NCBI GenBank assembly: GCA_027485835.1
Contig: JAIXQG010000002.1
Coordinates: forward strand, 636,232-700,231
Length of the DNA stretch: 64,000 nucleotides
Direction of reading: 5' to 3'
Source of the DNA: Alphaproteobacteria bacterium
GTDB taxonomy: Bacteria; Pseudomonadota; Alphaproteobacteria; UBA2136; UBA6156
Both the position numbers and the translations under genes were made by a program. Shown here piece by piece: positions 1-64,000 of the stretch (the first letter of the stretch is position 1; each line of letters begins with the position of its first letter). The notes under the pieces are model-generated. The model saw nothing but the letters and a program-made list of their open reading frames with translations, did no database searches and was not told where the DNA came from.

Positions 1-474
1 GTAGGCCGCGTTGGCGGTGCCACCGAGGGTGAGGCCTACGGTACCGCCTTGCTGGGCGATGACGGCGGCGGTGCCACTAATAATACGGTCGACCGGGTTG
101 GCGGAGAAGTCGATGCCGGTGATGCCCGAGCCATCGCCCGCAAAGCCGGTGGCGGAAATGGTGCCGGTGGCGGAGACACCGCCGTTGGCGAAAGTAACGC
201 CGTCGAACGACTGGCTGCCGCTAACAAGCAGGTTGCCGACCACGCGGAGGTCGCCGGGGACGGTGAGGCGGTTGCCGGGGATATCTAAGAGCGGGGCGCC
301 GACCGGACAGCCGAGGTCGGACCCGCCGCCGCCGACACAGACGCGGTAGGCGTTATTACCTAGTGTGCTGGAAATGGTGGCGACGTCTTGCCATGCGGCG
401 TGACCCGGAACTGCCCATGCGGCCGCGATACCCACAAGGGCGACGAGGCGGAGCGTGAGCGAAGGGGCGCGCAT
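1..474 (-). CDS. Secreted surface protein, N-terminal part (runs off left edge)
   Basis: An open frame of 158 codons begins with ATG at 474 and is still open at base 1, so only the N-terminus is present. Residues 1-25 or so look like a signal peptide: a basic start, a hydrophobic run, and an A-x-A type end near GHAAWQ. After it comes a Gly/Ser/Thr/Val-rich stretch with short beta-like repeats, including FAGDGSGITGI near residue 119. That type of motif is common in tail-fibre-like and adhesin-like bacterial surface proteins, many of which end in an intramolecular chaperone (S74) domain. The C-terminus that would decide this is outside the window. Two cysteines lie close together shortly after the signal peptide. 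Function is inferred only as surface or extracellular; the exact family is not recognised. Confidence 0.6.
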   Translation of the reverse strand, partial: MRAPSLTLRLVALVGIAAAWAVPGHAAWQDVATISSTLGNNAYRVCVGGGGSDLGCPVGAPLLDIPGNRLTVPGDLRVVGNLLVSGSQSFDGVTFANGGVSATGTISATGFAGDGSGITGIDFSANPVDRIISGTAAVIAQQGGTVGLTLGGTANAAY

Positions 475-603
475 GTCTAGCAATCTACCCAGATTTGCGC
501 CACTTGGAAGGCATGCGGCCGCCACCGAAGGGTATTCAAACCACAGGGTGTGGCCGCCTTGTTGTACACCATGTCCCCTTATAGGTGTATGCACGAGGCT
601 TTG

Positions 604-619
604 TGACAGTATACTGTCA
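604..619. promoter_or_regulatory. Perfect 16-bp palindrome, candidate operator
   Basis: TGACAGTATACTGTCA reads the same on both strands. It lies in the 212-base gap (475-686) between the sufT-like stop and the start of the left-edge surface protein, about 130 bases upstream of the latter. Its size and symmetry fit a dimeric repressor site, but no regulator can be named. Nothing else clear is seen in this gap. Confidence 0.35.
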
Positions 620-686
620 GATGAAATCCGGGGGCGTCCGCAGATTTGTTAGAGATATAATGAATACGGAATTTGCCCGCGACGCA

Positions 687-1052
687 TTAGAGAAGACCGA
701 GGGCGAGCTTGGCTTCGAGCGGGAGGTTCTCTTTTTTCCACGGAGGGTCGAACGTGAGGGTGAGCGACGTGGCATACCCTGTTGCATTTGCGACAGCATT
801 TTGGGCCTGGCGGGGCAGTTCTTCCGCCACCGGACAGTTCGGGGCGGTCAGTGTCATAGTGATATGGGCTGTTTTAGCGGTGTCGTTCAGGTCGACTTTA
901 TAGATAAGCCCGAGGTCGTAAATATTAATAGGGAGCTCGGGGTCGTAGACATTCCGCAGGGCGTGGATCGCTTTTTCGCTTACCGAGGCGTCGGCCGACA
1001 GGGTGCCGGTATCGGTCTGGAGGTCGTCGTCGGTGAGGATTTCGATCGGCAT
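687..1052 (-). CDS. sufT: SufT-like Fe-S assembly protein (DUF59/MIP18 family)
   Basis: A 121-residue protein. The N-terminal 25 residues are variable; after them comes the DUF59 core with DPELPINIYDLGLIY (about residues 37-51) and LTAPNCPVAEELP (about 68-80), which contains the single conserved cysteine of the family. The family is known to help iron-sulfur cluster maturation, usually near suf genes. Here no suf genes are adjacent. The gene starts 3 bases after the stop of the Hsp33-like gene, so the two are almost certainly co-transcribed, a pairing that would suit an oxidative-stress role (inference). Assignment to the family is firm; the symbol is by similarity. Confidence 0.75.
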   Translation of the reverse strand: MPIEILTDDDLQTDTGTLSADASVSEKAIHALRNVYDPELPINIYDLGLIYKVDLNDTAKTAHITMTLTAPNCPVAEELPRQAQNAVANATGYATSLTLTFDPPWKKENLPLEAKLALGLL

Positions 1053-1055
1053 GGG

Positions 1056-1940
1056 TTAGTTTTCGGTCGGGATGACGTCTTGCAGGTGGGCCAGTTCGTC
1101 GGCGCTAAAGCTGACGGATTGGCCGGTGGTGTTGTCGGTCAGGGTAATCGTGCCGAGCGCGATCAGTTCGGCCAGTTCCTCCTGCGGCAGGCCGGCGAGC
1201 GCGGCGAGCATGCGCGCGCGGGGGTTATCGGCGGCGAAGGTGGGCGCTTCCGGCGGATAGGTGCTGAGGTCGTCTTCGGCGAAGAGGCGCATTAAGAGGG
1301 TTTCTGGCGCGAGCGAGGGGTCGAGGGCTTCCAGCGGGGTGAGCGTTTGCAGCAGAAGCTTCATCCGCGTCCAGTCGTCGTCGGTCAGTGGCTCTTCGTT
1401 CTGGCCGGTGGGCAGAGCTTGGAGCATGAGGGCGGTAGCTTGCTCGGTATTCGTGAACACCACGAAAAGGGTGGGGGTTTGCACCGAGTGCTCAAAGTAA
1501 TAGGCGAGACTCTCGGCGGCCGAAGTACCCGTGAGGGGGACTAATGACTGGTAGCGGTTGGAGAGGTCGGCCGGTTCCATCGTAATGGCGAAGATGCCGC
1601 CCTCGGTGCTGGCCAGCGTGCTGAACGGTGTGCCTTGGGCTGCCGGGTTGGCGTAGGCCTTAAGGGTGGCGGGGGAATCCGGGGTGGTACCACAGTGGGC
1701 GAAGATCAGTGCGCCGAGTTCGGCGTGTTGCAGTTGCAGGCTGACGGAGAGCGAGTGTTTGGTGTCGTGAGCCAAAAGCGCGGCGGCGGCGAGGAGCTCG
1801 GCCAGCGTTTGGGTGCAGGGAGTGGCTTCCTTCAGGCTGGGAATGTGATCGGACAGTTCCTTCAGTTGGAGCAAACGCCCGCGGATGGGCAGGTTGTGAA
1901 ACTGGAAGGGCAGCAGGATGTTGGCAGAAGACGTTGTCAT
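1056..1940 (-). CDS. hslO: Hsp33-like chaperone lacking the redox zinc cysteines
   Basis: A 294-residue protein resembling the redox-activated holdase Hsp33. The start contains the family-like FHNLPIRGRLLQL. The last 58 residues align with the Hsp33 redox domain (ADNPRARMLAAL, then LPQEELAELIALG, then TITLTDNTTGQSVSFSADEL). In canonical Hsp33 this region carries CxC and CxxC zinc ligands; here they read ADN and DNTTG, so all four cysteines are gone while the fold-defining hydrophobic pattern remains. If it is a chaperone it cannot be switched by the usual disulfide mechanism. ATG at 1940 is preferred because upstream residues in the longer open frame are low-complexity and overlap a hairpin. 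First gene of a pair with the sufT-like gene. Confidence 0.7.
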   Translation of the reverse strand: MTTSSANILLPFQFHNLPIRGRLLQLKELSDHIPSLKEATPCTQTLAELLAAAALLAHDTKHSLSVSLQLQHAELGALIFAHCGTTPDSPATLKAYANPAAQGTPFSTLASTEGGIFAITMEPADLSNRYQSLVPLTGTSAAESLAYYFEHSVQTPTLFVVFTNTEQATALMLQALPTGQNEEPLTDDDWTRMKLLLQTLTPLEALDPSLAPETLLMRLFAEDDLSTYPPEAPTFAADNPRARMLAALAGLPQEELAELIALGTITLTDNTTGQSVSFSADELAHLQDVIPTEN

Positions 1941-2018
1941 GGCGGCGTTGTACCTGTTTATGGGCTTCGGGGCAACCGCTGCCGACGTGAGAATGCCATG
2001 CCGTAATGATATGGTTAT

Positions 2019-2046
2019 AAAAAATGGCCCGTAGGGGGACGGGCCG
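2019..2046 (-). terminator. Terminator-like hairpin upstream of the hslO-like gene
   Basis: On the minus strand GGCCCGT, a 6-base loop and ACGGGCC are followed by ATTTTTT. This is a textbook intrinsic terminator shape, but it lies upstream of hslO in the direction of transcription, with no gene before it on that strand. It could be a leader attenuator for hslO or a remnant. The gap 1941-2395 also holds a CRP-like site and repeat copy A. Confidence 0.45.
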
Positions 2047-2133
2047 TTATTCAAGACCGCGCCGAGGGGTGGGGGGGGAGGAGGCGCGGGTGAGAGAACC
2101 CTAACAGAATGGTTGGGATTGGGAAGGGGTAGT

Positions 2134-2149
2134 TGTGACATGTGTCACA
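2134..2149. promoter_or_regulatory. CRP/FNR-family-like binding site
   Basis: TGTGA, six bases, TCACA: an exact match to the CRP core consensus, within TTGTGACATGTGTCACA. It lies in the divergent gap between the hslO-like gene (minus) and pepF (plus), about 195 bases from the hslO start. Which regulator binds is unknown; alphaproteobacteria have several CRP/FNR paralogues. Confidence 0.4.
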
Positions 2150-2173
2150 GTGGTGTGACATTTTAGTTTAAAT

Positions 2174-2306
2174 GCGCGGACTCAAGCGGCCCCCGACCAC
2201 GTTTTGACGTGGCTGATGTACCCTTTTACCGTATATGGCGCCCCGTCAAAACGCGCCCGGATGACCGTTTGCGGCTCGCGCGCAGGGGCGACAGTGCTTC
2301 GCACGG
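2174..2306 (+). repeat. Dispersed structured repeat, copy A
   Basis: Member of a seven-copy family. Outer arm CAAGCGG (2183-2189) pairs with CCGTTTG (2265-2271). An inner long hairpin of GTTTTGACG/CGTCAAAAC type has a small apical stem. A further hairpin follows (GCGCGCAG against CTTCGCAC, two mismatches). It is the most diverged copy in the internal loop. It sits in the divergent gap before pepF, so part of it would be translated if pepF started far upstream; the true start is downstream. Confidence 0.85.
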
Positions 2307-2395
2307 GAGGATTGTTGGGGAGGAGAGGTTTTGGGGTTGTGCTGGGCTGGCGGCTGTGGGAGGTTTGCGACTATCTTATAAGGAGTATTTACCGC

Positions 2396-4228
2396 ATGGC
2401 CCCTGATAACAGCCCTTCCGTTCTTGGTACCGAGAACATCCGGTGGGATTTGACCCAACTTTATACGAGTTTGGAGGATCCGCAGATTGAAGCCGATGTT
2501 ACGGCACAGATTGAGGAAATGGCTGCATTTGAGCGCGCCTTCAAGGGCAAACTTGATCATAAGCTAGGCGATGCGTTTGCCGCGATGGAGCCGCTCAATC
2601 GTCGCGGCTCCAAACTTGGGATTTACTTTTTCCTCGCACTGGCGCGGAATTCGGCCGACAAGGCGGCGGAGAAGGTTTCCAGTCGCGTAAATGAAAAGCT
2701 GGCGCAGGCCGGCGCCCAGCACCTGACCTTCTTTGATTTGGAAATGGGGAATTTATGTGATGCGGCGGTAGAGGCTCAGATGAGCCATCCGCAGGTGGTG
2801 AAGCATCTCTCTTATATCCGGCATAACCAGAAGGTGCAGAAGCACAACCTGAGCGAACAGGCTGAGGCCGTGCTGACCATGCAAGGGCCGTTTGGATCCA
2901 GCGCATGGTCGAGCCTGATGGATGAATTGGAAGGGGATTTGCGTTTTGAGTTTGATGGCAAATCACACAATCTGCCAGAAATTCTGCATGTGGTGGCGGA
3001 AGACCGTGACCGTACACGGCGGGCGGCGGCCTTGAAGGTGTTGAATACCCAGCTTAAGGCCTCCAAACATGATTTTTATGCAGCGCGTACGTTGAATGTG
3101 CATGTGGGCTCGCATTTAGCGAATGACAAGGCTCGCGGGTTTAGTCACCCGATGCAAAAAGCGAATCTTGGCAACAAGGTGGATGACGACACCGTGCGCG
3201 CCTTGCATGAAGCCGTAGAAGACAAAGCCGGTAAACTGGCGCAGCGGTTTTACCGTTTGAAGGCACGTTTGTTGGGACTAGATAAATTGGCATGGAGTGA
3301 CCGCAATGCGCCGATGCCGTTTGCCGCTGAGACGGTGTATGACTGGAAGATAAGTTGTGAGGTGGTGAAGCAGGCGTATCGGGAGTTCTCACCTACCCTC
3401 GGTGATTTGGTAGATACCGTACTTGACCCGAAAAAGGGCTGGGTGGATGCCCCGCCTGTGCCGAACAAGAGCGGTGGTGCGTTTGATTATACCGTGCCGC
3501 TGCCGGGGGAAGACCGCAGCTATATGATGCTGAACCACTTGGGCAGTGCCGGTGACGTGATGACATTGGCCCACGAACTGGGCCACGCCGTACATGGATT
3601 GTTAGCGTTGCAAGCCCAAAGCAGCCTGACGTGGCATGCGCCGATGCCCTATGCTGAAACCGCCAGTGTGTTTGGTGAAATGCTGACGTTTGAAAGCTTG
3701 ATGGCGCAATTGAGCGACCCGACCGAGAAGTTGGCGCTGTATATGGATAAGATTAATGACTTCATGAACACCGTGGTGCGGCAGATTTGTTTTTCTCAGT
3801 TTGAGCAGGCGTTTTTTGCCGAACGTGCCAACGGTAAGTTGATGGAAGAGGATTACTCCCGTTTATGGATGGAGATGACGACGCGGTTTTACGGGCCGGA
3901 GGGCGAGACGTTTACCTATGCCGACATCGATAACATGTGGTGTTACGTCAGCCACTTCTATAGTTATGCCTCGTTTTACGTGTATGCCTATGCCTTTGGC
4001 GAGCTGTTTACCCAGAGCCTGATGGCGCAGCGGGCGCGGTTGGGGGAGCGGTTTGAGCCGTTGTACCTGGATTTGTTGCGGGCTGGGGGGACCAAGAGTG
4101 CGGTGGAATTGATGGAGCCGTTCGGGCTTAACCCCAACAGCCGCGCGTTCTGGGAGGCCGGAATTGCCTGTAGCGCGGGTGTGTGGCTGGCGGAGGCGGA
4201 AAAGCTGGCGGATGAACTGGGGCTTTAG
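2396..4228 (+). CDS. pepF: Oligoendopeptidase F (M3 family metallopeptidase)
   Basis: A 610-residue cytosolic zinc peptidase that cleaves short peptides. The zinc site HELGH is at residues 393-397, with a downstream glutamate in the AETASVFGEM segment as third ligand, as in family M3. The length fits the PepF group of about 600 residues. The start at 2396 follows a good AAGGAG ribosome-binding site eight bases upstream; a longer in-frame reading begins at 2204 but runs through repeat copy A and has no site. It ends in a terminator and is followed by tRNA-Leu. Transcribed alone; probable role in peptide turnover. Confidence 0.92.
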   Translation: MAPDNSPSVLGTENIRWDLTQLYTSLEDPQIEADVTAQIEEMAAFERAFKGKLDHKLGDAFAAMEPLNRRGSKLGIYFFLALARNSADKAAEKVSSRVNEKLAQAGAQHLTFFDLEMGNLCDAAVEAQMSHPQVVKHLSYIRHNQKVQKHNLSEQAEAVLTMQGPFGSSAWSSLMDELEGDLRFEFDGKSHNLPEILHVVAEDRDRTRRAAALKVLNTQLKASKHDFYAARTLNVHVGSHLANDKARGFSHPMQKANLGNKVDDDTVRALHEAVEDKAGKLAQRFYRLKARLLGLDKLAWSDRNAPMPFAAETVYDWKISCEVVKQAYREFSPTLGDLVDTVLDPKKGWVDAPPVPNKSGGAFDYTVPLPGEDRSYMMLNHLGSAGDVMTLAHELGHAVHGLLALQAQSSLTWHAPMPYAETASVFGEMLTFESLMAQLSDPTEKLALYMDKINDFMNTVVRQICFSQFEQAFFAERANGKLMEEDYSRLWMEMTTRFYGPEGETFTYADIDNMWCYVSHFYSYASFYVYAYAFGELFTQSLMAQRARLGERFEPLYLDLLRAGGTKSAVELMEPFGLNPNSRAFWEAGIACSAGVWLAEAEKLADELGL

Positions 4229-4249
4229 AAGCTGTTTACACAGTTTTGC

Positions 4250-4279
4250 ACGGGGCCTCTTGTCAGGGGCTCCGTTTTC
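4250..4279 (+). terminator. Terminator after pepF
   Basis: ACGGGGCC and GGCTCCGT (one G-T pair) form a stem directly followed by TTTTCT, 22 bases after the pepF stop. Confidence 0.6.
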
Positions 4280-4298
4280 TGGCATTTCGATACCCGGT

Positions 4299-4382
4299 GC
4301 CGGTGTGGTGAAATGGTAGACGCGTCGGATTCAAAATCCGATTCCGAGAGGAGTGTCAGTTCGAGTCTGACCACCGGCACCA
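4299..4382 (+). tRNA. tRNA-Leu (anticodon CAA)
   Basis: Acceptor arms GCCGGTG and CACCGGC pair fully. The anticodon stem TCGGA/TCCGA encloses TTCAAAA, giving anticodon CAA. A long variable arm and an encoded CCA end are present, as expected for a class II tRNA of 84 bases. Confidence 0.95.
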
Positions 4383-4418
4383 GAATTTTCTCTTCTCTTT
4401 CAATGACAAGTTAAGCGT

Positions 4419-4928
4419 ATGGTGTGGCGAGTTCATTTTCCGCAAAGCGTGCCCTGTGAGGGTGGCTGTGTGGTGGCGATTGGCAATTTTGACGGCGTGC
4501 ATGAAGGGCACCGGCACCTGCTGGCGCTGGCGCGGGCGGAAGCCCAATGGCGGCACCTGCCGCTGGTGGTGCTAACGTTTGAGCCGCATCCGCGCAGTAT
4601 TTTACGCCCCGATGTGCCGCTGAAGCGGTTGACCACGCTCGAGGAAAAGGTGCAGCGGCTGGCGTTTGCCGAGGTGGATGGTGTGGCGGTGATTGATTTT
4701 AGCCTTGAGGTGGCGGGATGGAGCCCGCAGCGGTTTATGGAGGATATTCTGGCGGGGTGGCTGGGGGCTAAAGGTGTGTGTGTGGGCGAAAATTTCCGGT
4801 TCGGGCATAAGGCCAGTGGTGATGTGACGGCCTTGAAGGCGCGCACAGAATTCACCACCCTGGCTGTACCGTTGTTAACGGATGAAGCCGGGGTGGTGAG
4901 TAGTAGTCGCTTGCGGGGCCTTGAGTAG
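4419..4928 (+). CDS. ribF: RibF-like FMN adenylyltransferase domain only (no kinase domain)
   Basis: A 169-residue protein matching the N-terminal FAD synthetase (FMN adenylyltransferase) half of bifunctional RibF. The nucleotide-binding GNFDGVHEGH is at residues 22-31, followed by FEPHP and the ENFRFGH segment. It stops right after SSSRLR (161-166), where normal RibF continues into the riboflavin kinase domain, giving about 310 residues. No kinase remnant is seen in any frame before the next gene, so this is a clean truncation rather than a frameshift. It would make FAD from FMN but not FMN from riboflavin; the kinase must be elsewhere, or FMN is obtained otherwise (inference). The ribosome-binding site is weak. 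Confidence 0.8.
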   Translation: MVWRVHFPQSVPCEGGCVVAIGNFDGVHEGHRHLLALARAEAQWRHLPLVVLTFEPHPRSILRPDVPLKRLTTLEEKVQRLAFAEVDGVAVIDFSLEVAGWSPQRFMEDILAGWLGAKGVCVGENFRFGHKASGDVTALKARTEFTTLAVPLLTDEAGVVSSSRLRGLE

Positions 4929-4939
4929 GCTCTTCTGAG

Positions 4940-5137
4940 TTATTTGTGCCCGAGGATTCGGGAGATGATGCGCGCCGCATGTTCATTGCCTTCACTCTTC
5001 AATCGTTCTTGTTCTTGTTCTAGGTAACGCTGCGCGGAGGGGTCTCCGTTCAGGGCTTCTAGCACGAGATCGGGATAATCCAGAACTTCGGCAAGAATTC
5101 GTTCGGTGTCGGTCGGGATGCTGGTATGCATGTTCAT
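4940..5137 (-). CDS. Small hypothetical protein
   Basis: A 65-residue acidic, mostly helical protein with no recognised domain. The start at 5137 is chosen because GGAGGAC lies four bases upstream on the minus strand, a strong ribosome-binding site. The sequence is rich in Glu/Arg and ends ISRILGHK. It converges on ribF (11 bases between stops) and diverges from ileS. A longer reading to 5503 overlaps ileS and is rejected. Confidence 0.6.
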   Translation of the reverse strand: MNMHTSIPTDTERILAEVLDYPDLVLEALNGDPSAQRYLEQEQERLKSEGNEHAARIISRILGHK

Positions 5138-5272
5138 GACGTCCTCCGTGATGAAAAGATAGATGATGGTACGCTCTGCTATTAGGGTTTCTATTTTGCC
5201 ACAGGGGGTTGCGAAACGCCAGCTTTTTCGGTAGGTTTGCGGCCTACCCCGCGTATACCCCAGATGATGTAG

Positions 5273-8218
5273 ATGAAAGAATTTTGTGTGTCCGACGCCC
5301 CAAATGCTGTGAGTAAAAAGTCTGACAAACCCGAGCAGAATGCCTGGAGCGATACGCTGCGGCTGCCGAAGACGGACTTCCCGATGCGGGCGGGCTTGGC
5401 CCAGCGTGAACCGGCTTGGGTGCAGCGCTGGCTGGACAACGATGTGTATGGCGAACTGTGCCGTATGCGTTTGGCGGAGAAGGCGCCTGCGTATATTGTT
5501 CACTTAGGCCCCCCGTATGCCAACGGCCGCATGCACATGGGCCACGCGCTGACCTACACGCTGAAGGACTTTGTGGTGCGCAGCAAGTTTATGGCCGGAT
5601 TTTACAGCCCGTATGCGCCCGGTTGGGATTGCCACGGCCTGCCGATTGAGTGGAAGGTGGAGCAAGACCTGCGCGCCGAGGGCAAGAGCAAGCATGACAT
5701 TAGCAAGACCGAGCTGCGGGCGCGCTGCCGTGCCTACGCCCAAAAATGGGTGGATGTGCAGAAGGCCGACTGGCAGCGCTTTGGGGCTTTAGGGGATTGG
5801 GACCACCCGTACCTGACGATGGCGCCGAAGAACGAGGCGGGTATTGTGCGCGAGCTGGGCAAGCTGGTGCAGCGTGGCTTAGTGGAGAAGAATCTGCGTT
5901 CCACCCAGTGGAGCTGGGCCGAAGAAACCGCGATGGCGGAAGCCGAAGTTGAGTATAAAGATGTGACGAGTACGGCGGTTTATGTCGCTTTGCCAATCGT
6001 GGGCCGTGAGAACGAGCATTTGGTGATTTGGACTACTACGCCTTGGACTCTGCCGGCGAACCGTGCTGTGGCGGTGAAGGTGGATGAAGATTATTGTTCG
6101 ATTGAGGTTGCTGCTGCAGCCCGTAATGGCTCAGAACTATCTCCTCAACTTGGAAAAAAGCTTTGGATTGCTGAATCTCTGTTAGAGGCTTTTACCAATG
6201 CTGTGGGTATCGGCGGACATGTCGTTACTAAACAAAAGGGTGAACAGCTTGTTGGCTGGCAGTACCAACACCCGCTGTACAACACCGTGCAGCCGGTGGT
6301 GGAGGGCTTCCATGTGACCACCGATGCCGGTACGGGCTTGGTGCATATTGCTCCGGCGCATGGCGCGGAGGACTTTGTGATTGGCAAGCAGTTTGGCTTG
6401 CCGCTGGAATGCCCTGTGGATGGCGCTGGGAAGTATGTGGCGGGGACGCCAAGCCTGCCGCTTACTGGTGAGGTGATTGAAGGCAAGTTGATCTGGCCGA
6501 TGCAGAAGCTGATTTTGGCCGAGTTGGAGCAGAGCGGGCGGTTGCTTTCTGCTAAAGACTTCCAGCACAGCTACCCCGTGAGTTGGCGCTCGAAGGAGAA
6601 GCTGATTTTCCGGACGACTGAGCAGTGGTTTGTGAGCCTTGATAAGCCGATCAAGGGATTGATTGCCGAGCAGCCGGAGCTTGAGATTTCTCTGCGTGAT
6701 GCCAGCTTGGCACGTATTTACGGTAAGGATGCCAAGGGCCACGCCGCGCGCAAGGTCAACTGGGTGCCGGAGTACGGCATGAATCGGATTGGCAGCATGA
6801 TTGAGAACCGTCCGGATTGGTGTATTTCCCGCCAGCGCGCGTGGGGTGTGCCGATTACGATTTTCATGGTGAAAAAGACCGGTGTGGACGGCGTGGAGAA
6901 CGGTTTGGTGACCGACCCTGCGGTGTTTGAACACGTGGCCAAGCTGATTGAAGCCGAGACGATTGATGCGTGGGATAGTCGGATTGAGGCGGGTCGGGTA
7001 GCGGAATTGTTCCCTCCCAACTGGCTGGAGAGCCGTGGCTTGACGGTGGCCGATGTGGAGCCGGTGACGGATATTCTCGACGTGTGGTTTGACAGCGGCA
7101 CGACGCACGCCCACGTGCTGCGCGCCGAGGGTGGTGAGGGGCAGCGCTTCCACCGTACCGACGGCAAGCGTCCGGCCGATTTGTACCAAGAGGGTAGCGA
7201 CCAGCACCGTGGGTGGTTCCACTCGTCGTTGCTCACCAGCGTGGCGAACTATGGCGATGCGCCGTATGAGAACGTTGTGACGTCGGGCTTCGTGGTGGAT
7301 GGTGAAGGCCGCAAATTTAGCAAGAGCCTTGGCAATGGTGTGGAGCCGCACCAGCTGATGGACAAGTACGGGATGGATATCATCCGGTTGTGGGTGGCGA
7401 GTTCGGATTATTCCGAGGACATCCGTTACAGCCCGCAGATTATGGATTCCATGGCCGATGCGTACCGGCGTTTCCGTAATACCTTCCGCTGGTTATTGGG
7501 CAACCTGAACGGCGTGGCCGATGTGGACGTAGATGTGGCGAGCCTGCCGGAGTTGGAGCGTTACATGCTGCACCGCTTGGGCACTGTGCTGGCTGAGGTG
7601 CGCGGGCATTACGATGCGTATCAATTCCATAAGGGCTACCGCGCGCTGTATGAGTTCTGTGGCACGGAGCTCTCGAACTTCTACTTTGATGTGCGCAAAG
7701 ACGTGCTGTACTGCGATGCGGCGAGCAGTGCGACGCGCAAGGCAACTGTGGCCGTGCTGGTGCAGGTGTTCCGTGGTTTGGTGACGCACTTGGCACCGCT
7801 GATGCCGTTTACGACGGATGAGGCGTGGCGCGAGCGCTATGGTGAGGATGCGTGTGTGCATAAGGAGCGCTTCCAGACCGTGCCGGAGGTGGGTGTGGAG
7901 GAGAGCCGTTGGACCGGTCTGTTTGAAACACGCGATGCCGTAAACGTGGAGCTGGAAAAGCTGCGTACGGCCGGTGGTGTGGGGGCTAACAGCGAGGCAT
8001 CGATTACCTTGGCTGATGCCGGTGTGCCTGCCGAACTGCTGCGCGAAGTGTTGGGCGTGAGCAAAGTGAGTTTTGCCTCTGGCCTGAGTGTGGCGAAGCA
8101 CGACGGACATAAGTGCCCACGTTGCTGGCGTTACTATGACACGGTGGAGGAATCCGGCTTATGCTTGCGCTGTGACGAGGCTGTTACCGAGAGCAACATG
8201 ACGCAAGGAGCCGCCTAA
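5273..8218 (+). CDS. ileS: Isoleucyl-tRNA synthetase
   Basis: A 981-residue class I synthetase charging tRNA-Ile. The HIGH-type motif is PPYANGRMHMGH (residues 80-91) and the KMSKS-type motif is KFSKS (681-685). The editing (CP1) domain lies between them. The C-terminal zinc finger keeps both CxxC pairs (CPRC from 948, then CLRC). Length is slightly above the usual 930-960. The N-terminal 25 residues are not conserved, so the start could be a little downstream, for example a GTG near 5288. It heads a likely operon with the next gene and lspA. Confidence 0.95.
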   Translation: MKEFCVSDAPNAVSKKSDKPEQNAWSDTLRLPKTDFPMRAGLAQREPAWVQRWLDNDVYGELCRMRLAEKAPAYIVHLGPPYANGRMHMGHALTYTLKDFVVRSKFMAGFYSPYAPGWDCHGLPIEWKVEQDLRAEGKSKHDISKTELRARCRAYAQKWVDVQKADWQRFGALGDWDHPYLTMAPKNEAGIVRELGKLVQRGLVEKNLRSTQWSWAEETAMAEAEVEYKDVTSTAVYVALPIVGRENEHLVIWTTTPWTLPANRAVAVKVDEDYCSIEVAAAARNGSELSPQLGKKLWIAESLLEAFTNAVGIGGHVVTKQKGEQLVGWQYQHPLYNTVQPVVEGFHVTTDAGTGLVHIAPAHGAEDFVIGKQFGLPLECPVDGAGKYVAGTPSLPLTGEVIEGKLIWPMQKLILAELEQSGRLLSAKDFQHSYPVSWRSKEKLIFRTTEQWFVSLDKPIKGLIAEQPELEISLRDASLARIYGKDAKGHAARKVNWVPEYGMNRIGSMIENRPDWCISRQRAWGVPITIFMVKKTGVDGVENGLVTDPAVFEHVAKLIEAETIDAWDSRIEAGRVAELFPPNWLESRGLTVADVEPVTDILDVWFDSGTTHAHVLRAEGGEGQRFHRTDGKRPADLYQEGSDQHRGWFHSSLLTSVANYGDAPYENVVTSGFVVDGEGRKFSKSLGNGVEPHQLMDKYGMDIIRLWVASSDYSEDIRYSPQIMDSMADAYRRFRNTFRWLLGNLNGVADVDVDVASLPELERYMLHRLGTVLAEVRGHYDAYQFHKGYRALYEFCGTELSNFYFDVRKDVLYCDAASSATRKATVAVLVQVFRGLVTHLAPLMPFTTDEAWRERYGEDACVHKERFQTVPEVGVEESRWTGLFETRDAVNVELEKLRTAGGVGANSEASITLADAGVPAELLREVLGVSKVSFASGLSVAKHDGHKCPRCWRYYDTVEESGLCLRCDEAVTESNMTQGAA

Positions 8219-8220
8219 CT

Positions 8221-8940
8221 TTGGCGCCGGAGATTGAAACCAAGGAGGTCTTTCTGCCTTCCCGCATTTTAGAAATGTGCGTGAAGGGCTGGGAAGAAGC
8301 GGATGACGCGGCGCTGGCGCGTGCGGTGGGCGAGGCCATGGAGCACGCCTACTGGCACTGGCGCTGGCTGATGGCGGTACGTGCGAAAAAATGCCGCTTG
8401 GTGGTGGTACAGGTGCGCGATGCGCGCGGCGTGGAAATGATGCCGCATTACCAGATTGGGGAACTTTCGACGCTGAGCGGTTGGCACCCCGAGCGCGCGA
8501 TTGCGGAGGCCCAGACCGAGCTGGCCGAAAGCGGTGACGGCCTGACCTTTGACCTGCCGGTGGACAGCGAGATGATGAGCGAGTGGGTGAGTATCGCCCG
8601 CAGCTTTGATGTGGACGCCGACAGTGCCTTGGAATTGCTGGGCAGTGCCATGGTGTTGCTGGACAACGCCCATGACGCCTATGTGGACGAGCTGGGTGAG
8701 AATTTTTACGTGGCGACGCGCGGGCTTGAGCGCGACCTTGATGCCTTGATTGGCGACGAATACGGCCGTTGGAGCGCCGAAACCATGCAAGTGGTGGACA
8801 AGCACAGCACCGTGGGCATGGCGCAGATTTTTCCGGAAGTGCCGGACGGTATGACGACGGCGGTGCCGATTGTGTATCTGCCCGAAATTATTGAAGAAGC
8901 TGAGGATGATGAGGACGAGGCCGATGATGCACGTAGCTAA
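8221..8940 (+). CDS. Hypothetical acidic protein between ileS and lspA
   Basis: A 239-residue protein of no recognised family. It most likely starts at TTG 8221, 2 bases after the ileS stop, with AAGGAG ten bases upstream inside ileS. It is strongly acidic, with a C-terminal Glu/Asp run, and shows no signal peptide or membrane segment, so it is probably cytosolic. Composition and codon use match its neighbours. It overlaps the start of lspA by 17 bases, which implies translational coupling. Constant linkage with ileS and lspA suggests a housekeeping or envelope-related role, but none can be stated. Confidence 0.7.
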   Translation: MAPEIETKEVFLPSRILEMCVKGWEEADDAALARAVGEAMEHAYWHWRWLMAVRAKKCRLVVVQVRDARGVEMMPHYQIGELSTLSGWHPERAIAEAQTELAESGDGLTFDLPVDSEMMSEWVSIARSFDVDADSALELLGSAMVLLDNAHDAYVDELGENFYVATRGLERDLDALIGDEYGRWSAETMQVVDKHSTVGMAQIFPEVPDGMTTAVPIVYLPEIIEEAEDDEDEADDARS

Positions 8941-9418
8941 GGTTTTGGCGTACTTTAATGTACGTACCGCCGGTTTGGCAATCGGGTTTGTGAGCCTGCT
9001 GGCGGACTATTTTAGCAAGGCGTGGGCCTTGGCGATGGAAGCCAGTGGCAACCTTCCGTTGTGGTGGGTGCCGGGGGAAATCGGTTTCCGGTTTGCATGG
9101 AACCGCGGGATGAGTTTTTCGCTCCTCAACGACGTGGCGTGGGGGCCGTGGGTGCTGGGGACTGTGGCGGTGGCGGCATGTATCTGGTTTATCCATTGGC
9201 TGGGCGAAAGCACACGCTTTTTACACCAATGGGGCTTGGGACTGCTAATTGGCGGCGCCGCCGGTAACGTGATTGACCGCGTGCAGCACGGTGCGGTTGT
9301 AGACTTTTTACTGTTTAACCCGCAGGGGCTGTTCCCGTTCACGTTTAATGTGGCCGATGCCGCGATTACGGTAGGTGTGGTGATGCTGCTGCTGGACAGC
9401 TGGCGTCAACGTGCTTAG
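8924..9418 (+). CDS. lspA: Lipoprotein signal peptidase II
   Basis: About 164 residues with four hydrophobic segments; an inner-membrane aspartyl peptidase that cleaves prolipoproteins. Family motifs are present: NRGMSFSLLND, GGAAGNVIDRV with the first catalytic Asp, and FNVADAAIT with the second. Two adjacent ATG codons (8924, 8927) are possible starts; GGACGAGG lies just upstream inside the previous gene. The next gene encodes a lipoprotein, a natural substrate. Confidence 0.93.
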   Translation: MMHVAKVLAYFNVRTAGLAIGFVSLLADYFSKAWALAMEASGNLPLWWVPGEIGFRFAWNRGMSFSLLNDVAWGPWVLGTVAVAACIWFIHWLGESTRFLHQWGLGLLIGGAAGNVIDRVQHGAVVDFLLFNPQGLFPFTFNVADAAITVGVVMLLLDSWRQRA

Positions 9419-9465
9419 TATCTCGGCTAACAAAATCAGTTTTTAAGAAAAGGGGAAACCGACTC

Positions 9466-9915
9466 ATGCGTAACGTGCAAATGGCAATGGTGGCAACAGC
9501 CCTGCTGCTGGCGGCCTGTGGCGGTAGCGCCGGTAAGCTGATGGGCAAGAGCATGCCGGATGAAACGCAGGTGATTGATGGCCCGACGCTGGCGTTGCCG
9601 CCGCAGTATGAGCTGCGTCCGCCCCGTGAGGCTGCCGATTACGAAAGCGTGCTGCGTGCCCAAAAGACCGTGGAAGCCCAAGAACTGATTACCGGTGTGA
9701 GCGGTACGGCGGTGGCTCCGGCCATGGGGGCCGTGCCGGCCGGTGACGACTGGTTGGTGAAGCAAACCAGTCAGCAAGTAGGTGTGGTGGCCGACCCCGG
9801 CGTGCGTGAAGACCTGCGCGTGGTGACACCGGAGGAATTGAAGGAACGCGAAGAGGCCAAGGCTAAGAAGGGCTTATTGGGCCGTTGGTTTGGCCGGACC
9901 TCGGACGACGAGTAA
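9466..9915 (+). CDS. bamF: BamF-like lipoprotein (DUF3035)
   Basis: A 149-residue lipoprotein with a signal peptide and lipobox LLAAC (Cys at 18). The body is proline- and glutamate-rich, with PPQYELRPPRE shortly after the lipobox and a basic/acidic C-terminus (LGRWFGRTSDDE). This layout and its position after lspA and before an M16 peptidase match the alphaproteobacterial DUF3035 family, described as the BamF accessory lipoprotein of the outer-membrane beta-barrel assembly complex. The ribosome-binding site AGGGGA is well spaced. The family call rests on layout and context more than on strong motifs. Confidence 0.65.
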   Translation: MRNVQMAMVATALLLAACGGSAGKLMGKSMPDETQVIDGPTLALPPQYELRPPREAADYESVLRAQKTVEAQELITGVSGTAVAPAMGAVPAGDDWLVKQTSQQVGVVADPGVREDLRVVTPEELKEREEAKAKKGLLGRWFGRTSDDE

Positions 9916-9920
9916 GCTTG

Positions 9921-11324
9921 ATGAAGATTCGCTGGACGAAGGGCATGCGGGGCGCTTGGAGCGCCCTGTTGCTGCTGGCAGGTATAACAGGGGTTAGTAA
10001 GGGATACGCAGAGATGGATATTCAGGATTTTACACTACAGAACGGTATGAAGGTGCTGGTGGTGCATGACGGCCGTGCGCCGGTGGTGACCCACAGCGTG
10101 TGGTACAACGTGGGCAGCATGGACGAAAAGCCCGGCAAGACCGGCCTTGCCCACATGACCGAGCACCTGATGTTCAAGGGCACCAAAACCTACCCTGCGG
10201 GTGTGATGGATAAGATGGTCCAGCGCAAGGGCGGTGTGCTGAATGCCTTTACCAGCTACGATTTTACCGCCTATTACGAAAAGGTGCCGGTGACCGAGCT
10301 TGAGCCGATGATGGACATTGAAAGTGACCGGATGAGCAACTTGCAGCTTTCCGATGCGGTGTTCCAGCCCGAGCGCAATGTGGTGGCGGAAGAGCGTAAG
10401 CTCCGCACCGACAGCGACCCGACGGACCGCTTTTTTGAGCAGGTGATGCGGCGCCATTTCCCGCACCATACTTATGGTCACCCCGTGATTGGCTGGGGCG
10501 CGGATATTCAGGGTTACACCTTTGAGGACGCGATGGACTGGTACAAGACCCATTACGCGCCGAACAACGCCACGCTGATTTTGGTTGGTAACGTGACGGC
10601 CGATCAAGTGAAACCGCTGGCTGAAAAGTACTACGGGAAATTGCCCGCGGAAGACGTGCCGGAGCGTGTGATTCCGGTGGAACCGCTGCGTACGGCGCCG
10701 CTGGAGTACATCAAGATTGACCCGCAGGTGCAGGTGGTGGGCTGGACCGTGATGTACCGCACGCCGAGCCAGTTCCAAGGTGTGGCCGGGGCACCGGTGG
10801 TGGCCGGTGAGGCGACGGGGTTGTGGGTGCTTTCCGAAATTCTGGGCGGTGGCAGCACGTCGCGGTTGTATCAGGAACTGGTGGTGAAGCAGCAGTTGGC
10901 CGATGGCGCGAGCGCGCAGTACGATGTGGTACGTGCGGGGGAAAGCACATTTGATATTTCGGTTCAGCCCAAGGAGACCGTGACCGCCGACACCGTGACC
11001 GATGCGGTGCAGACATTGATCGACGACCTATTGGCGAACGGTGTGACCGAAGAGGAATTGCAACGCGCCAAGGTGAGCATTAAGGCCGATGAGATTTACG
11101 CCCGTGATGACCCGTTCACCAGCCTGTACCGTTTGGGGATGTGGGTGACGGTGGCCGGTGCGGTTGCCGATTTCAATACCTGGCAGAAGGAGCTGGACGC
11201 TTTGACCGTTGCCGATGTGAATGCGCTGGCACGCAAGTACTTCAAGCCGGAAGGACGGACGCTCTCCGTGCTGGCGGGCAACACCCAGCAACTGGGAAAA
11301 CTGAAGGTTACCAAAGATCAGTAG
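9921..11324 (+). CDS. M16 family zinc peptidase, catalytic partner
   Basis: A 467-residue secreted peptidase of the pitrilysin/processing-peptidase family. The signal peptide is about 33 residues, ending near GYA-EM. The inverted zinc motif HMTEH is at residues 78-82, with the downstream glutamate in the VVAEERKLR segment. M16 proteins of this length usually act with a non-catalytic partner, which here lies at 13410-14828. The start at 9921 is five bases after the previous stop; an in-frame ATG at 9885 would overlap it. Likely periplasmic. Confidence 0.88.
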   Translation: MKIRWTKGMRGAWSALLLLAGITGVSKGYAEMDIQDFTLQNGMKVLVVHDGRAPVVTHSVWYNVGSMDEKPGKTGLAHMTEHLMFKGTKTYPAGVMDKMVQRKGGVLNAFTSYDFTAYYEKVPVTELEPMMDIESDRMSNLQLSDAVFQPERNVVAEERKLRTDSDPTDRFFEQVMRRHFPHHTYGHPVIGWGADIQGYTFEDAMDWYKTHYAPNNATLILVGNVTADQVKPLAEKYYGKLPAEDVPERVIPVEPLRTAPLEYIKIDPQVQVVGWTVMYRTPSQFQGVAGAPVVAGEATGLWVLSEILGGGSTSRLYQELVVKQQLADGASAQYDVVRAGESTFDISVQPKETVTADTVTDAVQTLIDDLLANGVTEEELQRAKVSIKADEIYARDDPFTSLYRLGMWVTVAGAVADFNTWQKELDALTVADVNALARKYFKPEGRTLSVLAGNTQQLGKLKVTKDQ

Positions 11325-11352
11325 GTAACACGGCGTTTCGCTGATAGAAAGA

Positions 11353-11384
11353 AAGGGTAAGGCTGACAAGCTTTACCCTTTTTT
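11353..11384 (+). terminator. Terminator after the catalytic M16 gene
   Basis: GGGTAA...TTACCC with extra pairs around a short loop, followed by six T. It separates the M16 gene from the following membrane-protein pair. Confidence 0.8.
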
Positions 11385-11405
11385 GTGACTGGAAAGACCT
11401 TACCC

Positions 11406-12308
11406 GTGCCCGAGACCTTGAACCTGCCGCTGTTAACCTGGCCTTGGCTGTGGCTTGTGCTGGCGCTTGCCAGCAGCCTGCTGGCGGCCCAGAACGTGGA
11501 AGTGAACCGCCGTGCGCGGCAGGAAGGCTTCCGGCTGAATTTCTGGCGCTCGGCCATGACGGCGGCGTTTTGGTTGCCGTTGACGTTGCTCAACCCGTGG
11601 CCGACGGAGTGGAGCTTTTATGCGGTAGCGTTTTTTGGCGGGGTGTCGATGATTGTCGGCTTCACCATTCAGAACGACCTTGCCAACAAGCACAACGGCC
11701 GCGTGGCGATTTTGTATGTGCCGCTGAAAGCGGTGCTGGTGTTTGTGCTGTGGGCGATGATTGACCCTGTGGCGCGCCACCATGTGATGGACAAACCGTT
11801 GGTGACCACCGGCGTATTGCTGTGTTTGGGAACGATGGTGTTCGCGTTGGCGGAATTCCGGAAAAATGACGTGAGCTGGAGCAGCTTCCGTGCGGTGATG
11901 CCGATTGTGGTGCTGTATGGTGTGGGCGATATTCTGGCGCGCTTGAGCATTACGCCGGAGGTGTTGCACCAGCGGTTGATTATCTTCCTGTTTGTACTTA
12001 CGGCGACCAGCTCGGTGGTCAGCCTGATGATTTACCCGTTCCGCCCCAAGCCGGAGCTACCGTTTTATACGCCGAAACTGGTGACCAGTGCTTTCCGGGC
12101 GGCGCTGGGGCAGATGGGGAACCAAGTGTGCTTCTTCATGGCGTTGGTATTAGCGCCCAGCCCTGCTTATGCTAGTATGGTGATTATGCTTACCCCTGTA
12201 TGGCTGCTGGTGTACCACCGCTATGCCGGTATTAAAGACGACGCAAACCCCATGGCCGGTACCGTGGTGGTGATTGCCGCGGTTATCCTGATGTATTTGG
12301 TGTCGTAA
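11406..12308 (+). CDS. DMT/EamA-like multi-pass membrane protein, paralogue 1
   Basis: About 300 residues with roughly ten hydrophobic segments, the size and topology of drug/metabolite-type transporters. No substrate can be inferred. It is clearly paralogous to the next gene: GRVAILYVPLKAVLVFVLW here matches GRLTALYIPMKMLLGFALW there, and LVLAPSPAYASMVIMLTPVW matches LALAPNPGYVGAITMLSALW. GTG 11406 is chosen because GGAAAG lies upstream; GTG 11385 is possible but abuts the terminator T-run. The pair sits between two M16 genes that are usually adjacent, which suggests insertion. Confidence 0.65.
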   Translation: MPETLNLPLLTWPWLWLVLALASSLLAAQNVEVNRRARQEGFRLNFWRSAMTAAFWLPLTLLNPWPTEWSFYAVAFFGGVSMIVGFTIQNDLANKHNGRVAILYVPLKAVLVFVLWAMIDPVARHHVMDKPLVTTGVLLCLGTMVFALAEFRKNDVSWSSFRAVMPIVVLYGVGDILARLSITPEVLHQRLIIFLFVLTATSSVVSLMIYPFRPKPELPFYTPKLVTSAFRAALGQMGNQVCFFMALVLAPSPAYASMVIMLTPVWLLVYHRYAGIKDDANPMAGTVVVIAAVILMYLVS

Positions 12309-12309
12309 C

Positions 12310-13188
12310 ATGGCTCTTCCGTTTGACCTCCCCCTTTGGCCGCTACTGGCGCTGGTGTTCAGTTTTTGTGGCGCGGTGATTGTCGGCTTCAACCACTATG
12401 CCAAGGTGGACGGCGGCAAGTTGGTGGTGTTGCGTTGGTTGGGGGTGGCGCCGCTGGCAGTGGTTTCGTACATACTGTTGCCTTGGCCGGAAAAGCCTTC
12501 GTTTTACGTAATTGCGTTGGCGATGGGGGTGTTGCTAGCGCTTTCTGACAAGCTGTTGTTCGACGCGGCAGCCAAGCATGGTGGGCGTTTGACGGCGCTG
12601 TACATACCGATGAAAATGCTGTTGGGGTTTGCTTTGTGGGGGTTAATTGAGCCTTCCAGCGTGACCGTGTTGGCGGCGGTGCCGTGGCGCGGGTTGCTGG
12701 TGGTGGCCGGATTTGCGGCGTGTATTTATGCGTTTACCCATTTGCGGCGGAATGATGCCAGCAAGGCGGCGATACTTGCGGTGGTACCGGTGGCGGTGTT
12801 GCTGGCGATTGGTGACGTTGTGGCCAAGTATGCGCTGGAGGCGCCGAGTGGCGACGTGTGGCGTGTGGTGGGCAGTGCCACCGCGTTTTTGGCAATGACC
12901 AATAGCATTGGTTGTGTGGTTGGCTTGATGATGACCAAGCGGTTTGTGCCGACCCCGCGCGATATGGTGTTGAGCGCGCTGTTCGGTGTGATTTTGATGG
13001 TGGGGCTTAGTATTTTCTTGCTCAGTTTGGCGTTGGCGCCCAACCCGGGGTATGTGGGGGCGATAACGATGCTTTCGGCGTTGTGGTTGGCGATCCATGG
13101 CTATTATGCCCATGGCGAGCGGACCAATTGGTGGGGTGGGGTGTTGCTTTTGGCAGGCGCGATTTTGGTGGCGGTTGGCGCTGCTTAG
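12310..13188 (+). CDS. DMT/EamA-like multi-pass membrane protein, paralogue 2
   Basis: A 292-residue protein of about ten hydrophobic segments starting one base after the previous stop. It shares blocks with paralogue 1 throughout, so the two arose by tandem duplication and may form a heteromeric carrier, as known for some small and DMT-type transporter pairs (inference). No signature points to a substrate. The C-terminus is followed after 17 bases by a copy of the second palindromic repeat family. Confidence 0.68.
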   Translation: MALPFDLPLWPLLALVFSFCGAVIVGFNHYAKVDGGKLVVLRWLGVAPLAVVSYILLPWPEKPSFYVIALAMGVLLALSDKLLFDAAAKHGGRLTALYIPMKMLLGFALWGLIEPSSVTVLAAVPWRGLLVVAGFAACIYAFTHLRRNDASKAAILAVVPVAVLLAIGDVVAKYALEAPSGDVWRVVGSATAFLAMTNSIGCVVGLMMTKRFVPTPRDMVLSALFGVILMVGLSIFLLSLALAPNPGYVGAITMLSALWLAIHGYYAHGERTNWWGGVLLLAGAILVAVGAA

Positions 13189-13204
13189 GCCCGTTTCTGA
13201 AAAG

Positions 13205-13331
13205 CGAATTCTACTGGCAGCGGTGCTTTTTGCGCTTTGCTTGATGCTGCGCTCCGCATGTACTGCTTTGTACACTTACGGTGCTCGCATCTGCGCAAAT
13301 CGCAAAAATCCCTCGCTGCCAGCGAATTCCG
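13205..13331 (+). repeat. Second palindromic repeat family, copy 1 (long form)
   Basis: The ends GAATTCTACTGGCAGCG and CGCTGCCAGCGAATTC are inverted copies with a one-base difference. Between them lie about 95 bases with further small hairpins. The same ends enclose only about 25 bases at 28137-28193. It fills most of the 221-base gap 13189-13409. The copy marks the right edge of the membrane-protein pair. Confidence 0.75.
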
Positions 13332-13409
13332 GGGCCCCATTCTCTGTGTTAATCTGCTTTGACGAAAAGGCGTTTCAGGCTAGGATGCGCCGGTAAACGG
13401 GGGTTGCCT

Positions 13410-14828
13410 ATGAGAAAACAAAAATGCAGTAAACGGCGCGGCTGGACCAGCGGCGTACTGATGGCCACCGCAGGTTTGATGATGAGTGCCTGCGCCCTGA
13501 ATTCCCCCCTTAACGTAAGTGAGAATGGTATGACCCAAGAACAGACACGCGCACCGGTTTCCGGCGGTTTTGACAGCAGCAAGATTGAGATTTTGACCAC
13601 CCCGAAAGGCCTGGAAGTGTGGCTGATTCAGGCCCCTGAGCTGCCGATGATTACGGTGGAGCTGAACTTTAGGGCTGGCACGATGCTGGAGCCGCAAGCC
13701 AAACAGGGTGTGGCCCAGTTTACCGCTGCGCTGACCGATGAGGGTGCGGGCGAGTACGATGCCAAGGCCTTCCGGGAAGAGCTGGATGCGATTGGTGCAC
13801 GGTTTGGTGCGAATACTGACATGCAAGATTTCGGGATTAACCTGACCACCTTGAGCGAACATAAGGACCGTGCGTTTGAGCTGCTGGGGTTGGCGGTGAA
13901 GCAACCGCGTTATGATGAGGATGCCGTGGCGCGGATGCGTGATGCGCTGCTCGCGGATATTCGTCAGGGCGATGAAGACCCGAGCACCGTGGCGTGGCGG
14001 TTGTTCCGCCCCGCGGTGTATGGCAGCCATGCGTATGCCAATGGCGGTGAGGGCACGCTGACCAGCGTGGCGAGCCTGAGTGCTGCGGATGCACGTGCGT
14101 GGCATGACCGTTACTTTACCAAGGCCAACCTGCGCGTAGCGGTGGTGGGAGATATTTCGGCCAAGGATGTAAGCCGTTTGCTGGACAAGGCGTTGGGTGA
14201 TTTGCCGGAGGGCGATAAGCGTTTTGGCATGGAGGCTGCGCCGAGCGCGACGACACCGCAACTGGTGAAGAAGCAGATGGAGGTGCCGCAGGCGACCGTG
14301 TTGATGGGTCACCTAGGCTTGCCGCGTACGGATAAGGATTTTTACGCGATGCTGGTGATGAACGAAATGTTGGGCGGCAATGTGCTGACCAGCCGTTTGG
14401 GACTTGATGTGCGTGAGAAACATGGTCTGGTGTATGGCATTAACAGCGTGAACGCGCCGCTGCCGCATAACGGCATGTTTTATATTAGCTTTGCCACCGG
14501 TAATGCCAATGTGACTAAGGCGTTGGGGCTGGTGCGCAAGCACCTGAAGCAGATCCGCGATGAGCCGGTGGGGGATGAGGAGTTGGCAGATGCGAAGTCG
14601 TATCTGATTGGCAGCTTCCCGCTGCGGCTGGACAGCAATGCCAAGCTGCTGAACATGATTGCGATGATGCAGAGCGAGGATTTGCCGAAAGAGTACCTGA
14701 CCGATTGGCCGAAGAAGATTGCGGCGGTGACCAAGGAGGATGTGCAGCGCGTGGCCCAGCGGTTGATTCTGCCGGACGCGGCGGCACTGGTGATTGTGGG
14801 TGACAAAGAGGCGTTGGACGCCAAGTAA
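13410..14828 (+). CDS. M16 family protein, non-catalytic partner (lipoprotein)
   Basis: A 472-residue M16 homologue with a lipobox (MSAC) after a basic N-terminus, so probably membrane-anchored in the periplasm. Where catalytic members have HxxEH, this protein reads GVAQFTAALTDEG, so the zinc site is absent. The C-terminal part keeps the M16 fold pattern, including the LTSRLGLDVREKHGLVYG segment. This is the expected partner of the catalytic gene at 9921-11324. It starts at ATG 13410 and overlaps xseA by one base (TAATG). Confidence 0.85.
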   Translation: MRKQKCSKRRGWTSGVLMATAGLMMSACALNSPLNVSENGMTQEQTRAPVSGGFDSSKIEILTTPKGLEVWLIQAPELPMITVELNFRAGTMLEPQAKQGVAQFTAALTDEGAGEYDAKAFREELDAIGARFGANTDMQDFGINLTTLSEHKDRAFELLGLAVKQPRYDEDAVARMRDALLADIRQGDEDPSTVAWRLFRPAVYGSHAYANGGEGTLTSVASLSAADARAWHDRYFTKANLRVAVVGDISAKDVSRLLDKALGDLPEGDKRFGMEAAPSATTPQLVKKQMEVPQATVLMGHLGLPRTDKDFYAMLVMNEMLGGNVLTSRLGLDVREKHGLVYGINSVNAPLPHNGMFYISFATGNANVTKALGLVRKHLKQIRDEPVGDEELADAKSYLIGSFPLRLDSNAKLLNMIAMMQSEDLPKEYLTDWPKKIAAVTKEDVQRVAQRLILPDAAALVIVGDKEALDAK

Positions 14829-16054
14829 TGCGGGACCTGTTTGACGTACCCCCTGAGCTGGAGCGGGAGGTAGCCCCTGCCGCCTTGCCGGTGTGGAGCG
14901 TGACCGAGCTGGCGGCTAAAGTGAAAGCCCGCGTGGAAGCGGGCTTTGGCAGCGTGGTGGTGCAGGGTGAGGTGAGCGGCGGCAAGCTGCATTCGAGTGG
15001 GCACTTTTACTTCGACATCAAGGACGAGGGTGCCGTGATTAACTGTGTGGCGTGGCGGAGCACGGTCTCCCGTTGGGCGAAAGTACCGGCAAATGGCACG
15101 TTGGTGGTGGTGAAGGGGAAATTGACCACCTACGCCCAGCGCAGCAGTTACCAGATTTTGGCTGACAGCATGGAGCCTGCGGGCTTGGGCGCGTTGATGC
15201 AGCAGTTGGAAGAACTGAAGCAGCGTTTGCTGGCCGAAGGCTTGTTTGACCCGAGTGAAAAGCGGGCGATACCGGTATTGCCGAAGCGGATCGGGATTAT
15301 CACCAGTCCGACTGGCGCCGTGATTGCGGATATGCTCCACCGCATTGCCGACCGGTGCCCGCGCGAGGTGTTGCTGTCGCCGGTGGCGGTGCAGGGCGCG
15401 GGTGCGGCCGAGCAGGTGGCGGCGGCGATTGAGGGATTCAATGCTTTGCCGGAGGCCAAACGCCCCGATGTGCTGATTGTGGCGCGGGGTGGCGGGAGCT
15501 TTGAGGACCTGATGCCGTTCAATGCCGAAGTGGTGGTGCGCGCCGTGGCGGGTAGTGCCATACCGGTGGTGAGCGGGGTTGGGCACGAGCCGGATGTGAC
15601 GTTGTGTGATTTTGCGGCGGACGTGCGTGCGCCGACCCCCAGTGCGGCGGCGGAAATGGTGGTGCCGGTGCGGGAGGATTTGCTGTACGGCCTGACACTG
15701 ACCCAGCGGCGGTTGCGCCAGAACGTGGTGGGGCAGATTGGGGAGTTGCGTCAGCGTTTGGCTTACATGCAGCGCTTGCTACCTGACCCACGCCGGCAGG
15801 TGGTGCAGGCAGGCCAGCGGTTGGGTGAGCTGGATGAGCGTTTGCGCAAGCTGGTGCCGCAGCGCGTGAACTTGGCGCGCGAGCGTTTGGAGGCGATGGC
15901 GCGGGTGTTGGCGGCCCATGGGCCTGATGTGCCGCTGGCGCGGGGCTATGTGTACCTGACCCGTGAGGGCCAGCCGCTGCGCAGCGCGACGGCCGAGGCG
16001 GGGGCGATGACGATTCATTTTAAAGACGGGCAACGGGAAGGGACCTTGGTATGA
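14828..16054 (+). CDS. xseA: Exodeoxyribonuclease VII large subunit
   Basis: A 408-residue protein. The N-terminal OB domain (WSVTEL, then VQGEVSG and SGHFYFDIKDE) binds single-stranded DNA. The catalytic domain has RIGIITSPTGAVIADM, the family block VARGGGSFEDLMPFN and GVGHEPDVTLCDFAAD with APTPSAAAE. A coiled-coil region follows. It degrades single-stranded DNA with XseB, which is not in this window. It starts in a TAATG overlap and ends in an ATGA overlap with the next gene. Confidence 0.95.
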   Translation: MRDLFDVPPELEREVAPAALPVWSVTELAAKVKARVEAGFGSVVVQGEVSGGKLHSSGHFYFDIKDEGAVINCVAWRSTVSRWAKVPANGTLVVVKGKLTTYAQRSSYQILADSMEPAGLGALMQQLEELKQRLLAEGLFDPSEKRAIPVLPKRIGIITSPTGAVIADMLHRIADRCPREVLLSPVAVQGAGAAEQVAAAIEGFNALPEAKRPDVLIVARGGGSFEDLMPFNAEVVVRAVAGSAIPVVSGVGHEPDVTLCDFAADVRAPTPSAAAEMVVPVREDLLYGLTLTQRRLRQNVVGQIGELRQRLAYMQRLLPDPRRQVVQAGQRLGELDERLRKLVPQRVNLARERLEAMARVLAAHGPDVPLARGYVYLTREGQPLRSATAEAGAMTIHFKDGQREGTLV

Positions 16055-16860
16055 TGCGGATGATGGCGGTTGCGACGTTTGTGCTGGCCTCTGGCAGTGT
16101 TTTTGCGGCGCCGCAGGTGGTGAAGCAGGACTTGCAGCCCGGTGGGTTTTATGTGGCGCGTGTGGCGCCGGAGAGCACGGTGACACTGGGTGGTGATGCG
16201 GTGGTGGTGGGGCCGAAAGGTGAAGTGGTTATCGCTTTTGACCGTAATGCACCGCGTAAGCAGGTGCTGAAGGTGTGTAGCGGCAGTAGTTGTGACGAGA
16301 CCGTGCTGACGCTGAAGCCGCGTACCTACAAAACCCAGAATGTGACGAAGGTTCCGCAAGGTACCGTGACGCCGGACCCCGCGCAGGAGAAACGGGTGGC
16401 CGAGGATAATGCCGCGACCCAAGCGGCGCGGGATAAAGCGGCAGCCGGTGCGCGCTGGCGCGATGGTTTTGTGCAGGAGTGGCGTTTGCCGATTACGGCG
16501 CCGACGAGTGGCGTGTTTGGCAGCCGTCGGACGTATAATGGCCAGGAGCGGAGCTGGCACAAGGGCCACGATTTGGCCGCCAAGACCGGCACGACGATTA
16601 AGGCCCCCGCCGATGGGATTGTACGTTTGGCGCGCGATACGTTTATGAGCGGGAATTTGGTGATGCTGGACCATGGCGGGGCGGTGACGAGCGTGTACGC
16701 CCATATGGACCGGATGGACGTGAAGGTGGGCGATGAGGTGAAGGCCGGGGATGTGATTGGCACCGTGGGCACCACTGGGCGGAGCAGCGGGCCGCACCTG
16801 CATTGGGGAATGTACTGGAAAAATGTGGCGATTGATCCTATCTTGTGGGTGCACAAGTAA
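16051..16860 (+). CDS. M23 family peptidoglycan endopeptidase
   Basis: A 269-residue secreted protein with a short signal peptide (cleavage near VFA-AP). The N-terminal half is a beta-rich region with two cysteines. The C-terminal LytM domain has an intact zinc site: HKGHD (170-174), YAHMDR and HLHWG (from 249). The spacing fits active M23 enzymes, which cut cross-links in peptidoglycan. It overlaps xseA (ATGA), so it is translationally coupled. The gene ends 35 bases before the next start. Confidence 0.88.
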   Translation: MMRMMAVATFVLASGSVFAAPQVVKQDLQPGGFYVARVAPESTVTLGGDAVVVGPKGEVVIAFDRNAPRKQVLKVCSGSSCDETVLTLKPRTYKTQNVTKVPQGTVTPDPAQEKRVAEDNAATQAARDKAAAGARWRDGFVQEWRLPITAPTSGVFGSRRTYNGQERSWHKGHDLAAKTGTTIKAPADGIVRLARDTFMSGNLVMLDHGGAVTSVYAHMDRMDVKVGDEVKAGDVIGTVGTTGRSSGPHLHWGMYWKNVAIDPILWVHK

Positions 16861-16895
16861 ATGTGTGCTGAGAGAAGCTTAAGGAGACTCCCCCC

Positions 16896-17318
16896 ATGTT
16901 CCGTTGGATGATGAATATTCTGGTCATGTTGCTGGTGACGGTGGTGGCCGCGAATTACTTCCATGACAACGGCAACGGCTATGGGTTTGAAGTACACCCC
17001 TATGTTTACTATGGCGTGGGCGGGATTGTGGCGTTTTTACCGGTATTTTGGGCCGTAGCCCACGTGTGCGGCGGCGTGTTGCTGGGCTTGGCCAGTGGCG
17101 GGATTTTGGAAGGCATGCGTTTAGGCCTGCTGTTGGGATTGGGCATGGCGCTGGCGAAACTGTGGCCCGCGGCGATAGGTGTTGCGGCAGGCGCTTACCT
17201 TGGCGACCAGAACCTGACGTACACCGTGCTGGGGCTGATTGCCGGCGTGCTGCTGTTTTGTCTGGATTGGATTCTGGGATATTTCTGGAAGGCGACCGCA
17301 GAGGGACACGGCGGTTAG
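16896..17318 (+). CDS. Hypothetical small membrane protein
   Basis: 140 residues with three or four hydrophobic segments rich in Gly, Ala and Leu, and a short hydrophilic loop near residues 22-34. The start has AAGGAG nine bases upstream. No family is recognised. It converges on lpxK with 29 bases between the stops. It is probably co-transcribed with the M23 peptidase gene, and an envelope location is likely from the membrane segments. Confidence 0.65.
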   Translation: MFRWMMNILVMLLVTVVAANYFHDNGNGYGFEVHPYVYYGVGGIVAFLPVFWAVAHVCGGVLLGLASGGILEGMRLGLLLGLGMALAKLWPAAIGVAAGAYLGDQNLTYTVLGLIAGVLLFCLDWILGYFWKATAEGHGG

Positions 17319-17347
17319 GGTGTTTGCCTCTGCTGCTTTAAACAGCG

Positions 17348-18340
17348 TTAGATAGCCGTGAGGCGTTGATTGATTTCGATCAGGATATCGGCCTGTTGCG
17401 GGCCGGTGAGGGTTTGCTCCACCACATGGGCAAAGCCTTCGGGGAGTTTGGCAGCGTCCTTGGTGGTGGTGACCAGTAGGGCGCGAGCTTCGGTGGCGCG
17501 TTGCTTGAGGTAGGCGAGGTTTTTGGGCGTGTAGGCGTGGTGGTCGGGGAAGGCGATGGCCGCGGTAAGTTTGAGGCCGTGCGCGGCGAGGCTCTTCATG
17601 AACTTTTCCGGGTGTGCCAGACCGGCGAAGGCGACCAACGGTTTGCCGTGGAGCGGGGCGAGGCTGGCTTCGGTCAGATGCGTTTGCAGGCGGTAGGCGG
17701 GGAGGCCGTAATAAGGCAATTGGCTGGTCTCCGGCTCGTTCAGCACGATGGCGAAGTGGGCGCGGCTGCGGTGGTGCAATGGCTCGCGCAGCGGGCCTGC
17801 GGGCAGGGTGAGACCGTTGCCCCATGGCGCTTCGGTTTGGCCGTTGATGACGAGGATATCGCAGCTGCGGGCGACATCGCGCCGTTGGAAGCCGTCGTCG
17901 AGAATCAGCAGGGTGGCGCCGGCTTCTTCTGCCCGGCGGGCGACGGCGGGACGGTTGCGGCCGACCCAGACGCTCACGGCTTGGGTGGCGAAGTGGCGGG
18001 CGAGGGCGAGGGGTTCGTCGCCGACTTCTTGCGCGGTATGAAAGCGTTCTGACACGCGCATGGGCTGCGTGGCCTGACCGCCATAACCACGGCTTAAAAT
18101 GGCGACCTGATAACCCTGAGAGGCATAGTGCGCGGCCAGCCATTGCACCACCGGCGTTTTACCGGCACCGCCCACCACCAGATTGCCGACGCTGATGACC
18201 GGAACCCCCGCAAAGTAGGGCGCTTTGGCGCGCAGGCGGCCTTGCAGATTGGCGCCTGCGGCATACAGCGCCGCCAGCGGCCACAGGGCATAGGCGGTGA
18301 GGGACGGCGTTTTTTTGTACCAGAAGGCGGGTGCGAACAT
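17348..18340 (-). CDS. lpxK: Tetraacyldisaccharide 4'-kinase
   Basis: A 330-residue inner-membrane-associated kinase that adds the 4'-phosphate to lipid A disaccharide. The N-terminal helix is followed by the P-loop VGNLVVGGAGKTP (51-63) and the GYGG segment. LILDDGFQ matches the family DDG-Q block. It lies downstream of waaA on the same strand in a lipid A cluster, with 75 bases between the waaA stop and its start. Confidence 0.93.
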   Translation of the reverse strand: MFAPAFWYKKTPSLTAYALWPLAALYAAGANLQGRLRAKAPYFAGVPVISVGNLVVGGAGKTPVVQWLAAHYASQGYQVAILSRGYGGQATQPMRVSERFHTAQEVGDEPLALARHFATQAVSVWVGRNRPAVARRAEEAGATLLILDDGFQRRDVARSCDILVINGQTEAPWGNGLTLPAGPLREPLHHRSRAHFAIVLNEPETSQLPYYGLPAYRLQTHLTEASLAPLHGKPLVAFAGLAHPEKFMKSLAAHGLKLTAAIAFPDHHAYTPKNLAYLKQRATEARALLVTTTKDAAKLPEGFAHVVEQTLTGPQQADILIEINQRLTAI

Positions 18341-18415
18341 GAGGCGAGTGTGCGGTGTGTTCGCGGGAGTTGTCTAGTGGATTGTGTGCGGATGTAAGCT
18401 AAGACGTGGCTGTGG

Positions 18416-19696
18416 CTAGGCCAGAGGCAGCATGTGCAGCAGTTTGTCGGCGGTGGTTTGGGTGGGGCCGGCGAAGCTGGGCATGACAGTCATAATATGA
18501 TTCTGGGCCTTGTCCAACTCGGCCGGTGTGGTGAGTAGCTTGCGCACGGTGGCGGTGAGGGTGGCGAGGTCGGGCTCGATGGTGACCAATTTGGCTTCCA
18601 CTAGGGCGTGCAGCATGTCCTTAAAGTTAAACATGTGCGGGCCGGTGAGGGTGGGGACGCCGAGCTTGAGGGGTTCCAGCGGGTTATGGCCGCCGTGTTT
18701 AACCAAGCTGCCGCCGATGATGGCGACCGAGGCGAGGCGGTACCAGAGGCCGAGTTCGCCAAGACTGTCGGCGATGTAGATATCCGTGTGGCGGTTGCCA
18801 CCCAAGACCGGCATTTCGCCAAGGCCGCGGCGCTTGATGGCTTTGGTGTAGCGGGCGACGTCGTTGGCGGCTTGCGTCCCGCGGTGCGGGTGGCGCGGTA
18901 CAATGATGGTCAGCAGGTTGGGAATGGCAGGTTTGAGATTCATGTGCATTTGCGCCAGCAGGGCTTCTTCGCCCGGGTGGGTGGAGCCTGCGACGAGAAC
19001 GGGACGCTCTTGCAGTGCGGCGATGAATTTTTCCAAGTGCCCCGCATCGACCGGCAGGGGGTCGGCGTCGAACTTCAAATTACCGGCGACAATGACCTGT
19101 TTGGCGCCGAGGGCAGCGATGCGTTCGGCATCCGCCGCGCGTTGCGCCAGCACCAGCACGAAACGGCTGATAAGCGGGCGGAAGAACCAGCTGTAGCGTT
19201 TGTATTTGGGCCAGGAACGGTCGGAAATACGGCCGTTGAGGAGTACCGGATTGGGGGCTTTGGAGAGGAGTTCCGGCCAGAAGTCGCTTTCGGTAAACAC
19301 GCTGACGGAGGGTTTCCAGTGGTTGAGGAAGCGGGTGGTGGCGGATTGGGTATCGAGCGGGACGTACTGCACGCAGGTGGTGCCGGTGCCCGGCAGGCCT
19401 GCGGCGATTTTGGTAAGCATACGGCGGCCGGTGGTGGTGCCGGAGGTGAGCAGCAGGTTCAGGTTGGGTTGGCGGTGACGCAGGGTGCGCAGAACCGGCT
19501 GGGTGCTGACGACCTCGCCTACACTGGCGCCGTGGATCCAGAGCAGGGGGCCGGTAGGGCGGGGTTGCGAGGCGTAGCCGCGGCGCTCGGCGAAGTTATC
19601 GCGGTCTTCGCGTCCGCGGAAGCCACGCCACATGAGGATGGCGAAGATAACCGGAAACAGCAGAACCTTGAGCAGACGATACATAAAAAGAGCCAT
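18416..19696 (-). CDS. waaA: 3-deoxy-D-manno-octulosonic acid transferase (Kdo transferase)
   Basis: A 426-residue GT-B glycosyltransferase with an N-terminal membrane anchor. Family blocks include WIHGASVGEV (about 53-62), LLTSGTTTG, YVPLDTQ, TESDFWPEL and, near the C-terminus, IIGGSLVKHGGHNPLEP. It transfers Kdo to lipid IVA at the cytoplasmic face of the inner membrane. ATG at 19696 is nine bases from the stop of the preceding gene. An internal ATG 12 bases later would also fit. Confidence 0.93.
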   Translation of the reverse strand: MALFMYRLLKVLLFPVIFAILMWRGFRGREDRDNFAERRGYASQPRPTGPLLWIHGASVGEVVSTQPVLRTLRHRQPNLNLLLTSGTTTGRRMLTKIAAGLPGTGTTCVQYVPLDTQSATTRFLNHWKPSVSVFTESDFWPELLSKAPNPVLLNGRISDRSWPKYKRYSWFFRPLISRFVLVLAQRAADAERIAALGAKQVIVAGNLKFDADPLPVDAGHLEKFIAALQERPVLVAGSTHPGEEALLAQMHMNLKPAIPNLLTIIVPRHPHRGTQAANDVARYTKAIKRRGLGEMPVLGGNRHTDIYIADSLGELGLWYRLASVAIIGGSLVKHGGHNPLEPLKLGVPTLTGPHMFNFKDMLHALVEAKLVTIEPDLATLTATVRKLLTTPAELDKAQNHIMTVMPSFAGPTQTTADKLLHMLPLA

Positions 19697-19705
19697 GGGA
19701 AAAAC

Positions 19706-20359
19706 CTAGTTGGTTGCGCCGTTGTCGGCAATATGTCCGGCGGCTGCCTGTGCCTGCGCGGTGAGCGTATTCAACGCTTGTTGGAGGGAGTGTTGCGTGG
19801 CGTCCTCTAATGGCGCGCCGAGGACGAGTGTGATGCGGCTGAAAGGGAAGGGAATGCGGCAGGCATCCCAGCTGTTGACGCAGATGCCGCGCGTGCTCCA
19901 GGCGCCGCAGGGCACCAGTGGTAGGCCAGTGAGGCGCGAGATTTCCGACGCGCCCTGTTTGGGGACACGGGCGGGACCGCGCGGGCCGTCGGGCGTCATC
20001 AGGATGTTTTTGCCGTTCTGGGCGGCGCGAAGCAAGCCGCGCGTGCCGGCGAGGGCGCCGCGGTGGCTAGAACCGACCGAGGCTTCGATGCCGAACATCG
20101 CAGCTATTTGGCTGATGGCGCGGCCATCGCGGCTGCCAGACATGAGGGCCAGCAGCGGGCGTTGGGTTTTGCGCATGAGCACCGGCGCAAACACGATTTG
20201 CTGGTGCCAGAGGGCGAAGACGATGGGGGTGTTGGCCAGTTCTGCCGGAAGAGACTGGACGACAGTCACGCGTGAGGTGGCGAACACCAGCCGCGCGTAA
20301 ACCGCAGCGAGGCCGATGAGGACTTTCTGGGACAACGGGTGGCGGGAGAGTTTCTTCAT
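19706..20359 (-). CDS. DUF374-family lysophospholipid-type acyltransferase
   Basis: About 217 residues. It has the DUF374 pattern found next to waaA and lpxK in alphaproteobacteria: FALWHQQIVFAP with the catalytic-type histidine, SGSRDGRAISQI, MTPDGPRGPA and GLPLVPCG. It probably acylates a lipid A or phospholipid precursor at the inner membrane; the substrate is not settled for the family. ATG 20359 is preferred to TTG 20398; neither has a clear ribosome-binding site. Together with its neighbours it forms a minus-strand lipid A operon. Confidence 0.85.
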   Translation of the reverse strand: MKKLSRHPLSQKVLIGLAAVYARLVFATSRVTVVQSLPAELANTPIVFALWHQQIVFAPVLMRKTQRPLLALMSGSRDGRAISQIAAMFGIEASVGSSHRGALAGTRGLLRAAQNGKNILMTPDGPRGPARVPKQGASEISRLTGLPLVPCGAWSTRGICVNSWDACRIPFPFSRITLVLGAPLEDATQHSLQQALNTLTAQAQAAAGHIADNGATN

Positions 20360-20401
20360 ACGCGTTGTGCGTTTAGCGCGTTCTGCCTGCCGGCGCAAGC
20401 G

Positions 20402-21061
20402 TTAGGGCTTGCTGCAACCACAGCCTTCACCACACCCGCAGCCGTGGGTTTCTGGCGCGCGGGAGGCCTTGAGGGCGCCACAGATGGCCAAGCCGACCAA
20501 CGCCCCTTGGGCTACGGCGGTGGCGGCCCAGGCGGCGGGGATGTCGGTTTCGGCGAAGGGCATCATGGCATAGGTATTCACCGAAACCATGGCGACAGGG
20601 ATGGAGGCCATCATGCCGCTGACGGTTGCGCCCCACCAGCGGGCGGCATGGCCCATGCCCAGCACGATGGCCGCGTAAGCGAGAGCCGTGACGGCTTGGG
20701 TGATGACGAGGAGGCCGGTGCGGATGTCGCCTTCCGCCCGCCAGAAGGCGGAGGTGGCGATATAGTCGGCCATCAGCATATGGTTGTTGACTAGCCAGTC
20801 GGTGGCAAAAATCATGATAAAGGCGACCACCGCAGAGGCCCAGAAACTGCGGGTGACGAGGTGTTTGCCAAGCGGGCAACTGTGCAGGAAGGCGCAGAAG
20901 CTTTTGGAGGGTGTGCTGCAGCAGCAGGATTCGGAACCGGCTGTGGCATGGGTAGTAACGGGCGCGGTGCTTGCCACCGGCGCTGCTTTACGGGCAGCGG
21001 GTTTGGCGGTGGGTGTGGCTTTAGCCTTCGGTTTGCTGACAACCGGTTTGCGCGGAGCCAT
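20402..21061 (-). CDS. Membrane protein with Lys/Ala-rich N-tail and cysteine-rich ends
   Basis: 219 residues. The first 35 are Lys/Ala/Pro-rich. Then come CCC (45-48 region) and further Cys residues before the first of about four hydrophobic segments. The last 15 residues contain HGCGCGEGCGC, so both cytosolic or exposed ends are Cys-dense, suggesting metal binding or disulfide formation (inference). No family is recognised. It sits between the acyltransferase and msbA in the lipid A block, on the same strand, with 107 bases to msbA. The gene just downstream begins within 43 bases. Confidence 0.65.
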   Translation of the reverse strand: MAPRKPVVSKPKAKATPTAKPAARKAAPVASTAPVTTHATAGSESCCCSTPSKSFCAFLHSCPLGKHLVTRSFWASAVVAFIMIFATDWLVNNHMLMADYIATSAFWRAEGDIRTGLLVITQAVTALAYAAIVLGMGHAARWWGATVSGMMASIPVAMVSVNTYAMMPFAETDIPAAWAATAVAQGALVGLAICGALKASRAPETHGCGCGEGCGCSKP

Positions 21062-21120
21062 GGGAGAACCTTTCGTTGGTAAGAGTAGTTTAGCGGAGTG
21101 GGGGTGGATGGAAAGGTTCG

Positions 21121-21139
21121 CCCCGCCGGTTAGGCGGGG
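21121..21139 (-). terminator. Hairpin after msbA, weak terminator candidate
   Basis: CCCCGCC, five bases, GGCGGGG. On the minus strand it follows the msbA stop, but the bases after it are not a T-run, so termination is doubtful. Confidence 0.3.
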
Positions 21140-21168
21140 CGGTGTGGCATTTAGGTTGGTTGTGAGGG

Positions 21169-22950
21169 CTAGCCGGCGAGGTCTTCGGCGGTAGCCTGCA
21201 TGCTCCAGAGCTTGTGATAGAGGCCGCGCTTTTTCAGCAGCTGGGCGTGGCTGCCTTGCTCGACGATCTGGCCGCCATCCAGCACCACGATGGTATTGGC
21301 GTGGGCGATGGTGGAGAGGCGGTGGGCGACGATAAGGGTGGTGCGGTTTTCTGACAGCTTTTGCAAAGCCTTTTGGACGTCCTTCTCCGAGGCCGTATCG
21401 AGCGCGGCGGTCGCTTCGTCGAGCAATAAAATCGGCGCGTTTTTGAGAATGGCGCGGGCGATGGCGATACGTTGCTTTTGGCCGCCGGAGAGTTTCAGGC
21501 CACCTTCGCCGAGTACGGTTTGGTAGCCTTCCGGCAGGTTGGTGATGAACTGGTGTGCCGAGGCGGCTTTAGCGGCGGCCTCGATCGCTGCCTGACTGGC
21601 CTTGGGGTTGCCGTAGGCGATGTTGGCGGCGACGGATTCGTCGAACACCGCGACCTCTTGCGTGACCATAGCGATATGGCTGCGCAGCGATTTAAGGGTG
21701 GCTTTGGAGGTGTCGTGTCCGTCGATGCTGATATGGCCGTGCGAGAGGTTGTAGAAGCGCGGCAGCAGGTTGAGTAGCGAGGTTTTACCGGCGCCAGACG
21801 GGCCGACAAAGGCGACGGTATGGCCTGCGGGTACTTTCAGGTTGATGTCGGTGAGGGCGTGGGTGCCGTCGGTATAGGTCAGGTTGACTTGGCTGAATTG
21901 GATTTCGCCTTTTTTGACCGTGAGAGCGGTGGCTTCGGGGATGTCGGTCAGATTCAACGGCGCGTCGATGACCTCGAAGGCGCGTTGGGCGGCGGCGAGG
22001 CCTTCCTGCATGTTGTTGTTGAGGTTGGTGATACCTTTGAGCGGGCGGCTGAGCATGACCAGCGAGGCCATGAAGCTGGCGAAGGAACCGGTGGTGAGGG
22101 TACCGTCGGCAATGCGTTGACCGGCATAGAGCATGATGGCGGCGATGACGGCGGTGCCGATGAACTCGACCGACGGTGACGACATGGCGCGGATGCGTAC
22201 GGCGCGGAGCGTGCTGTCGAGGACATCGGTAATGCGGGTGTGCATGCGTTTGATTTCGGCTTTTTCCTGTGTGTAGCTTTGCACTTGGCGGATGTTGACC
22301 AATGTTTGCGAGAGGTGGTGGGCCATGCGCGCGGTGCTCTCTTGGTTGACACGGCTGTATTTGCGCGTCAGGCGGCCGAAGCGGCGGATGGGAAGGATGG
22401 TCAGCGGGATGATGAGCATGGTTAGTAGCGTGAGTTTGACGTCTTGCAGCAGCATGTTGGCGAAGAGGCCGATGATGGTGCCGCCGTCGCGCAGGCCCGA
22501 ACTGAAGATTTGGGTAACGGCGTATTTGAGGCGCTGGAGGTCGGAAATAAAGCGGCTGGTGATGCTGGCGCTGGGGTTTTCGGCAAAAAACGACAGGCTT
22601 TGGCCGAGAGTGCGGGCGTACATTTGCTCTTGTAGCGTGGCGACGATGCGCTGGCCGACGCTTTCCATAAAGTACGACTGGTAATACGTGGCGATGCCGC
22701 GGATGACTGTGAGCCCGACGATAGTGAAGATCACCGTGTTGATAACCCCGATGCGGCCGGAGATAAGGCCGTTGTCGAACAGTGGCTGGATGAGGTGGGC
22801 CTGCATGGCGAGGGCGCCGGCGATGATGATCATCGATAAACCGGCCCAGAAGAGGTCTTGCTTATGGCGCCAGAGGTAGTGGCGGGCCAGGCGTGCGAGC
22901 ATGGTACCGGAGGAATACTGCGTGAAGTTCGCGTGGTGTTTTTTGGACAT
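21169..22950 (-). CDS. msbA: Lipid A/lipid flippase ABC transporter, MsbA type
   Basis: A 593-residue half-transporter: an N-terminal six-helix membrane domain and a C-terminal ATPase with Walker A GPSGAGKTSLL, Q-loop, signature LSGGQKQR, Walker B ILLLDEATAALD and H-loop VAHRLSTI. Placement with lpxK and waaA supports export of lipid A core across the inner membrane. ATG 22950 is used; the longer open frame to 23166 overlaps the divergent region. The ribosome-binding site is weak. Confidence 0.9.
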   Translation of the reverse strand: MSKKHHANFTQYSSGTMLARLARHYLWRHKQDLFWAGLSMIIIAGALAMQAHLIQPLFDNGLISGRIGVINTVIFTIVGLTVIRGIATYYQSYFMESVGQRIVATLQEQMYARTLGQSLSFFAENPSASITSRFISDLQRLKYAVTQIFSSGLRDGGTIIGLFANMLLQDVKLTLLTMLIIPLTILPIRRFGRLTRKYSRVNQESTARMAHHLSQTLVNIRQVQSYTQEKAEIKRMHTRITDVLDSTLRAVRIRAMSSPSVEFIGTAVIAAIMLYAGQRIADGTLTTGSFASFMASLVMLSRPLKGITNLNNNMQEGLAAAQRAFEVIDAPLNLTDIPEATALTVKKGEIQFSQVNLTYTDGTHALTDINLKVPAGHTVAFVGPSGAGKTSLLNLLPRFYNLSHGHISIDGHDTSKATLKSLRSHIAMVTQEVAVFDESVAANIAYGNPKASQAAIEAAAKAASAHQFITNLPEGYQTVLGEGGLKLSGGQKQRIAIARAILKNAPILLLDEATAALDTASEKDVQKALQKLSENRTTLIVAHRLSTIAHANTIVVLDGGQIVEQGSHAQLLKKRGLYHKLWSMQATAEDLAG

Positions 22951-23093
22951 GGGCGTGCTTATAGCATGGAATGGGAAGGCTGTTGAATGGATTTCTTGCC
23001 ATATGGACAACTGCCTGTTGCATGGGCGTTTATACGGTGCGGTTTGAGCGTTGTGGGTGGTTGATTGTGAGGCAATCAGGTATAAAACCGGTA

Positions 23094-23765
23094 ATGATGC
23101 ACGCTGACCCTCTGTTGAAACAGGCCTTGATGGCACCGCTGGCTTTGGTGGTATGGGGGATGGCACTTGGTGTGTTGATGTGGGGCACCGGCGTGGATGT
23201 GGCGATTCAGGTGTGGTTGAATGACAATTATGCCCAGAATTTTAACGGCGTGATGCGCCTGATTGGCGAGCTGGGCAAAGGCAGTTTGCAGGTAAGCGTA
23301 TGTTTGCTGGCTGGGTTGGCATGGTGGCTGTATAACTGGCTGTATGGCAAAGTGGATTGCCGCCGGTTTGTGGATATTTTAGGGGCTGTGCCGGTGTTTG
23401 CGCTGGCGGGTATTCTTAACTGGTTATTGAAGTTGGGTGTGGGGCGCGGGCGCCCGAAAGAGTTTTTGTGGGAGGGTACGTCGCCCTACGCTGTCAACCC
23501 GTTTGAGCTGAGCGCGACGTGGTGGAGTTTCCCCAGTGGCCACAGTTGTAGCGCGTTTGCGATTGGCGTGTGGTTGGGGTTTGCGTTTCCGCGCTGGCGG
23601 TATCTGTTTTGGGGCTTGGCGGCGTTGGTGAGTTTCAGCCGCTTCCTTGCCTTGACGCCGCATTACTTCGGTGATGTGGTAGCGGGAGGATCGCTGGGCG
23701 CTGGCGTGGCGTGGGCCTCGTGGATTTTATGGCAGCATTACAAACGTGAGAAGATAACAGGATGA
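23094..23765 (+). CDS. PAP2-family membrane phosphatase
   Basis: About 223 residues with five to six membrane segments. All three PAP2 motifs are intact: KLGVGRGRP, FPSGHS and SRFLALTPHYFGD. It likely removes a phosphate from a lipid such as undecaprenyl diphosphate, lipid A or phosphatidylglycerophosphate. Two ATG codons (23094, 23097) are possible. It overlaps the next glycosyltransferase gene (ATGA), so it acts in the same pathway or is at least coupled. Confidence 0.85.
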   Translation: MMHADPLLKQALMAPLALVVWGMALGVLMWGTGVDVAIQVWLNDNYAQNFNGVMRLIGELGKGSLQVSVCLLAGLAWWLYNWLYGKVDCRRFVDILGAVPVFALAGILNWLLKLGVGRGRPKEFLWEGTSPYAVNPFELSATWWSFPSGHSCSAFAIGVWLGFAFPRWRYLFWGLAALVSFSRFLALTPHYFGDVVAGGSLGAGVAWASWILWQHYKREKITG

Positions 23766-25627
23766 TGTGGTGGCAGTCGCTGAGTGAGGCGCAGCGCCGT
23801 TTCTGGCAGGCGGGGCTGGTGCTGGCCCTGGCGTGTGTGTGGGTGTATGGCGTAGGCCATGCCCGTTATGGTTTGTTTGATGTGGATGAGGCGATTTTCA
23901 CACGGGCGAGTGTGGAATTGCGGCAGTCGGGTGAATTTTCCATGCCCACCTATAACGGTGAGCCACGTTACCATAAGCCGCCGCTGATTTATTGGGTGCA
24001 GAGTGCGGCGATGGGTGTATTGGGTGAAGACAGCCTGTATGCCGCGCGGTTGCCGAGTGCGCTGGGGGCTTTAGGCACGATTCTGGTACTCGGGTTTGGC
24101 GTGGCGTATTTGAGCGGGAGCCGCCGCTGGGGCTTGATGGCGGCCGGTGTGATGGCACTGAACTTGAGTTTTGTGGTGGTGGGGCGTGCGGCTACGGCGG
24201 ATGGTTTGTTGAACCTGACGAGCATCCTGCTAGCGTTATGGACGATTCATGTGATGTTCCCCGGTAACCGTGTGCTGGGGCGCGGTGAGGATGCGGTGGA
24301 CGCGGCGTTGTTGACGGCGCGTATCCGTAAGGTGGCGGCGCGGGCTGCGGCGCGTAAACACCAGTGGTTGGTGACGGGTGGCTTGGCGGCGTTAGGCTTT
24401 TTGGCCAAGGGCCCGATTGCTTGGGTGCCTGCGGCGTTGATGGTGCTGTTCGTGCTGGCGTTCCGAAAAGAACGGGTGGCGACGTGGCAGCAGTTGGCGC
24501 CGTTTAAGGCAGGTGGTTTTACCTTGCTGCTGTTGCTGCCGTGGGTGGTGCTGTTGTTGTACCAGTTTGGGGCGGGGTTCTTTTATGATTTCTTCATTCA
24601 GCAAAACCTGCACCGTTATGCCGGAGGGTTGACCAATACCCAGAGCGATAGCGTGTTTTATTATCTCGTGCTGTTGTTGTTCGGGTTCTTCCCGTGGGTG
24701 TTTTTACTGCCGAAGGCGATAGGCTTGACGCTGAAGGGGGGCATCCGCCGCGTGCGCAGTGCCATGAACGGCGAAGACCCGGCACGGGCGTTGCCTTACT
24801 TGGCCTTGGTGTGGGCGGTTGGCTATATTACGTTCTTCAGTTTTAGCCAGACCAAACTGGCGCAGTATATTGTGCCGGCGTATCCGGCGTTGGCGATTCT
24901 GGTGGGAGCGGTATTGGCGCAGCGGCCGTTGGTGCGCGTCTCTACCTTCACGGCGCTGTTGGGGGCGATGTTTGGGTTGCTGTTGGCATTGTTGATGCTG
25001 GTGCTAAACCCGCTGCTGCTGGGTTTGCGGCATGAGAACCTGACCGGCTGGCTGGGTTGGTTGCAGGCGGTGTTCGGGTTTGAATGGCCGCCGCATGATG
25101 AGATGGCGGCGGCGGTATTGGCCTTGCCTGTGCAGTTGGATGCGGCGCCGGTGTTTATCGGGTTGGTGATGCTGGCGGCGGTGGTACCGGCCTGGCTGCT
25201 GGTGGCGCGGGGTGTGAGGGGTGGTGTGTTCAGCCTGATGATGGCATGGATGGTGTGTTTGAGCCTGATTATCTGGGGTGTTGTTCCGATGGTATGGCGC
25301 TACACGCAGGCGCCGTTAGCCGAGTTCGCGCAGATTATTAAGGAAGCGCCCGAGACCACCGCGATTATGCATGTGGGCATGCATAAGCCGAGTGTGCTGT
25401 ACCTTTCTGGTCGTCGCTTTACCAAGTTGGATAAGCCTTTGCAGGTGCCGGATAACATTACAGCGACGGAAACGCTGTTGTTGGCGGAAGAGGACAAGGT
25501 AGTGCCGATACTGACTGAAATTGGCCTAAGCGGTAACGCCCATGTGCTGGGGCAGCGCTGTGGCGGTGGTTTTTGCTTGTTGATTATTGCGAAAACCGGT
25601 TTGCCCGGTACCACGTCTAACCCTTAA
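23762..25627 (+). CDS. ArnT-like (GT83/GT39) polyprenyl-phosphate sugar transferase
   Basis: A 621-residue integral membrane glycosyltransferase. The periplasmic loop after the first helix has the ArnT-type YGLFDVDEAIFTRAS and NGEPRYHKPPLIYW, with the Asp-Glu pair expected to be catalytic. About eleven further helices follow, and then a smaller soluble C-terminal part. Members move a sugar from undecaprenyl phosphate to lipid A or another acceptor. The adjacent ArnC-like gene would make the donor and the PAP2 enzyme may recycle or trim lipid phosphates. The sugar is unknown. Confidence 0.83.
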   Translation: MMWWQSLSEAQRRFWQAGLVLALACVWVYGVGHARYGLFDVDEAIFTRASVELRQSGEFSMPTYNGEPRYHKPPLIYWVQSAAMGVLGEDSLYAARLPSALGALGTILVLGFGVAYLSGSRRWGLMAAGVMALNLSFVVVGRAATADGLLNLTSILLALWTIHVMFPGNRVLGRGEDAVDAALLTARIRKVAARAAARKHQWLVTGGLAALGFLAKGPIAWVPAALMVLFVLAFRKERVATWQQLAPFKAGGFTLLLLLPWVVLLLYQFGAGFFYDFFIQQNLHRYAGGLTNTQSDSVFYYLVLLLFGFFPWVFLLPKAIGLTLKGGIRRVRSAMNGEDPARALPYLALVWAVGYITFFSFSQTKLAQYIVPAYPALAILVGAVLAQRPLVRVSTFTALLGAMFGLLLALLMLVLNPLLLGLRHENLTGWLGWLQAVFGFEWPPHDEMAAAVLALPVQLDAAPVFIGLVMLAAVVPAWLLVARGVRGGVFSLMMAWMVCLSLIIWGVVPMVWRYTQAPLAEFAQIIKEAPETTAIMHVGMHKPSVLYLSGRRFTKLDKPLQVPDNITATETLLLAEEDKVVPILTEIGLSGNAHVLGQRCGGGFCLLIIAKTGLPGTTSNP

Positions 25628-25657
25628 TGAATTGGAATGAATCAAGGAGAGCTTAAC

Positions 25658-26614
25658 ATGGCTAAAACACAGGGTATCGAGGTGTCGATTGTGGTTCCGC
25701 TTTACAATGAGGAAGAGAGCCTGCCGCTGCTGGTGGAAAAAACCGCCGCCGCGATGCGCCCGACCGGTAAGGCGTGGGAGCTGGTGTGTGTGAATGACGG
25801 CAGCCGCGATGGAACGGCCGAGGTTTTGGAAAAACTGGAAGCGAAGTATCCGGAACTGGTGGGCGTGTACTTCCGCCGCAATTACGGCCAGACGGCAGCG
25901 ATGCAGGCGGGGTTTGATGCCGCTCGAGGGTCGGTCATTGTGACCATGGACGGTGACCTGCAGAACGACCCCAAGGATATTCCGGCTTTGCTGGCACGGA
26001 TGGAGGAGACGGGTGCGGATATCGTTTCTGGTTGGCGCAAGGAGCGTAAAGATGCCGAGCTGACCAGTAATTTCCCCAGCCGGATGGCCAACCGTCTGAT
26101 ATCGAAAATCACCGGTTTGAAGCTGCATGACAGCGGTTGCAGCCTGAAAGCCTACAAGGCGGATTTGTTGAACGAGCTGCATATTTATGGCGAATTGCAC
26201 CGGTTTATCCCTGCAGTTGCCATGCAGTATGGTGCGAAAGTGGATGAAGTGGTGGTAACCCACCATGCCCGCCAGTTTGGCGAGAGCAAGTATGGTTTGG
26301 ACAAGACCATCCGTGTCGCGCTGGATATCATCCAGCTGTACTTCTTCCAGAAGTTTTTACACCGGCCGATGCACTTCTTTGGCTATATGGGCCTTGTGCT
26401 GATGGTGCCGGGGGGTGTGATGATGACGTGGCTGTTGCTACTAAAGCTGTTTGGGCAGGACATTGGCGGCCGACCGATGCTGATTGCGGCGATGATGCTG
26501 ATTTTGCTGGGGGTGCAGTTGTTGGGAATGGGCGTGCTTGGGGAAGTGCTGACGCGCATCTATCACGAACCGCAGGGACGTAAGCAATACGTATTGAGGA
26601 AACGCGCGGGTTAA
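25658..26614 (+). CDS. ArnC-like polyprenyl-phosphate glycosyltransferase (GT2)
   Basis: A 318-residue GT2 enzyme: an N-terminal GT-A domain (VVPLYNEEESLP, VNDGSRDGT, MDGDLQNDP with the DxD-like metal site) and two C-terminal membrane helices, as in ArnC/DPM1-type enzymes that load a sugar onto undecaprenyl phosphate. ATG 25658 has AAGGAGAG eight bases upstream; an upstream in-frame ATG at 25637 has none. Its stop codon lies inside repeat copy B. Last gene of the PAP2-ArnT-ArnC unit. Confidence 0.88.
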   Translation: MAKTQGIEVSIVVPLYNEEESLPLLVEKTAAAMRPTGKAWELVCVNDGSRDGTAEVLEKLEAKYPELVGVYFRRNYGQTAAMQAGFDAARGSVIVTMDGDLQNDPKDIPALLARMEETGADIVSGWRKERKDAELTSNFPSRMANRLISKITGLKLHDSGCSLKAYKADLLNELHIYGELHRFIPAVAMQYGAKVDEVVVTHHARQFGESKYGLDKTIRVALDIIQLYFFQKFLHRPMHFFGYMGLVLMVPGGVMMTWLLLLKLFGQDIGGRPMLIAAMMLILLGVQLLGMGVLGEVLTRIYHEPQGRKQYVLRKRAG

Positions 26615-26712
26615 AACGGCCCCCCAGCACTTTTTGGCGTGGCTTATGTACCTTTATTTTTGTACACCGCGCCCCGCCAAAAAGCACCGGGATGTCCGTT
26701 TGTAACCTCGCG
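26604..26712 (+). repeat. Dispersed structured repeat, copy B
   Basis: Outer arms AAACGG (26614-26619) and CCGTTT (26696-26701) pair. The inner arms CAGCACTTTTTGGCG and CGCCAAAAAGCACCG flank a small TGTAC/GTACA apical stem. The 3' trailing part differs from the other copies. The 5' end overlaps the last codons and the TAA of the preceding gene. Confidence 0.88.
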
Positions 26713-26755
26713 ACGGGGCCGAAACAGACGTCCGTCTTGCGGCGAACGTATTAAG

Positions 26756-26778
26756 AAAAGGCCTACTGGCCTTTTTTC
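26756..26778 (+). terminator. Terminator after repeat B
   Basis: AAAAGGCC, four bases, GGCCTTTT then more T. It would end the PAP2-ArnT-ArnC transcript after reading through repeat copy B. Confidence 0.7.
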
Positions 26779-26819
26779 TTTTTCTTGCCTTAACTGGCGG
26801 ACTTTCACGGCCCTTCCTT

Positions 26820-27152
26820 TCAGGAGCCGGGGGCGTAGCCGTAGTTTTGCAGCGTTTCGTTACGCTTCGCTTCGAGGCGTTTGGCAAAAGTTGTGACGTT
26901 GTCCAGCGTCAGCTGGCTGGGGTCGGAAATGCTGGCGGCGATGGGTTGGGTCACTTCGTTTTCACCCGCCATATCGGTCAGGCGGGCGATACCCCATTGG
27001 GCGGCACCGACCCAGGCCATGGGGTCGGAGGCTGAGGCCTCGAGGCGCGGGAGGGTGGGGAAATACTTGCCACGCTCGAGCAGGCCCGTGTTCTCGGCGA
27101 CATAAAACGCGGCGATGCCGAGAATGGTGTAATTGACAAGCTTGAATAGCAT
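26820..27152 (-). CDS. Hypothetical membrane-anchored protein
   Basis: 110 residues. The start at 27152 has GGAAG seven bases upstream on the minus strand. Residues 3-20 are hydrophobic and could be a membrane anchor or uncleaved signal. The remainder is a soluble, partly helical region ending LQNYGYAPGS. No family is recognised. It diverges from the rplU operon and converges on the ArnC-like gene. Longer upstream frames overlap rplU antisense and are not credible. Confidence 0.6.
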   Translation of the reverse strand: MLFKLVNYTILGIAAFYVAENTGLLERGKYFPTLPRLEASASDPMAWVGAAQWGIARLTDMAGENEVTQPIAASISDPSQLTLDNVTTFAKRLEAKRNETLQNYGYAPGS

Positions 27153-27329
27153 ACGGGCTTCCTTCCGTAGCTTTATAGTATAGGGCGCGCATGAGGCTGA
27201 CGGTTTTTCCTGACACAAGGGCAGCCAAGCGCCTTTTTGCGCGATGGGGATGGGCAGTAATACCACATTTACAGGACTGGTAGCGCGGTTTGGGTATACG
27301 ATTGGGTGCGTTTTGACATAAAAGAGGGG

Positions 27330-27358
27330 TTGACAGAGACCGCGCAGATGCGTAGAAG
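27330..27358 (+). promoter_or_regulatory. Putative rplU promoter and leader hairpin
   Basis: TTGACA at 27330-27335, 17 bases, then TAGAAG (four of six matches to a -10). A GCCCAA/TTGGGC hairpin follows about 10 bases later in the roughly 85-base leader. It could be a site for autogenous control of the L21-L27 operon, but this is only inference. The rest of the gap 27153-27329 shows nothing clear. Confidence 0.4.
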
Positions 27359-27446
27359 GCGGCATTGCCCAAAGGTTGGGCGTTGCGTGAACGGGGCCAA
27401 ATGCTCTGGAAATCACGCCAAACGATTGAAAAGATTGGAAACGGAT

Positions 27447-27758
27447 ATGTACGCGATTGTCATGTGCGGCGGTAAGCAGCTCAAGGTTGCCCAAGGCGAA
27501 CAAGTAAGCGTTGAGCTTCTGGAAGGCGATGTTGGCAGCAAGATTGTGCTGGACAAGGTTCTGCTGGTTGCCGATGGCGACAAGATTTCCGTAGGTTCTC
27601 CGCTGCTGGCCAGCGCCAAGGTGAACGCCGAAGTGGTGAGCCACGGCAAGGGTAAGAAGGTTATCATCTTCAAGAAGCGCCGCCGCCAGAACAGCCGCCG
27701 CAAGAACGGCCACCGTCAGAGCAGCACCGTGATCAAGATCACCGGCATTTCGCTGTAA
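27447..27758 (+). CDS. rplU: Ribosomal protein L21
   Basis: 103 residues beginning MYAIVMCGGKQLKV, the usual L21 start, and ending with the basic 23S rRNA-binding tail KKRRRQNSRRKNGHRQ and ITGISL. First gene of the standard rplU-rpmA-obgE order. The in-frame extension to 27306 is discarded because L21 never carries it and it covers the promoter. Confidence 0.97.
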   Translation: MYAIVMCGGKQLKVAQGEQVSVELLEGDVGSKIVLDKVLLVADGDKISVGSPLLASAKVNAEVVSHGKGKKVIIFKKRRRQNSRRKNGHRQSSTVIKITGISL

Positions 27759-27793
27759 TTCACTAAGTTTCATTACCAAGGAGTAATCATACC

Positions 27794-28048
27794 ATGGCAC
27801 ACAAAAAAGCAGGTGGTTCGAGCCGTAACGGTCGCGACAGCGCCGGTAAGCGTTTGGGCGTTAAGCTGTTCGGTGGTCAGACCGCCATCGCCGGCAACAT
27901 CATCATCCGTCAACGTGGCACCGCCACCCACCCGGGCCAGAACGTCGGTATCGGCCGCGACCACACCCTGTTCGCGCTGATCGATGGTCAGGTAACTTTC
28001 AGCACCGGCTACAAGAAGCGCCGCTTTGTGCACGTGATTCCGGCCTAA
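27794..28048 (+). CDS. rpmA: Ribosomal protein L27
   Basis: 84 residues beginning [16 protein letters not shown], the standard L27 start whose N-terminal tail reaches the peptidyl transferase centre, with KLFGGQ and RQRGT in the body. A good ribosome-binding site (AAGGAG) lies upstream. It follows rplU by 35 bases. Confidence 0.97.
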
Positions 28049-28069
28049 GGCCAGAAACGAGTTCCTCTG

Positions 28070-28127
28070 GGAGGAGGCGAAAAGTCAGGAGCCAGATGGC
28101 TCCTTCTTTTTCGCCTGGCCTCCTAGA
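28070..28127 (+). terminator. Long imperfect hairpin terminator after rpmA
   Basis: AGGAGCC/GGCTCCT with a four-base loop is followed by TCTTTTT, and outer arms GGCGAAAA/TTTTCGCC extend the stem. It should separate rplU-rpmA from obgE. Confidence 0.75.
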
Positions 28128-28136
28128 AAAGGATCG

Positions 28137-28193
28137 AATTCTACTGGCAGCGGTGCGAAGAAACGTAAAAATCCCGCGCTGCCAGCGAATTCC
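28137..28193 (+). repeat. Second palindromic repeat family, copy 2 (short form)
   Basis: Shares CTACTGGCAGCGGTG at the left and CGCTGCCAGCGAATTCCGG at the right with the copy at 13205, in the same orientation, and also AAAAATCCC just before the right arm. The interior is about 70 bases shorter. The remainder of the gap up to obgE has a CTTACG/CGTAAG hairpin near 28230-28258. Confidence 0.75.
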
Positions 28194-28299
28194 GGTTCCT
28201 CATCAACGCCAACCTTCGGTTTGCGGACTCTTACGTAGCTGAAAATACTGCGTAAGGGTTGTGATGCTTTCGCTTTCGCCCTACCTAGGGGTGTGTTAG

Positions 28300-29352
<1,053 letters not shown>

Positions 29353-29363
29353 GCTCTTCTGGT

Positions 29364-29398
29364 AAAAACAAAACCGCCCAATCTGGGCGGCTTTGTTT
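29364..29398. terminator. Bidirectional terminator between obgE and a secreted protein gene
   Basis: AACAAAACCGCCC, a short loop, GGGCGGCTTTGTTT. It serves both obgE (plus) and the convergent gene on the minus strand, whose stop lies at its edge. Confidence 0.8.
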
Positions 29399-29927
29399 AT
29401 TTGACGACGCGGTAATAGTTCTTGATCGGTTTACCGTCGGTGCCGATGGGAACCATGATTGGCCAGCGCGCCTTATTGCTCATCGGGGAGCAGTCGCCGT
29501 CGCCGGATTGGATAATCCAGTCGCCCTCTGTACCGATCAGAGTTCCGGAATAGGGTATGCCTTGGTAGTCGGTCTTGTTTTTATGCCCGACATAGGTGTT
29601 GGCCAGCGCGACGCGTTGGGTGCAGTTCATTTCTGTTGCTGTGTAGAGGATATCAAAATGGCTGAAGCTGCTGGAGGAGGGTTTGATACAGCCTTGTGTA
29701 TCGGCGTCGGTTGTGCCGGGGGCGTGGAGCATACCCTTGCTGGAACAGGTTTTGATGGCGGTGACGTCGGCTTGAACAATCTTGAGATCGCCGTTGGTTT
29801 TCTCAATCAGGTTTTGCAAGGCGTTCCATTGCATTTGTGTTTGCAAGGAGCCGTTGGCCGTCCGTTCTTGGCTGTGGCTAGTGTTTATGCTGAGGGTCAG
29901 CAAGCACAGGGCTAGGATGTATTTCAT
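29397..29927 (-). CDS. Secreted Cys-containing protein, paralogue of 56063-56587
   Basis: 176 residues with a clear signal peptide (cleavage near SHS-QE). The mature start QERTANGSLQ...WNALQNL is matched by QERVAAGSLQ...WSALKTL in the protein at 56063. Both then have a helical stretch and C..G.L.APG....D...C, after which they diverge completely. So this is a family with a constant N-terminal module and variable, disulfide-bearing C-terminus. Five cysteines are seen. No known family is recognised. Base composition is lower in GC than the neighbours. Exported; role unknown. Confidence 0.7.
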   Translation of the reverse strand: MKYILALCLLTLSINTSHSQERTANGSLQTQMQWNALQNLIEKTNGDLKIVQADVTAIKTCSSKGMLHAPGTTDADTQGCIKPSSSSFSHFDILYTATEMNCTQRVALANTYVGHKNKTDYQGIPYSGTLIGTEGDWIIQSGDGDCSPMSNKARWPIMVPIGTDGKPIKNYYRVVK

Positions 29928-30087
29928 AGGATTCTCTTATGTTCGTGTCTTTATAGACCGCTTCGCAAATGAAACAAACACGAATTTGAAATTACGGCTG
30001 GCTTACATGTCAGACGGCGGGAGTGGTTTGTCAGACGCGGATTTGTGCGGGGGGAGCATAGAGCTGGGAAGAGGGAGATAACCAATC

Positions 30088-30417
30088 ATGTTCGGCGGGC
30101 TGACAGACTTTCTGACAGGTGCGTATCTGTTTATGGGCTTTGTGGCCTTGGCGGCGTATGCGCCGCAGTTATGGGCGTTTTATACGCGCCCCGAAGTGTG
30201 TGCCGCCACCCCGCTGGTAACATGGAGCCTGTGGGCCTGCCAGACGGTAGTGTTCTTTCTGTACGCCGTGGTGGTGAACGGGGATGCCAAGTTCATGACG
30301 ACGACGTTCTTGTTTATGTGTGCCACCATGGCGTGTCTGGCGCTGATTGTACGCGGCCGCAAGCTGCATGGTATGACCATGAAGGCCAGCAATGTGGTGG
30401 TGCTTAAGGCGGCGTAA
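30088..30417 (+). CDS. PQ-loop/SemiSWEET-like small membrane protein
   Basis: 109 residues with three hydrophobic segments. AYAPQLW near residues 23-29 and the following TPLVTWSLWACQTVVFF resemble the PQ-loop repeat of SemiSWEET-type proteins, where three helices form half a sugar transporter. The length and topology fit. Substrate unknown. It has a good ribosome-binding site (GAGGGAG) and a strong terminator right after it, so it is a single-gene unit. The upstream gap 29928-30087 shows no other feature. Confidence 0.6.
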   Translation: MFGGLTDFLTGAYLFMGFVALAAYAPQLWAFYTRPEVCAATPLVTWSLWACQTVVFFLYAVVVNGDAKFMTTTFLFMCATMACLALIVRGRKLHGMTMKASNVVVLKAA

Positions 30418-30433
30418 GACCGATTTGTGAGGA

Positions 30434-30461
30434 AGAACGGCTTGGGAAGCCGTTCTTTTTT
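30434..30461 (+). terminator. Strong terminator after the PQ-loop gene
   Basis: Perfect ten-base stem AGAACGGCTT/AAGCCGTTCT with a three-base loop and a T-run. Confidence 0.85.
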
Positions 30462-30551
30462 GTGCGCTGCATGGCGAAGGGCTTGTGCCTTGGCGTTGGC
30501 TGTGGGAGGCTCTCGGCGTTTCCACACGAGTGAATAAGAAAGAATGAGTTT

Positions 30552-31736
30552 ATGGCAAACAAGCAGGATGTAGTGATTGTGGCCGCCGTGCGTACGGCGA
30601 TTGGCAGTTTTATGGGGTTGCTTAAGGATTTTAGCGGTGCGCAGCTGGGCGCGATTGTGATTAAGGAAGCGCTGGAGCGTGCCCAACTGAAGCCCACCGA
30701 TGTGAGTGAGGTGATTATGGGGCAGGTGTTGACCGCAGGTGTGGGGCAAAACCCCGCGCGTCAGGCCGCGATTGGCGCTGGTTTGCCCGCGGAAAGCACC
30801 GCGATTACGATTAACCGCGTATGCGGCAGCGGCTTGCAGGCCGTAGCAATGGCGGCGACCGCGCTGCGCGCCGACGGTGAGGGGATTTACGTGGTGGGTG
30901 GCCAGGAAAACATGAGCCAGAGCCCGCACGTGATGCACCTGCGTGATGGTGTAAAGATGGGTGACAGCAAGATGCGCGACACCATGATTGTGGACGGCCT
31001 GTGGGATGCGTTTAACAACTACCACATGGGCATTACCGCCGAAAACGTGGCTAAACAGTGTGGCCTGAGCCGTGAAGACCAAGACGCCTTTGCCGCCGAA
31101 AGCCAGCGCCGTGCCGATGCCGCGATTAAGGCCGGTAAGTTTGTGGACGAGATTGTGCCGGTGGTGATTCCGCAGAAAAAGGGTGACCCGATTCTGTTTG
31201 CGCAGGATGAGTTTCCGCGTTTGAGCGATGAAGCTGCACTGGCCAAGCTGCGCCCCGCCTTTGACAAGGAAGGTACCGTGACCGCCGGTAACGCCAGCGG
31301 CATTAACGATGGTGCCGCCGCGCTGGTGGTGATGACCCGTGGGGAAGCCGAGAAGCGCAAGCTGCCGGTACTTGCTACCGTGGTGAGCCATGCCGTGGCC
31401 GGTGTAGACCCCGCCGTGATGGGCTTGGGCCCTGTGCCCGCGACCAAAAAGGCGCTGGAGAAGGCCGGTTGGAAGGCCTCGGACCTTGACCTGATTGAAG
31501 CCAATGAGGCGTTTGCGGCGCAGAGTTTGGGTGTGTGCAAGGAGCTGAAGTTCGATGCGGCGAAAACCAACGTAAATGGCGGTGCGATTGCGCTGGGCCA
31601 CCCAATTGGGGCCAGTGGCGCGCGCGTATTGGTGACGTTACTGCATGAGATGCAGAAGCGCGATGCGAAGAAGGGCCTTGCGACGCTGTGTATTGGTGGC
31701 GGGCAGGGGATTGCCCTGTGCGTTGCTCGGGATTAA
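30552..31736 (+). CDS. Acetyl-CoA C-acetyltransferase (thiolase)
   Basis: A 394-residue biosynthetic-type thiolase. The acyl-enzyme cysteine is C91 in NRVCGSGLQ. The C-terminal [10 protein letters not shown] and CIGGGQGIA supply the catalytic His and second Cys. It condenses two acetyl-CoA to acetoacetyl-CoA (or the reverse), feeding polyhydroxybutyrate, isoprenoid or fatty acid pathways. No phaB or other pathway gene is adjacent, so the symbol (phaA or atoB) is left open. A single-gene unit between terminators. Confidence 0.93.
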
Positions 31737-31773
31737 GGGCACACAAAGGCGACGCTGCTGCGCGCTAGATTAC

Positions 31774-31797
31774 AAACCCGCCTGATGGCGGGTTTTT
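31774..31797 (+). terminator. Terminator after the thiolase gene
   Basis: AAACCCGCC, TGAT, GGCGGGTTT then TTT. Confidence 0.85.
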
Positions 31798-31949
31798 TGT
31801 TGGGGATTGAACTTTGTGATTCTGATTCCATACTCTCGCTAATCCTCCGGTGATCCGGAGAGATTGATCCTGCCGTGGGCGACGATTACCGAGCCCATGC
31901 AGGGTTCATCGTTTTGCGCCTGCGGCCCGGCCTTTGGAGGGGCCGTGTC

Positions 31950-32675
31950 ATGGATAATTTGGACCTCGGCCGCCGTTTGGCGGTGGCCGTGACTGAGGGA
32001 GAGGTAGCGTTTGCTTTCTCTCCCTACGAAGGCCCTGACGGGTTGATTGCCTATGGCGAACTGACTGTCGGGATTCCCGGAATGTCCGACATGGGGCAAG
32101 CATTTGATCAGCTGGCCCTGTTGCCGGACGCCGCAGATGTTCAGCACCGGCTGCTTGGCCTGTTGTTGAACAGGGTACGGGATGTTGGAGATCGGTTTTT
32201 GGCTGTGGTGTCGATCAATATCGACATCGACGGCCTGACTGAAGCTGCGGTTGAGAGCATTCTCGGCCAACATCTTCAGCCGTTCGTTTTGCTCGAAATC
32301 ACCGAGCGGGCGAAGGTGGACGACCAGCGTCTTCAGCTCCTCCAGCGTTTGGTGGAGGCCGGTTATCGGCTGGCGCTGGACGACCTGGGTGATGGTGCCC
32401 ATGCCGATGCCGACTATGTCGGCTGGTTGCTGGGGACGGGTTTGTTTTCCGTAGTGAAGCTCGACTTCACGCGGACCAACAAGCTTGCTCAGCCCGAGAC
32501 CTTCGCTGAAGTCGAGGCTCTGCTGGTCCCGTACGAAAAGACGGGACTGGACTTGATTCTCGAAGGTGCTCACGCGCCCCGTGAACATGGTGCGTGGCAG
32601 GGCGCTGTTTACCACCTGCGTAAGGTGTGGAAGGGTAACATCTTCACTCCGCGCGCCGAGGTAATGGATGTCTGA
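31950..32675 (+). CDS. Degenerate EAL-domain protein
   Basis: A 241-residue protein that is almost entirely one EAL-like domain. Apparent matches to the c-di-GMP phosphodiesterase core are GEL for EAL, the SINID segment for the Asn strand, LEITE, LDDLGDG for the DDFG loop, VVKLD for IKID and LEGAH for AEGVE. The Arg after EAL and the final QG-F motif (here KGNIF) are not conserved, so it may bind c-di-GMP rather than cleave it (inference). ATG 31950 has GGAGGGG seven bases upstream; a GTG at 31875 is a weaker alternative. It lacks any sensor or GGDEF domain. Terminators stand on both sides. Confidence 0.6.
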   Translation: MDNLDLGRRLAVAVTEGEVAFAFSPYEGPDGLIAYGELTVGIPGMSDMGQAFDQLALLPDAADVQHRLLGLLLNRVRDVGDRFLAVVSINIDIDGLTEAAVESILGQHLQPFVLLEITERAKVDDQRLQLLQRLVEAGYRLALDDLGDGAHADADYVGWLLGTGLFSVVKLDFTRTNKLAQPETFAEVEALLVPYEKTGLDLILEGAHAPREHGAWQGAVYHLRKVWKGNIFTPRAEVMDV

Positions 32676-32679
32676 CGAC

Positions 32680-32716
32680 AAAAAGGGTGGCACAACAGAT
32701 GTTGTGCCACCCTTTA
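32680..32716. terminator. Bidirectional terminator
   Basis: Perfect 12-base stem GGGTGGCACAAC/GTTGTGCCACCC with a four-base loop, A-run on the left and T-rich on the right. It separates the convergent EAL-like and MBL-like genes. Confidence 0.85.
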
Positions 32717-32722
32717 TTGTGT

Positions 32723-33244
32723 TTATTTGATGTTTTCGAGAAGCGGGCCGAGGAGTTGGCCGTGGGTGCCGCCGCCGTGGACGGTGGTGTCGGACGGCAG
32801 AATACCCAGTTTGGCGATGGCGAGGCGGTTGGCTTTGTGGCTGGCGAGGCCTTCGGCGAACAGCGGGCCGGTGAAGAGGATGCCTTCGGAGCCCAGCGCG
32901 TAGCACATCACGTCGCCTTCCGGCACATAGACGGTTTGGGCGAGGGGGCCTAGGCCGACGATTTCGCCGTCGGTGAGATAACGCGCCACTGGCAGCTTGC
33001 CGCCGCTGAGAGTATTGCTCGCCAGAATGGGGCCGCCGGTACGGTGGTGGAGGATTTCGGCGGCCTCGGTAGTGAGTGCCGTGGCAGTGGTGAGCAGGAT
33101 GAGGTCGAGCGGGTGGGAGCCCAGTGCGTCGAGTACGGCCATCGGGTGGATGGGGTCTACCACCGTGCGTTGCAGCGTATGGCCGCAGGTGAGCATGTAG
33201 GTGGGCGTGTGCTCATGGGGGGAGAGACGGGTGACATGCAGCAT
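32723..33244 (-). CDS. MBL-fold (GloB-like) protein lacking metal ligands
   Basis: 173 residues. The order of strands and short blocks (YMLTCG, VVDPIHP, LILLT, RTGGPILAS, DGEIVGLG, GILFTGPLF, HGGGTHG) resembles the metallo-beta-lactamase fold of hydroxyacylglutathione hydrolases. The HxHxDH metal motif that should follow LILLT reads TATALTTEA, so the metal site seems lost. It is shorter than active GloB (about 250). It diverges from a small methyltransferase-like gene, an arrangement also known for gloB in alphaproteobacteria. Fold assignment is tentative; activity, if any, is unknown. Confidence 0.45.
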   Translation of the reverse strand: MLHVTRLSPHEHTPTYMLTCGHTLQRTVVDPIHPMAVLDALGSHPLDLILLTTATALTTEAAEILHHRTGGPILASNTLSGGKLPVARYLTDGEIVGLGPLAQTVYVPEGDVMCYALGSEGILFTGPLFAEGLASHKANRLAIAKLGILPSDTTVHGGGTHGQLLGPLLENIK

Positions 33245-33319
33245 GATGCTGAACGCTACGGCCAAGAGATTGATATGGCAACCCTGCGGCCGTGCGATGC
33301 ACAATTGGAAAAGTATGTT

Positions 33320-33874
33320 ATGCTAAGCGCCATGGCAGATTGGCAACGCACTTTGTGGAAGGATATCGCGGCATTGGACGATGTGGTGCCGCACGCCGGT
33401 GCCTATGTACTGGTGGTGGGCAACGGTTTGCCGGTGGCGTTTGAGGGCGACGTGCGCGTGCGCGAACGCGATTTTGGCGAGGCTATGGGCGAGGATGCGG
33501 GGTTTCATCGGATAATCGTGCTGGCGCGAGGCGGTGTGACGATTGATTACCCATTACTGTTGAAACAGATGTGGCCGTTGCTGCGGCCCGATGGCTTTTT
33601 AGTGCTGGTAACCGCGCGCCCCAACCCATGGGGCTTGCGCGGCAGCGTGTGGTGGCATGGTTATGCACGCCGCCATTGGTTGCGCTGGCTGAAGGAGGCG
33701 CGTTGGCTGATTGCCGATGATGAAACCGTGGGGTTTGGTTCGCGCTGGGTGAGTTGGATGCCGTGTGGCGGGGCGGTGCGGGTGTTTCTGGCGCAGAAGC
33801 GAGTTGGTGGTGTGAAGGTACTGGCACGCGAGGGGGATGTGGTGAAGGCGAAGCCTGTGGGCGTGCCTGTATAG
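33320..33874 (+). CDS. Short class I methyltransferase-like protein
   Basis: About 184 residues. AYVLVVGNGLPVA looks like a worn version of the SAM-binding motif I (hhDhGxGxG). The centre MWPLLRPDGFLVLVTARPNPWGLRG matches the motif post-III region of class I methyltransferases. The N-terminal part is short, and an intact SAM site is not evident. It diverges from the MBL-like gene 75 bases away, so the two probably share a regulatory region. The start is uncertain (33275, 33320 or 33332). Repeat copy C follows. Confidence 0.5.
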   Translation: MLSAMADWQRTLWKDIAALDDVVPHAGAYVLVVGNGLPVAFEGDVRVRERDFGEAMGEDAGFHRIIVLARGGVTIDYPLLLKQMWPLLRPDGFLVLVTARPNPWGLRGSVWWHGYARRHWLRWLKEARWLIADDETVGFGSRWVSWMPCGGAVRVFLAQKRVGGVKVLAREGDVVKAKPVGVPV

Positions 33875-33886
33875 GGTAAAATGAAG

Positions 33887-34092
33887 GCGCGGACTAAAAC
33901 CGCCCCCAAGCACGCTTTGGCGTGGCTTATGTACCCTTGCTTCCGTACACCGCGCCACGCCAAATCGCACTTGGATGACGGTTTGTAGCCTCGCGCGCAG
34001 GGGCTTCCGCGAGGGGGCGACTCCCTCGCGGTTGGCGCTAGGAGAGCTATGGCCTGCGGCCATGTCTCGCGCCAAAAGGAAGGCTTTGCCTG
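33887..34092 (+). repeat. Dispersed structured repeat, copy C (long subfamily)
   Basis: The inner arms CCAAGCACGCTTTGGCGTGG and CCACGCCAAATCGCACTTGG pair over most of 20 bases. The outer arms AAACCGCC and GACGGTTT pair with one mismatch. The 3' extension, shared only with copy F, has hairpins CCGCGAGGG/CCCTCGCGG, GGCGC/GCGCC enclosing ATGGCC/GGCCAT, and AGGC/GCCT. It fills the 221-base gap between the methyltransferase-like gene and rmuC. Confidence 0.9.
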
Positions 34093-34095
34093 AGG

Positions 34096-35277
34096 TTATT
34101 GAATGAGTTGTGTCGGTTCGGTATGGGCGAGGAGGGCCGGTTTCTCGGCGGTTTCAAGAGTGTCGAGTTTAGCGAACTGGCGCTCCAGCTGGTTGGTACG
34201 GGTGGTGGTGAGCAGTTGGTACTGCTTTTGCGCGTCGTCCAGCTTCTCGCCCATTTTGGCCATGACGCCGACGTAATTGTCCCATTGCAGGCGGATGCCG
34301 TTGAGAATCTCGTGGATGCCCGCGGCCTGTTGTTGCAGGCGGAAGTGCTGGGCGGCCTGATTGACTACGGCGAGGACGGCGAGCAGCGTGGTGGGCGAGG
34401 TGAGGATGATTTTCTGGCCCAGAGCTTCATCGAGCAGGCTGGGAGCGTTTTCTAATAGGAACGCGTAGACTTGCTCGTTCGGGATGAAAATCAGCAGGTA
34501 ATCGAGCGCCTGTTCGCCACCCTGATTGAGGCCGTTGCGGTAGTCGCGGGCGTTGGTCTCACGCAGGCGGGTTTTGACGTCGGTGATGAACTGGCGTGTC
34601 GCGGCGAGCTGCGCGGCCTCGGTTTCGGCATTGAGATACGCGAGGTAGTTATCCAGCGGGAATTTAACATCCATGTGGATGACACGGTTGCCGGGGAGGA
34701 GGAAAGTGTAGTCCGGGCGGCCGCGCGTGCCTTCCGTGCCCATGATGCTCGATTGCTTGCGGTAGTTGACCTCCGGTTGTAGGCCGGCGAGGCGCAGCAC
34801 GTCTTCCGCCATGCGTTCTCCCCACTGGCCGCGGGTGCGGGAGTTGGTGAGCGCGGATTTGAGGTCGGCAGTAGTGGTTTGCAGGGACTTGAGTTGTTCT
34901 CCGGTATGGCCGAGTTGCTGTTGCAGCGTGGCGAAGGAGGCGTGGCGGTTTTTATCGATCTCGGTGACCAGTGTCGTGACCTTCTCCAGCTTAGCGGTGA
35001 CCTCGGTTTGGATGGTGGCGAGGCGTTGGTCTATCAGCCCTTGTTTGGCGGTGAGGTCTTGTGAGGAGGCTTGCTGAGACTGGGCGAGTTTCTCTTGCGC
35101 CAGTTGCAGGAATTGCTGGTTGTTTTGGGCGAGGGCTTGCGACGCCAAGGTGTTGAAGGCGTTTTGCAGATTCTCGGTGGCGGCTTGCTGGCTTTTTTTG
35201 TTCAGCAGGAACAGGGTGGCGGCGCCGGTGGCGAGGCCGAGGAGGAAGGTGGCGAGAGAGACGAGAAGGGTGGTCAT
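34096..35277 (-). CDS. rmuC: DNA recombination protein RmuC homologue
   Basis: A 393-residue protein: an N-terminal membrane helix, a long Gln/Lys-rich coiled coil to about residue 135, and a C-terminal nuclease-like domain with RGQWGERMAEDVLRLAG and the VIHMDVKFPLDNY block. RmuC is known to limit inversions at short inverted repeats, which is notable in a genome with many hairpin repeats. It is followed after 3 bases by the end of repeat copy C. Confidence 0.88.
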   Translation of the reverse strand: MTTLLVSLATFLLGLATGAATLFLLNKKSQQAATENLQNAFNTLASQALAQNNQQFLQLAQEKLAQSQQASSQDLTAKQGLIDQRLATIQTEVTAKLEKVTTLVTEIDKNRHASFATLQQQLGHTGEQLKSLQTTTADLKSALTNSRTRGQWGERMAEDVLRLAGLQPEVNYRKQSSIMGTEGTRGRPDYTFLLPGNRVIHMDVKFPLDNYLAYLNAETEAAQLAATRQFITDVKTRLRETNARDYRNGLNQGGEQALDYLLIFIPNEQVYAFLLENAPSLLDEALGQKIILTSPTTLLAVLAVVNQAAQHFRLQQQAAGIHEILNGIRLQWDNYVGVMAKMGEKLDDAQKQYQLLTTTRTNQLERQFAKLDTLETAEKPALLAHTEPTQLIQ

Positions 35278-35303
35278 GGTGCGGAGTGTAACATGGTGCG
35301 ATG

Positions 35304-35332
35304 AAAAAAGCCTCCCGCAGGGGAGGCTTTTT
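35304..35332. terminator. Bidirectional terminator upstream of rmuC
   Basis: AAAAAAGCCTCCC, four bases, GGGAGGCTTTTT. On the minus strand it ends the redoxin-like gene. Confidence 0.85.
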
Positions 35333-35343
35333 GTGATGTGGCG

Positions 35344-36012
35344 TTAGTACTTGACGCTGCAGCCGTAGGATTTGGTTTGGGCTGTGGCGACGGGTTTGCC
35401 AGCCTTGAGGTCGGCAAGGGCTTTGGTGACGTAATTCTCGGCCTTGGCGACATCGGCCTTGTCGAAGCTCGGGATGCTGTCGATGGCGCCCATGTAGACG
35501 AGCTTGCCGTCTTTATCCAGCACGTACATGTGGGGCGTGGTTTCGGCGCCAAAGGCTTTACCGAGTTTGCCCTCGGGGTCTGGCACCACGACGCTGGACT
35601 TGTAGCCGAGCTTTTGGGCTTCGGTGGCGGCGGTTTTGGGGTCGAGGTAGCCTTGTTTGCCTGCGGCACCGCTGTTGATGGTAATCCAGCTCGCGCCGTC
35701 GGCCGTGGCTTCGGTTTGCAGTTTTTGCATGTTGCCGCCGTCGTAGTGCTTCTTGACGAACGGGCAGCCGGGGTTGGTCCATTCCAGTACCACGGGGCTG
35801 CCGCGGAATTCTCCGAAGGTGCGGACTTTGCCGGCGGCGTCGGAGAAGGTGAGGCTGGCGGGGATGGTGCTGCCGAGCTTGAAGGCGTCGTCGGCCGCGT
35901 TGGCCATGGCGGCGCCGAGCATGGCGGCGGTAAAGGCCATGCCGCCTACGGCGATGCGCCAGCCCAAGTGGGCCGGACGGGATGCAGACAGTGTCTGAGC
36001 GTGTGCGTTCAT
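35344..36012 (-). CDS. Secreted thioredoxin-fold (redoxin) protein
   Basis: 222 residues with a long signal peptide (cleavage near ANA-AD at 38-40). The redoxin domain has WTNPGCPFVKKHY, with one active-type cysteine (C83) and no CxxC, as in AhpC/TSA-like proteins. The C-terminal end SYGCSVKY has a second cysteine that could resolve a disulfide. Likely periplasmic thiol chemistry. ATG 36012 has AGGGGAG upstream. Single-gene unit. Confidence 0.78.
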   Translation of the reverse strand: MNAHAQTLSASRPAHLGWRIAVGGMAFTAAMLGAAMANAADDAFKLGSTIPASLTFSDAAGKVRTFGEFRGSPVVLEWTNPGCPFVKKHYDGGNMQKLQTEATADGASWITINSGAAGKQGYLDPKTAATEAQKLGYKSSVVVPDPEGKLGKAFGAETTPHMYVLDKDGKLVYMGAIDSIPSFDKADVAKAENYVTKALADLKAGKPVATAQTKSYGCSVKY

Positions 36013-36180
36013 TCGGATGACTCCCCTTTGTTGTTGTGACGAGTAAACCACAGGGGGGTGCGGGGGGTAAAGCGGAAATTTAAGTTGTATGGCAGGTTGT
36101 TAGATAGGTGTCAGGGAACCAATGACGGGTGGTGTGGTTAGCTTCCATAAACGCATCTCACGACCCTAAGGAGAAACTAC

Positions 36181-37080
36181 ATGCCGGACCGCCCTTATTT
36201 GCTGTTGGTGAATAGCAAAGCCCGCTCGGGCAGCCGCGTAGTACGCCAGATTGAAGAGTATGTGACGGCGGCGGGTAAACAGGTAGTGACCGTGCGTTTG
36301 AGCGGAAACACCGATGCCAGCGCGGTGGTGGACGCCCAAGGTAAAGGAAAACGCGCCATTTTGATTGCCGGAGGGGACGGAACCCTGAACCGTGCCGCGC
36401 GGGGATTAATGGCGTGTGGCTTGCCGCTGGGGGTGATTCCTTTAGGCACCGCCAACGACTTTGCACGGACGATGGGGCTGCCGACCAAGCTGGAAGAGGC
36501 ACTGGATGTGATTTTGGCCGGTGAGACGCGGACGGTGGATTTGGGTGAAGTGAATGGGCACCCGTACTTTAATGTGGCCAGCGTGGGGTTTAGCGCGATG
36601 CTGGCTAAAGAACTGACGTATGAAGCCAAACAGCGCTGGGGCGTATTGGGCTATGCGCTGGCGGCGGCGCGGGTATTGATGAAGGCGCGGCCGTTCAGTG
36701 TCACGCTGATGATACCCGGGCAGGTGCACCACGTGCGGACCTTGCAGGTGGCGGTGGGGAACGGTGCCTATTACGGCGGGGGCATGAAGGTGGCGGCAGA
36801 TGCCGCGCCGGACGACGGCGCGCTGGACACGTACAGCCTTGAGCTGGCGCATATGAGCGAAATGCTGGCGCTGGGGCCGATGCTGAAGACCGGCACCCAT
36901 GATTATTGGCCGAATGTGAGGTCTCTGCGAAGTAGCACGGTAGAGCTGTACACCCGCGTGCCGATGCCGGTGAACGCCGATGGCGAGCTGGTGACCCAGA
37001 CGCCGGCGGTGTTTAAAGTGCGGGAGAAGGCGTTGAAGGTGTTTGCGCCCCCCGTTGCCAAGCCATCGCTGCGTAAGTAG
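36181..37080 (+). CDS. Diacylglycerol kinase-family lipid kinase (YegS/BmrU type)
   Basis: A 299-residue protein: LLLVNSKARSG at the start, nucleotide loop GGDGTLN (about 65-71), then PLGTANDFAR and a C-terminal beta-sandwich with GAYYGGGMKVA and DGALD. The family phosphorylates diacylglycerol, phosphatidylglycerol or sphingoid lipids; the substrate is not predictable. It has AAGGAG nine bases upstream. Followed by tRNA-Val. Confidence 0.88.
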   Translation: MPDRPYLLLVNSKARSGSRVVRQIEEYVTAAGKQVVTVRLSGNTDASAVVDAQGKGKRAILIAGGDGTLNRAARGLMACGLPLGVIPLGTANDFARTMGLPTKLEEALDVILAGETRTVDLGEVNGHPYFNVASVGFSAMLAKELTYEAKQRWGVLGYALAAARVLMKARPFSVTLMIPGQVHHVRTLQVAVGNGAYYGGGMKVAADAAPDDGALDTYSLELAHMSEMLALGPMLKTGTHDYWPNVRSLRSSTVELYTRVPMPVNADGELVTQTPAVFKVREKALKVFAPPVAKPSLRK

Positions 37081-37135
37081 GGCGTTCACTTCCCTCTTGA
37101 CGGCGCGGGCGTCATCGGCGATAAGCCGTGGCATC

Positions 37136-37210
37136 GGATGATTAGCTCAGCGGTAGAGCACTACATTGACATTGTAGGGGTCACAAGTTCGAACCTTGTA
37201 TCGTCCACCA
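37136..37210 (+). tRNA. tRNA-Val (anticodon GAC)
   Basis: Acceptor arms GGATGAT and ATCGTCC pair with one G-T. The anticodon stem CTACA/TGTAG encloses TTGACAT, giving GAC. A normal D arm and T arm and an encoded CCA are present; 75 bases. Confidence 0.95.
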
Positions 37211-37217
37211 GAATTTG

Positions 37218-37245
37218 AAACGCCTCCCAACGGGAGGCGTTTTTG
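37218..37245. terminator. Bidirectional terminator between tRNA-Val and the HAD gene
   Basis: AAACGCCTCCC, three bases, GGGAGGCGTTT then T-run; it abuts the stop of the minus-strand gene. Confidence 0.85.
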
Positions 37246-37980
37246 TTAGAGGGATTTGAGGAGGGGGATGAAGTCGTCCCAGTGGTGGAGGATGTGGTGG
37301 GCGCCGGCTTGTTTGAGGGATTCGGCGACGTCGTTTTTATCGCCGTGGCCGAGGCCCGTGTAGCCGACACAGATGAAGCCTGCGCCGACGGCGGAGGCGA
37401 CGCCGACGGGGGAGTCTTCTACCGCGACACAGCGGGTGGGGTCGGCTTTATAGCGCACGGCGGTGTTCATGTAGACATCCGGTGCCGGTTTGGCCTTGCC
37501 GGAGCCGTCGGCGCCGGAGGCGGAGTACATATGGCCTTCGAACAGGTGGGGGAGGTTCATGCCCGCGCTGTGCTGGCCGGTGATTTTTTCTAATGTAAAC
37601 GCAATACGGGCGGGGGTGCTATTAGAGCAGATACAGACCTGCTGGCCGCCGACCACCAGGTTGCGCAGGGCTTGCAGCATGCCGGGGGCGGGCTCGACGC
37701 CGTTTTCGAACATGATCGGCACCATTTCCGCACGGCGGCGGAGGAATTCTTTCAGATCCACCTCGATGCCGAACTGGTCGCGGATGGCGTCTATCAGCGA
37801 TTGGCCGCTGCGGCCGTGGAGGTGTTCGTACCAGTAGTCGAGCGTCACCGGTACGCCGAGAGAGCGCATGGTTTCTACCGCCGAGGGCAGCGAGAGGGCT
37901 TCGGTGTTGGCGAGGGTGCCGTCGAGGTCGAAGGCGATGAGCGGAATATGGGGGAAGAGGGTCGTATCGTCAGATGTCAT
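37246..37980 (-). CDS. HAD-superfamily phosphatase/phosphomutase-like protein
   Basis: A 244-residue HAD hydrolase. Motif I is AFDLDGTLANTE (16-27) with the nucleophile Asp, motif II SNST, motif III Lys in the GKAKPAPDVYM block, motif IV VEDSPVGVASA. A helical cap (about 30-95) is of the beta-phosphoglucomutase/phosphoglycolate phosphatase type. The substrate is not predictable. Only a terminator separates its stop from tRNA-Val. Confidence 0.85.
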   Translation of the reverse strand: MTSDDTTLFPHIPLIAFDLDGTLANTEALSLPSAVETMRSLGVPVTLDYWYEHLHGRSGQSLIDAIRDQFGIEVDLKEFLRRRAEMVPIMFENGVEPAPGMLQALRNLVVGGQQVCICSNSTPARIAFTLEKITGQHSAGMNLPHLFEGHMYSASGADGSGKAKPAPDVYMNTAVRYKADPTRCVAVEDSPVGVASAVGAGFICVGYTGLGHGDKNDVAESLKQAGAHHILHHWDDFIPLLKSL

Positions 37981-38177
37981 GGGGGCTAACTTAGCAAACG
38001 CGGCGGGGGATGTCAGGTTTTTCGTGACTGTGGCGCAGAGCTTGCCGTGCGGTGCAGCAAGTGAATGGCATCAGAGGGTTAATGTCTGACATTTCGATTT
38101 TATGGAAAAGATGTGTGTTTTCGGTGCGTTGCAGCATGGTGCAGGGGTGCATAAGAGATGTGAGGAGAAACCGAACG

Positions 38178-38786
38178 ATGAAAAGTACCCTGAAAGGCAC
38201 GACCCGCTGGCAACGCTGGCCGGACATTTTAAACCATAGTCTAGTGATTGTAGCCGGAGGTGCGCTGTTGGCAAGTTGCGCCACGGTGCTGCCGAGCACC
38301 GCCACCCAGAGCAAGAGCCGCTGGACGACTTATGAAGAAGCCCGCGCCTCGTTTGACGCGGTGAAGCCGGAGATTACCACCCGCACCGATTTGAAAGCGA
38401 TTGGCTTTACGCCGGAAGGAAACTCGAACGTACGTATTCTCAACTACGTGGACGTGGGTAACCTGTTTGGCTCGGCCTTCCGTTACGAAGACCTGCCGCA
38501 AGGTGTGCGCACCTGCGTGAGTGCCCAAGACGATTGCGTGGCCTATGTGGTGCGCATGCAGACCGTGAACAACAAGCGCGGCGGGAACGTAGCTGCCGAC
38601 CTGTTTGGATTCCGGAAGCATACCGACACCAGCGGCTGGGAGTTTCAGGCCACCCTTGTGCTGGTAGACGACCGCGTGGTGTATAAACTGTGGAACGGTA
38701 CGCCGGAAATTGCTAGCAGCGAGAGCCAAAAAACACCGCTTGGGCCGATGCAGAACCTGAGTGGGGCGATACCGAAGCCTTGGTAA
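38178..38786 (+). CDS. Putative lipoprotein of unknown family
   Basis: 202 residues. The first 30 are basic then hydrophobic, ending LLASC (lipobox), so it is probably lipidated. The soluble part contains two cysteines about nine residues apart (RTCVSAQDDCVAYV) and mixed alpha/beta character. AGGAG lies nine bases before ATG 38178. Not a recognised family. It stands alone; repeat copy D with a built-in terminator follows. Confidence 0.7.
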   Translation: MKSTLKGTTRWQRWPDILNHSLVIVAGGALLASCATVLPSTATQSKSRWTTYEEARASFDAVKPEITTRTDLKAIGFTPEGNSNVRILNYVDVGNLFGSAFRYEDLPQGVRTCVSAQDDCVAYVVRMQTVNNKRGGNVAADLFGFRKHTDTSGWEFQATLVLVDDRVVYKLWNGTPEIASSESQKTPLGPMQNLSGAIPKPW

Positions 38787-38801
38787 TGCCACTTTAGAAG
38801 G

Positions 38802-38941
38802 GCACGGGCTAAAACCCTCCCCCAGCACTTTTTGGCGGGTCTGAAATACTCGGTATGTATTCGGTGCCCCGCCAAAAAGCACTGGGATGAGCGTTTGTAG
38901 CTCCGTGCGCAGGGGCAACGGCGCTGTGCGCCGGTTTTTTT
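38802..38941 (+). repeat. Dispersed structured repeat, copy D
   Basis: The closing arms GCACGG and CCGTGC pair perfectly. The inner arms CCCAGCACTTTTTGGCGGG and CCCGCCAAAAAGCACTGGG pair except for the conserved CA/CA internal loop. The apical AATAC/GTATT stem differs in sequence from the GTAC type of the other copies but is still paired. The trailing GGCGC/GCGCC hairpin plus T7 is a likely terminator for the lipoprotein gene. Confidence 0.9.
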
Positions 38942-38963
38942 GTCTGCGAGGAATTGAGAAATC

Positions 38964-38980
38964 TGGAGCGGGATACGGGA
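38964..38980 (-). repeat. Partial duplicate of the tRNA-Gly 3' end
   Basis: The 17 bases TGGAGCGGGATACGGGA are identical to the 3' end of tRNA-Gly at 39041-39057, 77 bases away in direct repeat. No complete tRNA can be folded around it. It could be a scar of site-specific integration at the tRNA or a simple tandem duplication. Confidence 0.6.
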
Positions 38981-39040
38981 GCCGTAGCAACGCGGAGACC
39001 CCCGTGGCCCGCCCGTATAGCTGAAGTAGGTGGAACATTT

Positions 39041-39114
39041 TGGAGCGGGATACGGGAATCGGACCCGTGCCTGAAGCTTGGGAAGCTTCCGTTCTACCAT
39101 TGAACTAATCCCGC
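39041..39114 (-). tRNA. tRNA-Gly (anticodon CCC)
   Basis: On the minus strand the acceptor arms GCGGGAT and ATCCCGC pair. The anticodon stem GAAGC/GCTTC encloses TTCCCAA, giving CCC. The T arm is standard and the CCA is encoded; 74 bases. Confidence 0.94.
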
Positions 39115-39273
39115 ACTGCCACGGTATGTAGCGCAGGCTGGGGGTTTGGGCAATAGGATTCGGGACGTGAGCGGGGGCGGGAACTTTTTGCAAGGGCGGT
39201 GCGTTAGGTTTGTGTCGGCCCTGTTGGGGGATGGGGCCGCCAAAGATTCACCCATAACTAAAGGATTATAACA

Positions 39274-39537
39274 ATGATTGGTGTCGGACTTTTAGGGGCC
39301 ATACTGGTAGGTATTCTGGCCGGTTTTATTGCCGAACAACTGATGGGCGGCAACCACGGTTTGCTGACCAATCTGGTGGTCGGTTTGATTGGGGCGTTGA
39401 TCGGGCCTGCTGTGCTCGGGTCTCTCGGCATGATGCCCGCAGGCGGCGGCTTTTTGGCCAGCTTGGCGATTAGCACCGTGGGGGCAATTATCTTCCTGTT
39501 CCTGCTGCGCCTTGTTATGCGTAAGCCGGTGGCTTAA
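39274..39537 (+). CDS. GlsB/YeaQ/YmgE-family small membrane protein
   Basis: 87 residues with three hydrophobic segments, Gly-rich, with GFIAEQLMGG and GLIGALIGPAVLG matching the transglycosylase-associated (YeaQ/YmgE/GlsB) family. Members are often stress-induced; the molecular role is unclear. AGGA lies upstream of ATG 39274. Confidence 0.8.
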   Translation: MIGVGLLGAILVGILAGFIAEQLMGGNHGLLTNLVVGLIGALIGPAVLGSLGMMPAGGGFLASLAISTVGAIIFLFLLRLVMRKPVA

Positions 39538-39556
39538 ATCGGTGACTTAAGAACGG

Positions 39557-39580
39557 CAGGGGTCATAACGGCCCCTGTTT
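39557..39580 (+). terminator. Probable terminator after the GlsB-like gene
   Basis: CAGGGG, nine bases, CCCCTG, then TTT. The T-run is short. Confidence 0.45.
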
Positions 39581-39594
39581 CCGCTTTGTTTTAA

Positions 39595-39623
39595 TTGACA
39601 GTTTTTTGAAAACGTGATATATT
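39595..39623 (+). promoter_or_regulatory. Near-consensus sigma-70 promoter
   Basis: TTGACA (39595-39600), exactly 17 bases, then TATATT (39618-39623): a full -35 match and five of six at -10. The start of transcription would be near 39630, just before a perfect hairpin. It is by far the best promoter match I noticed in the window. Confidence 0.7.
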
Positions 39624-39642
39624 TAATCTGTTAATTTTGCTT

Positions 39643-39691
39643 AGTTCTCTCGTTGGCAAAAGAGAAACCCTCTTTTGCCAACGAGAGAACT
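39643..39691 (+). repeat. Perfect 22-bp inverted repeat (hairpin)
   Basis: The arms at 39643-39664 and 39670-39691 are exact reverse complements with a five-base loop AAACC. It would form a very stable hairpin about 13 bases from the predicted transcript start. It lies in an AT-rich island unlike its surroundings. Confidence 0.9.
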
Positions 39692-39859
39692 GCTTTAGTT
39701 CGACGTCTTAAAGAATTTTTCTGGGACTTACTGCGGCTTTTCATTCGAGAACTCCTTAAGGTGTTTGTTAAGTGCTTGTATGATAAAGCGTTATCTTGGT
39801 TTTCGCAAGTAAATATGAGTGATATTCTTCGTTTTTTCAGTGACTTGATTTGGTTTTGA
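39653..39859 (+). CDS. Possible small amphipathic peptide (68 codons)
   Basis: An open frame from TTG 39653 that begins within the 22-bp hairpin and ends 17 bases before a terminator. The product is rich in Leu, Phe, Lys and Arg with aromatic residues (LKEFFWDLLRLFIRELL), like an amphipathic membrane-active peptide. There is no visible ribosome-binding site and the start is buried in the hairpin, so the unit may instead encode a non-coding RNA of about 270 bases. AT-rich compared with its neighbours. Confidence 0.3.
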   Translation: MAKEKPSFANERTALVRRLKEFFWDLLRLFIRELLKVFVKCLYDKALSWFSQVNMSDILRFFSDLIWF

Positions 39860-39875
39860 GAGGTGGATGAAGATT

Positions 39876-39903
39876 TGAAAAAGGCCCCATAAAGGGCCTT
39901 TCG
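39876..39903. terminator. Bidirectional terminator before trxB
   Basis: AAAAAGGCCC, a short loop, GGGCCTTT. It ends the AT-rich unit on the plus strand and trxB on the minus strand. Confidence 0.8.
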
Positions 39904-39914
39904 TTTAGTTGTCG

Positions 39915-40868
39915 TTACTGCCCGAGGGATTCGAGGTAGCGGTTGGCGTCGAGGGCTGCCATGCAGCCCATGCCGGCGGCGGTGACGGCTTGGCGGTAGA
40001 CGCTGTCGGCGACGTCGCCCGCCACATAAATACCGGGAATCGGCTGGCCCATTTGCGTGGGCAGCACGGTGCCGGGCATGCGCTTGAGGTAGCCGGTTTC
40101 GTCCATGTCCAACTGGTTGGCGAAGAGGTCGGTGTTCGGTTTGTGGCCGATGGCGACGAACATGCCGTGGACCGGCAGTTCGGAGATGGTTCCGTCGACA
40201 AGATTTTTGAGCTTGAGGCCGGTGACGCCGCCGGTGATGGGATGGGGGTCGCCGAGGATCTCTTCCACCGCGCTGTTCCAGATGACGCTGATTTTCTCGT
40301 GGTTGAGGACGCGGTTTTGCAGGACCTTTTCGCCGCGGAAGCTGTCGCGTCGGTGGACCACGGTGACGTGCTTGGCGATGTTGGCGAGGTAGAGGGCTTC
40401 TTCCAGCGCGCTGTTACCACCGCCGATGACGGCGACGTCTCGATTACGGTAAAAGGCACCGTCGCAGGTGGCGCAGGCGGAGACGCCCTTACCGTTGTAG
40501 GTTTTTTCGCCCTCTAAACCCAGCCATTTGGCGCTGGCGCCGGTAGCGATGATGATTGCGTCGGCGGTGTACTGCGTGCCGTTCATGCCGGTGAGGGTTT
40601 TGGTGGTGAGGTCGGCCTTCATGATGTGGTCGGCGACGACTTCGACTCCGCAGTGTTTGGCTTGGGCTTCCATTTGCTCCATCAGCCACGGGCCTTGTAC
40701 GGCTTCGGCAAAGCCCGGGAAGTTCTCGACATCGGTGGTGATGGTGAGCTGGCCGCCTGGCTGGTTGCCGCGGATAAGCGTGGTTTTGATACCGGCACGC
40801 GCGGCATAGATAGCGGCGGTGCAACCGGCAGCGCCGGAGCCAAGAACGATGAGGGAGTGTTGTGTCAT
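39915..40868 (-). CDS. trxB: Thioredoxin reductase
   Basis: A 317-residue flavoprotein: FAD motif GSGAAGCTAA, redox-active C132-A-T-C135 in SACATCDG, NADPH motif GGGNSALEEAL, HRR, and the C-terminal FAD block GIYVAGDVAD. It reduces thioredoxin with NADPH. It diverges from a 2-Cys peroxiredoxin gene with an OxyR-like site between them, giving a peroxide-defence pair. Confidence 0.95.
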   Translation of the reverse strand: MTQHSLIVLGSGAAGCTAAIYAARAGIKTTLIRGNQPGGQLTITTDVENFPGFAEAVQGPWLMEQMEAQAKHCGVEVVADHIMKADLTTKTLTGMNGTQYTADAIIIATGASAKWLGLEGEKTYNGKGVSACATCDGAFYRNRDVAVIGGGNSALEEALYLANIAKHVTVVHRRDSFRGEKVLQNRVLNHEKISVIWNSAVEEILGDPHPITGGVTGLKLKNLVDGTISELPVHGMFVAIGHKPNTDLFANQLDMDETGYLKRMPGTVLPTQMGQPIPGIYVAGDVADSVYRQAVTAAGMGCMAALDANRYLESLGQ

Positions 40869-40903
40869 GCCCTGTTTTTAGCGCGGTTGGGGGGAGGGGT
40901 CAA

Positions 40904-40940
40904 ATAGAGAGCGACTGTTGCTTTGATAGTCGGTGATTAT
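40904..40940. promoter_or_regulatory. OxyR-type binding site between trxB and ahpC
   Basis: Four tetranucleotides at exact OxyR spacing (seven bases between each): ATAG, CTGT, ATAG, TTAT. The consensus is ATAG-CTAT-ATAG-CTAT, so 14 of 16 key bases match. The site lies 36 bases from the trxB start and 84 from the peroxiredoxin start, as expected for shared peroxide induction. Confidence 0.6.
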
Positions 40941-41024
40941 TTTGGCAGGCTTGGCATGTGAGGTTGCACTATGCGGCACCTTCGCCTACGGTGCGGCCGA
41001 CTTTAATAATGGGGGATACCTACG

Positions 41025-41609
41025 ATGATGATGGTTGGCGATACATTTCCGGTAACATCTCTGCCCGCCGTACTGGCTGATGGCAGCATGGACAATGACT
41101 ACGCGTTTGTGAATACGGACGGTTATACCGTGGTGTTTTTTTACCCCGCCGACTTTACCTTTGTGTGTCCGACAGAACTGGTGGCGTTTGACAAGGCCAA
41201 GGCCGAGTTTGACGCCCGCAACACCAAGGTGGTGGGTGTGAGCGTGGACAGCGTGCACAGCCACGCCGCATGGCGCCGTACGCCGCTGAACCAAGGCGGG
41301 ATTGGCGCGATTAACTACCCGTTGCTCTCCGACTTCTGCCGCGACCTAAGCGACCCGCTGGGGATTCTGAACGAAGAGGGTGTGACCTACCGCGCCAGCT
41401 ACCTGCTGGATAAGGAGGGTAAGATCCGTCACTTTGTGGTGAACGATTTGCCGCTGGGGCGGAGTGTTTCCGAAATGTTGCGGATGGTGGATGCGCTGGC
41501 GTTTTATGAGCAGAATGGTCAGGTGTGCCCGGCCAACTGGCAGAAGGGTGAAGCGGGTATCGGGGCTGACTTGGAAAGCACTTCTACGTATCTTTCTAAG
41601 GCTGCGTAA
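41025..41609 (+). CDS. ahpC: Typical 2-Cys peroxiredoxin (AhpC/Prx)
   Basis: A 194-residue peroxidase. The peroxidatic Cys is C48 in FYPADFTFVCPTEL and the resolving Cys is C168 in NGQVCPANW. It reduces hydrogen peroxide and organic peroxides, recycled by thioredoxin and TrxB (encoded divergently) or AhpF. Start at the first of several ATG codons (41025). Ends at a bidirectional terminator. Confidence 0.92.
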   Translation: MMMVGDTFPVTSLPAVLADGSMDNDYAFVNTDGYTVVFFYPADFTFVCPTELVAFDKAKAEFDARNTKVVGVSVDSVHSHAAWRRTPLNQGGIGAINYPLLSDFCRDLSDPLGILNEEGVTYRASYLLDKEGKIRHFVVNDLPLGRSVSEMLRMVDALAFYEQNGQVCPANWQKGEAGIGADLESTSTYLSKAA

Positions 41610-41620
41610 GCTTGTATCGA

Positions 41621-41645
41621 AAAGCCCGCCGGTTGGCGGGCTTTT
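41621..41645. terminator. Bidirectional terminator after ahpC
   Basis: AAAGCCCGCC, GGTT, GGCGGGCTTTT; it abuts the stop of the minus-strand NUDIX gene. Confidence 0.85.
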
Positions 41646-41646
41646 A

Positions 41647-42210
41647 TTATTGGGGTGTGTTGTTGAGTTTTTTAACCACGTCCAGCATTTCCGGGCGGTG
41701 GAAGGGGAAGTCGCCGATTTCGGCGGGGCTGATCCAGACCGCGCGTTGGTGCTCCTTGGAGAGTTTTAACTGCGGCTTGGTGCCGGGCACCGTGGCGCGC
41801 CAGAAGATACCGAGCTTTTTGCTGTTGCGGCTGGCCCAGCGCGCGACACCAGCGGGGCCGACGAGTACACCGGTGAGGCCGGTTTCTTCCGAAATCTCAC
41901 GCAGCAGGCCTTCGCCCGGTTCGTCGGTCGGTTCCAGCTTGCCGCCGGGGAGGGTCCACGTGTTGGCGGCGGTGGCGTCGTACTCCTTCGGCAATTGCAG
42001 GATGAGGAGGTTGCCAACGTCGTCGGTGAGCAGGGCGTATTGGCGGACATCGTAAAACCAGCGCGATTTGGCGGCCGGAGCACGGCCCCGCGCGGGCCGT
42101 TTGCCCGGTGGCTGAGCTTTTTTGGGGGCGGAAGGCGTTTTGCCTTCTGCCGGTTTGGGGCCTTTGTGGCCCGGACGCGACTTGCGGCGTCGGTGATGGG
42201 GATTCGACAT
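41647..42210 (-). CDS. NUDIX hydrolase with basic N-terminal extension
   Basis: 187 residues. The first 50 are a Lys/Arg/Pro-rich disordered tail. The NUDIX domain follows with GGKLEPTDEPG, then GEGLLREISEETGL. The first Glu of the box appears as Asp at the expected spacing; the REISEE metal-binding core is intact. The substrate is some nucleoside diphosphate derivative, not predictable. It converges on ahpC and is preceded by repeat copy E. Confidence 0.82.
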   Translation of the reverse strand: MSNPHHRRRKSRPGHKGPKPAEGKTPSAPKKAQPPGKRPARGRAPAAKSRWFYDVRQYALLTDDVGNLLILQLPKEYDATAANTWTLPGGKLEPTDEPGEGLLREISEETGLTGVLVGPAGVARWASRNSKKLGIFWRATVPGTKPQLKLSKEHQRAVWISPAEIGDFPFHRPEMLDVVKKLNNTPQ

Positions 42211-42246
42211 GACACTACCTTACGGTGGTTTGTGGTTTTCGGCAAG

Positions 42247-42386
42247 GTACGGGCTAAAACCCTCCCACAGCACTTTTTAGCGTGGCTTATGTACCCAATT
42301 GCCGTACACGGCGCCCCGCCAAAAAGCACCGTGAAAGGGTTTGTAGCTCCGTACGCAGGGGCGACGGTGCTGCGTACCGGACTTTT
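42247..42386 (+). repeat. Dispersed structured repeat, copy E
   Basis: Closing arms GTACGG/CCGTAC and outer arms AAACCCT/AGGGTTT pair perfectly, both differing in sequence from copies B, D and G in a compensated way. The inner arms have the usual TTTTT/AAAAA core. The trailing hairpin GTACGCAG/CTGCGTAC is perfect and again compensated. It fills much of the 321-base divergent gap 42211-42531, where nothing else is clear. Confidence 0.9.
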
Positions 42387-42531
42387 AGGGGCTGGGGGTT
42401 GACGTAGGGGGCCGGTTGGGGCAGGAAGCTGATGGCTCCGACAGGACGCCTCAAAACCCCGCCAGGCCGGAAACGGAGCAACGGTATGAGGAGGAATGGG
42501 TGGAGCCACTTTCAGTTTTAAGAGGTGCGTG

Positions 42532-43080
42532 ATGATTACCTTGGTGACCGGCAACGACGGCAAGTGGAATTTGGCGGTGGCGCAGCTGGCGCCGTTTGGA
42601 ATTGAACTGCAGCGCGCGACGTTTGAGTTGCCGGAGATCCAGAGTTTTGATTCGGCCGAGATTGCGGCGGAGTCGGTCAAACTGGCCTGCGCTAAGGTGG
42701 GCGGGCCGGTGATGGTGACCGATGTGACCTATGATTTGAAGGCGTTGAAGGGGTTCCCCGGCCCATTTGCGCGTTACACCAACAGTTACCTGACCCCTGG
42801 GGATTTTTTGCGGATGATGGAGGGCAAGACGGACCGCAGTTTTGAGATTGTGGAAGTGCTCGCCTATTGCGAGCCGGGGAGCGAGCCGGTGGTGTTCCGT
42901 TCCTCGATGTACGGCACCATTGCCGAGGAGGCGCATGGGGAGCGGTTGATGGATAGTATTACGATTCTGGACGGGATGGAAAAACCGCTAGCGGCGCATC
43001 CGGTGGAGGAGGTGCGGGCGTATTGGGAAAGCCATTTGACGCATTTTACGCAGTTGGGCGAGTGGCTTGCCAAACGGTAG
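42532..43080 (+). CDS. HAM1/RdgB-like nucleotide pyrophosphatase
   Basis: A 182-residue protein similar to non-canonical purine NTP pyrophosphatases: LVTGNDGKWNLA at the start, ESVKLACAK and VTDVTYDLKALKGFPGPFARY with the acidic substrate site. It would clear ITP/XTP from nucleotide pools. It is more divergent than standard RdgB (the SGL...GVYSAR block is altered), resembling the Ham1p-like subgroup. ATG 42532 follows AGG five bases upstream. Single gene. Confidence 0.75.
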   Translation: MITLVTGNDGKWNLAVAQLAPFGIELQRATFELPEIQSFDSAEIAAESVKLACAKVGGPVMVTDVTYDLKALKGFPGPFARYTNSYLTPGDFLRMMEGKTDRSFEIVEVLAYCEPGSEPVVFRSSMYGTIAEEAHGERLMDSITILDGMEKPLAAHPVEEVRAYWESHLTHFTQLGEWLAKR

Positions 43081-43134
43081 GTATTTGGTATACACGTCGT
43101 CTATCGGCCCCATTTCGGGGCAAGGGAGACATCT

Positions 43135-43611
43135 ATGGTTACCGAAGATACGGTTACATTTCCGGTTATTTTTGAACGTGCGGGTGAGCAGATTCTCAGT
43201 TCCGTTATGAGCGTGAACCTGTTTGGTCGGTTGCGTTTTGAGGCTCCCGTCTTTCTGGCGGCGGCTACGGAGAAAGATCGGGATTTTTTGGCGCGTGAAT
43301 GGCCTACTTCTTTAGCGCGGGGCGACGAATCCTTCGTTCCCGACTTTGATAAGAAAGCAACCCATTTGCCTGGTTCCGGATATCTGGTGTCGGGAATTGC
43401 CAGTGTACTAGCCATGTTTGCGATCCACTCGTACCGTCAGGCTGGTGACGTGTGGACTAACGTGGGATTGCGTTACCGCTTCAAGGGCATCGCCTTGCAT
43501 CACCGCTTGGAGTTTGCATCTACGGGAAAGCATTTCTACCATTTTCTGCAGAATAAGCAGCGTGGCGTCGGGCTGGCGACCGACTTGATGAAGAATCAGG
43601 TTCTGCATTAA
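43135..43611 (+). CDS. Hypothetical protein
   Basis: 158 residues, no recognised family, no signal peptide. One moderately hydrophobic stretch near residues 83-98 could be buried or membrane-associated. A ribosome-binding site GGGAG lies seven bases upstream of ATG 43135. Codon use is less GC-biased than in the neighbours (more A/T-ending codons), hinting at recent acquisition. Followed by a strong terminator. Confidence 0.6.
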   Translation: MVTEDTVTFPVIFERAGEQILSSVMSVNLFGRLRFEAPVFLAAATEKDRDFLAREWPTSLARGDESFVPDFDKKATHLPGSGYLVSGIASVLAMFAIHSYRQAGDVWTNVGLRYRFKGIALHHRLEFASTGKHFYHFLQNKQRGVGLATDLMKNQVLH

Positions 43612-43624
43612 AATTTAAATATAA

Positions 43625-43658
43625 GGGCGGCGGAGTGAGAACTCCGCCGCCCTTTTTT
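43625..43658 (+). terminator. Very strong terminator
   Basis: Perfect 12-base stem GGGCGGCGGAGT/ACTCCGCCGCCC with a four-base loop and T6. Confidence 0.92.
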
Positions 43659-43716
43659 GCTGTTTGGAGGGGCGGACGGGTGGCTTTGGGCGGTGGGATG
43701 GGGTACAAGTGTGCCC

Positions 43717-45435
43717 ATGGTTGGGGATAATTTGAGTACACAGAGGCAGAACGATTATGTGGTGTTGGCGCGGAAGTACCGCAGCCGCACGTTTGCCGAA
43801 CTGATCGGTCAGGAGGCGCTGGTGCGCACCCTGACTAATGCGATTGCGATGAACAAGATTCACCACGCCTACGTGCTGACGGGGATACGTGGGACCGGTA
43901 AGACCAGTACCGCGCGCCTGCTGGCGATGGCGCTGAACTGCGAGAACGGCCCGAGCGTGACGTGGGATGTGAACGATACGCAGGTGGAAGCCATCCGGAC
44001 CGGCCGCCATGTCGACGTGTTTGAATATGACGCCGCCAGCAACCGTAGCGTGGAAGACGTACAGCGCCTGTTTGAAGGTGTGAACTACGCACCCGTGGCC
44101 GGGCGGTACAAGGTTTATATTATCGACGAAGTGCATATGCTGAGCACTACGGCGTTCAATGCGTTGCTCAAGACACTGGAAGAGCCGCCGCCGCAGGTGA
44201 AGTTCATTTTTGCGACCACCGATGTGCAGAAGATTCCGTTGACGGTGCTGAGCCGTTGCCAGCGCTTTGACTTGAAGCGGATTCCGAGTGATGTGCTGTG
44301 GCCGTATTTTCAGGAGATTTTGGGCAAGGAAGGCGTGGCGTTCGAGCCATCCGCCGTGCAGCTGATTGCGCGGGCGGCGGATGGTTCGGCTCGTGACGGC
44401 TTGAGTCTGCTGGATCAGTCGATTGCCCTCAGTGTGGCGGAAGGCGAGAGCACGCCACGTGTGACGCTGGCGACGGTGGAAGGCATGCTGGGTGTGGCCG
44501 ACCGTAGCCGTGTGGTGGACCTGCTGGAAGCGTTGACCGGCGGGCGTACCGCGGAAGCTCTGGCGGTGGTGGATACCCTGTATGCCAGTGGCAGCGATGC
44601 GATGGGGGCGGTGCAGGGCATGATGGAACTGGTGCACCTGATGACGCGCATCCGCTTGGTTGCGGATTTGAAAACCAATGGCAGCCTGACCGAGCTGGAG
44701 CGGACGCGGATTGTTCCGCTGGCCGAAAAGCTGCCGCTGCCGAACATGGGCCGTTTGTACCAGTTGCTGGCGCAGGCGCTGGCCGAGCTGAAGGTGGCGG
44801 AACGCCCGTATGAGGCGCTGGCGATGGCGTGCGTGCGCATGGCGTATCTGAGCCCGTTGCCGTCACTCGACAAGCTGGTGAGTGAAGCCAGTGGCATGGT
44901 GCTGCAACAGATACCGCAAGGGCAGGTGCAGGCCAGTGGCAGTGTGAACGCGATGTCGGCACGGGTGGACGCCGTGCGTGACTTGCCGATTGTGCAGGCC
45001 GGTTTGGTGGAGGCTGAAAAGCAGATTCAGGAAGAGGTTGTGCACAGTCAATTTGCCGACTGGGTGGCGATTGTACGCGCCTTGCGCGCGGAGAACCCGA
45101 TGCTGACGTCGTCGCTGGAGCGTCAGGTACGGTGTGTGAGCTTTGAGGGGACCAAGCTGGAGCTGGCAGTCGATAAGGGCTTGTTGAGCGCGGCTGACCT
45201 GCTGCGCGACCTGCGCACGGCCCTGAAGGTGCAGACCGGCGTGGCGTGGGATATCCGTGAAGTGCAAGCCGAGGCCGGCGAAGGCCTGACGATTGCGCAG
45301 ATGGCGGCCGAAGCTGAAGCCCAGCGCAAAAGCGATGTGGCCAATGACCCGATGGTGTCTGGCGTGATGGGGATGTTCCCCGGAGCTGAGCTGGAGCATG
45401 TTGAGGGTATGGGCGACGATGATGTTTACCACTAG
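43717..45435 (+). CDS. dnaX: DNA polymerase III tau/gamma subunit, lacking the zinc module
   Basis: A 572-residue clamp-loader ATPase: LARKYRSRTFAELIGQE, Walker A GIRGTGKTSTAR, DEVHMLS, sensor-1 ATTD and SRC arginine-finger block. Where DnaX proteins carry a four-cysteine zinc module between the P-loop and the DEVH box, this one reads NCENGPSVTWDVNDT with only one cysteine. The remaining domains and C-terminal tau-like part are present. No frameshift-type A-run was seen, so only the long form is expected. ATG 43717 is inferred; the ribosome-binding site is weak. First of dnaX-ybaB-recR. Confidence 0.9.
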   Translation: MVGDNLSTQRQNDYVVLARKYRSRTFAELIGQEALVRTLTNAIAMNKIHHAYVLTGIRGTGKTSTARLLAMALNCENGPSVTWDVNDTQVEAIRTGRHVDVFEYDAASNRSVEDVQRLFEGVNYAPVAGRYKVYIIDEVHMLSTTAFNALLKTLEEPPPQVKFIFATTDVQKIPLTVLSRCQRFDLKRIPSDVLWPYFQEILGKEGVAFEPSAVQLIARAADGSARDGLSLLDQSIALSVAEGESTPRVTLATVEGMLGVADRSRVVDLLEALTGGRTAEALAVVDTLYASGSDAMGAVQGMMELVHLMTRIRLVADLKTNGSLTELERTRIVPLAEKLPLPNMGRLYQLLAQALAELKVAERPYEALAMACVRMAYLSPLPSLDKLVSEASGMVLQQIPQGQVQASGSVNAMSARVDAVRDLPIVQAGLVEAEKQIQEEVVHSQFADWVAIVRALRAENPMLTSSLERQVRCVSFEGTKLELAVDKGLLSAADLLRDLRTALKVQTGVAWDIREVQAEAGEGLTIAQMAAEAEAQRKSDVANDPMVSGVMGMFPGAELEHVEGMGDDDVYH

Positions 45436-45464
45436 TCATTAAGTTTAAAGGAAAGGGAAAACCG

Positions 45465-45773
45465 ATGAGCAACATGTTTGCGATGATGAAAAAGGCCCAG
45501 GAAATGCAGAAGGGCCTGAAGAACGTGCAGGACGAGCTGGCCAAGGCCGAGATTAGCGGCAGCGCTGCCAGTGGCGCCGTGCAGGTGACCATGAACGGTA
45601 CCCATGAGATTGTGCGTGTGAGCATCAAGCCCGACGCTGTGGACATGGACGACCTGAGCATGCTGGAAGACCTTGTGAAGGTGGCGTGCAATGACGCGCT
45701 GGCCAAGGCGAATGAGCTGGCCAAGACCAAGATGGCGGCGGTGACGGGTGGTCTCAGTATCCCTGGTTTTTAA
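45465..45773 (+). CDS. ybaB: YbaB/EbfC nucleoid-associated protein
   Basis: 102 residues: MSNMFAMMKKAQEMQKGLKNVQ at the start, GAVQVTMNGTHEIVRVSI in the middle and LSIPGF at the end, all standard. A dimeric DNA-binding protein lying between dnaX and recR as usual. A good ribosome-binding site (AAAGGAAAGGG) precedes it. Confidence 0.95.
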   Translation: MSNMFAMMKKAQEMQKGLKNVQDELAKAEISGSAASGAVQVTMNGTHEIVRVSIKPDAVDMDDLSMLEDLVKVACNDALAKANELAKTKMAAVTGGLSIPGF

Positions 45774-45791
45774 AGCGGACTTTCTGTAAAA

Positions 45792-46403
45792 ATGGCGTTG
45801 ATTCCGTTACCTCTGGAGCGTTTGCTGCGGCAGTTGGGTAAGCTGCCGGGGCTTGGGCCGCGTAGCGCCCAGCGCGTGGCGTTGAGCCTGTTGCAGAAGC
45901 CCGAGGCGTTGGCTGAATTGCAGCGTAATTTGGCCGATGTGGCCGCGCAGCTGGGGATTTGCGAGCATTGCGGGAACTTGGCGTTTAATGGTAGGGCCGC
46001 GCCGGTGTGCGAAGTGTGTGCCAACCCCGCGCGGAACACCGGCGTGTTGTGCGTGGTGGAAGGGGTGGCGGATATATGGGCGCTGGAGCGCAGCGGCGTG
46101 TTTACCGGCCGTTACCATGTGCTGGGGGGTGTGGTTTCGGCCCTGAATGGCGTGGGGCCTGAGGATGTGCGCATCCCGCAACTGGTGAAGCGCGTGCGGA
46201 CGGATGAGGTGCAGGAAGTGATTCTGGCACTCGGTGCGAGTGTGGATGGCCAGACGACCTGTCAGATTATTACTGACCGCTTGATGCCGCAGGGCGTGGC
46301 GGTGAGCACGCTGGCCAAGGGGATGCCGGTGGGCGCGGCGGTGGATTATCTGGACGAGGGGACACTCAGTTTGGCGTTGGCCGGACGCCAGCGGGTGGCA
46401 TAA
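45792..46403 (+). CDS. recR: Recombination protein RecR
   Basis: A 203-residue recombinational repair protein of the RecFOR pathway. Helix-hairpin-helix LPGLGPRSAQRVAL near the N-terminus, an intact C4 zinc finger (CEHC...CEVC), and a Toprim domain with CVVEGVADIWALE and GRYHVLGG. The C-terminal Walker-like part follows. Contrast with dnaX next door, which has lost its zinc ligands. Confidence 0.95.
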   Translation: MALIPLPLERLLRQLGKLPGLGPRSAQRVALSLLQKPEALAELQRNLADVAAQLGICEHCGNLAFNGRAAPVCEVCANPARNTGVLCVVEGVADIWALERSGVFTGRYHVLGGVVSALNGVGPEDVRIPQLVKRVRTDEVQEVILALGASVDGQTTCQIITDRLMPQGVAVSTLAKGMPVGAAVDYLDEGTLSLALAGRQRVA

Positions 46404-46476
46404 AGCTCACAGACACGGGGGATGACCCTTTGTCTCCCGTTGCGTTTGGGTGGCAAAGTGTTCTAGAGTTTGTTTT

Positions 46477-46785
46477 ATGTTGAATTTAACCGTACCTCTC
46501 CCTTATGAAGCTTTGGCAAGTGTCTCGGCGCATACCTTATTAGTGACTGTCAAACGATCGTGCTCCCATGGCAAACCGATGCACCCGGAGGCGTTAAAAT
46601 CGGTTGTGTTTAAGCTAACGCGGTTTTCGCGCGATTTGTCGATTAAGCAGCATGAGCGTGATGAAGCGGCTGAAATGGCCAGTATGCTGGCGAATGCTGC
46701 GTTGAAAATGTATGGCAGCCGTAGCGAGTTTGCGCGTGAACTGGTGGCCGGTGTGCAGGCGATTGCAGGCTCTAGCGCGGCGTGA
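46477..46785 (+). CDS. Hypothetical protein
   Basis: About 102 residues, no recognised family, mostly helical in its second half (EMASMLANAALKMYG). No signal peptide. Start uncertain: GTG 46450 or ATG 46477; neither has a strong ribosome-binding site. A/T-ending codons are more frequent than in the neighbours. It lies between recR and rsfS. Confidence 0.5.
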   Translation: MLNLTVPLPYEALASVSAHTLLVTVKRSCSHGKPMHPEALKSVVFKLTRFSRDLSIKQHERDEAAEMASMLANAALKMYGSRSEFARELVAGVQAIAGSSAA

Positions 46786-47064
46786 TAGGACCTACTAGCA
46801 CTGTGTCCTGACAGGCGCAGGGGGTTCTTTTCTTTGCAGATTTTGTATCACGAGGGGCTTGCGGCTTATGGTGGCTGCCATAAGATAACGGTACATGCGG
46901 AACGTTAAGTGCTTCTTGCGAATTTCTCCCCTTACTAAGGAAAGGTTACTGTCATAGCTGCTAGCACGGCCGCGGCGCGCGTACGCCGCACAGGAGGCGC
47001 CCCGGCGGGGCGTAAGGCAGGTACCCTGACGGGCGCCTCCAACCGCACACGCAGCGCAGCGCCT

Positions 47065-47400
47065 GTGACGGCGGAACCTCCCAGCGAGCTGGAGCGGGTG
47101 AAGGCCGCGTTGGAGGATATGAAAGCCGAAGGTTTGCTGGTGATACCTTTGGCCGGACAAGCTAGTTTTGCGGATTATCTGGTGATTGCCAGCGGTACCA
47201 GTACCCGCCATGTGAGCAGTATGGGCCGTGCTTTGGAAGATAAGCTCGGTAAAGCGATTTTAAGCATTGAAGGCATGGCGGAAGGCGAATGGGTGTGTGC
47301 CGACCTTGGCGATATTGTGGTGCACCTGTTCGTGCCGGAAAAGCGTGTGCTGTATAACCTTGAGAAGCTGTGGAGCCACGTGTTTGAGCCTGCCACGTAG
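47065..47400 (+). CDS. rsfS: Ribosomal silencing factor RsfS
   Basis: 111 residues from GTG 47065. The conserved domain has FADYLVIASGTSTRHV and EGEWVCADLGDIVVHLF, the signature of RsfS (Iojap/RsfA), which binds L14 and blocks subunit joining under starvation. The frame stays open upstream, and a much better ribosome-binding site (AAGGAAAGG, eight bases) precedes an in-frame ATA codon at 46954, so the protein may carry about 37 extra basic residues. rlmH follows, as in most bacteria. A CTTATGG/CCATAAG hairpin at 46865-46884 lies in the leader. Confidence 0.88.
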   Translation: MTAEPPSELERVKAALEDMKAEGLLVIPLAGQASFADYLVIASGTSTRHVSSMGRALEDKLGKAILSIEGMAEGEWVCADLGDIVVHLFVPEKRVLYNLEKLWSHVFEPAT

Positions 47401-47465
47401 GGCGTAGATAAAGCGCGCTGCGTTAAAGCGTTTGCGCAGATTTACGCGGTGTTTTATAAGATTTC

Positions 47466-47924
47466 ATGCAGTTATTGATCCTCACCACCGGCAAATGCCG
47501 CGATTCGCACCTGAAGGCCCTGGAAAGCCAGTATCTTGGCCGGTTGCCGGAGAACCAGTGGCGTGTGGTGATACGTGAACTGCCGGATGGCGAAACCCCC
47601 GAAGACGAAGCGGCGGCGCAATTGGTGGCGCTGGCCGGTGTGCCGGTGCCCGGTGTGCGGATTTTACTGGATGAGGACGGTGAAAACGTGAGTAGCCGCG
47701 AGCTGGCGGGAAAATTCAAAGACTGGCAGATGGACGGCATTAAGGCCGTGGCGATTTTGATTGGTGGTGCCAACGGCATCAGTAAGACCGTGTTGCAGCG
47801 GGTGGATTGGGTGTGGAGCCTCGGGCGGTTGACGTATCCGCACCAGATGGTGCGGTTGGTGTTGGCGGAGCAGCTTTACCGGATGCATACCATTAACACT
47901 GGCCACCCTTATCATCGGGACTAG
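47466..47924 (+). CDS. rlmH: 23S rRNA pseudouridine-1915 N3-methyltransferase RlmH
   Basis: A 152-residue SPOUT methyltransferase. The C-terminal half has LLDEDGENVSSRELA, the knot region AILIGGANGIS, and the end LAEQLYRMHTINTGHPYHR, diagnostic for RlmH. It modifies helix 69 of 23S rRNA on assembled ribosomes. It follows rsfS; repeat copy F follows it. Confidence 0.95.
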   Translation: MQLLILTTGKCRDSHLKALESQYLGRLPENQWRVVIRELPDGETPEDEAAAQLVALAGVPVPGVRILLDEDGENVSSRELAGKFKDWQMDGIKAVAILIGGANGISKTVLQRVDWVWSLGRLTYPHQMVRLVLAEQLYRMHTINTGHPYHRD

Positions 47925-47937
47925 GGTTGCGGGAGAG

Positions 47938-48142
47938 GCGCGGCCTAAAACCGTCCCCAAGCACGCTTTGGCGTGGCTTATGTACCTTCGTTTTCGTACA
48001 CCGCGCCATGCCAAATCGCACTTGGATGACGGTTTGTAGCCTCGCGTGCAGGGGCTTCCGCGCAGGGGCATTTCCTGCGCGTTTGGCGCTCCGAGAGGGA
48101 TGCGCTGCGCGCATATCTCGCGCCAAAAGGAATGCTGCGCAT
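47938..48142 (+). repeat. Dispersed structured repeat, copy F (long subfamily)
   Basis: Closest to copy C. The outer arms AAACCGTC/GACGGTTT are perfect. The inner 20-base arms are almost the same as in C. In the 3' extension CCGCGCAGG/TCCTGCGCG, ATGCGC/GCGCAT and AATGC/GCATT replace the C-copy arms with paired substitutes. It fills the 274-base gap between rlmH and the envC-like gene, both on the plus strand. Confidence 0.9.
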
Positions 48143-48198
48143 TATTTTTAGGAGTGGGTAGCTGGCTTGCGGGGCGTTTCTGCTTTAGGCTGTGGGTT

Positions 48199-49095
48199 GT
48201 GAAAAAGGGTTTTTGGGTTGTTGTTTTACTGATGGGTGTGGTGGCTCCGGTGGGGGCTGCGACCAATGCGTATCAGGCGTTGGAGGAGTCGCTTGGTCAG
48301 GCAGAAACGAAATTGCAGGAGATTCGGGGCAAGATTGAGGCGCGGCGCGAGGCCCACAGCCGTGCCGACCGTGAGCTGCGGCGGAGTGTGGAGAACGTGG
48401 TCAAGCTTGGGCAGTATCCGCAGGGGTTTTGGTTGGCGCGGAGCCTGGTGATGGACGCCCCCGCACAAGCCGATGTGGTGCGCGTGATTGGCCGCCAGCA
48501 AGCCCAGCGCATGGCTGTGAGCCGTGCGGAAGTAGGTGCGCTGACGGCCTTGTATGGTCAGGCCAATATACAGTTGCAGGATTTGCGGCAGGTGCAAGCG
48601 GCTTATGCGGAGTCTCGTGGCGCGCTGCTGGCGGCGGAGCAGCAGGTGCTGCGTCAGGCTGGTTTGCAGGCTGACGCGTTGGAAGCGGGCATGGCCGAAG
48701 CAATGGAAGCGCCGCTGGGGCAGGTTAAGGCGGTGGCGCCGGTGGTGGCGCAGACGTCGTCCGGCGGGTTGCCGGTAGCAGGGCGGGTGCTGCGCGGCTT
48801 TGGTAGCGGTGAAGGCGCGACCAAAGCGGGTGTGGTATTGCGCGCGCCGGAGGGCGCTCCGGTTAAGGCGACTCATGCGGCGAAAGTGCTGTTTGCCGGT
48901 CCGTTTCGGCACTTTGGCGGTTTGGTGATTGTGAAAACCGTGCGCGGTGAGGACATGTTGTTGGGCGGTATGGGGACCTTGAATGTGAATGCCGGCGATG
49001 ATGTGCAGGTGGGGCAGCAGCTGGGGAGTGTGGGAGAAGAAGGCCGGATATACTGGGAAGTGAGGCGGCGCGGGAAAGTGGTAAATCCGCTCTAA
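48199..49095 (+). CDS. EnvC-like murein hydrolase activator
   Basis: About 298 residues from GTG 48199: a signal peptide (end near VGA-AT), a long coiled coil (about 25-170) and a C-terminal LytM-like domain. Its catalytic positions are lost (ATHAAKVLF, and YWEVR where active enzymes have HLHxE), as in EnvC, which activates amidases instead of cutting peptidoglycan. Neighbours ctpA and the divergent deacetylase are the usual ones. The start lies just after repeat copy F. Confidence 0.8.
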   Translation: MKKGFWVVVLLMGVVAPVGAATNAYQALEESLGQAETKLQEIRGKIEARREAHSRADRELRRSVENVVKLGQYPQGFWLARSLVMDAPAQADVVRVIGRQQAQRMAVSRAEVGALTALYGQANIQLQDLRQVQAAYAESRGALLAAEQQVLRQAGLQADALEAGMAEAMEAPLGQVKAVAPVVAQTSSGGLPVAGRVLRGFGSGEGATKAGVVLRAPEGAPVKATHAAKVLFAGPFRHFGGLVIVKTVRGEDMLLGGMGTLNVNAGDDVQVGQQLGSVGEEGRIYWEVRRRGKVVNPL

Positions 49096-49243
49096 GGCTC
49101 TACATGTCGCTTCGCGGCGGAATTTCATGCAGTTCTGGTGGTTGTTTTTTGCTTTATCGGCCGACGGTGTGTTGCTAGGGCGCGGCTTTGCGGGTACTCT
49201 TGCCGGTATTGACGAATAACACAACAAGCGGGTGACCTTCCTG

Positions 49244-50647
49244 ATGCGTACCAAACTTATGATGCTGGCTGTGGCCGCGACTTTTACCGCCCTGAGTGGC
49301 ACCACTTTTGCGCAAAGCCGCAATGTTGACCCCGAAGTTTACGAAAAGCTGGACGTGTTTGCCCATGTGTTGGAAAAAATCCGTACCAGCTATGTGGAAG
49401 AAGTGACCGAAACCGGTGTGATTGAGAATGCCATCAACGGCATGCTGACCAGCCTTGACCCCCACAGCAGCTACCTGAAGAAGGACGAAATGCTGGAGCT
49501 CAAGCAGCAGACCCAAGGCAAGTTTGGTGGTTTGGGAATTGAGGTGACCATGGACAATGGTTTGGTCAAGGTTGTGAGCCCGATTGAGGACACGCCCGCC
49601 GCCAAGGCCGGTTTGGAAGCCAATGACTATATCATCCGTATTGATGACAAGGACGTGCAGGGCATGACCTTGAAAACCGCCGTGGACAACATGCGCGGCG
49701 ACCCGGACACCAAGGTGAAGCTGGTGATTTTGCGTGAGAGTGAAAAACGGACCTTCCCGGTGACGTTGGTGCGCGCGGAAATTAAGGTCAAGCCGGTGAA
49801 GAGCAAGCTGTTGGAAAATGGTATCGGCTACGTGCGCATTACCAGCTTTAACGATTATGCCGACTTTGCCATGCGCGACCATTTGAAAGCGATGGAAACC
49901 GCTAACAAGGCGCCGTTGAAAGGTTTGATTCTGGACCTGCGCAACAACCCCGGCGGCTTGCTGACCCAAGCGATTGCCGTGGCCGACGACTTTTTGGAGG
50001 AGGGTGAGATTGTGAGCACCCGCGGCCGTATTAAGGGCCAGGATGCGCGTTACCCCGCACGCCGTGGCGACCTGATGGACAACAAGCCGATTGTAGTGCT
50101 GGTGAACAGCGGCAGCGCGAGTGCGGCGGAAATTGTGGCTGGTGCCTTGCAAGACAACCGCCGTGCCGTGGTGGTAGGAACCAAGAGCTTCGGTAAAGGT
50201 AGCGTGCAAACCATTTTTGACCTGCCCGGTAACACCGGTATGCGCCTGACCACCGCGCTGTATTACACGCCGAGCGGCAAGAGTATTCAGGCCCACGGGA
50301 TTGTGCCGGATATTCTGCAAAAGCCGATTAAGAGCAAAGAGCAGGAAGCCTCTGAACTGGGTGATGACGACATGCCGAGTGAAGCCAGCCTGTTGGGCCA
50401 CCTGACCGCCGCCAAGGCCAAGGACACGGTGAGCACCACCGAGCCGCGTGCCGACCTGCCGCAGAGCATTTATGCACCGGTAGCCGCCAAGAGCCCCAGC
50501 GACACGCTGGCTGGCATGGACGGTAAGCCGGATGCCCAATTAGACCGTGCCGTGAACGTGCTGCGCGCGCTGATTGTGTGGCCACAGACGAGTGGTAACA
50601 AGGCTTCTGCTGCACCGACCGCCCAACGCGCGACCTCTAGCCGCTAG
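49244..50647 (+). CDS. ctpA: C-terminal processing peptidase (S41 family)
   Basis: A 467-residue periplasmic serine protease. A signal peptide, then a helical region with LDPHSSYL, a PDZ domain (FGGLGIEVTM...GDPDTKVKL), and the S41 catalytic core with LDLRNNPGG, Ser in NSGSASAAEIVAGAL and Lys in GKGSVQT. It cleaves C-termini of envelope proteins, including cell-wall hydrolases. ATG 49244 is preferred over GTG 49232. Confidence 0.92.
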   Translation: MRTKLMMLAVAATFTALSGTTFAQSRNVDPEVYEKLDVFAHVLEKIRTSYVEEVTETGVIENAINGMLTSLDPHSSYLKKDEMLELKQQTQGKFGGLGIEVTMDNGLVKVVSPIEDTPAAKAGLEANDYIIRIDDKDVQGMTLKTAVDNMRGDPDTKVKLVILRESEKRTFPVTLVRAEIKVKPVKSKLLENGIGYVRITSFNDYADFAMRDHLKAMETANKAPLKGLILDLRNNPGGLLTQAIAVADDFLEEGEIVSTRGRIKGQDARYPARRGDLMDNKPIVVLVNSGSASAAEIVAGALQDNRRAVVVGTKSFGKGSVQTIFDLPGNTGMRLTTALYYTPSGKSIQAHGIVPDILQKPIKSKEQEASELGDDDMPSEASLLGHLTAAKAKDTVSTTEPRADLPQSIYAPVAAKSPSDTLAGMDGKPDAQLDRAVNVLRALIVWPQTSGNKASAAPTAQRATSSR

Positions 50648-50658
50648 CGGAGGCTCAG

Positions 50659-51816
50659 ATGACCGAACAAGGTAAGGGGCCGATTCCCGCAACGGTATGG
50701 TGGGTATTGGCCGTGATGGTGGTGGGAGCGTGTGTGTCGTTCGCCATGGCATTAGGTGTCGGACGGCATTTGCGCGAGCAGGGGCCGGAGCGGCAGGGGC
50801 ACCGTGAAGGTTATACCCAAGTTGTGAAGCCTGCGGCTGTGGATGGTGCTGCCGCCGCGGAGCTGGAAGCCTGGATGGATGCGCCTACCAATGAGCCGAT
50901 GGTGAGCGGTACGGATGTGGTTTCGGCCACAGACGTGGTAAGTGCAAGTGCCAACGCTGTGCCGCTGGATATGCCGGTTGTAGCCAAGGATGAGGCTGCG
51001 CCAACCGAAATGCCGCCTGCGGTTCAACCCGTTAAGACGGCGCCTTACCCAACCCAAACCGTGACACCCTTGGCTGTGGTGCCACTGCCGGCTGAGACCG
51101 TTTGGCAGCGCAATGCCATGCGTGCGGATGTGGCGCCCGGTGCGCCCTTGTTGGCGGTGGTGATTGATGACATGGGGGGCCAGATGGAGGCCAGCCGCCG
51201 GGCGGTAACGGAGTTGCCTGCGGGGGTGACGCTGTCGTTCTTCCCGTGGAGCCGCCCGGGCATTGCTTTGGCCAAAGAGGCTAAGGCGGATGGCCACGAA
51301 ATTATGATCCACATGCCGATGGAAGCGTTGCCGCACAAGGATGGCGTGCCTGACCCCGGCCCCGACACGCTGCGCGTGGGCATGACGCCGGAGGAGATTG
51401 ATACGTTGCTGAGCCGCAATGTGGCACGCCTAAGCGATGTGGCGGTGGGTGTGAACAACCATATGGGCAGCCGTTTTACTGGCTGGGAGCCAGGCATGCG
51501 TGCGGTATTGACGGTATTGCAGCGCGAGGGGATGATGTTCCTCGATAGCAAGACTTCGGCGCCGACGGCGGTGGGTAAGGCCTCTAGGGGGTTAGACCTG
51601 CCGGTGTTGGAGCGCGATATTTTCTTGGATCATGTTTCCACCCCAGAAGCCGTGAGAGCCGAGTTGAACAAGGCGGTGGTACAGGCGCGCAAACGCGGCC
51701 ACGCCATTGCGATTGGCCACCCGCTGCCGGTGACGCTGGACGTGTTGCGTGATGAATTGCCGCGGATTGTGAGCAGCGGCATTGTGCTGGTGCCTGCCAC
51801 CATGCTGATACGCTAG
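50659..51816 (+). CDS. Divergent polysaccharide deacetylase (YibQ family)
   Basis: 385 residues: one N-terminal membrane helix, a variable Ala/Val/Thr/Pro-rich linker to about residue 150, then the divergent deacetylase domain with LLAVVIDDMGG, LSFFPWS, EIMIHMPMEA, GVNNHMGSRFT and FLDSKTSA. The domain is fused only to an anchor. Function in envelope polysaccharide or peptidoglycan metabolism is presumed. Same operon as ctpA (gap of 11 bases). Confidence 0.85.
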   Translation: MTEQGKGPIPATVWWVLAVMVVGACVSFAMALGVGRHLREQGPERQGHREGYTQVVKPAAVDGAAAAELEAWMDAPTNEPMVSGTDVVSATDVVSASANAVPLDMPVVAKDEAAPTEMPPAVQPVKTAPYPTQTVTPLAVVPLPAETVWQRNAMRADVAPGAPLLAVVIDDMGGQMEASRRAVTELPAGVTLSFFPWSRPGIALAKEAKADGHEIMIHMPMEALPHKDGVPDPGPDTLRVGMTPEEIDTLLSRNVARLSDVAVGVNNHMGSRFTGWEPGMRAVLTVLQREGMMFLDSKTSAPTAVGKASRGLDLPVLERDIFLDHVSTPEAVRAELNKAVVQARKRGHAIAIGHPLPVTLDVLRDELPRIVSSGIVLVPATMLIR

Positions 51817-51872
51817 TATGGGCGTGTTTAAACCATTTGAACTTACCGCCCCTGTGTGGGACAACTAACCTT

Positions 51873-52439
51873 ATGACCGACAACGCACCGAACCCGACGA
51901 CCAAACGCCCCGCGCAGCGGCGGCGGCATCGTAGAGGTGGGGCGGCGCGTACGCCCACTAACCCCGCACGGGGCCGCTTGCGCCGGAACGTGGGTTTGGT
52001 GATTGTGAATAGTGAAGGCAAACTGTTGTGCGGTTTGCGTGCCCATGCCAACGGCGACAAGGCGTGGCAGTTGCCGCAAGGTGGCATTGAAGCGCGTGAA
52101 CGGCCGATTGTTGCCGTGTACCGCGAGCTGAAAGAAGAGACCGGCCTTGAACCGCACGAAGTGGAACTGCTGGCCGAACGTGAAAGCTGGATTGATTATT
52201 GGCTACCCAAAGAGTGGGTGAAGGGACGCCGTTTTGCGGGCCAGACGCAGAAATGGTTTTGCTTGAAGTATCTGGGTGAGGGCGTGCCCGACCTGAGCCG
52301 TGCCAAGGACCGTGAATTCGAGCAGCTCGACTGGTTGGATGCGACGTGGTTAGGTGAGCATGTGATTGACTTCCGAAAGAAGGTATACGCGAAGGTTTTC
52401 CGTGAATTTGCGGTGTTTTTAGAGGGTATTCAGAAATAA
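51873..52439 (+). CDS. rppH: RNA pyrophosphohydrolase RppH
   Basis: 188 residues. An Arg/Pro-rich tail of about 35 residues precedes the NUDIX domain. The NUDIX box is intact: GGIEARERPIVAVYRELKEETGL spacing matches Gx5Ex7REUXEExGU. AWQLPQGG and the C-terminal FRKKVYAKVFREF also fit RppH, which removes 5' pyrophosphate from mRNA. ATG 51873; the upstream frame to 51837 is not supported. Followed by a perfect hairpin terminator. Confidence 0.92.
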   Translation: MTDNAPNPTTKRPAQRRRHRRGGAARTPTNPARGRLRRNVGLVIVNSEGKLLCGLRAHANGDKAWQLPQGGIEARERPIVAVYRELKEETGLEPHEVELLAERESWIDYWLPKEWVKGRRFAGQTQKWFCLKYLGEGVPDLSRAKDREFEQLDWLDATWLGEHVIDFRKKVYAKVFREFAVFLEGIQK

Positions 52440-52470
52440 AGTATGCACTATTTAACGTGTATACGTGCGT

Positions 52471-52515
52471 AAAAATGCGTATGTAAGTAAATTTACACTT
52501 ACATACGCATTTTTG
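52471..52515 (+). terminator. Terminator after rppH
   Basis: Perfect 18-base arms (52471-52488 and 52497-52514) with an eight-base loop; the 3' arm ends in T5. The remaining gap to 52680 shows no other clear feature. Confidence 0.88.
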
Positions 52516-52680
52516 TTCGCAAAAAGTATGCCAAACTCTTTATTTGATCGGTTGAGATGAGGCTTGGCACTTTTTTAGCGAAGGCTGTGTGGCGTAGAAG
52601 ATACGTATTGCCATCGGTTCTGATAAATTGTATGCATAATTATCGGGCGCTTGCCCATCCGAAACCGGAGGTTCATCTGC

Positions 52681-53487
52681 ATGGAAATGATTGTGATTGG
52701 GGTGTTTGCCTCATTGATTCTTGGTGGTGCTTTCGGCTATTGGCTGGGGCGGCGCAAGGCACCTGTGCCGGAACCTGATATGCTCTCGCTCACACGTGCG
52801 ATCGCGGCCTACAGTGACCCGAAGTTTCGGGCGCTGCAGGAGGAGGTGCGGGCGTTACACACCGTACTGGACCGGATAACGCCGCAGAAGATTCTCGGCC
52901 ATTGGACTGAGATGCTGCAGCGGAGTTCTCCGGAGGAAGCGCATATCGAGACGTTACGGGTTGCGACGGCGTATCTGCAGGAAGCTCATCGTGTACCCGC
53001 CTTGACCAGTGCGCTGGCGGACAAGGACTTTCCGGCGAAGCTTGCGGCTGTGGTGGAAAGCCTGCAGGTGATCAAGGGTATCGATGTTCCGGTGACGGAC
53101 ATCACCAAGGCCGCCGGTTTGGTGGTGTTGGCCAACCGGATTGAGGAGGTGGCGCAGACTGGGGTGAAGTACCTGACGTTTGAGGAGCGACTTGAGCTGC
53201 TTAAAACGACGCTTGAAGAGATTCATCAGAAGGGGCAGTTTAACCGCACGAAGAAGTTTTTTCTGACGGCAGTGGCAAGTGCTCTTGCCGAAAAGTCTCG
53301 CTCTCTCGGGTGGTCTAGGTATGAGGATATCGACTTAGTTCATCGTCGGACTGAGGCTGAAAGGGCCGTACAGCGGCTGCTGGAACGTCATTCACCTTTT
53401 CACACATGGAATAAGCGTGGCGAGCACGTGCAGCAGATGGTGGGTTGGATAACCGAGGCCCATACTGCGGGTGAGAGTTTCTCGTGA
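52681..53487 (+). CDS. Hypothetical membrane-anchored protein
   Basis: 268 residues. An N-terminal helix (about 3-24) with Gly pairs is followed by a basic WLGRRK, so the rest faces the cytosol. That part is helical and rather polar with no recognised domain. GGAGG lies nine bases before ATG 52681, a clear start. It stands alone between two strong terminators. Codon choice is slightly different from the flanking operons (more ACG/CTT-type codons), possibly acquired. Confidence 0.65.
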   Translation: MEMIVIGVFASLILGGAFGYWLGRRKAPVPEPDMLSLTRAIAAYSDPKFRALQEEVRALHTVLDRITPQKILGHWTEMLQRSSPEEAHIETLRVATAYLQEAHRVPALTSALADKDFPAKLAAVVESLQVIKGIDVPVTDITKAAGLVVLANRIEEVAQTGVKYLTFEERLELLKTTLEEIHQKGQFNRTKKFFLTAVASALAEKSRSLGWSRYEDIDLVHRRTEAERAVQRLLERHSPFHTWNKRGEHVQQMVGWITEAHTAGESFS

Positions 53488-53506
53488 GAGACTAAGCGAT
53501 ACAAGA

Positions 53507-53533
53507 GAGCCGGGGGGAACCCCGGCTCTTTTT
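53507..53533 (+). terminator. Terminator
   Basis: GAGCCGGGG, GGAA, CCCCGGCTC and T5, after the membrane-anchored gene. Confidence 0.9.
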
Positions 53534-53547
53534 GCGTTCCGTGACGT

Positions 53548-54162
53548 TTAATTGGCGACGGGAATCCAGATTTCGTTACGGCGCCACCAGGGGAGTGTCC
53601 AGGGTGGGTTGTAGCCCTGAACCTCGGCGGGGCCGGTGGCTGTGAGGCCGTGTGAGGTCATCCACTGGTTGAGGAGGGATTGTTGTTCCGCGACCTTCGA
53701 GGTGCTTAGCCAGCCGTTGAAACGGATGGTGGCGACGGTACGGGTGGGGATTTCGACAATCGTGATACGTGTATCCTCCGGCTTGGGGAGGGTGGCTTGT
53801 GTGTAGCGCTCCGGTAGGAAGAAGCGCATGAAGCGTTCTCCTTTGGTGGTGGAGGTTGTGACCGGCGCGGTCATGCCGATGGTTTGGGTGCGCTGGGTGG
53901 TGACGGGAGCTGTCATGCCGATGGCGCCGGTGGGGTACTCTTTAAAAATGTAATCGGCGAGGATGCGGAAAGCGTCGGAGGTGGAGTACTTGTCGGCGGG
54001 TAGGGTGACATCCGCCGCTAGTTGAGGCACGTAGCGCCGGAGTTCGTAGTTACCCTCGGTTTTGAGGGCTTGGTAGGTGGGTTCGGGTGTATCGGCCATA
54101 GGGGCGCCTCCGGCTAAGCTGAAGAAAAGGGTGAAGGCAAGGGTGAGGTTATGGAATTTCAT
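53548..54162 (-). CDS. SOUL-family heme-binding protein, secreted
   Basis: 204 residues with a signal peptide (cleavage near residue 20-23). The SOUL domain shows YELRRYVPQLAADVTL, the duplicated IGMTAPVTT segment and FFLPERY. The family binds heme or porphyrins in some members; bacterial roles are unsettled. The IGMTAPVTT block is present twice, 14 residues apart. ATG 54162. Confidence 0.85.
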   Translation of the reverse strand: MKFHNLTLAFTLFFSLAGGAPMADTPEPTYQALKTEGNYELRRYVPQLAADVTLPADKYSTSDAFRILADYIFKEYPTGAIGMTAPVTTQRTQTIGMTAPVTTSTTKGERFMRFFLPERYTQATLPKPEDTRITIVEIPTRTVATIRFNGWLSTSKVAEQQSLLNQWMTSHGLTATGPAEVQGYNPPWTLPWWRRNEIWIPVAN

Positions 54163-54213
54163 GTGGCTATGATGATCTAAACCCGCCAAAAGGGAATAGG
54201 TTTCATCGGTTTT

Positions 54214-54804
54214 TTAATGAAGAACCGGCGCAATGAGGAGTTTGTTGTACTCGCGCAGGAGTGGGCGCAGGCCAGGGTCGGCAGGTTGCACCGGCAGGTA
54301 GGTGAGGTTGAGGTGGCGGGCGTGGAGCGTGGCAAGCAGCCAGACGCGCGGGATGTGGTAGGTGCTGGTGATGACGCCGATGTCGGTGAGTTTGTAGTAG
54401 CCGGCCCAGGCGGCGAGGCTGGTGATGTTTTCCCGCGTGGTGGCGGCGGTATCATACACAATATGCGTTTGTTGGCTGGGCGAGAGCGGTGTGGCGGTAT
54501 GTTCGAGAATGTCCGGTAGGGTGGTTTTCTCATTGCTGCCGCTGATCAGGATGGGGCCGGGGAAGCCTTGCTGGGCTTCTTTTAATGCGGCTTCGACACG
54601 ACCGGAACCGCCGGTGAAGGTGGCGAGGCCGTCGAGGTCGTCTGGCAACGTGGTGAACGGCGTGGGCAGAAGCATCACGAAGAGGGCAAAGCCAAGCAGG
54701 TAAGCGCTGGCAAGCAGACTGAGCACCAGCACCGTACGGCCACGCCAGCCGAGACGCGGGGGGCGCGGCAGGTGGAGGTGGAGGTAGGTGTGCGGTTGGG
54801 TCAC
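54214..54804 (-). CDS. YdcF/ElyC-type DUF218 membrane protein
   Basis: About 196 residues from GTG 54804: an N-terminal helix (about 22-45), then a DUF218 domain with FTGGSGRVEAALK, ILISGSNEK, the DTAATTRENI block and ITSTYHIPR. DUF218 proteins of the SanA/ElyC type act at the envelope; exact activity is unknown. The frame is open back to 54891, but that part is repeat copy G. Same strand as the SOUL gene, 51 bases apart. Confidence 0.8.
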   Translation of the reverse strand: MTQPHTYLHLHLPRPPRLGWRGRTVLVLSLLASAYLLGFALFVMLLPTPFTTLPDDLDGLATFTGGSGRVEAALKEAQQGFPGPILISGSNEKTTLPDILEHTATPLSPSQQTHIVYDTAATTRENITSLAAWAGYYKLTDIGVITSTYHIPRVWLLATLHARHLNLTYLPVQPADPGLRPLLREYNKLLIAPVLH

Positions 54805-54826
54805 TTCTTTTCTATACCTTATTTGG

Positions 54827-54966
54827 GCGCGGGCCGAAACGGCGCCACAGCACTTTTTCGTTTGGCTTATGTACCTTCTTTTCCTGTACACGGCGCCAAA
54901 CGAAAAAGCACCGTGCCACCGTTTCTGCCTCGCGCGCAGGGGCGACGGCGCTGCGCGCCGGATTCT
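54827..54966 (+). repeat. Dispersed structured repeat, copy G
   Basis: Outer arms GAAACGG/CCGTTTC pair perfectly. The inner arms CACAGCACTTTTTCGTTTGGC and GCCAAACGAAAAAGCACCGTG show the TCGTTTGG/CCAAACGA variation, compensated in both arms. The trailing hairpin GCGCGCAG/CTGCGCGC is perfect. It lies between xerC and the YdcF-like gene, both on the minus strand, and so is antisense to them. Confidence 0.92.
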
Positions 54967-54982
54967 TGAAGGAGGAGAAGGT

Positions 54983-55927
54983 TTAGGACTCGTCTTTCGC
55001 GAGGGGGTGGGATTGACTGTGGACGGTGAGAAGGCGTTGGACGTCGGTCGCTAAGTAACGCTGGGTGGTGGCGAGTTGGGAGTGGCCGAGGAGCTCTTGC
55101 ACCGTGCGCAGGTCGGCGCCGCCTTCCAGCAGGTGGGTGGCGAAGCTGTGGCGCAGGGCGTGGGGGGTGAGGTGCGCGGGCAGGCCCAAAGCTTCGCGGG
55201 TATCCTGTAGCAGTTTTTGCGCGTAGCGGGGGGTGAGGGCTTTGCCTTGGGGGTTGGGGAAGAGTGGGGCGGTGGGAGGCAGCTCATGTGAGGCATTGAG
55301 CCAGCTGTTGAGCGCGGATTTGACCGGCAGGGGGAGCGGTAGGCTGCGTTGCTTGTTACCTTTACCGGTGACGGTGAGGATGTCGCCCACGGCATCCGCG
55401 CGGGTGAGGCTGAGGGCTTCCGAAATACGCAGGCCCAACCCGTAGAGAGTGAGGAGGAGGGCGAAATTGCGGCGGGCCTCTGGTGTTGCGGTATGGGTGG
55501 CGGGTGGCGGGGCGAGGTTTTCGAGCAGTTGCCAGGTTTGGGTGTGGTTGAGGGCTTTGGGGACGGAGGCGGGCGCTTTGAGGCCCTTGAGGCGGCTGAT
55601 GGCGGGGTTGTTGATGCTGTGGTGCTCGGTCAGCCAGCCCATAAAGGTGCGTAGGGCGGACAGCTGGCGGTTGAGAGAGGTTTTGGCGTTGGTGCCGGCG
55701 CGGTTGAGGCGGCCCTTGGGGGTGAGGCGGTGGGCGAGGTAGGACTGGATATCGGCTTGGGTGAGGGTGGCGAAGGTTTGGGGGGTGACCTCGGCACCGG
55801 TGTGGGCTTGCAGGAAGGTGCAGATGGCGGTGAGGTCGCGCCCATAGGCCGCCACCGTGTGCGGGCTGGTGCGGCGCACGTGGGTGAGCCAGTGGAGGAA
55901 GTCGGTAACCGGGGCGGGTTGGGTCAT
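54983..55927 (-). CDS. xerC: Tyrosine recombinase XerC
   Basis: A 314-residue recombinase. The N-terminal SAM-like DNA-binding domain is followed by the catalytic domain with all active residues: Arg in GLRISE, Lys in GKGNKQR, HxxR in HALRHSF, His in LGHSQLATTQ and Tyr in RYLATD. It resolves chromosome dimers at dif with XerD. DUF484 normally adjoins it; here a secreted-protein gene has come between. It ends 16 bases from repeat copy G. Confidence 0.92.
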   Translation of the reverse strand: MTQPAPVTDFLHWLTHVRRTSPHTVAAYGRDLTAICTFLQAHTGAEVTPQTFATLTQADIQSYLAHRLTPKGRLNRAGTNAKTSLNRQLSALRTFMGWLTEHHSINNPAISRLKGLKAPASVPKALNHTQTWQLLENLAPPPATHTATPEARRNFALLLTLYGLGLRISEALSLTRADAVGDILTVTGKGNKQRSLPLPLPVKSALNSWLNASHELPPTAPLFPNPQGKALTPRYAQKLLQDTREALGLPAHLTPHALRHSFATHLLEGGADLRTVQELLGHSQLATTQRYLATDVQRLLTVHSQSHPLAKDES

Positions 55928-56062
55928 GCCTCAGGGTAACAGAAAAGAGGCGTTAAAACCATGAGACGCATCGGGTTTGGTGATAGAGATGTAACAATCT
56001 TTCAGGTTTGATGGGAAGTTTATGAATTTTATGTCAGTTTTAGGAGTGAAGGAGTCTATAAT

Positions 56063-56587
56063 ATGTGTATGAAAACCTCTTTCTCTCTGATGGCGTGTGC
56101 GCTGGTATGTGTGGCTCCTCTGGTGGCGCAAGAACGTGTGGCGGCCGGTAGTTTACAACAGGAAGCGTCGTGGTCGGCTTTGAAAACGCTAGCGGATGTA
56201 GCGCGCGATAAGGCGGATATTGCCCAGATTACGGCGAATGATGCGCTGGACAGGGCTACTAAAATTGAAACCTGCGGTAAGCTTGGAAAGCTTTACGCTC
56301 CAGGAGTTGCGGGAGTGGACGCGAATGATTGTAAGGCGCTGGCTGCGACGCCAGTTCAGGTGCTGGTGACCGCTACCGGAAGCTCTTCGGCTGCCGCAAC
56401 GTGCCCGACTGGTACGATTTTGACCGGATGTACGGGCGCGCGTCACCCTAACTTGGCGGATACCTGTGATGAGCGCGACTGCGGGATTATCGGGACCCGT
56501 ATTGTGGGGAAGAATGTCTGCCAAGTTGCCATTGATACGGATAAGGGTACGACCGCCACGGCAACGGCGGTTTGTATGAGATATTAA
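56063..56587 (+). CDS. Secreted Cys-containing protein, paralogue of 29397-29927
   Basis: 174 residues (ATG 56063, AAGGAG upstream; ATG 56069 is also possible). The signal peptide ends near VAQ-ER. The mature N-terminus QERVAAGSLQ...WSALKTL and the C..G.L.APG....D...C stretch match the protein at 29397. The C-terminal half instead has a Cys-rich region with CPTGTILTGCTG and CDERDCG, about nine cysteines in total. Likely disulfide-rich and extracellular. GC is lower than in the neighbours. It separates xerC from the DUF484 gene. Confidence 0.7.
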   Translation: MCMKTSFSLMACALVCVAPLVAQERVAAGSLQQEASWSALKTLADVARDKADIAQITANDALDRATKIETCGKLGKLYAPGVAGVDANDCKALAATPVQVLVTATGSSSAAATCPTGTILTGCTGARHPNLADTCDERDCGIIGTRIVGKNVCQVAIDTDKGTTATATAVCMRY

Positions 56588-56609
56588 GGGCTTTAATTAA
56601 GCTACTTGT

Positions 56610-57329
56610 TTAGGACGCATGCGCCAGTACGCTGGCGGTAGCGCGGCGTAGGAAGTTGGCCAGTGTGACGGCTTGGCCGGCGTGGAAGCGCGTGGCGTCG
56701 GTACTGCCCAATGCCAAGAGGCCGAGCAGGGTGTCGTCGTCGGTGGTCAGGGCCATCAGGCACACGGATTTGATGTTGCTGGTTTTGGGGCCGAAAAGAA
56801 TGCGGTGCTTGGCGGCGTCCATTGGGCCTGTTGTGATGTCGTGTGGGCAGAGGCCGTTGATTTGCTCGGCGGTGAGGGTGGTGGCGGTTTCTTCGGTGCC
56901 GATTTTAAACAGGCGGATGGCTTCGACGCTGAGTTGTTCGGACAGGCTGTTCTGCAGGTATTTGCGGAGGTCGGCCAGCGTGCGGCAGGGAATCAGGCCG
57001 AGCACGGCGGTGAAAATGGTTTCGGCGATTTCGGCATTGCCGCGCGCGGTGCTGATAAGTTGTTGGTGGCGTACCTTGAGGTTTTCGGCATCGCGGCTGA
57101 CACGCTCGGCCTTGGCGGCATGCAGCGAGATAATGCCTGCGCCCATGCGGCCTTTTTTGGGCACGGTGGCGCCTTGGGTGAATTGCTCTGTCAGTTGGTC
57201 GCGGTGGGTTTCGAAGAACTTCGGGTTGTTTTGCAGGAAGCTGAGCACTTGCGCCGGTTTAAGCTGAGATACCGTTTTTTTGGCGGTGGGCTTAGTGGAG
57301 CGAGGTGTTTTGGCGGGTGCGGTGGTCAT
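56610..57329 (-). CDS. DUF484 family protein
   Basis: 239 residues. An N-terminal Lys/Pro-rich tail, then VLSFLQNNPKFFETHRDQL, typical of DUF484, and a GAF-like C-terminal domain with LLALGSTDATRFH. The family normally lies next to xerC/D. Role unknown. The start at 57329 is the first ATG of the frame. Same strand as xerC but separated by the inserted secreted-protein gene. Confidence 0.88.
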   Translation of the reverse strand: MTTAPAKTPRSTKPTAKKTVSQLKPAQVLSFLQNNPKFFETHRDQLTEQFTQGATVPKKGRMGAGIISLHAAKAERVSRDAENLKVRHQQLISTARGNAEIAETIFTAVLGLIPCRTLADLRKYLQNSLSEQLSVEAIRLFKIGTEETATTLTAEQINGLCPHDITTGPMDAAKHRILFGPKTSNIKSVCLMALTTDDDTLLGLLALGSTDATRFHAGQAVTLANFLRRATASVLAHAS

Positions 57330-57593
57330 GTGTCAGGTGAGGGGTCAGCGTTTGTTTCGGTTTGGTGCATACGGTTACGTGGGTTGGGTGATTTGCTTAA
57401 CGAATCTCCCCCACCGCCGGCCCTGAGTGTTGTGATTTCATGACAGGGGCGCGGTTTCCCTCTTGCCGCACGGGGCCCCTTTCGGGGCCTTAATGCGTTA
57501 GATTGCACATTCAGGATGCGTTTAACCTACGCTTGGTTTAGGGTGCGGGCAATGGGTACAAATTTGTTCGGCAGCGCATTAGGGGGAGGGAGT
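57330..57593. other. Divergent gap before priA
   Basis: 264 bases between the divergent DUF484 and priA genes. It holds a GGCCCC/GGGGCC hairpin at 57474-57489 but no clear promoter. The reading frame of priA is open through part of it (from 57516). Confidence 0.4.
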
Positions 57594-59585
57594 GTGGTAC
57601 GCGTGTTGGTGCCACTGGCGATGCCCGGCCTGCTGGACTATGCCTGCGACGGTACCTTGGCGGTGGGCGACTGGGTAGATATTCCGGTGGGTACCAAACG
57701 TGTGCATGGGGTTGTAGCCGAGGTGCTGGATAGTTCGCCGTATCAGAATTTGAAGCCAGCGTTGAAGCTGGAGGTGCCGCAGGTGGATAGGCGGTCGCTA
57801 GAGTTTTGGCGCTGGGCGACCCGTTATACGCTGAGTGCGCCGGGGGAAGGCTTGCGCGTGGCGCTACCGAAGGCGCTGACACCCGAGCCGCCGAAAGAAA
57901 AGAAGCCGCCCAAGGTGGTGAAGGTGAAGGGCAAGAAGGCCGAAGCGGCGGTAGCGTTACAGGCGCCGGAGCCGGTGGCGGCGGTGGGGCGGACCGTAGC
58001 GTTGAACGATGCGCAGCGCGAGGCGGCGCAGGCCGTGGAAGGGGCGTTGGGGACGTTTGAGACGTTTTTGCTGGATGGCGTGACCGGCAGCGGCAAGACC
58101 GAGGTGTACTTCCGGATTATTGAGCGCGTGTTGAACGAGGGCGGGCAGGCGTTAGTATTGGTGCCAGAAATTGCGCTGACACCGCAGTGGCTGAAGCGCT
58201 TTGAGGAGCGGTTTGGGAGTAAGCCGTTCGTATGGCATTCGGGCCTTGCAGATGGCGCGCGACGTGCGACGTGGTGGGCGATGGCGCGCGGCGAGGCTGG
58301 TGTGGTGGTGGGGGCGCGGAGCGCGTTGTTTTTACCGTTCTCGGACTTGAAGATTGTCGTTGTCGATGAAGAGCATGAGCCGAGCTACAAGCAGGAAGAG
58401 GCGTTCCGGTACCATGCCCGCGACCTTGCGGTGCAAGTGGCCAAGCTGTGGCAGGCGCCGATTTTGTTGGCGAGTGCCACCCCCAGTTTAGAGACATGGC
58501 AACGCGCGCTGGACGGGAAATATAAGCGGTTGCTGCTGCCGTCGCGTCATGGTGGGACGATGGCGCCGATACATTTGCTGGATTTGCGTGGCGAGAAGAT
58601 GGCGAAGCAGACGTATGTCTCCCCTACATTGGCCAAAGCCGTACAGGCAACGCTGGACAAGGGTGAGCAGGCGCTGATGTTTTTGAACCGCCGTGGCAAT
58701 GCGCCGGTGATGTTGTGCCACGATTGCGGTAACCGCCGCGACTGCCCGCGCTGTGATGCAACACTGGTGGTGCATGGCGACAAATTGCAGTGTCACCATT
58801 GCGGGTACACGGAGAACTTTCCTGACGAATGCCCGAGTTGTGGCAGTGCGGACTTGCGGGCGTATGGGCCGGGCACGCGGCGGGTGGTTAGCGAGGTTCA
58901 GGCCCTGTGGCCCACCGCGCGGGTGGCGGTGGCGGATAGCGATGCCGTGGCGACCCCGAAGCAGTTAGCGGCGCTGGTGCATGCGGTGGAAGAGCGCGAG
59001 GTGGATATTATCGTGGGCACACAGATGGTGACCAAGGGCCACCACTTTCCGCACCTGACCTGCGTGGGTGTGATTGATGCGGATATGGGGTTGGCGCATG
59101 GCGATGTGCGGGCGGCGGAACGAACGTTTCAATTATTGACGCAGGTGGCGGGGCGGGCCGGACGCGGTACGGCGGCGGGGGCGGTGTATGTGCAGACGCA
59201 TGACCCGAGTCAGCCGTTGTTCAAGGCCCTGAAAAGCCATGACCGTGATGGTTTTTACACGTTGGAGTTGGCGGCGCGCAAGCAGTGGGGTGACCCGCCC
59301 TTTGGCCGGATGATAGCGGTGATTGTGGATGGCATGGAGGAAGCTGTGGTGGCCGAAGGGGCGAGTGTGCTGGCCAAGGCCTTCCCCAAAGACAGTGTAG
59401 CCCGTTTGCTGGGCCCCGCGCCCGCGCCGGTGGCGAAGATACGCGACCGTTATCGGTATCGCCTTTTGGTGAAGGGGCCGCAGGGGGTGTTGTTGCAGGG
59501 GATTGTGAAGGCGTGGATTGAAGCTGTTGCGGTGCCGCGCGGGGTGAGGGTTACGCTGGATGTTGATCCCGTTTCCTTTATGTAA
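57594..59585 (+). CDS. priA: Primosomal replication protein N' (PriA helicase)
   Basis: About 663 residues. The N-terminal 3'-binding domain begins VVRVLVPLAMPGLLDYACDG. Helicase motifs: LDGVTGSGKTEVYF, DEEHEPSYKQ, ASATPSLE. The zinc-binding region is complete, with four CxxC pairs (CHDC, CPRC, CHHC, CPSC). GTG 57594 fits the family start and has AGGGGGAGGG upstream; ATG 57516 or 57552 are less likely. It restarts stalled replication forks. Confidence 0.93.
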   Translation: MVRVLVPLAMPGLLDYACDGTLAVGDWVDIPVGTKRVHGVVAEVLDSSPYQNLKPALKLEVPQVDRRSLEFWRWATRYTLSAPGEGLRVALPKALTPEPPKEKKPPKVVKVKGKKAEAAVALQAPEPVAAVGRTVALNDAQREAAQAVEGALGTFETFLLDGVTGSGKTEVYFRIIERVLNEGGQALVLVPEIALTPQWLKRFEERFGSKPFVWHSGLADGARRATWWAMARGEAGVVVGARSALFLPFSDLKIVVVDEEHEPSYKQEEAFRYHARDLAVQVAKLWQAPILLASATPSLETWQRALDGKYKRLLLPSRHGGTMAPIHLLDLRGEKMAKQTYVSPTLAKAVQATLDKGEQALMFLNRRGNAPVMLCHDCGNRRDCPRCDATLVVHGDKLQCHHCGYTENFPDECPSCGSADLRAYGPGTRRVVSEVQALWPTARVAVADSDAVATPKQLAALVHAVEEREVDIIVGTQMVTKGHHFPHLTCVGVIDADMGLAHGDVRAAERTFQLLTQVAGRAGRGTAAGAVYVQTHDPSQPLFKALKSHDRDGFYTLELAARKQWGDPPFGRMIAVIVDGMEEAVVAEGASVLAKAFPKDSVARLLGPAPAPVAKIRDRYRYRLLVKGPQGVLLQGIVKAWIEAVAVPRGVRVTLDVDPVSFM

Positions 59586-59593
59586 ACGGATGT

Positions 59594-60274
59594 TTACGTA
59601 AGGAATTGCTGACGGGTTTGGGGGCTGTAGGCGGGGATGGGGTTGTGCCGGTGGAGTTGGTGGGGACCGGTGTTTTCGAGCAGCGCGAGGAGGCGTTTGG
59701 GTGGTTTGTTGGCGGCGGTTTGCAGCGGAGTGAGGTGCAGGATTTTGGCGTGGGATTGGGCGAAGGCGGTGAGCTCCGCCTCGCAGGCCATGTGCAGAAT
59801 GAGGTGGAGTGTACCGCTAGGGCTAAGGAGCTTTTGCAGGGCGGTTAACCAGCGGGTGAGGTCGCCCTCTGGCAGGCTGTGGGCCTGCTTTTTAAGGGGG
59901 TTGGGGGTGGTGTGGCCGCGGGATTCCTCGTGGTAGGGCGGATTGCATAAAATGGCGTCGTAGGGGCCTAGGGCGGGGTGTGAGAGGATGTCGGCGGTGT
60001 GGGTGGTGAGCGGTAAGTTGTTAAGCTGCGCGTTGCGCTGGGCGAGGGCGGTGAAGGTGGGGTCAATGTCGAGGGCCTCGGCGGTGATGTGTGGTTGGCG
60101 GATAAGGAGCGAGAGGGCGGCGATGCCGCTGCCGGTGCCGCAATCCAGCACGCGGGCGCCTTGCGGTAGAGGGGGTATGAAGGCGCTGAGCCAGAGGGGG
60201 TCTTCGGTGGGGCGCGGGGCGGTGTCTTCCAGCGTTAGCCGCCCGCCGAGCGTGGTAAAGGTGGTGGGACTCAT
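59594..60274 (-). CDS. TrmN6-like small-domain methyltransferase
   Basis: A 226-residue class I methyltransferase. SAM motif VLDCGTGSGIAALSL (about 42-56) and NPPY (about 110-113) are diagnostic for N6-adenine or related methylation. The FTTLGGRLTL start is typical of the TrmN6/tRNA1(Val) group. Its start overlaps the stop of the large lipoprotein gene (ATGA), so the two are coupled. It converges on priA with 8 bases between stops. Confidence 0.82.
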   Translation of the reverse strand: MSPTTFTTLGGRLTLEDTAPRPTEDPLWLSAFIPPLPQGARVLDCGTGSGIAALSLLIRQPHITAEALDIDPTFTALAQRNAQLNNLPLTTHTADILSHPALGPYDAILCNPPYHEESRGHTTPNPLKKQAHSLPEGDLTRWLTALQKLLSPSGTLHLILHMACEAELTAFAQSHAKILHLTPLQTAANKPPKRLLALLENTGPHQLHRHNPIPAYSPQTRQQFLT

Positions 60275-63200
60275 TGCGCCGTGGGGCTTGTGGCGCTGAC
60301 GGTTTTGCTGCGGCCGGTGAGGTCGATGAAGGCGCCGGGTTCGGCGTCTTGCTCCGGCCCCACCTGCGCGGTGGTGGCGGAGGTGAGTTTGGAGCCGCTG
60401 TTATTGATGAAAGCGGCGGGAGCCTCTGGTGCGGATGGCGTGGTGGGGGAGACGGGTTGCTCGTCGTCGAGCATGTCGTCTTCGGCCGCGTTAGCCGGTA
60501 AGGGTTGTGGCTGGGTGGGGGTGACACTTGATGTGGTGCTGACCTCTGTGGTGCTGGTAAGAGTGGTGCTGGCGAGAATGCTGAGGGAGACCGGTGTGGT
60601 GACGCTGATGGTGGGCATGATTTCCGGTTCTGGCTGCTTGGCGGCGGCGGTCATCAGGCGGTCGGCGCCTTCGGTGTTGGCGGCGTCGCGCATGGCGGCA
60701 GAGGAAGCCATGCTTTCACGCGTTTGCATGCCGGTGGCATAGGTAGCGTAGGCTTGACGCGCGCTGTTTTGATGGTGCATGCCGCAGGTGATGGGGCCTG
60801 CCAGCGTTTGGCAGCGCACGGTGGCGGCGGCCGGTTGACCGCTGGCGGGCAGCGGGTAGCTGAAGGTGAAGGTGGAGAGCAGTTGGTCGGGATCGAAATA
60901 GCCGGTGAACTGGATTTCTTGTGTGGCGGCGGGGTGGCGCAGGGTGCCTTCCAGCGGGTAGATATTTGTGGATTTGGTATCGGCGCCCGCCGGTGCGGTG
61001 GCGAGGGTCGGTTTGGTGCTGAGGGTGAGCAGACTGCCTTTAGGCAGGATGTAGGAAGTAGGCGCGTTGGCTTGGCTGAGGTTGGCTTGAATCAGGTAGG
61101 TGCCGTCGGGCCGCAGAGGGGTGGTGGTGTCGATTAACGCGCGTAGATAGGTGGTTTGGGTACCGCGGGCGTCGGCCACCGTGAGCAATGCCGTGCCGTT
61201 GCTGCCAGTTTGCAGTTTGAGCGTGCGCAGGTTGCCATAGGTGGCGGCAAAAGTGCCGCCTTGCTCGGTACGGGCGAGGATGGCGCTGTCGAGCGTGAGT
61301 GTGGCAGTATCGAAATTGTACGGTAGTGCGGCGGTAAAGCGGTGTACGGCCATGCCGTTGGTGCGCATGTTCTCCGGCTCGGACTCGGTGCCCTGACCAC
61401 CACGGCTGACGAAGGTGGCGGAGACGTGGGTGAGTTTGCCGGTGCCGCTGAGGCCTTGGGGTTCGAGAATAATCGCGGCGGTTTTGCCGGTGGTGGCGCC
61501 GCTGACCGGGATGTAGATACCGGAGAGGTCGAGCAGGCGTTGGTGGAATTGCTCGAGGAACGGCTGGGCTTCGTCGCGCCATGCCGGTTGGGTGATGGTG
61601 CTGAAGGCGAGAGCGGCCTGGTTGAGGCGCTTTTCGCTCATGGCGTCGATACCCATCATCAGTTGGGTGAACTCGGGGCGGATGGCGCGGAGGACTTCCC
61701 GCACGCGGAGGGTGGCGTTTTGCCAGAGCATGCGTTGGTCTTCCAACGTTGCGGCGCGTTTGAGGGCGGTTTCCATCAGCGGCGCTAAATTCAGGCCGGG
61801 GTGGAGTTCGGCAAGGCGGGTGGCGGTGTCGGCCAGTTGCACCGCGGAGAGGGTTTTGTCGGCGAGCAGGGCTTGCTCCAGTGCGGCACCGAGCCATTGG
61901 ACCTGTTGCTCTGGCGAGACCGTGGACGGCGGGAAGTAGCTGCCGAGGCGGTACATGGCGTTGGCTTGGCCGTAGGTGCCTTCCGCTTTGGAAATGAGGG
62001 TGGTGAGCTGGGCGCTGATGACATTGGGTTTGTCGGCAAAGTGCTCCTGCATGAAAGTAAACAGCGGTCCGAGGTCGACGGTCGCTTCTTCCGGCATTTT
62101 GAGCAGCATGTCTGGGGTGGCGGCGTTGAGTTCGTCGGCGATTTTGCGGCGCTTCATGTCTTCGGTGAATTCTTCCAGAATCAGCGGGTCGAATTCGACA
62201 TCCATCCGCAGGCTTTGGGTGAGCAGGTTAGCGGTGTTGGTGGCGGCTTCGAAATGACCGTCGCGCAGGTTTTGGCGGATGTGATTAACTAATAAGGGCA
62301 CCACTGAGTGGCGGTTGTTCTGGGCGGCATCCGGCAGGGCTTGGGCCAGCAGCAGGGTGGTGGAGACATCGCCCATGGCGGAGGCCTTGAGAATGAGGTC
62401 TTGGCTGAGCTTCTGGTATTCCACCTGCTGCGGGTTGGAGAGCGGCAATTTGCCGGTAAAGGTGAGCAGCGGGGCGGCGATGAAGGGATAATTACTGAGG
62501 CGGCGTACGGCGGGCATGATCTGGTTGGCCAGCTTGGGTGCTGTGGCGCTGGAGATGGCGGTGACGTTGAAATTAGGGCCATCCTTCAGGCTGGACGGCG
62601 AGGTTAGCAAGGTGTGCGAGACCAGGGTTGGCAGGTAGCTGGCCCAGAGATCCGGCTGGTTGGGGTCGAGCTCCAGCGCCGCTTGCTGGAGGCGCAGGCG
62701 GACCAGAGCTTCGTCGGCGTTGGAGCCTTTTTGCCATTGGAGGGTCGCGTCGGGCAGGCGGCTGGTGGCGACAAGCTCTTGCGTGATGGCGGAGGTGGCG
62801 CGGGAGTCTAGCAGGGCGGGCATGTTGAGGGCGCTTAAGTGGTTGCGCAGGTTGCCGAGGGTATCGAGCGGGGTGTTTTTATCGGTACCGTGTTTGGCCA
62901 TAAGCGCCCATGGCAGGGTTGCTGCGGCGGCGTTGGGCAGGCGTGGCTCGGTACGGGTGCGTAAGGCGATGAGGTTGGGGTTGCTGGTGACGTCGTCGTG
63001 GTTCAGCAATGCGGCCAGCACGCTGGCCATGTAGCTATAGGTAGGCGGGATTTCGGCCTGTTTATGGCCGGCGAGGGCGGTGAGGACTTTGGTGGCGTCG
63101 TCCTTCTGGCCATAGTGGAGGCGGTTGAGGGCGGGGAGGAAGAGGGCTTCGGCCGACTGCGGTTGCAAGGCTTTGGGCGTGTTGGCATAAAGCGCGATGA

Positions 63201-63618
63201 CCGCCGCCGGTTGACTGGTGTGGGCGGCGTAGCCGGTGACGGCCTGTTGTAGCACGCCTTGCAGGGTGAGGGGCGGGAGCTCGTCCTTCAGCATCACCGG
63301 GCCGGTGACATGGTTGGCCAAGCGAGGTAAGGGTTGTAGCAGTTCCGGCATCGGCCCTTCCGAGAAGCAGGCGCGTTGCAAGCAGATGGCAAGGCGGGCT
63401 TTGATGGCGAGCAGGTTGAAGGCGGGATCGTCCGGCGTGTCGGTGAGTTTTTCTTCCAATGTGGAGAGGGCCTCGACGGCGTCGCCAGCATCGATCTTCT
63501 TGTTGATGCGGAACGCGGCGCTGTCGAACAGGCAGCCTGACAGGGTGATGGCAACCGCCAAAGTGGCCCAGAGGGCCGGAGAATACGGGAAAAGGCGGCG
63601 GGTTTGGGCGCGCGACAT
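60271..63618 (-). CDS. Giant lipoprotein of unknown function (1115 residues)
   Basis: A signal peptide with lipobox LSGC (Cys about residue 29) shows membrane anchoring. The body of about 950 residues is helical and Ala/Leu-rich, possibly with TPR-like repeats, although no clear repeat register is seen; a beta-rich section follows near residues 700-950 with RGGQGTESEPEN and TLKLQTG-type strands. The last 100 residues are Ser/Thr/Pro-rich and contain a duplicated AFI...GSK / AFI...GRSK unit. No known family. ATG 63618 is used rather than 63729, which would overlap the divergent gene. Coupled to the downstream methyltransferase. Confidence 0.65.
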   Translation of the reverse strand: MSRAQTRRLFPYSPALWATLAVAITLSGCLFDSAAFRINKKIDAGDAVEALSTLEEKLTDTPDDPAFNLLAIKARLAICLQRACFSEGPMPELLQPLPRLANHVTGPVMLKDELPPLTLQGVLQQAVTGYAAHTSQPAAVIALYANTPKALQPQSAEALFLPALNRLHYGQKDDATKVLTALAGHKQAEIPPTYSYMASVLAALLNHDDVTSNPNLIALRTRTEPRLPNAAAATLPWALMAKHGTDKNTPLDTLGNLRNHLSALNMPALLDSRATSAITQELVATSRLPDATLQWQKGSNADEALVRLRLQQAALELDPNQPDLWASYLPTLVSHTLLTSPSSLKDGPNFNVTAISSATAPKLANQIMPAVRRLSNYPFIAAPLLTFTGKLPLSNPQQVEYQKLSQDLILKASAMGDVSTTLLLAQALPDAAQNNRHSVVPLLVNHIRQNLRDGHFEAATNTANLLTQSLRMDVEFDPLILEEFTEDMKRRKIADELNAATPDMLLKMPEEATVDLGPLFTFMQEHFADKPNVISAQLTTLISKAEGTYGQANAMYRLGSYFPPSTVSPEQQVQWLGAALEQALLADKTLSAVQLADTATRLAELHPGLNLAPLMETALKRAATLEDQRMLWQNATLRVREVLRAIRPEFTQLMMGIDAMSEKRLNQAALAFSTITQPAWRDEAQPFLEQFHQRLLDLSGIYIPVSGATTGKTAAIILEPQGLSGTGKLTHVSATFVSRGGQGTESEPENMRTNGMAVHRFTAALPYNFDTATLTLDSAILARTEQGGTFAATYGNLRTLKLQTGSNGTALLTVADARGTQTTYLRALIDTTTPLRPDGTYLIQANLSQANAPTSYILPKGSLLTLSTKPTLATAPAGADTKSTNIYPLEGTLRHPAATQEIQFTGYFDPDQLLSTFTFSYPLPASGQPAAATVRCQTLAGPITCGMHHQNSARQAYATYATGMQTRESMASSAAMRDAANTEGADRLMTAAAKQPEPEIMPTISVTTPVSLSILASTTLTSTTEVSTTSSVTPTQPQPLPANAAEDDMLDDEQPVSPTTPSAPEAPAAFINNSGSKLTSATTAQVGPEQDAEPGAFIDLTGRSKTVSATSPTAQ

Positions 63619-63685
63619 GAGTTTCTTGTTCTTTTCTTGTAAGTCACTATGGCAGCAAGTGATGGCTTTTGATAGGATGCCGCGC

Positions 63686-64000
63686 ATGAAACGCTGGGTT
63701 TGGATTATGGGGCTGTGGCTGGTTGGCATCGGCAGCGCACACGCTTTGGACTTAAAGGCGGCGGAAACGCTGCGTTACCGCCTGTATTGGGGGCCTGTAG
63801 CGGTGGGTGATGCGCAGTTGGAGTACGTGCCCCAAGGGGACCGTTACACGTTAAAGGCCGAGGTGGTCGATGATTCGTCTCTGATTGAGTTGCACGACGT
63901 GTGGCACACCACCGGCCGCCATACCGCCAAGCGCGCGTTTGTACCGGATGAATACAAGGTGGTGCAGGCTGAGAACAGCTACCGTGCGGATAAGTCGATG
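63686..64000 (+). CDS. DUF3108 family protein, N-terminal part (runs off right edge)
   Basis: An open frame from ATG 63686 with no stop before base 64000 (105 codons). A signal peptide of about 20 residues (end near AHA-LD) is followed by RYRLYWGPVAVGDAQL, the typical DUF3108 opening, then FVPDEYKVVQAEN. The family is periplasmic and poorly understood. It diverges from the giant lipoprotein gene with 67 bases between starts. Confidence 0.75.
   Translation, partial: MKRWVWIMGLWLVGIGSAHALDLKAAETLRYRLYWGPVAVGDAQLEYVPQGDRYTLKAEVVDDSSLIELHDVWHTTGRHTAKRAFVPDEYKVVQAENSYRADKSM

Follow-up and report, generated by a model that had tools for sequence, protein, structure and literature searches.

An AT-rich unit lies in the spacer between the convergent Transgly_assoc and trxB genes of an alphaproteobacterial genome. 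The genome is 1.53 Mb in two contigs. Among named relatives, those nearest to it are alphaproteobacterial MAGs, of which one from a pond is closest. The window, i.e. the whole 64-kb stretch of DNA analysed, carries the following features at this locus:

39274..39537, plus strand: Transgly_assoc (Transglycosylase-associated) gene, encoding an 87-aa small membrane protein; upstream neighbour (Pfam PF04226, E 7.5e-11)
about 39555-39592: terminator of the Transgly_assoc gene, with a stem common to both congeners
39595..39623, plus strand: sigma-70-type promoter TTGACA-17-TATATT, 11/12 matches, TG before the second hexamer
39630..39905, plus strand: predicted transcript of about 276 nt, its start inferred from the promoter and its end from the terminator
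39643-39664 / 39670-39691, plus strand: perfect inverted repeat, 22 bp with a 5-nt loop (-37.6 kcal/mol), with TTG 39653 in the 5' arm
39653..39859, plus strand: 68-codon frame with a TTG start and without a ribosome-binding site; predicted long amphipathic helix
39880..39901: terminator stem in common with trxB, kept in the congener G001, which lacks the unit
39915..40868, minus strand: trxB, thioredoxin reductase, convergent neighbour (TIGR01292 above cut-off)

The first-pass annotation had described the unit as much more AT-rich than its surroundings, and its GC content is indeed 36.9% against 59.2% for the window, where only 0.06% of 309-nt stretches are as low in GC. As a larger background we used the window plus twenty stretches from elsewhere in the genome, one of which (L147) reads as N. 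Together they give 444 kb of readable sequence, in which 0.7% of stretches are as AT-rich. The unit occurs once in its own genome, only the locus itself matching, and was therefore rejected as a dispersed repeat or insertion sequence.

Promoter, hairpin and terminator

The near-consensus promoter proposed in the first-pass annotation is present, and sites scoring at least 11/12 (at most one mismatch) number just three in the 444 kb, this one included. Judging from its position, transcription would be expected to start at about 39630. The perfect 22-bp inverted repeat reported earlier was likewise recovered, spanning 39643-39691; it is the joint longest perfect stem in the 444 kb, equalled by one other 22-bp stem, in L133. 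Both elements are thus rare and lie only about 20 bases apart (19-20 bases from promoter to hairpin), a pairing not expected by chance.

The stem in L133 and most of the next-longest perfect stems are A/T-flanked and terminator-like. The hairpin of the unit was rejected as an intrinsic terminator because it has no T run on either strand, the stem being followed by GCTTTAGTTC and, on the opposite strand, by AAGCAAAATT; a pattern scan calls it terminator-like solely via 5 T in 8. It was also rejected as a member of a repeat family, being single copy, and neither the hairpin nor its arm patterns matched anything in viral contigs. Elsewhere in the window, a perfect 18-bp hairpin (AAAAATGCGTATGTAAG..., 52471-52514) occupies part of another AT-rich spacer, which follows a gene that looks NUDIX-like by eye; this stem is A/T-flanked and terminator-like.

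A bidirectional terminator had been assigned to the unit. The stem at 39880-39901 is present, but it is better in the direction of trxB (minus strand, T5 tail), and G001 has a matching GGCCCC/GGGGCC stem at its trxB end. G001 in fact has the terminators on both sides of the spacer, as GCAGGGGCC...GGCCCCT and AAAAAAGGCCCC...GGGGCCTTTTTT. Since the stem is conserved in a congener lacking the unit, it is in the first place the terminator of trxB and independent of the unit, and the earlier assignment of it to the unit needs correcting.

Against its shuffles, the predicted RNA folds lower by 5 sd. Hairpin and terminator account for this excess, as the body alone (39695-39876) has a z of +0.70; the body folds no better than shuffles, and a structured regulatory RNA is therefore not indicated. 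Over the gathering score, Rfam returned only tRNAs and the SRP RNA in the window, and the matches at the locus were all sub-threshold and confined to the hairpin. The 6S RNA model (RF00013) had no match at the locus. As a separate observation, 6S RNA went undetected with this model in the three genomes of the genus (this one, G000, and its congeners G001 and G002), although the model did find it in 6 of 14 control genomes, including Caulobacter.

The 68-codon frame and its predicted peptide

The frame begins inside the hairpin, as had been noted, and no ribosome-binding site is visible for it. Upstream of the hairpin's end there is only one standard start codon, TTG 39653, and no ATG. The length of the frame is marginal, given that 5% of dinucleotide shuffles of the transcript hold an equally long one (P about 0.05). 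The encoded peptide would have 68 aa and a net charge of +4. Using AlphaFold2 on the single sequence, we obtained a helix over residues 8-52 (45 residues) and another over 55-66, with a pTM of 0.43 and block pLDDT of 91-92 in the helix core (residues 21-40).

The amphipathic character remarked on in the first-pass annotation is pronounced. Over 18 residues the maximal helical hydrophobic moment of the frame is 0.81. For comparison, the 168 bases behind the hairpin were shuffled, and the 2300 resulting open frames with 50 or more codons had a mean of 0.42 (sd 0.10), a single one reaching as high a value; the other frames of the same DNA never exceed 0.48. Against shuffles of the peptide's own amino acids the amphipathicity has a P of 0.0025, although these P values are optimistic, as the statistic was chosen after that remark had been made. 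An amphipathicity so far above that of shuffled frames favours a real or relic small protein, for which we regard the sequence evidence as moderate.

Relatives, synteny and origin

The whole-unit homology search suggested in the first-pass annotation returned no relatives: no DNA match to the unit was found in 290 relative genomes. One weak match from the first search (G047) was set aside as chance-like, because it lies in very AT-rich DNA and extends over nothing but the promoter region and the very start of the hairpin. There was no credible peptide match in the order or in 385 genomes of the class, where two matches with E just below 0.01 (G169 and G230) were rejected as covering short parts only, one of them across stop codons. 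Phages, plasmids, viral contigs and GTDB genome contigs likewise gave no credible peptide match, and phages and plasmids gave no DNA matches of note. Among peptide families, nothing rose above the cut-off in Pfam, and nothing was found in PHROGs (best E 0.33), NCBIfam or PADLOC.

The gene order in G001 is the same (tRNA-Gly, Transgly_assoc gene, spacer, trxB), and its TrxB is 90% identical. Between the two terminators, G001 carries an unrelated sequence in place of the unit, namely a dispersed repeat of the genus with 8 matches in G001 and 21 in G002. In G002, the unit is found neither in the 155 nt after the Transgly_assoc gene nor in the 94 nt after trxB, both of which run to contig ends. 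The unit is thus specific to this lineage at this position. According to the first-pass annotation, absence of the hairpin from close syntenic relatives combined with neutral decay would count against its reading; half of this was found, in that the hairpin is missing in G001, the sole fully syntenic congener.

Of the three readings offered originally (regulatory RNA, type I toxin-like locus and foreign fragment), the foreign fragment fared best, given the low GC, the single copy and the absence from syntenic G001 and from all relatives searched. We infer a foreign origin from these sequence features. The unrelated dispersed repeat in the G001 spacer indicates that this site accepts extra DNA. 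Elsewhere, too, GC-rich genes are separated by AT-rich stretches whose frames are unrelated and look like orphans (for example L132 at 6131 and L130 at 201), so that uptake of single AT-rich genes looks usual in this genome. Like horizontally acquired AT-rich ORFans, the unit has a low GC content, a single copy and no homologues, and sits between housekeeping genes; it differs in being much shorter than the other AT-rich frames of this genome (about 180 and 200 residues) and in carrying the perfect 22-bp hairpin. On the other hand, relatives may lack the unit because it was lost or drifted fast, and not because this lineage gained it.

Several further observations were made elsewhere in the genome. 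At about 6031-6557 in L132 and about 1-600 in L130 there are frames of 25-29% GC, unlike their GC-rich neighbours, which look like separately acquired orphan genes. L134 holds an AT-rich island at about 1360-10600, starting with the first part of a gene that by eye looks ATPase-like (P-loop GENNGGKSN) and containing further unusual genes; it could be a defence island. Within the 64 kb of the window there are seven copies of a dispersed palindromic intergenic repeat (2161-2273, 26591-26704, 33874-33987, 38789-38899, 42234-42346, 47925-48038 and 54814-54928), about 115-220 bases long, with a similarity of roughly 60-84% between copies and arms resembling CAGCACTTTTTGGCG / CGCCAAAAAGCAC; this repeat differs from the one in the G001 spacer. 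The unit resembles the dispersed palindromic repeats of the genus in being intergenic and containing an inverted repeat, and the same spacer is filled by a dispersed repeat in G001, but the unit is single-copy and its sequence is unrelated.

A candidate mini-gene and its alternatives

The reading we favour, held tentatively and at somewhat less than an even chance, is that of a recently gained AT-rich orphan mini-gene with its TTG start locked in a 5' hairpin, which would be type-I-toxin-like in its layout. It would have arrived in the spacer that separates the Transgly_assoc gene from trxB. From the strong sigma-70 promoter, RNA polymerase would produce an RNA of ~276 nt that stops at the terminator it has in common with trxB. 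This RNA would most likely be the mRNA, or the relic of an mRNA, of a 68-residue amphipathic helical peptide. Because the TTG start lies inside the 22-bp 5' hairpin, little translation would be expected from the primary transcript as long as the stem stayed closed and uncut. RNase III cuts long duplexes, and opening or cutting of the hairpin, for example by this enzyme, would then permit translation. This reading is favoured by a promoter and a hairpin that are both at the extreme of the 444-kb sample and by the unstructured, mRNA-like body of the RNA. Transcription, translation, a silencing role of the hairpin and membrane activity of the peptide are all predictions from the sequence.

The likeness to type I toxin systems is partial. 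The tisB, zorO and timP mRNAs are also short and monocistronic, with a strong 5' structure hiding the translation start and a small helical peptide as product. In contrast to these, the unit has no established antitoxin RNA, no ribosome-binding site and no sequence homology, and its product would form a charged amphipathic helix, with no clear membrane span; at 68 aa, this peptide is also longer than typical type I toxins, which have <60 aa (PMC11264685). The start codon does appear hidden by mRNA structure, TTG 39653 being in the 5' arm of the predicted stem, but there is no ribosome-binding site to hide, and no toxin family matches in sequence. In many type I toxins, structure silences the primary mRNA (PMC11228461), and control further involves processing and an antisense RNA; at this locus, only a candidate for the silencing structure is seen. 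The layout and the amphipathic peptide fit the earlier idea of a type I toxin-like locus whose start is sequestered, but no convincing antitoxin RNA was found. An antisense RNA could conceivably come from the minus strand, where a 9/12 promoter-like site (39808-39780) inside the frame would yield an RNA antisense to the frame's 5' half. However, this weaker site is expected by chance, as the scan found 2 promoter-like sites against a mean of 0.9 in shuffles, no terminator for such an RNA was found on the minus strand, and the peptide has no toxin homologue; we consider a complete type I locus of this kind very improbable. Equally improbable is a single-gene system of a previously undescribed type, in which a membrane-active amphipathic peptide without a ribosome-binding site, its TTG buried in the 22-bp hairpin, would be freed by a duplex-cutting RNase (e.g. 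upon phage infection or stress), with no antisense antitoxin involved.

Two other explanations weigh more heavily. Inert debris is nearly as likely as a mini-gene, and a non-coding sRNA less so. The unit could well be a foreign or drifted AT-rich fragment in a tolerant spacer between two terminators, with the promoter and the frame as remnants and the hairpin as the product of a single template switch, and do nothing now. This would agree with its presence in one genome only and with the unrelated dispersed repeat carried by the same spacer of G001. One replication template switch can create a perfect, short-spaced inverted repeat (PMC8794818). As the inverted repeat and the frame's 5' end overlap, an original start may have been overwritten; such a rewriting of the gene's 5' end, if it happened, would explain the missing ribosome-binding site. 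Nevertheless, a promoter 19 bases before a hairpin, an intact and strongly amphipathic frame and a terminator directly behind are better organised than usual debris. A non-coding regulatory RNA, in which the 5' hairpin would protect from decay and the AU-rich single-stranded body or GAGAGGUGG near the 3' end would pair with target mRNAs, strikes us as rather unlikely. Intergenic bacterial sRNA genes usually consist of a strong promoter, a stable 5' stem-loop and a terminator, yet nothing positive emerged beyond the hairpin: the unit has no Rfam family and an unstructured body, the terminator belongs to trxB, no relative has the unit in which covariation could be counted, and the amphipathicity of the open frame would be left unexplained.

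Taken as a whole, the observation is confirmed and the interpretation in the first-pass annotation is partly supported; the locus is real and unusual-looking, but probably minor. If the mini-gene is expressed, it would be a compact case of a small foreign gene entering the slim genome of an uncultured alphaproteobacterium with a promoter of its own and an inbuilt lock on translation. If it is not expressed, the locus would illustrate how spacers between terminators gather foreign fragments and repeats, the same spacer holding two unrelated sequences in two congeners.
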